Part shown: one piece after another, positions 1-14,042 of the stretch
Numbering within the stretch: the stretch's first letter is position 1
Layout of the letters: every line of letters begins with the position of its first letter
Source of the DNA: Pseudomonadota bacterium
GTDB taxonomy: Bacteria; Pseudomonadota; Alphaproteobacteria; Rhizobiales; Hyphomicrobiaceae
Direction of reading: 5' to 3'
NCBI GenBank assembly: GCA_023430845.1
Contig: JAEYYJ010000070.1
Span: forward strand, 1 to 14,042
DNA length: 14,042 nt
Position numbers and translations under genes: made by a program
Notes under the pieces: model-generated
The model's database searches: none
What the model saw: only the letters and a program-made list of their open reading frames with translations
What the model was told of the DNA's origin: nothing

Positions 1-1
1 C

Positions 2-226
2 GGCCATTCGCGCGCTGCGCCACCGCCCGCTGCTGGGACGGGGGCGATCCCGCCGTTGTCAGAGCGCCTGCCACGCGACTGGTATCACAATATCATCCGA
101 CAGGTCGGCAACTACGGCGACATTTTCGAGCGCAATCTCGGCAAGGAGACGCCGCTTGCAATTGAACGCGGCGTCAACTCGCTTTGGGTGCAGGGCGGCA
201 TCCTCTATGCGCCACCGATGCGCTAG
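2..226 (+). CDS. aapJ: General L-amino acid ABC transporter substrate-binding protein, C-terminal end (AapJ-like), partial
   Basis: Only the last part of the gene is in the window; its 5' end lies upstream. The final ~55 residues carry features I recognise from AapJ proteins: a DWYHNIIRQVGNYGDIF segment, an IERGVNSLW segment, and the ending GGILYAPPMR before a TAG at 224-226. AapJ is the periplasmic receptor of the AapJQMP importer for general L-amino acids. The first ~14 codons of this frame (rich in Ala/Pro) do not look like AapJ. The frame beginning at base 3 reads AIRALRHRPLLGR there, which fits the family better. A one-base shift near the G run at 40-44 would join the two, so the gene may carry a frameshift or the sequence an error. 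The assignment of the tail is fairly safe; the integrity of the gene is not. Confidence 0.75.
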   Translation, partial: GHSRAAPPPAAGTGAIPPLSERLPRDWYHNIIRQVGNYGDIFERNLGKETPLAIERGVNSLWVQGGILYAPPMR

Positions 227-377
227 GCGCGCGAAGAGAGCACACGCGCTTTGCCACCTGCAGGCATCGCGATGCTGTCGACGCTCTCACTCATGCTGAT
301 CGATGGCGCCCCTTCCGTCAGTGCGGATGCTACCGGTGACAAGAAGCGGCGCATTCGCACGGGCGGCGTCGGCATGT

Positions 378-381
378 GGAG
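378..381 (+). promoter_or_regulatory. Shine-Dalgarno GGAG deciding the META-protein start
   Basis: GGAG lies 7 bases upstream of the ATG at 389. The upstream in-frame ATG at 251 has no such site, and its N-terminal extension would place the signal peptide internally. The start at 389 is therefore preferred. Confidence 0.6.
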
Positions 382-388
382 TACGGGC

Positions 389-1105
389 ATGAATGAATTT
401 GGCGGAGGAAGAACCGTCGGCGTCGCGGGGCGGATTGCCGCATTATCTCTCGCACTTTCCTTCGCCGCCGTCTCCGAGGCTGCAAGCACGAACTTCAACG
501 GCCGTGGAAATGAGCCGAGCTGGCATGTTCAGATTACGGAAGCGGGCCTGAGCTTCCGGCGCCTGGGAGGCGAGACGTTCACAATCTCGCCGACGCCCGA
601 AGCCCGAATTGCCGACGGCGTGAAGACCTATCGTGCGACGGTGGATGGTCAGTCATTTTCGATGATGATTGCAGATGCGTTGTGCGTCGATACGATGAGC
701 GGAATGCCGCATCCAAATACCGTGACGGTGCTCAGGGTTGATCAGAAGCTGTCCGGCTGTGGCGGCGATCCGTCGAGCCTGCTCCACGGCCAATGGTCGC
801 TCCGGCAAATCGACGGAAAAGCAATCGTTGCCGATGCGCAGCCTACCCTTGCTTTCGGGTCTGATGGTCGAGTGAGCGGAGATGGCTCCTGCAACAGGTT
901 CTTCGGCTCCTATGTATTGACGGGAGAAGGCCTGAGCTTCTCGGGCCTTGGAACATCGAGAATGGCCTGCGCGCAGCCGATCCTGGATCAGGAAAGTTCT
1001 TTCATGCAGATTCTCGGAGCAGTCATCCGCTTCGACATCGGTTCGGATGGAAGTCTGGTTCTTCATGGCAGCGATGGCCGGGCTCTCTTGGCGCGCCGAA
1101 AGTAG
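389..1105 (+). CDS. Exported protein with GNEPSW-type N-terminal domain and META (HslJ-like) C-terminal domain
   Basis: This 238-residue protein begins with a signal peptide: basic start, then hydrophobic IAALSLALSFAAV, with likely cleavage around SEAAS (residues 30-33). No lipobox cysteine is evident. Residues 40-45 read GNEPSW, a hallmark of the COG3650-type envelope proteins often found next to META domains. Residues ~133-236 form a META domain: LHGQW start, a GSCNRF motif (166-171) and a TRMAC motif (190-194), the two cysteines of which (168 and 194) could pair. Cysteines 99 and 124 may pair in the first domain. It probably sits in the periplasm, and related proteins are linked to envelope stress or heat-shock. 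The exact role is unknown. An in-frame ATG at 251 would extend it by 46 residues but has no ribosome site and hides the signal peptide. It follows the aapJ-like gene by 162 bases on the same strand and is probably transcribed separately. Confidence 0.85.
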   Translation: MNEFGGGRTVGVAGRIAALSLALSFAAVSEAASTNFNGRGNEPSWHVQITEAGLSFRRLGGETFTISPTPEARIADGVKTYRATVDGQSFSMMIADALCVDTMSGMPHPNTVTVLRVDQKLSGCGGDPSSLLHGQWSLRQIDGKAIVADAQPTLAFGSDGRVSGDGSCNRFFGSYVLTGEGLSFSGLGTSRMACAQPILDQESSFMQILGAVIRFDIGSDGSLVLHGSDGRALLARRK

Positions 1106-1533
1106 GGCGGCTGAGAAGCGCTTCGCCTACTGGCGCGATTAGCAGCAGACGCGGTAATCCGCAGTCCGGCAATAGCTGCTCTTGCCTCTGGAATAGCGGT
1201 CGGGACAGCGGCCAAGCATGCCCAGCCGAAAGCCGTCTCACCATTTCACGTTTCTGCACATCAGGCGGATAGGCGTGCTCTTTCAGGTCGCCTCGCCCCC
1301 TTCGCTCTGTCATGTCCGTTGGCCGCGTCATCGCGACCGGGCTGAGGCACCAACATTCGGTCCGGAAGAGAGACACCGCTGAAGTCGGCTTTTCTCTGCT
1401 TACGCAGGAACGAGAAGTTACAAATTGAGCCATTCCGAGTCCGCTTCGGGTCAACCTCCTCGCGTTAATAACCATGCGAAGGAAGAAGTTGCTCCGAACC
1501 GGACGCGCGATCAAGCCATGGGGATGAATGCGC
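1106..1533. other. Stretch without a convincing gene
   Basis: These ~430 bases separate the META gene from the decayed mobile module. No frame gives a recognisable domain. The only oddity is a short cysteine-rich reading frame on the minus strand at 1139-1219, listed separately. A minus-strand open frame of 163 codons (1023-1514) overlaps the META gene antisense, is arginine-rich and looks like a compositional shadow. I see no tRNA, repeat array or strong hairpin here. Confidence 0.5.
1139..1219 (-). other. Short cysteine-rich reading frame, possible 3' end of a decayed gene
   Basis: The 26-codon frame starts MLGRCPDRYSRGK and ends in YCRTADYRVCC before TAA. It has four cysteines and looks more protein-like than its surroundings. 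A TGA 11 codons upstream of this ATG closes the frame, and no Shine-Dalgarno is evident, so it may be the tail of a broken small secreted protein gene. It converges with the META gene, whose stop is 33 bases away. I do not recognise a family and would not call it a gene without homologues. Confidence 0.2.
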
Positions 1534-1882
1534 TCATGCTGGTCTGCCTCTCAAACAAGGAGCCATGAACACGATCGATAGCACGCGCTCGACTGCGGCA
1601 TCGTCGTCGACATCGATGATGATCAGACTGTCGACGGTCGCGACACCGACACCGTTCATTGAGAGCTGCCCGCGAAGCGCCCAAGACCCCTCCTGTTCGA
1701 TTTCTTCAAGAGTAGGTAGTCGCTCGCAAAAGATCGCAGGCCGCCCACAATACTTGGCTTCTTGTCGCACAGCGGTATCGGTGAGTAGCCGTTCTCGCGA
1801 AGCTGGCGCGCCACCGCCGCGTATGCCCGTTGACCGGGGTAGATCCTTCGCTGGGTGCTTCAGCCGTCAGCTTTCCCATCAT
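1534..1882 (-). pseudogene. Decayed bifunctional DNA primase/polymerase (prim-pol), N-terminal remnant
   Basis: The remnant reads across three frames. The ATG at 1882-1880 overlaps the stop of the AlpA-like gene as ATGA and gives about 18 codons. The match then continues in another frame at ~1835-1743, with QRAYAAVARQLRENGYSPIP followed by LCDKKPSIVG. It shifts again to the frame at ~1731-1565, with FCERLPTLEEIEQEGSW and then GVGVATVDSLIIIDVDDD. A YxxxAxxLxxxGYxxIPL start, a K+P segment, an LPTxEEI segment and a GVG...IDVDDD acidic strand are, in that order, the N-terminal pattern of prim-pol proteins of integrative elements and phages. The acidic DVDDD would supply catalytic metal ligands. 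The rest of the polymerase and any helicase region are missing. At least two frameshifts and the truncation make it nonfunctional. It was probably translationally coupled to the regulator upstream. Confidence 0.65.
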
Positions 1883-2082
1883 GATCGCGGTGTCCACGTA
1901 CCGTCGATCCACGCAGCGATTTCGCTCGTGCGCCAGCCGATCCTACCGGGAGAGATCTGGATGCGCCGGGGAAAGGCGTTTCGGGCCTCGAGCCGCCAGA
2001 CAGTCTGCCGACTCAAGTTCACGAGGGCCCAAACTCCGGGCCAGGAAAGGATGTGGTCGACGTTGTCTGGCTCGTTGGTCAT
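1879..2082 (-). CDS. AlpA-family helix-turn-helix regulator (excisionase-like)
   Basis: This small protein of 67 residues carries the AlpA / phage-regulator fold pattern: HILSWPGVWALVNLSRQTVW, RLEARNAFPRRIQI, and a WRTSEIAAWID ending. Residues ~11-60 form the winged helix-turn-helix. Such proteins act in the cytoplasm on the DNA of integrative elements, controlling excision or the replication operon. The ATG at 2082 matches the usual length. A GTG at 2115 in the same frame would add 11 residues; neither has a strong ribosome site. Its stop overlaps the ATG of the primase-polymerase remnant. Unlike its two neighbours it has no internal stop or frameshift, so it may still be expressed. Confidence in the family is high and in present function low. 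Confidence 0.75.
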   Translation of the reverse strand: MTNEPDNVDHILSWPGVWALVNLSRQTVWRLEARNAFPRRIQISPGRIGWRTSEIAAWIDGTWTPRS

Positions 2083-2132
2083 GCCGCGAATGGCGGAAAT
2101 CGGAATACCGATCACGACCGAAACCGTTCGAT

Positions 2133-2908
2133 TTATTTCTTCGGTTTCGACCTTGATGCGGCCGGACGCCTCATTCGCTTGAGAAGGCGCTTCACCGCGG
2201 ACTCGACGCCCTGTGTTTGAAGCCCGAGCAGCTCCAGCAACGCCGATGATAACGACACGTACTTGCCGGTTACAGACGAGGTGGGGGCTCTATCGAAAAT
2301 GTCCTCGAACACGCTAGATTCGCGAGTACGTACTCACGCTCCGGATGGCTTGGGCGTCCACGCTTATCGCCTCGCTCGATTTCCATCTGCGCTGCGAGTA
2401 GTGCATGACAGCGGGCAAGAAAGCTCGACAGCACCTCAGCTGAGCGCCTCGCTCGGCTCGAGCGCCGGCTACGCATTTCTTCCGCAACGGCGCGCTCAGG
2501 CTCGCGCGCTCTCGATCTGATGATGTTCAATTCGCGGCTCGAAGGCGTGTCTACCGAAACGCCGGCGTCTTCAAACGCCTCGTCTGTCAACGGTCGCGCC
2601 ATCTCAGAACCGACAATGTCGGCTAGGGCCTGCCTGGTCGGCGCCGAACCTCCACTCATAAGCAGGGCGGCCGTCCCGAACGCCTTCTCGAATTTCCCCA
2701 GTTCCTCCAGCAGCTACGGCCGCAACGCCCTCCTCGCCGGCGCACGAAGCGGGAGACCTGCGTTCAAGGTTGACCGAAAATCGAGCATGAGTTGCATCAG
2801 CTGTGTCCGAGTAGGATCATCAGGCGCGTGCTCGCGCAGCAACTTGTCAAAATCGCGCTTGTCGATGGCGAAGCGCGCAAGTTTTCCCTTATCCGCGTCG
2901 TTAGCCAC
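2133..2908 (-). pseudogene. Mobile-element hypothetical gene broken by an amber stop and a frameshift
   Basis: The gene starts at ATG 2908 (MANDADKGKLARFAIDKRDF) and runs in one frame to about 2310, except for a TAG at 2716-2714. The frame continues directly after the stop with LLEELGKFEKAFGTAALLMS. Near 2325-2310 coherence moves to a second frame (VFEDIFDRAPTSSVTGKYVS, then LLELLGLQTQGVESAVKRLL) that ends at TAA 2135-2133. The intact ancestor would have been about 258 residues. I recall unnamed proteins of this kind beside AlpA regulators and primase-polymerases in alphaproteobacterial islands; no function is known to me. No catalytic motif is visible. A CAG-to-TAG transition would explain the stop. 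It is the first gene of the decayed minus-strand module, 60 bases from the attachment-like repeat. Confidence 0.6.
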
Positions 2909-2968
2909 AGCGTCCCCAGATGCCCCCCGGCAGGAACACTTCCCCTCTTGGGATATCTCTCTAACTTC

Positions 2969-2996
2969 TTGATTTTATTGGCGCGCCGGAGAGGAT
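2969..2996 (+). repeat. Attachment-site-like direct repeat, copy 1 (tRNA-Arg 3'-end duplicate)
   Basis: This 28-base stretch matches 10243-10270 at 24 positions in the same orientation. The core, TTGATTT-ATTGGCGCGC, differs at one base of 18, and a GG..AGGAT extension follows. In the other copy the right-hand 18 bases are the 3' end of tRNA-Arg including CCA. Similarity stops after base 2996. This is what a left attachment site of a tRNA-inserted element looks like after some divergence. The inference rests on one pair of imperfect repeats. Confidence 0.5.
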
Positions 2997-3046
2997 GAAG
3001 ATGGGCAGACCCATGTGCTGTTATTGCGTAATACGAATGAGGCTCT

Positions 3047-3118
3047 CTACGTGATCTCGACCGCGTCGTCAGCCTGAATGCCGAAGCAGGAATGGTGCCA
3101 TCGATCTTCAAACGGCAT
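3047..3118 (-). other. Short reading frame downstream of the permease
   Basis: A 23-codon frame (MPFEDRWHHSCFGIQADDAV, then EIT) begins 17 bases after the permease stop in a different frame. Its composition is protein-like (Trp, two His, Cys), but no family is recognised and the ribosome site is weak. It could be a residue of a fifth operon gene lost at the island end, or chance. Confidence 0.15.
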
Positions 3119-3134
3119 CTGCGCGACTGTCCAC

Positions 3135-4004
3135 TTATATCCGTTCGAAGCGGATGTAACGCCATGCCACCGCGATAATCACCATCACCACCATGGCCAC
3201 GATGAATGACATCGCCGCGCCGAGGCCGAGTTGGAATGCCTGCATCTGGTTCGCGATCAAGGGCGCAATCATCGCGCTCGACGGGTTTCCGACCAACAAA
3301 GGCACGAAGAACATACCCGTCAACGGCACGAACGTGAGAATTGCGGCAGAGATCACACCCGGCATTGTCAGTGGCAACGTGACGTACCAAAACGTCCGCA
3401 CGGGATTGGCACCAAGATCCGCCGCCGCGTCGACCAGTGCCCAGTCCATCTTCTCGAGTGACGCGAAAATCGCGATCGCAGCGAACGGCAGCGAGAAATA
3501 TGTCATCACCAAAATGACTGGAAAAGGGTTGTACAATAGGAATGACAGCGGCTCGTCAATGACACCGATCTGCATCAGGCTTTTGTTGATGATGCCGCCA
3601 TGCCCGAGCAGTGCCATCCAGGCGTAGGCGCGCAGCAGGCCGCTTGTCCAGAACGATAGAACCACAGCACCGAGCAATATCTTCTGCCAGCGCTTGGTGT
3701 ATCGCGCGATCCAGTACGCGAAGGGATAAGCGAAGCAGAGGGTGACGAATGTAATGATCACCGAGGTCCAAAGAGTGCGGAAGAGAACGCTCGGATACGT
3801 CCAGCTCTCGAAGAACACCAGATAGTTCGCGAATGTCCATTCGCGGATGACTTGGTAGTTTTCCGTCGTCCAGAAACTGTAGACGAACATGATGGCGATC
3901 GGCACGACGAACAGCGCAAGCTGTACCGCGACCATTGGATACAGACCCCATAGTGGGGTCTGCTCCCTGGTTTGAACGCCAACGTCCGTAGCGCGGGCCC
4001 TCAT
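3135..4004 (-). CDS. Polyamine-type ABC transporter permease (PotB-like)
   Basis: This 289-residue inner-membrane protein has about six hydrophobic segments (near residues 19-45, 74-100, 109-134, 161-181, 207-228 and 258-281). The cytoplasmic EAA loop at ~182-206 (DAAADLGANPVRTFWYVTLP) docks on the ATPase. Layout and length fit PotB/PotH permeases of spermidine/putrescine-type importers. Its ATG overlaps the binding-protein stop by four bases (ATGA), so translation is probably coupled. It is the last gene of the minus-strand operon. Substrate choice lies with the binding protein. Related importers carry polyamines, but also opines or other amines, so the substrate is open. Confidence 0.9.
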   Translation of the reverse strand: MRARATDVGVQTREQTPLWGLYPMVAVQLALFVVPIAIMFVYSFWTTENYQVIREWTFANYLVFFESWTYPSVLFRTLWTSVIITFVTLCFAYPFAYWIARYTKRWQKILLGAVVLSFWTSGLLRAYAWMALLGHGGIINKSLMQIGVIDEPLSFLLYNPFPVILVMTYFSLPFAAIAIFASLEKMDWALVDAAADLGANPVRTFWYVTLPLTMPGVISAAILTFVPLTGMFFVPLLVGNPSSAMIAPLIANQMQAFQLGLGAAMSFIVAMVVMVIIAVAWRYIRFERI

Positions 4005-5101
4005 GTCGCGGCCATCACCTCGTTCCAGGCTGCAGCATAGGCTTCAGGGCTGGCTGGCGCCTCGATGAGGCGCATCTTCAGCGCGACCTCCGGCTGGTCC
4101 ATCAAGTTTGCGGTCACGATTTCGCCGTCACCCCGAGACTTCAGGAGCTCCGCGCCCGCACGATTGGCAGTGCCGCGTTGCAACCGTTTGAAGTTCTTCG
4201 CAACGTATTCCGCATTGTGAATGTAGTCGATCCACTTGAGCGCCGCGTCCCGGTTCACCGCCCCCTTCACCAGGATGTCACCATCGATCCAGCCGTAATA
4301 GCCTTCCTTCGGCACCTCTGTACCCATCGGTGGGCCGCCCGACGTCTGAATGGTACGTGCGCGGCCGGGTGATGACATCCCGATCCATACGGTCTCCTCG
4401 ACGAAGAGGCGGAGTTGCTCATTCCATCCTTTGGTAATCGTCGGTGCGTTGCGCTTGATCCTGATCAGCACGTCCTTGGCGCGACTGAGCTGTTCCTTGT
4501 TCATCGCGAACGGCTTCTCGATACCCAGGATCATGGCAGCCATCGGCCACATGAACTCGTGCTGATCGCTGAAGCTGACGCGCCCCTTGTATTTCGGATC
4601 GAGCAGCGCTTCATAGGACGTCGGCGGCGTCGTAATCTTGTTCTTGTTGTAGACCAGCAGCGTCGGGTTCCAGCCCCACGGCACCATCAGCATCTTCCCG
4701 CCTTCGACCTGAAGCGCCGGGATTTTCTTGAACTCGGGATGCATATTCTTGGTGACGTTCGGCAGGCTCTCGATATCGATCGGCTCGATGAAACCTTCCT
4801 GATGGTAACGCAAGGGCCAAAGGCCATCGGCCTCGAAGATGTCGTACTGGGATGTGCCGGACAGCTTGAGCTTGGCGAACGTCTCAGCGTTCCCGCCCAT
4901 TCCGATATGGTTCACCCTGATGCCGGTCTTGTCGAAGAATTCCTTGATGCCGGCCGGCTCAACGTGCCCGCCCCAGGCGAGCCAGTTCACGGTGCCCGAG
5001 GCATTCGCCTGGCTCGGCCACGCGGATATGCCGGCACCAGCCGCGATGCCGGCCGCTGCCGCACCACCAATGAACCGCCTGCGTGTCGGAACTATCGCCA
5101 T
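4001..5101 (-). CDS. Polyamine-type ABC transporter periplasmic substrate-binding protein (PotD-like), Tat signal
   Basis: The protein has 366 residues. The N-terminus has a twin-arginine pattern (TRRRFIGG, residues 6-13), an Ala/Gly-rich hydrophobic core and likely cleavage near QANAS (31-35), predicting export of the folded protein by Tat. The mature start VNWLAWGGHVEPAGIKEFFD and the ITTPPTSYEALLDPKYKGRV region are typical of the PotD/extracellular-binding-protein family 1 group. An AAGGAG ribosome site at 5113-5108 lies six bases from the ATG. It is 47 bases downstream of the ATPase gene and overlaps the next permease. Ligand residues cannot be assigned by eye, so spermidine or putrescine is only one possibility. 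Confidence 0.9.
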   Translation of the reverse strand: MAIVPTRRRFIGGAAAAGIAAGAGISAWPSQANASGTVNWLAWGGHVEPAGIKEFFDKTGIRVNHIGMGGNAETFAKLKLSGTSQYDIFEADGLWPLRYHQEGFIEPIDIESLPNVTKNMHPEFKKIPALQVEGGKMLMVPWGWNPTLLVYNKNKITTPPTSYEALLDPKYKGRVSFSDQHEFMWPMAAMILGIEKPFAMNKEQLSRAKDVLIRIKRNAPTITKGWNEQLRLFVEETVWIGMSSPGRARTIQTSGGPPMGTEVPKEGYYGWIDGDILVKGAVNRDAALKWIDYIHNAEYVAKNFKRLQRGTANRAGAELLKSRGDGEIVTANLMDQPEVALKMRLIEAPASPEAYAAAWNEVMAAT

Positions 5102-5107
5102 GTCGGT

Positions 5108-5113
5108 CTCCTT
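5108..5113 (-). promoter_or_regulatory. Strong Shine-Dalgarno AAGGAG of the binding-protein gene
   Basis: A perfect AAGGAG sits six bases before the ATG at 5101. It is among the strongest ribosome sites in the operon and fits the usual need for excess binding protein over membrane components. Confidence 0.6.
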
Positions 5114-5148
5114 GCGCTTTACTTTGCTACTGACGAACTGAATTGTTC

Positions 5149-6294
5149 TCAGCCCTCTTCATCAACGAGAAATATGCGCGCATCGTCCTCGTTCCACGAA
5201 AGGACCACGCGCCGTCCCTCTTCGAGCGGTACTGTGTCCGCGTCTTCACTGTCAGCGAGGCGATAGCACAGCACGTCCTTTCCGCCGTCGAGCCGCACCG
5301 TATAATGCGTAACGAATCCTAGTCGGGAGACGTGCGCGAGGACGCCGGCGATTTCGCTGTCACCGACCACACCGCCCTCGAACGACAGGCGCATCTTCTC
5401 GGGCCGCACGAGCAACGCCACGCGTGCCTGCTCACCGACAGCGCCGGTAATTCGCCCGCGCAACCGCCCGACGCCGTCCACATCCACCGCGCCGATTCCG
5501 TCGGCCTTCCGGAAAAGGCGACCCTCGAAACCATTCGCTGCCCCGATGAACTCCATGACGAAGCGATGCGTTGGGTGATCGTAGATCTCCCTCGGCGCGC
5601 CGACCTGCAATAGACGCCCGCCGCTCATCACGCCGATGCGATCCGACATCGCCATCGCTTCTTCCTGATCGTGCGTGACGTAAACGAATGTGATGCCAAC
5701 CTGCCGCTGCAGGCGCGTCAGCTCGATCTGCATCTGCTTGCGCAGTTTGAGATCGAGGGCGCCCAGTGGCTCGTCGAGCAGCAGGACCGAAGGACGATTG
5801 ACAAGAGCTCGCGCAAGGGCCACGCGCTGGCGCTGACCGCCGCTGAGCTGACCCGGCCGACGCGTCTCGTATCCCGAGAGGGACACCATCTGCAGCATTT
5901 CGGAAGCCGCCGCTTGCCGCTCTGCACGGGCAACGCCCTTCATCCGGAGGCCAAACTCGACGTTCTCGGAGACCGTCATATGCGGAAAGAGCGCGTAGCT
6001 CTGAAACACCGTATTCACCGGCCGCTCATAGGGCGGCGTCTGAGCCACCGAGCGGCCTTCGATCAACACATCGCCACTCGTCGGCGCCTCGAATCCTCCG
6101 ATCAGATTGAGCGTCGTGCTCTTTCCGCAACCGCTCGGACCGAGCAGAGAGAAGAATTCGCCGCGCTCAATGTCGAGTGAGATCTCATCGAGCGCGACAC
6201 TTTCTCCGAACACCTTGCGAGCCTTGCGGATCTCTATGGCGCGACCAGAAGCAGAAGCGGACGATTGCGAGCTAGCACGAACAGCGTCGTTCAC
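5149..6294 (-). CDS. Polyamine-type ABC transporter ATP-binding protein (PotA-like)
   Basis: This 381-residue cytoplasmic ATPase energises the importer. Walker A is GPSGCGKST (52-60), the Q-loop glutamine is 98, the signature LSGGQ is 150-154, Walker B LLLDEP is 171-176 and the switch histidine is 208. The C-terminal ~100 residues fit a TOBE domain, as in PotA/CysA/MalK-type subunits. All catalytic residues are present. The start is GTG at 6294, overlapping the preceding permease stop (GTGA), with GGAG eight bases upstream. Family membership is certain; the transported substrate is not. Confidence 0.93.
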   Translation of the reverse strand: MNDAVRASSQSSASASGRAIEIRKARKVFGESVALDEISLDIERGEFFSLLGPSGCGKSTTLNLIGGFEAPTSGDVLIEGRSVAQTPPYERPVNTVFQSYALFPHMTVSENVEFGLRMKGVARAERQAAASEMLQMVSLSGYETRRPGQLSGGQRQRVALARALVNRPSVLLLDEPLGALDLKLRKQMQIELTRLQRQVGITFVYVTHDQEEAMAMSDRIGVMSGGRLLQVGAPREIYDHPTHRFVMEFIGAANGFEGRLFRKADGIGAVDVDGVGRLRGRITGAVGEQARVALLVRPEKMRLSFEGGVVGDSEIAGVLAHVSRLGFVTHYTVRLDGGKDVLCYRLADSEDADTVPLEEGRRVVLSWNEDDARIFLVDEEG

Positions 6295-7112
6295 CGGGAT
6301 GTCTCCGTCGCAGAGGTTCTGGATGACAACCAGTTACCGATCAGCAGCAGTACGAACGACGCAAGCAGCAGTACCGTTGCCAGAGCGTTCACGCGCGGCG
6401 CGATGCCGTCCTTCAGCAGGCTCCAGATATACATTGTGATCGTGCCCCTCTGCCCTGATACGAAGTAGGTGATCAAGAACTCGTCCATCGACAGTGCGAA
6501 CACCAGCAGCGCGGCCCCCGCGATGCCCGGCATGAGAATTGGCAGGACGACGTGGAGAAATGTCCGTCGTGGATTGGCGCCAAGGTCCGCAGCCGCGAGT
6601 TCGAGCGTTCGATCGAAGCCGTACAGGCGCGTCGAGACGACCATGATCGCGAACGGCGTCGTGAAGACCACATGCCCGAGAATGATCGTCAGACGCGACA
6701 GCGGAACATCCAGGAAGCTGAAGAAAATCAGCAAAGCCACGCCCATGAGGAAGTGCGGAATGATCATGGGCAGCAGAACCAGGAGGTGACTTGCGCCCTT
6801 GAAGCGATAACTCCGCCGGACAAGCGGAAACGCTGCAAGCGTTCCCAGAGTCGTCGATATCAGCGTGGTCCAGGATGCGATGAAGATGCTGTTGTAGAGC
6901 GCATCGTGCATGACGAAATCGTATCGCAGCTCGCGATACCACTCGATCGTGAAGCCACGAAACGGCAGGGACGGAATGATGTGATCGTTGAACGAGAACA
7001 GAACGAGGAAGAAAATCGGAATGTAGAGGAACGCAAATCCGAGAATACCGCAAGCCGGTATGAGCAGTCGCCCGAAGCGTTGTCTTGCGCGGGCGGCGAT
7101 CGTTGAACTCAT
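6291..7112 (-). CDS. Polyamine-type ABC transporter permease (PotC-like)
   Basis: This 273-residue membrane protein has about six hydrophobic helices, the first at residues ~17-41. Its EAA loop at ~171-196 (ELAAADLGANPRRTFLHVVL) parallels that of the other permease, as expected for a PotB/PotC heterodimer. AAGG lies eight bases before the ATG. It is the first transporter gene after the regulator, 78 bases downstream of that gene, and overlaps the ATPase gene by four bases. Confidence 0.9.
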   Translation of the reverse strand: MSSTIAARARQRFGRLLIPACGILGFAFLYIPIFFLVLFSFNDHIIPSLPFRGFTIEWYRELRYDFVMHDALYNSIFIASWTTLISTTLGTLAAFPLVRRSYRFKGASHLLVLLPMIIPHFLMGVALLIFFSFLDVPLSRLTIILGHVVFTTPFAIMVVSTRLYGFDRTLELAAADLGANPRRTFLHVVLPILMPGIAGAALLVFALSMDEFLITYFVSGQRGTITMYIWSLLKDGIAPRVNALATVLLLASFVLLLIGNWLSSRTSATETSR

Positions 7113-7190
7113 ATCAGCTACCTTCGCGGTGCAGTGCGTGCGCAGCAGTATCGGGCATTAACCCAGCTCGTCGTAACATTCCGCACTCTC

Positions 7191-7997
7191 CTATTCGGCC
7201 GCATCCGACGAAGCCGAAGCATCCGCTGCGCGACCAAGATCGCGCTCAATGTCGCTTGCCGCTTTCTTCAGCGCAGGAACCACGCGCGAAACCCAATCTC
7301 TCGTAGTCCGGAATGCCGGCGCGGCGACACAAAGCGCCGCGACCGCATGATTGTCCGGACCGATAATCGGCACCGAAACGCCTCCCACCTCGGCGCGCCA
7401 TGCACCGCGGCAGAATGCGTAACCGCGCGCGCGGACGCGCTCGAGTTCACCGATGACGACATCCGCAGACTTCAGCGTTGCATCCGTAAAGACCTTGAGC
7501 TTGGACGGCAGCAGTCGCCGCACGGCTTCGTCATCCAACGCTGCAAGCAGCACAAGGCCAGCAGAAACGCTATGCGCCGGCGTGCGGTCGCCAACATGGG
7601 AATGGACGCGAACGGCTCGTGGGCTTTCGACCAGTTGGATGCAGACGGTCTCCGCACCATCGAGCACGCCCACGGATACGCCATCGGACAATTCACGCAC
7701 GAGTTGCGCCACATGTGGGCCGGTGGTTCGTGCAAGGCCCGTCGAATCTGCGACGCAGCCGATTTCCCACGCCTTGATGCCGATGCAATAGCGCTGATCG
7801 GGCAATCGGCGAACGAAGGCACGCCGCTGGAGCGTCGCGAGTATTTGATGGATGCTCGACTTGGACATTCCAACGTTTGCGGCGATCTCCGTCAGCGTCA
7901 GCGGTCGGCGGATCGCTGCCAAATACTCGAGCACGTCCAGGCCGCTATTGAGGCCGGATCGCGCACGGTTCTGTTGTGCCGAACAATCATTTCGCAT
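7191..7997 (-). CDS. IclR-family transcriptional regulator
   Basis: This 268-residue DNA-binding protein probably controls the transporter and the divergent decarboxylase. Residues ~14-75 form the winged helix-turn-helix (LTLTEIAANVGMSKSSIHQI, then LATLQRRAFVRR). Residues ~85-260 are the effector-binding domain, with the family's SxxSAGLVLLA and GYAFCRGAWRAEVGGVSVPI stretches. ATG 7997 is chosen because the domain starts soon after it. Longer versions of the frame reach into the decarboxylase gene and add unrelated sequence. No good Shine-Dalgarno precedes it. The gene is first in the minus-strand operon and 100 bases from the divergent ATG at 8098. An imperfect palindrome spans its start codon, which suggests autoregulation. 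Confidence 0.88.
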   Translation of the reverse strand: MRNDCSAQQNRARSGLNSGLDVLEYLAAIRRPLTLTEIAANVGMSKSSIHQILATLQRRAFVRRLPDQRYCIGIKAWEIGCVADSTGLARTTGPHVAQLVRELSDGVSVGVLDGAETVCIQLVESPRAVRVHSHVGDRTPAHSVSAGLVLLAALDDEAVRRLLPSKLKVFTDATLKSADVVIGELERVRARGYAFCRGAWRAEVGGVSVPIIGPDNHAVAALCVAAPAFRTTRDWVSRVVPALKKAASDIERDLGRAADASASSDAAE

Positions 7998-8008
7998 TGA
8001 CGAATGAT
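7986..8008. promoter_or_regulatory. Imperfect palindrome in the divergent iclR-type/decarboxylase control region
   Basis: ATCATT and AATGAT (7986-7991 and 8003-8008) face each other across 11 bases that contain a TCG/CG partial match. The site covers the regulator's start codon (7997-7995) and sits between the divergent genes, where an IclR dimer would be expected to bind. Only the symmetry is seen; operator function is inferred. Confidence 0.3.
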
Positions 8009-8016
8009 AGGAGGCG

Positions 8017-8073
8017 ATGAAAATGAATGTCAAGCCGGCATGGCGGCGGAAGAATTTGCAGATTGCCTTGTGA
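8017..8073 (+). other. Possible leader peptide upstream of the decarboxylase
   Basis: An ATG at 8017 follows a strong AGGAGG at 8009-8014 and opens an 18-codon frame, MKMNVKPAWRRKNLQIAL, closed by TGA at 8071-8073. It ends 24 bases before the decarboxylase start, which has its own GGGAG site (8087-8091). It is too short for a typical protein. A regulatory leader or coupling ORF is possible, as is coincidence. Confidence 0.3.
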
Positions 8074-8097
8074 ACCTGGCAGGGATGGGAGTGACAG

Positions 8098-9345
8098 ATG
8101 CGATTGCGGTTTCCCGAAAGCGGACGTTCGCCTGAAGCGGTGCTCGCCGAGCTCAGAGGCTTCAAGGAAGGCGATTGCGATTGGCAGCACGGACGCGCGC
8201 CGCTGTTCGTCTTCAAGGCCACCGATCAGGTTTACGAGCTCGGGCGAGCCGCCTTCTTCGAGTATTTCTCCGAGAATGCACTTGGCGGGAAACGCGCCTT
8301 CCCGAGCGTGAAGCGCATGGAGGACGAGGTCGTTGCGATGGGGCTCGATCTGTTTCATGCCCCCGCAGGCGCCGCGGGCTTCATGACGACGGGTGGCACC
8401 GAAAGTATCGTTCTGGCCGTTCAAACGTGTCGCGACTGGACCCGCAAGCAGCGTAAGTCGCCCAGGTTTCGCGGCAACATCGTCGCCCCGCGCTCGGTCC
8501 ACCCCGCCTTCGAAAAGGGTACTAGGCTCATGGATCTCGAGGTCAGGCGCGTTCCTGTCGGTAAGGATTTCCGCGCCGACGTGGATGCAATGGCGGACGC
8601 TATCGACGACGACACGATGATGATCGTCGGCTCCGCGCCGTGTTTCCCCTTCGGCGTCGTCGATCCGATCGAGGACCTTGCAGCGCTCGCGCGCAAGCGC
8701 GATCTCTGGCTTCATGTCGACGCTTGCGTTGGTGGCTATATCGCGCCCTTCGTGCGCATGACCGGGCGCGAGGTGCCGCAATTCGATATGCGGATCGAGG
8801 GTGTGTCGTCACTGTCTGCGGACTTGCACAAGTTCGGCTTCTGCCCGAAGCCGGCATCGACCGTGTTCTACAGCTCCGAGGAAAAGGCTGCGCACCAGTA
8901 CTTCGATTTCGACGGGTGGCCGAACGGCCGCTTCATGACCGGCACGATCGTCGGCACGCGTCCCTCAGGGGGCGTGGCTGCGGCGTGGGCCATGTTCAAT
9001 CACTTGGGGATTGAGGGCTACAAGAAGATCGCGACGGACCTCATGGCGTTTATCGATTCCTACAAAGCAGGAGTTGAGGCGATCGATGGCTTGCGCATTC
9101 TCGGCAAACCTCATCTCTCCATCGTCGCCTTCGGCTCCGACGAGATCGATGTTTTCCGCGTCGCAGAAGTAATGTCGGAGAAGGGGTGGCTCCCCGGTCT
9201 CGTGCAGGAGCCGCGTGCGATCCATCGCATGATGTCGATGGTTCACGAGGTATCGAAAGATGACTACCTGAGCGATCTTCGGGCAGCTGTCGGAATCGTA
9301 CGCCAAGCGCGGCCCGGGGACGCATCGCTGAAGGCGACTTACTAA
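8098..9345 (+). CDS. PLP-dependent decarboxylase/lyase, group II decarboxylase - sphingosine-1-phosphate lyase type
   Basis: This 415-residue cytoplasmic enzyme belongs to fold-type I PLP enzymes. TTGGTES (97-103) would bind the PLP phosphate. His135 in PRSVHPAF probably stacks on the ring, Asp208 in LHVDACVGG pairs with the pyridine nitrogen, and Lys245 in SADLHKFGFCPKP forms the Schiff base. TIVGTRPSG (283-291) matches the GSRxG stretch of sphingosine-1-phosphate lyases and tyrosine/glutamate decarboxylase relatives. All expected catalytic residues are present, so it is probably active. GGGAG sits six bases before the ATG. It is transcribed away from the IclR regulator and amine importer, so it likely acts on the imported compound or a product of it. 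The reaction (decarboxylation or retro-aldol lysis) cannot be decided from sequence. Amino-acid decarboxylase is the main alternative. Confidence 0.87.
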   Translation: MRLRFPESGRSPEAVLAELRGFKEGDCDWQHGRAPLFVFKATDQVYELGRAAFFEYFSENALGGKRAFPSVKRMEDEVVAMGLDLFHAPAGAAGFMTTGGTESIVLAVQTCRDWTRKQRKSPRFRGNIVAPRSVHPAFEKGTRLMDLEVRRVPVGKDFRADVDAMADAIDDDTMMIVGSAPCFPFGVVDPIEDLAALARKRDLWLHVDACVGGYIAPFVRMTGREVPQFDMRIEGVSSLSADLHKFGFCPKPASTVFYSSEEKAAHQYFDFDGWPNGRFMTGTIVGTRPSGGVAAAWAMFNHLGIEGYKKIATDLMAFIDSYKAGVEAIDGLRILGKPHLSIVAFGSDEIDVFRVAEVMSEKGWLPGLVQEPRAIHRMMSMVHEVSKDDYLSDLRAAVGIVRQARPGDASLKATY

Positions 9346-9367
9346 TGTGCCATAGACAACGCCGGCC

Positions 9368-9390
9368 TGACGACGCGCTCTCCGTCGTCA
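9368..9390 (+). terminator. Hairpin downstream of the decarboxylase, possible terminator
   Basis: TGACGACG and CGTCGTCA form a perfect 8-bp stem with a 7-base loop, starting 22 bases after the decarboxylase stop. No U-run follows, so intrinsic termination is uncertain. Confidence 0.35.
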
Positions 9391-9430
9391 AGCATTCAGG
9401 GAACTTTGGCGGCTGATCTAGAGAGCGATC

Positions 9431-10153
9431 ATGTCGGCCAACGCGCGCGTCCACTGGACCAAAGGCAAACTCGTCGGCGCGAAGCCGCCGCTGCGACCGA
9501 GACACGTTGGCCCACAGCAAGTACTCAATGGACCGTGCGACCATCCGGCAAAAGAAGTCCGGCAGGCCGTGCGGTTCGAGTTGGCGGACCAGACGCGGAT
9601 GGCCATCGACGAATACTTGAGGTTGACCCGTCGAAAGCCCGGGCAGTCCCTGTTCGCGAGTCGTGGCGATCGCGCCGGTCTGACCACGCGGCAACACGCG
9701 CGCCTCATGCACAAATGGGGGGCCGGCATCGATCTCGATCGTGCGAAGCTCCGCACACGCCCGCTGCGCAGAACGAAGGCGGTGCTGATCTACCGGCGAA
9801 AGGGGAATCTTCGCGCAGTTCAGCTTCTGCTTGGCCACTCGAAGATCAGAAGCATCGTTAGGTACCTGGGCATCGAAGCTGATGCCGCGATCAAGATCGC
9901 GGAGAAGATCGAGATCTGTGTGCCTGACGCATTACCTCCGATTCCGGACGTGCCGGCGGCACGCCTGCATCGCCGGCTTCGATGCGCCGGCGCTGCCGCG
10001 CCTGCGACGGGGCGATTGGCAGCGTGCTACGTCTCCCGCTCCCTGTTTCGCTGCGGCCCGTCGCTTAATGGCGAAGCGTGGAAGCGGTTCGCTCTCTCGC
10101 TGGCTCCTCACGGCTACACTCCAATGAGTCTCCACGCATTAGCTAGACGCTGA
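9431..10153 (+). pseudogene. Decayed tyrosine recombinase (integrase) of the tRNA-linked island
   Basis: The start MSANARVHWTKGKLVGAKPP and residues ~47-162 (VRFELADQTRM to IAEKIEI, ending at ~9916) match the small tyrosine integrases common in Hyphomicrobiales. The region carrying catalytic Arg I is deleted. Between 9503 and 9570 a piece, AHSKYSMDRATIRQKKSGRP, lies in a different frame, so two compensating frameshifts flank it. In the HxLR box the histidine is replaced (R110-P-L-R113). The GH pair (135-136) and Tyr145 of VRYLG survive. The open frame runs ~78 codons past the usual end to 10153 with arginine- and alanine-rich sequence, probably non-native. Such enzymes insert elements at tRNA 3' ends, and this one sits 100 bases from the 3' end of tRNA-Arg. 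It should be inactive. Confidence 0.8.
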
Positions 10154-10185
10154 GGTCGGCGTCCAGCATGAAGACGCGATCCCGT

Positions 10186-10205
10186 TGGGCCAATTATGGG
10201 CCAAA
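10186..10205 (+). repeat. Tandem TGGGCCAA motif beside the tRNA attachment region
   Basis: TGGGCCAAT at 10186 and TGGGCCAAA at 10197 are spaced by 11 bases, about one helical turn, 38 bases from the attachment-like repeat. Two helically phased sites could be arm-type recombinase or Xis sites. This is inference from spacing only. Confidence 0.25.
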
Positions 10206-10242
10206 TTCAATGCTCAATGACAGCGCGACTGGCGCTACGTTA

Positions 10243-10270
10243 TTGATTTCATTGGCGCGCGGGGAAGGAT
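10243..10270 (+). repeat. Attachment-site-like direct repeat, copy 2 (overlaps tRNA-Arg 3' end)
   Basis: This is the partner of 2969-2996 (24 of 28 identical). Bases 10253-10270 are the tRNA 3' end and T-arm side, and 10243-10252 lie just downstream of the tRNA. The integrase remnant is on the same side as the tRNA 3' end, as expected at an attR/attL junction. Confidence 0.5.
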
Positions 10271-10329
10271 TCGAACCCACGACCCCCAGATTCGTAGTCT
10301 GGTGCTCTATCCAACTGAGCTACCCGCGC
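10253..10329 (-). tRNA. tRNA-Arg (anticodon ACG)
   Basis: The 77-base cloverleaf is complete. The acceptor GCGCGGG pairs with CCCGCGC, followed by discriminator G and an encoded CCA. The D-arm GCTC...GAGC is present. The anticodon stem CCAGA/TCTGG encloses loop CTACGAA with anticodon ACG, and the T-loop is TTCGAAT. The T-stem has one T-T mismatch and one G-T pair. It reads CGU and, after A34-to-inosine editing, CGC/CGA. Its 3' end is a likely integration target of the neighbouring island. Confidence 0.96.
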
Positions 10330-10483
10330 GCGGCGCTCCCGCATACTGCGTTAGAGCGCAAAACACCGACGCGGGCCCGCGGCCCGACGTCGAGGTTCGC
10401 CCTAATACACGCTCAGGACTGGAAGCGCAAGCCGTGCTCGACGAGCTGCCAATCGGCCGCGCCCCAGCCCGAAAACAGACGAA

Positions 10484-10533
10484 TTCGGCGCCCTACCACC
10501 AAGCCTCACGGACGATGACGGAAGGGCGCCGAA
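10484..10533 (-). terminator. Long-loop inverted repeat after the SDR gene, possible terminator
   Basis: TTCGGCGCCCT (10484-10494) and AGGGCGCCGAA (10523-10533) are a perfect 11-bp inverted repeat with a 28-base loop, 37 bases beyond the SDR stop. It could end transcription of the minus-strand cluster before the tRNA. The long loop and lack of a U-run keep confidence low. Confidence 0.35.
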
Positions 10534-10569
10534 GAGTGCATTTGCAGTCACCGGTTCGCCGCTGTGCGC

Positions 10570-11322
10570 TTAGGCCAGGAACTGGCCGCCGTCGGCGGTG
10601 ATCGTCTGTCCGGTCACCCAGCCCGCCATGTCGCTGACGAGAAAGAGTGCGACCGTCGCTATCTCTTCGGGCGCACCGAAGCGGCCCCAGGGAATGGACT
10701 TCAGCGTTGCCTCGTAGAGCGCCGGGTTCTCCGTTTTGCGCTTTTCCCAAGTGCCGCCGGGAAACTCGATTGAGCCGGGGGCGATCGCATTCACGCGGAT
10801 CCGCTTGCCCGACAGCATGACCGCCTGCGATTGCGTGTAGTTGATCACGGCAGCTTTGACTGCCGCATAGGGCGCCGAGCGTGCGCTCGCGCGGAACCCG
10901 GAAATCGACGAGATGTTGACGATCGCCCCGCCGCCGGCCTTCTCGATGTGCGGGATGGCTGCATGCGAAGCGCGCACAGTTGCCAGAACGTCAATATTGA
11001 GGCTGGCAGCCCAGCCTGCCTCGTCATCGAGCATGCCGAAACCGGAAGCGTTGTTCACCAGGATGTCGATGCCGCCGAGCGTGTTGGCCGCGCTCTCGAC
11101 GTAACTGGCGATCGCCTTCGCATCGCCAAGGTCGCAAGTACCCCAGTGCACCTGCCCGCCATAGTTGCCGATGTCGCCTGCTGCCGCCTTCAAGCCCTCC
11201 GCACCGCGCGCGCAGATCGACACGTTGGCACCGGCTTCCGCGAAGGCAAGCGCGATCGAGCGACCGATGCCTCGACTGCCCCCGGCGATCACCGCGCGTT
11301 TGCCTTTGAGTGAGATGTTCAT
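10570..11322 (-). CDS. SDR-family NAD(P)-dependent oxidoreductase
   Basis: This 250-residue classical short-chain dehydrogenase/reductase is a cytoplasmic enzyme that interconverts a hydroxyl and a keto group with NAD(P). The cofactor motif GGSRGIG is at 14-20, NNAS at 90-93, the structural Asn is 109, and the catalytic Ser139, Tyr152 and Lys156 (YAAVK) are correctly spaced. The C-terminus ITADGGQF is typical of the FabG-like branch. GGGAG lies nine bases before the ATG. It is 19 bases downstream of the DUF2783 gene and so probably the last gene of that operon. The substrate is unknown; the neighbouring flavin hydroxylase suggests a step in catabolism of a hydroxylated compound. Confidence 0.92.
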   Translation of the reverse strand: MNISLKGKRAVIAGGSRGIGRSIALAFAEAGANVSICARGAEGLKAAAGDIGNYGGQVHWGTCDLGDAKAIASYVESAANTLGGIDILVNNASGFGMLDDEAGWAASLNIDVLATVRASHAAIPHIEKAGGGAIVNISSISGFRASARSAPYAAVKAAVINYTQSQAVMLSGKRIRVNAIAPGSIEFPGGTWEKRKTENPALYEATLKSIPWGRFGAPEEIATVALFLVSDMAGWVTGQTITADGGQFLA

Positions 11323-11341
11323 TCCGACTTTCTCCCTGCTT

Positions 11342-11566
11342 TCATTCGGCCCTCACGGGCTCGGATCCATTCGCTCGCGCGACGGCGATGGCCGCCTCGA
11401 GCGTCGTGCGGTCGCCGATGTGGTTCATCAGCAGCAATATGAGGCGAACATTCAGACGCGCGCTCTCCGCCTCGGAGAGGCCCTCGTGAGCCGCCATCAG
11501 GAGAGCATAGACGTCATCGCCGTGCGTGCCGAGATTCCAGTCCGTCGTCAGAGGGGAACCTGTCAT
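11342..11566 (-). CDS. DUF2783 family protein
   Basis: This 74-residue cytoplasmic protein fits the DUF2783 pattern: DDVYALLMAAHEGLSEAESA, then RLNVRLILLLMNHIGDR, then a short helix. The family is small, helical and of unknown function. As I recall it, the gene commonly sits beside flavin-dependent aromatic hydroxylases, as here. Its ATG overlaps the monooxygenase stop by four bases, so the two are probably translated together and may interact. It ends 19 bases before the SDR gene. Confidence 0.85.
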   Translation of the reverse strand: MTGSPLTTDWNLGTHGDDVYALLMAAHEGLSEAESARLNVRLILLLMNHIGDRTTLEAAIAVARANGSEPVRAE

Positions 11567-13170
11567 GCGTCGAGCCTCCCGTTGGCGCGAGCGAGCGCGC
11601 TGGCCAGATCCGCAGTCGTCGGATCCTTCAGGCGCGCGGCCACGTGCTGATCCGGCCGGATGAGATAGACGACACCCGATGCGAGGCCGTAGCGGGCGGC
11701 GAGAAGGCCGTGCGAATCCACGAGATCACCTGTTTCCTCGACCTTAAGCCGACGCATGCCGGGCGGCGTAGGCGGTAGGTTTTCGGAACCCAGCGCGATA
11801 AAGCTGCCACCCAGATGGTCAAGCAGCCAGCTATCGCGGCCATCAGCGGTCCGGATCGGTGCGTCGAGGCACGCCGCACCAGGAACCATTGCGCCGCCGA
11901 TGCCGGTCTCATCCGGCGAACCGAGCGGCAAGCCCGCCAGCGAGCAGGGCCGCGACAGGCGCCCCGAATTCACGAGCTGGCGCGCAAATGGATGCGCGCC
12001 GGCAAGCGCCAGCACCTCGTCGCGAAAGAGGCGTTCCATGGGCGACTTCGGTGTCATGAAGCTCGTCGCGCGTGCGGAATTGAGGATGTTCTCGTCGGCT
12101 CCGTGAATGCGCTCCAGGTTGTATGTCTCGAGCAGAGCGGGGGGCGCCTCCCCCTTCACCACGGCCGCGAGCTTCCAGCAGAGATTGTCCACGTCCTGGA
12201 TGCCGCCATTGCCGCCACGTGCGCCGAACGGCGAGACGATGTGCGCGCTGTCACCGGCGAAGATCACGCGGCCATGGACGAAGCGCTCGAGCCGTCGGCA
12301 CTGGAAGCTGTAGACGGAAATCCAATCCACCTCGAAGGGTCGCTCGCCAACCATCGCCTTGATGCGCGGGATGACCCGCTCCGGCCGGCGCTCCAACTCG
12401 GGGTCGGCGTCGGGACCGAGCTGCAGGTCGATCCGGTAGATGTTGTCGGGCTGCTTATGCAGGAGCGCCGACTGGCCATCATGGAAGGGTGGCTCGAACC
12501 AGAACCAGCGCTCGGAGGGAAACTCGGCGGCCATCTCGACGTCGGTTATGAGAAAGCGCTCCTCGAACGCGCGGCCGACAAAGTCCAGGCCCAGACTGCG
12601 GCGCACCGTACTGCGGACGCCGTCGCACGCCACGACATAGTCGGCCGAGAGGCGATAAGCGCCCTCCGGTGTCTCGATATCGAGCCAAGCGTGGTCATGC
12701 TCCTGCCCCGCGCCACTGACGCGGCTCTTGAAGCGCAGTTCGATGAGATCCGGGAAATCGCGCGCGCGTTCTACCAAGTACTCTTCGACGTAATATTGCT
12801 GGAGATTGATGAAGGCTGGGCGCTTGTGCCCGGTTTCGGGGAGCAGGTCGAAGGCATAGACCTCGCGATCACGGTGAAAGAGGCGGCCCACCTTCCAGGT
12901 CACGCCCTTCGCGACCATGCGATCGCCGACGCCGAGCCGATCGAAAATCTCGAGCGTGCGTTTCGACCAGCAGATGGCACGCGAACCCGTCGAAACGACA
13001 TCGCTCTCGTCAAGCACGACCGAAGCGATACCGTGGAGTGCGAGGTCAATCGCGGCGGCGAGGCCGACGGGCCCAGCGCCGACGATCGCCACAGGCCAGC
13101 GTCGTCCGGCGCGGCCATCCAGCTCGGGTGGCCGCACGAAGGGAAAAACCGGTGAGCGATAGCGTGGCAT
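11563..13170 (-). CDS. FAD-dependent monooxygenase (aromatic hydroxylase family, MhpA/PheA-like)
   Basis: This 535-residue class A flavoprotein hydroxylase uses NAD(P)H and O2 to hydroxylate, most often, a phenolic ring. The Rossmann motif GAGPVG is at 31-36 with an acidic residue near 54-55. The DG motif ACDGVRS (181-187) and the GD motif RVIFAGDSAHIVSPFGARGG (301-320) are intact, followed by GGIQDVDNLCWKL. The C-terminal ~150 residues form the thioredoxin-like tail of PheA/MhpA-type enzymes. The ATG at 13170 has a weak GGGGA upstream, and its leader contains the 158-bp hairpin array. Likely substrates are 3-hydroxyphenylpropionate-like or other hydroxyaromatics, but none can be chosen by eye. 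Confidence 0.92.
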   Translation of the reverse strand: MPRYRSPVFPFVRPPELDGRAGRRWPVAIVGAGPVGLAAAIDLALHGIASVVLDESDVVSTGSRAICWSKRTLEIFDRLGVGDRMVAKGVTWKVGRLFHRDREVYAFDLLPETGHKRPAFINLQQYYVEEYLVERARDFPDLIELRFKSRVSGAGQEHDHAWLDIETPEGAYRLSADYVVACDGVRSTVRRSLGLDFVGRAFEERFLITDVEMAAEFPSERWFWFEPPFHDGQSALLHKQPDNIYRIDLQLGPDADPELERRPERVIPRIKAMVGERPFEVDWISVYSFQCRRLERFVHGRVIFAGDSAHIVSPFGARGGNGGIQDVDNLCWKLAAVVKGEAPPALLETYNLERIHGADENILNSARATSFMTPKSPMERLFRDEVLALAGAHPFARQLVNSGRLSRPCSLAGLPLGSPDETGIGGAMVPGAACLDAPIRTADGRDSWLLDHLGGSFIALGSENLPPTPPGMRRLKVEETGDLVDSHGLLAARYGLASGVVYLIRPDQHVAARLKDPTTADLASALARANGRLDA

Positions 13171-13185
13171 CTTGACGATCCCCGG

Positions 13186-13343
13186 TCGCTTCGCGAGCGG
13201 GGACTAGTCCCCGCACCCCTAGCGGGAGGGACACCCTCCCGCACCCACCCGCTTTTATGACTTAGTCCATAAAAGACGGGGGAGCGGGGGTGTCCCCCGC
13301 GCGGGATGTGGGGTCCGCGGCCCCACTCGCGTCGAAGACGCGA
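13186..13343. repeat. Compound inverted repeat: seven consecutive hairpins with mirrored arms
   Basis: A central hairpin (CTTTTATG 13252-13259 / CATAAAAG 13268-13275) is flanked by three hairpins on each side. Left: 13222-13242 (9-bp stem), 13197-13214 (perfect 18-base palindrome around CTAG) and 13186-13196 (TCGC-TTC-GCGA). Right: 13284-13300 (7-bp stem), 13308-13326 (6-bp stem) and 13327-13343 (7-bp stem, GAA loop). Read outward from the centre, both arms give the same order: a stem with GTGT at its apex, a GGGG/CCCC stem, then a TCGC stem with GAA loop. Stem sequences differ between arms, but pairing is kept. It fills the space between the hydrolase stop (13346-13344) and the monooxygenase start. 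It may be a REP/BIME-like or MITE-like repeat, or a transcript-stabilising or terminating structure. Confidence 0.8.
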
Positions 13344-14042
13344 CTAACCCTGCAGCGCCTTCCACATTGCCTGATCGCGCTCCGCCGTCCAGATGCGTGG
13401 CGTGTCGATGCCGAGCGCTTCATCGTACGCGCGTGCCACGTTGAAAGGCAGACAATGCTCGTAGATGGCGTAGCTCGCAAACTTCGGATCGCACTCGGCG
13501 CGGCAGGCATCCCACGCTTCCTTCAATGAACCACCACGCCGAGCAACCTGCGCGACCGGACGATAGGTCGAGCGCACGAAGTCGGCGGTGAGATCGAGCG
13601 CTTCGTTGACCTGCTTCGTGCCGACGAGCGCACCACCACGGCCCGGCGCGATCGAGTCCGGCGCATAAGCGCGGATGGCTTCGAGCGTGGCAGGCCAGTC
13701 ATTGAAATGCGCGTCGCCGCAATAGCAGGCGGAGTGATACTCGACGATGTCGCCGGTCATCATGACGTTGGCGTCCGGCACGAAGGCGACGATGTCACCC
13801 GCCGTATGCGCACGCCCGAGGAACATGAGTTCCACCGGCCGCTTGCCGAGGTCCACGGTCATGCGCTGCTTGAAGGTCATGCTCGGCCACGTCAGGCCCG
13901 GAATGGACTCATGCCCCTGGAAGAGGCGCGGAAAGCGGCCGAACTCGGAATCCCAGTCCTCCTGTCCCCGCTCGTGGATCATGGCATGGCACTTCTCGGA
14001 GGCGATGATCTCGCTTGCCTCGAAGGCTGAGGCACCAAGCAC
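13344..14042 (-). CDS. Metallo-beta-lactamase-fold hydrolase, partial (N-terminus beyond window)
   Basis: The last 232 residues are present and the frame is open to the window edge, so the HxHxDH metal motif would lie outside. In window numbering, His79 in LGRAHTAGD and Asp98 in MMTGDIVEY are the second half of the metal site. The place of the last metal histidine reads PGRGG (133-137) rather than the usual PGHG. Members of this superfamily hydrolyse thioesters, lactones or related bonds; no substrate can be named. It is the first visible gene of the minus-strand cluster, 173 bases upstream of the monooxygenase, with the hairpin array between. Confidence 0.85.
   Translation of the reverse strand: MLGASAFEASEIIASEKCHAMIHERGQEDWDSEFGRFPRLFQGHESIPGLTWPSMTFKQRMTVDLGKRPVELMFLGRAHTAGDIVAFVPDANVMMTGDIVEYHSACYCGDAHFNDWPATLEAIRAYAPDSIAPGRGGALVGTKQVNEALDLTADFVRSTYRPVAQVARRGGSLKEAWDACRAECDPKFASYAIYEHCLPFNVARAYDEALGIDTPRIWTAERDQAMWKALQG

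What the first reader, a model, noticed from the sequence alone, without database searches (positions are those of the whole stretch)
13186..13343. Seven-hairpin mirrored array with covarying stems
Three hairpins on each side of a central one appear in the same order when read outward, yet their stem sequences differ while staying paired (a CTAG-centred GGGG stem on the left, a CCGCGG-centred GGGG stem on the right). This pattern suggests selection on structure or spread as a palindromic mobile repeat. It lies in the probable 5' leader of the monooxygenase gene.
Basis: seen in the sequence. Interest (0 to 1): 0.7.

Follow-up and report, generated by a model that had tools for sequence, protein, structure and literature searches.

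The report
Mirrored hairpin repeat after stop codons
The seven-hairpin array is one copy of a palindromic DNA repeat that is scattered through the genomes of Hyphomicrobium-like bacteria, often starting right behind a gene's stop codon; it resembles the REP/BIME repeats of other bacteria and is not a one-off switch for the neighbouring gene.

Summary
13186-13343 holds seven hairpins built as two inverted, abutting three-hairpin "halves" around a fused centre (0 of 200 shuffles fold as well; both halves match one covariance model). It is not unique: Hyphomicrobium sp. CS1BSMeth3 and MAG bin.191 hold it at the orthologous place plus dozens of dispersed copies. The 5 genomes searched in that genus, 32 of 103 in the GTDB family and, weakly, 3 of 248 others drawn from the order carry it. 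Stems covary strongly (106 halves: 98.0% of 2151 cells paired, 241 two-sided changes, 48 in shuffles) with few G-U wobbles on the gene-sense strand, unlike an RNA-selected stem. 49 of 82 arrays lie between convergent genes; 45 of 94 outer edges lie within 10 nt of a stop codon. Here it separates an MBL-fold hydrolase gene from a monooxygenase gene, 1-46 nt apart in 20 of 44 loci without it. Best reading: a new Hyphomicrobiaceae family of REP/BIME-like mosaic repeats. No link to RAYT-type transposase was found; how it spreads is unknown.

The parts
13185..13344 (.). whole element: two inverted three-hairpin halves, tail to tail (a 'closed' array with no insert)
   Evidence: R1 matches 13264-13344(-) and 13185-13263(+) abut; 172-175 bp MBL-monooxygenase gap in the window, L001 and L002, 1-568 bp in 44 other loci, where R1 finds nothing
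13264..13344 (-). half A (outer end at the MBL-fold gene's stop codon, inner end CCCCCGTCTTTTATGGACT)
   Evidence: R1 94.1 bits, E 1.4e-20 (it is one of the rows that built R1); aligned with 40 other A halves
13185..13263 (+). half B, diverged reverse complement of half A; outer end 14 nt from the monooxygenase ATG
   Evidence: R1 51.5 bits, E 4.2e-10; aligned with 39 other B halves
13186..13196 (.). hairpin 1 of half B, TCGC TTC GCGA
   Evidence: sequence
13197..13214 (.). hairpin 2 of half B, GCGGGGACTAGTCCCCGC
   Evidence: sequence; allele varies among copies
13222..13242 (.). hairpin 3 of half B, GCGGGAGGGACACCCTCCCGC
   Evidence: I13
13252..13275 (.). central hairpin, the fused inner ends of the two halves (CTTTTATG...CATAAAAG)
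   Evidence: I3; with up to 6 mismatches found only at the three orthologous loci among the stretches scanned (window, L081, L082, L111-L190); elsewhere both inner ends exist with an insert between them
13284..13300 (.). hairpin 3 of half A, GCGGGGGTGTCCCCCGC
   Evidence: sequence
13308..13326 (.). hairpin 2 of half A, GTGGGGTCCGCGGCCCCAC
   Evidence: sequence; compensated in L001 and L002
13327..13343 (.). hairpin 1 of half A, TCGCGTCGAAGACGCGA, directly behind the TAG stop (13344-13346)
   Evidence: sequence
13344..14042 (-). MBL-fold hydrolase gene (3' part; the frame reaches the window end)
   Evidence: no Pfam hit; NCBIfam: the 25 of 29 families shown are all below their cut-offs; best PDB match 8d2z_A, E 3e-74
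11563..13170 (-). FAD-dependent monooxygenase gene, downstream of the element
   Evidence: PF01494 E 4.7e-66; NF006002 above its cut-off

Best explanation
The array is one copy of a dispersed palindromic repeat of Hyphomicrobiaceae, of the REP/BIME kind. Its unit is an ~80-nt half made of three hairpins in fixed order plus a CCCCCGTCTTTTATGGACT-like tail. Halves occur singly, tail to tail ('closed', with 0 to ~300 bp between them, the longer inserts being other palindromic repeats; 0 in the window) or head to head ('open'). Shown: dispersal, unit structure, covariation, excess directly behind stop codons, presence/absence and rearrangement between related genomes. Inferred: the element entered the short gap between the MBL-fold gene and the monooxygenase gene in an ancestor of the three species and has stayed there. 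In the transcript it would act mainly as a hairpin block in the 3'UTR of the MBL gene (protection from 3' exonucleases, partial block to readthrough into the monooxygenase gene). Also inferred: the arms are kept complementary largely at DNA level, by exchange of whole hairpins among copies or template-switch correction inside the palindrome, not by point-by-point RNA selection. The enzyme that spreads it, if any, is unknown.
For: Copies: BLAST matches 48 (G001), 52 (G002), 55 (G005), 12 (G006), 19 (G007) at E<=0.001 with at most 40 candidates scored per genome. One half in 80 kb of four control stretches not chosen for copies (L150, L188-L190). Family 32 of 103 at E<=1e-3, order 3 of 248 others at E<=1e-4 with fewer candidates scored. 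Covariation: A2 97.4% of 861 cells paired, 71 two-sided changes, 17.2 in shuffles; A4 98.0% of 2151, 241, 48.3. Position: 49 convergent, 27 tandem, 5 divergent, 1 edge of 82 arrays, against 69/230/62 (convergent/tandem/divergent) for all adjacent gene pairs in the same stretches, the arrays' own pairs included. With at least 40 nt of slack, 28 of 49 outer edges lie within 10 nt of a stop, 3.7 expected, largest of 2000 random placements 11. Presence/absence: where G002 has an array (locus L124), G007 has two convergent genes that overlap at their stops; where G001 has one (L156), G007 has a gap of about 10 nt. Locus history: 20 of 44 loci without the element have a gap of 1-46 nt and none of 78 loci L003-L080 matches R1.
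Against: No transposase association: Y1_Tnp (PF01797) in 14 of 103 family genomes, 5 of them among the 32 with the element (4.3 expected by chance), none in the five genomes of the genus. No target-site duplication: mean edge repeat 2.55 nt, 2.25 in shuffles, 75 of 1000 as high. 49 of 94 outer edges are not within 10 nt of a stop. Polarity of the presence/absence cases is not fixed, so some may be deletions. Any RNA role is inferred; no expression data were available.
Confidence: 0.8

Rival explanations
1. A unique cis-acting RNA (leader, riboswitch or attenuator) of the monooxygenase gene.
For: The element is kept at the same place in three species with compensated stems. A GGGGA Shine-Dalgarno-like stretch just outside the element is predicted to be largely paired (unpaired probability 0.30 window, 0.04 L001, 0.02 L002 in a 90-nt fold), and for the -15 to -6 region L001 (0.14) and L002 (0.24) lie below the lower quartile (0.31) of 74 relatives.
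Against: Dozens of copies at other loci; anchoring to stops, not starts; no Rfam family at gathering score; absent from all 78 more distant loci. For the -15 to -6 region the window itself (0.40) is at the relatives' median (0.415).
Confidence: 0.04
2. A classical REP/REPIN family mobilised by a RAYT (Y1_Tnp) transposase.
For: Palindromic, dispersed, inverted pairs, 3' of genes, as REPs (PMC3733652).
Against: No Y1_Tnp in G001-G004 nor G005-G007; no association across 103 genomes. No conserved GTAG tag.
Confidence: 0.08
3. A family of structured 3'UTR elements (terminators or mRNA stabilisers) selected at RNA level and multiplied for that use.
For: Gene-sense polarity and position behind stop codons; a T-rich stretch behind hairpin 3; at locus L140, G007 keeps only a hairpin-1-like hairpin followed by TTTT. 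On the antisense strand 6.6% of minimum-energy pairs are G-U, near the tRNA level.
Against: The scan found no intrinsic terminator in 12900-13600. On the gene-sense strand wobble pairs are rare (G-U 7, A-C 30 of 2151 cells; 1.7% of minimum-energy pairs against 8.1% in 10 tRNAs and 8.7% in mononucleotide shuffles), the opposite of what RNA selection on that strand predicts.
Confidence: 0.3
4. A MITE of an ordinary DDE-transposase insertion sequence.
For: Closed arrays have long inverted halves with a variable inside.
Against: No target-site duplication; 50 of 82 arrays show a single half, though a weak partner may have been missed; both tail-to-tail and head-to-head pairs occur. A parent insertion sequence was not searched for.
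Confidence: 0.07
5. Chance clustering of G+C-rich palindromes.
For: The genomes are G+C rich.
Against: Folding z-scores, the reversed-pattern control 0 in all five genomes against 55 matches, covariation.
Confidence: 0.01

Closest known systems
REP / BIME repeats (bacterial interspersed mosaic elements); GTAG- and CGTC-tagged REPs (PMC3733652: abstract, passages and section 15 seen)
   Same: Dispersed palindromic units, often in inverted pairs, mainly between convergent or co-directional genes. Most convergent REPs of the two families measured there lie <20 bp from both 3' ends. CGTC REPs, found mostly in alphaproteobacteria, apparently lack a dedicated transposase.
   Different: The unit is ~80 nt with three hairpins, not one 20-40 bp palindrome; no conserved GTAG tag; CGTC occurs in the tail but is not followed within the half by an 8-9 bp stem; hairpin 2 comes in several compensated alleles.
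Br-REP1 / Br-REP2 of Bradyrhizobium (PMC5082802: passages and section 15 seen)
   Same: Alphaproteobacterial; Br-REP1 lies among three palindromes that form three stem-loops in overlapping 3'UTRs of convergent genes; abundance differs strongly between species.
   Different: Different consensus (CCGGAATCTCGAGATTCCGG); reported from Bradyrhizobium and Rhodopseudomonas; no mirrored halves described in that section.
RIME, Rhizobium-specific intergenic mosaic elements (title only, in a reference list)
   Same: Named as mosaic intergenic repeats of rhizobia.
   Different: Sequence not compared; R1 matched only 3 of 248 other genomes drawn from the order.
E. coli REPs near stop codons (Liang 2015, seen only as quoted in PMC12306157 passages)
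   Same: Part of the REPs lie within 15 nt of a stop codon, where they can stall ribosomes: nearly half by Liang, 446 of 4,072 (about 11%) by the quoting paper.
   Different: Gammaproteobacterial single palindromes; ribosome stalling untested here.

Membership tests
REP/BIME-like dispersed palindromic repeat (broad sense) | many dispersed copies per genome | tested here: met
   48-55 BLAST matches at E<=0.001 in three genomes, 12 and 19 in two more; at most 40 candidates scored
REP/BIME-like dispersed palindromic repeat (broad sense) | extragenic, mainly 3' of genes, convergent or co-directional neighbours | tested here: met
   49 convergent and 27 tandem of 82 arrays; 45 of 94 outer edges within 10 nt of a stop; genes by my own caller
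REP/BIME-like dispersed palindromic repeat (broad sense) | units in alternating orientation, mosaic with other repeats | tested here: met
   23 closed, 9 open, 0 same-direction neighbouring pairs; other palindromes inside
GTAG-tagged REP with RAYT | unpaired GTAG at one end of a 20-40 bp palindrome | tested here: not met
   no conserved GTAG in the consensus of A2 or A3
GTAG-tagged REP with RAYT | RAYT (Y1_Tnp) gene in the genome | tested here: not met
   0 of 5 genomes of the genus
CGTC-tagged REP | CGTC followed by an 8-9 bp stem with loop of 4-5 | tested here: not met
   CGTC in the tail is followed by TTTTATGGA, unpaired within the half; in the window it is followed by the central stem, whose loop has 8 nt
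MITE | target-site duplication | tested here: not met
   22 closed arrays, no significant excess of edge repeats
MITE | parent insertion sequence with the same ends | not tested
   no transposase search beyond PF01797
structured cis-regulatory RNA (Rfam) | match to a known family | tested here: not met
   only the tRNA in the window passes gathering scores
RIME | sequence match to RIME elements | not tested
   no RIME sequence fetched

The most novel reading that the evidence does not exclude
A repeat family that seats its outer hairpin, in gene-sense polarity, directly behind stop codons, and whose strong stem covariation is produced at DNA level (exchange of whole hairpins between copies, or template-switch correction of each palindrome) without RNA selection. 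It would be a natural case in which covariation is not evidence for a functional RNA, together with a spreading route that prefers gene ends and does not use RAYT.
Probability: 0.3. Interest if true: 0.65.

Novelty: new variant of a known kind. Interest (0 to 1): 0.45.

Why it matters
It adds a large, well-structured REP/BIME-like family in Hyphomicrobium relatives, with a three-hairpin unit and no RAYT link, to a group of alphaproteobacterial repeats whose spreading route is an open question (PMC3733652, abstract). The family offers a test case for two general points: why such repeats sit at stop codons, and whether strong covariation with few wobbles can come from DNA-level palindrome upkeep. 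It also warns that repeats of this sort can pass covariation tests meant for RNA.

Tried and rejected
Operator idea: after the central hairpin looked unique to this locus and similar palindromes stand upstream of the monooxygenase in L006 and L012, so it was considered a regulator site. It was dropped because both inner ends occur throughout the family with an insert between them. RAYT link: not supported. Target-site duplication: not found. Intrinsic terminator and sigma-70 promoter scans: 0 and 0 in 12900-13600. Plasmid and phage records: 39 and 14 records with short partial matches, none covering 80% of the query. Shine-Dalgarno masking: predicted, stronger in L001 and L002 than in the window, not decisive. 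A pattern for one nested module returned nothing in 196 loci; I had typed a base that does not fit the module as printed, so that miss says nothing. A pattern for another nested module has no match in the window.

Rows dropped and limits. Of 124 BLAST rows 80 halves were kept for alignment (E<=1e-6, spanning most of a half, not overlapping a better one). A2 left out L114 and L120 (disturbed by insertions) and the control-stretch copy L190; A3 left out L131 and L165. Of 125 R1 matches 114 were used for position counts: left out were four from L001/L002 and seven weak ones (E 1.8e-4 to 6.8e-3), six of which overlap a better match. In one search, 79 of 82 arrays were used (3 without both neighbours or overlapping a called gene), 100 of 114 halves (those up to 90 nt). 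Gene calls come from my own simple caller, not an annotation; it tends to place starts too far inside (the monooxygenase by 78 nt), so starts were rechecked with every in-frame start codon: 1 of 94 outer edges then has one within 10 nt. G-U and A-C counts depend on the alignment: 7 and 30 on A4, 9 and 16 on A2. On the B halves RNAalifold gave another consensus, with U-G in 30 of 40 rows at one pair of a long-range helix that is not among the three hairpins, and G-U in 11 rows at a pair of hairpin 2 that is out of register in rows with a longer stem; I did not use it.

Full report
What is in the window. On the minus strand the window reads: end of an MBL-fold hydrolase gene (stop TAG at 13346-13344), a 173-nt gap, then the ATG (13170) of an FAD-dependent monooxygenase. 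The stretch folds far better than 200 dinucleotide-preserving shuffles as RNA (z -6.45) and as DNA (z -7.49). The array is two inverted halves. A covariance model built from 41 A-type halves, the window's own included (R1), matches 13264-13344 on the minus strand with 94.1 bits and, which is the real test, 13185-13263 on the plus strand with 51.5 bits, abutting. Each half has, from the outside in, a TCGC(G) hairpin, a GGGG-type hairpin, a hairpin with GGACACC at its tip, and a CCCCCGTCTTTTATGGACT-like tail. The central hairpin is the fusion of the two tails.

The same locus in relatives. No whole genome is held for the window. Among the close protein hits that bear a name, the nearest are Hyphomicrobiaceae and Hyphomicrobium. 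MAG bin.191 (L001, 92% identity) and Hyphomicrobium sp. CS1BSMeth3 (L002, 85%) carry the array at the same place. The stems differ but stay paired, for example GTGGGGCCGCGGACCCCAC, GCAGGGCTGCCGCCCTTGC and GTGGGGCCTTGGCCCCAC. Of 81 loci examined (window and L001-L080), 47 have an MBL-like C-terminus within 700 bp upstream: three with a 172-175 bp gap holding the array and 44 with gaps of 1-568 bp, 20 of them 1-46 bp. R1 has no match in any of the 78 loci L003-L080. So the element was probably added to a short gap between neighbouring genes in the lineage of the three species (inference).

Dispersed copies. The element as query found 62 places in G001 (bin.191) and 64 in G002 (CS1BSMeth3) at E<=10, a loose limit, and at E<=0.001 matches in the 5 genomes of the genus: G002 52, G005 55, G006 12, G001 48, G007 19 (at most 40 candidates scored per genome). 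A strict pattern for half A occurs 55 times in the five genomes (26, 19, 8, 1, 1) and its reversed control 0 times. R1 matches 32 of 103 genomes of the GTDB family at E<=1e-3 and, besides G002, 3 of 248 genomes drawn from the order at E<=1e-4, weakly. Both are lower bounds because only 45 and 18 candidates per genome were scored. One half was found in 80 kb of control stretches.

Mosaic anatomy. In 82 arrays, 50 show one half and 32 show two: 23 pairs tail to tail with -4 to 471 nt between them, 9 head to head, none in the same direction. Many of the longer inserts are other palindromic repeats (for instance CCCTCTCCCCG...CGGGGAGAGGG with TTAGGGTGAGGGG); in L168 the 471 nt contain a called gene. 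The window form with no insert is rare. Of 40 G002 arrays, 7 have both flanks matched in the fetched G001 stretches; there the array persists but with other hairpin alleles, other inserts, another half, or (L121 and L167) the opposite orientation. Three further loci were tested in related genomes. At the L124 locus G007 has the two convergent genes overlapping at their stops, with no array. At L156 it has only a gap of about 10 nt. At L140 it has a single hairpin followed by TTTT, G005 has a collapsed remnant, and G001 has one half with another module. This shows presence/absence and internal deletion; which state is older is not settled.

Position. Of 82 arrays, 49 lie between convergent genes, 27 between co-directional, 5 between divergent and 1 at a stretch edge; all adjacent gene pairs in the same stretches, theirs included, give 69, 230 and 62 (genes by my own caller). 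Of 94 array edges formed by the outer end of a half, 45 lie within 10 nt of a stop codon facing them and 0 within 10 nt of a called start; with every in-frame start codon allowed, 1. For arrays with at least 40 nt of free gap, 28 of 49 such edges lie within 10 nt of the stop; random placement in the same gap gives 3.7 on average and 11 at most in 2000 trials. Inner edges show no clear excess (5 of 42, 2.8 expected). The unit is therefore anchored and polar in many copies: gene, stop, hairpins 1-2-3, tail. The window fits for half A; its half B faces the monooxygenase start at 14 nt.

Covariation and what it means. On 41 A halves aligned by MAFFT, 97.4% of 861 cells pair and 71 cells have two-sided changes against 17.2 in shuffles; slid controls pair 37-58%. 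On 106 halves aligned to R1, the figures are 98.0% of 2151, 241 against 48.3. The second alignment is fitted to the structure. Yet one-sided changes are few: G-U 7 and A-C 30 of 2151, 9 and 16 on the first alignment. Ten tRNAs from the loci in hand have 13 G-U and 0 A-C of 208. Without any alignment, 1.7% of minimum-energy pairs of 100 halves are G-U on the gene-sense strand, 6.6% on the other strand, 8.1% in the tRNAs and 8.7% in mononucleotide shuffles. Hairpin 2 comes in a handful of common matched alleles with few hybrids, and at orthologous places 28 pairs differ on both sides and 9 on one, of 222 with letters (the trio comparisons are not independent). These counts are not corrected for shared descent. 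They fit hairpins that change as whole units, by exchange between copies or template-switch correction (a known process; starts of abstracts seen in the listing), better than RNA selection on the gene-sense strand. The higher wobble share of the antisense strand is unexplained.

What it does here. Nothing was measured. In the mRNA half A would form a hairpin block directly behind the MBL stop codon. By analogy with REPs this can protect the upstream mRNA, hold back readthrough, or stall ribosomes within 15 nt of a stop (PMC12306157 passages, quoting Liang 2015). The scan shows no intrinsic terminator. Predicted masking of the monooxygenase's ribosome-binding stretch is stronger in L001 and L002 than in most relatives but average in the window for the -15 to -6 region, so no claim is made.

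Comparison with known families. [quoted passage not shown] Br-REP1 of Bradyrhizobium lies among three palindromes in overlapping 3'UTRs (PMC5082802). The present unit differs in size, sequence, hairpin number and lack of a conserved tag next to a stem. Y1_Tnp shows no association: 14 of 103 genomes, 5 among the 32 with the element, none of the five in the genus. My searches of the held library (one search listed 15 of 392 papers) listed no paper whose title or abstract start is on such repeats in Hyphomicrobium; the library is partial.

Noticed in passing
window 9431-10153 (+) and 10253-10329 (-): A 240-aa phage-integrase-family protein lies next to a tRNA-Arg(acg) gene, as at the edge of an integrated element.
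   Followed up: no
L114, L120, L116, L143, L154, L156 (around position 2500): Hairpin 2 is interrupted by smaller palindromes (ATGCC...GGCAT type) or another module inside its loop: palindromes nested in palindromes.
   Followed up: partly
alignments A2, A3: The spacer behind hairpin 2 tends to change together with the hairpin-2 allele (ACCCC with GGGG, GCTCC with GAGG) although it is not part of the stem; unexplained.
   Followed up: partly
L197:1420-2130 (G007): At the L140 locus G007 has only GTCGCGCCAGAGGCGCGCGAC followed by TTTT, like a lone intrinsic terminator made of hairpin 1; possibly the seed or the remnant of an array.
   Followed up: no
L006 and L012, within 60 nt upstream of the monooxygenase: TTATGACC...GGTCATAA-like palindromes that look like regulator sites.
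   Followed up: no
G113, G160, G337: Weak R1 matches (E 6e-9 to 9e-5) in three genomes drawn from the order, possible distant relatives of the unit.
   Followed up: no
L007: A record titled Mycobacterium sp. KBS0706 has an alphaproteobacterial-type monooxygenase (70%) and upstream DNA very like Inquilinus limosus (L018); the name may be wrong.
   Followed up: no
L121 and L167; L119 and L187; L147 and L178: Orthologous gaps in G002 and G001 hold the element in opposite orientation (first pair) or hold different halves of it.
   Followed up: partly
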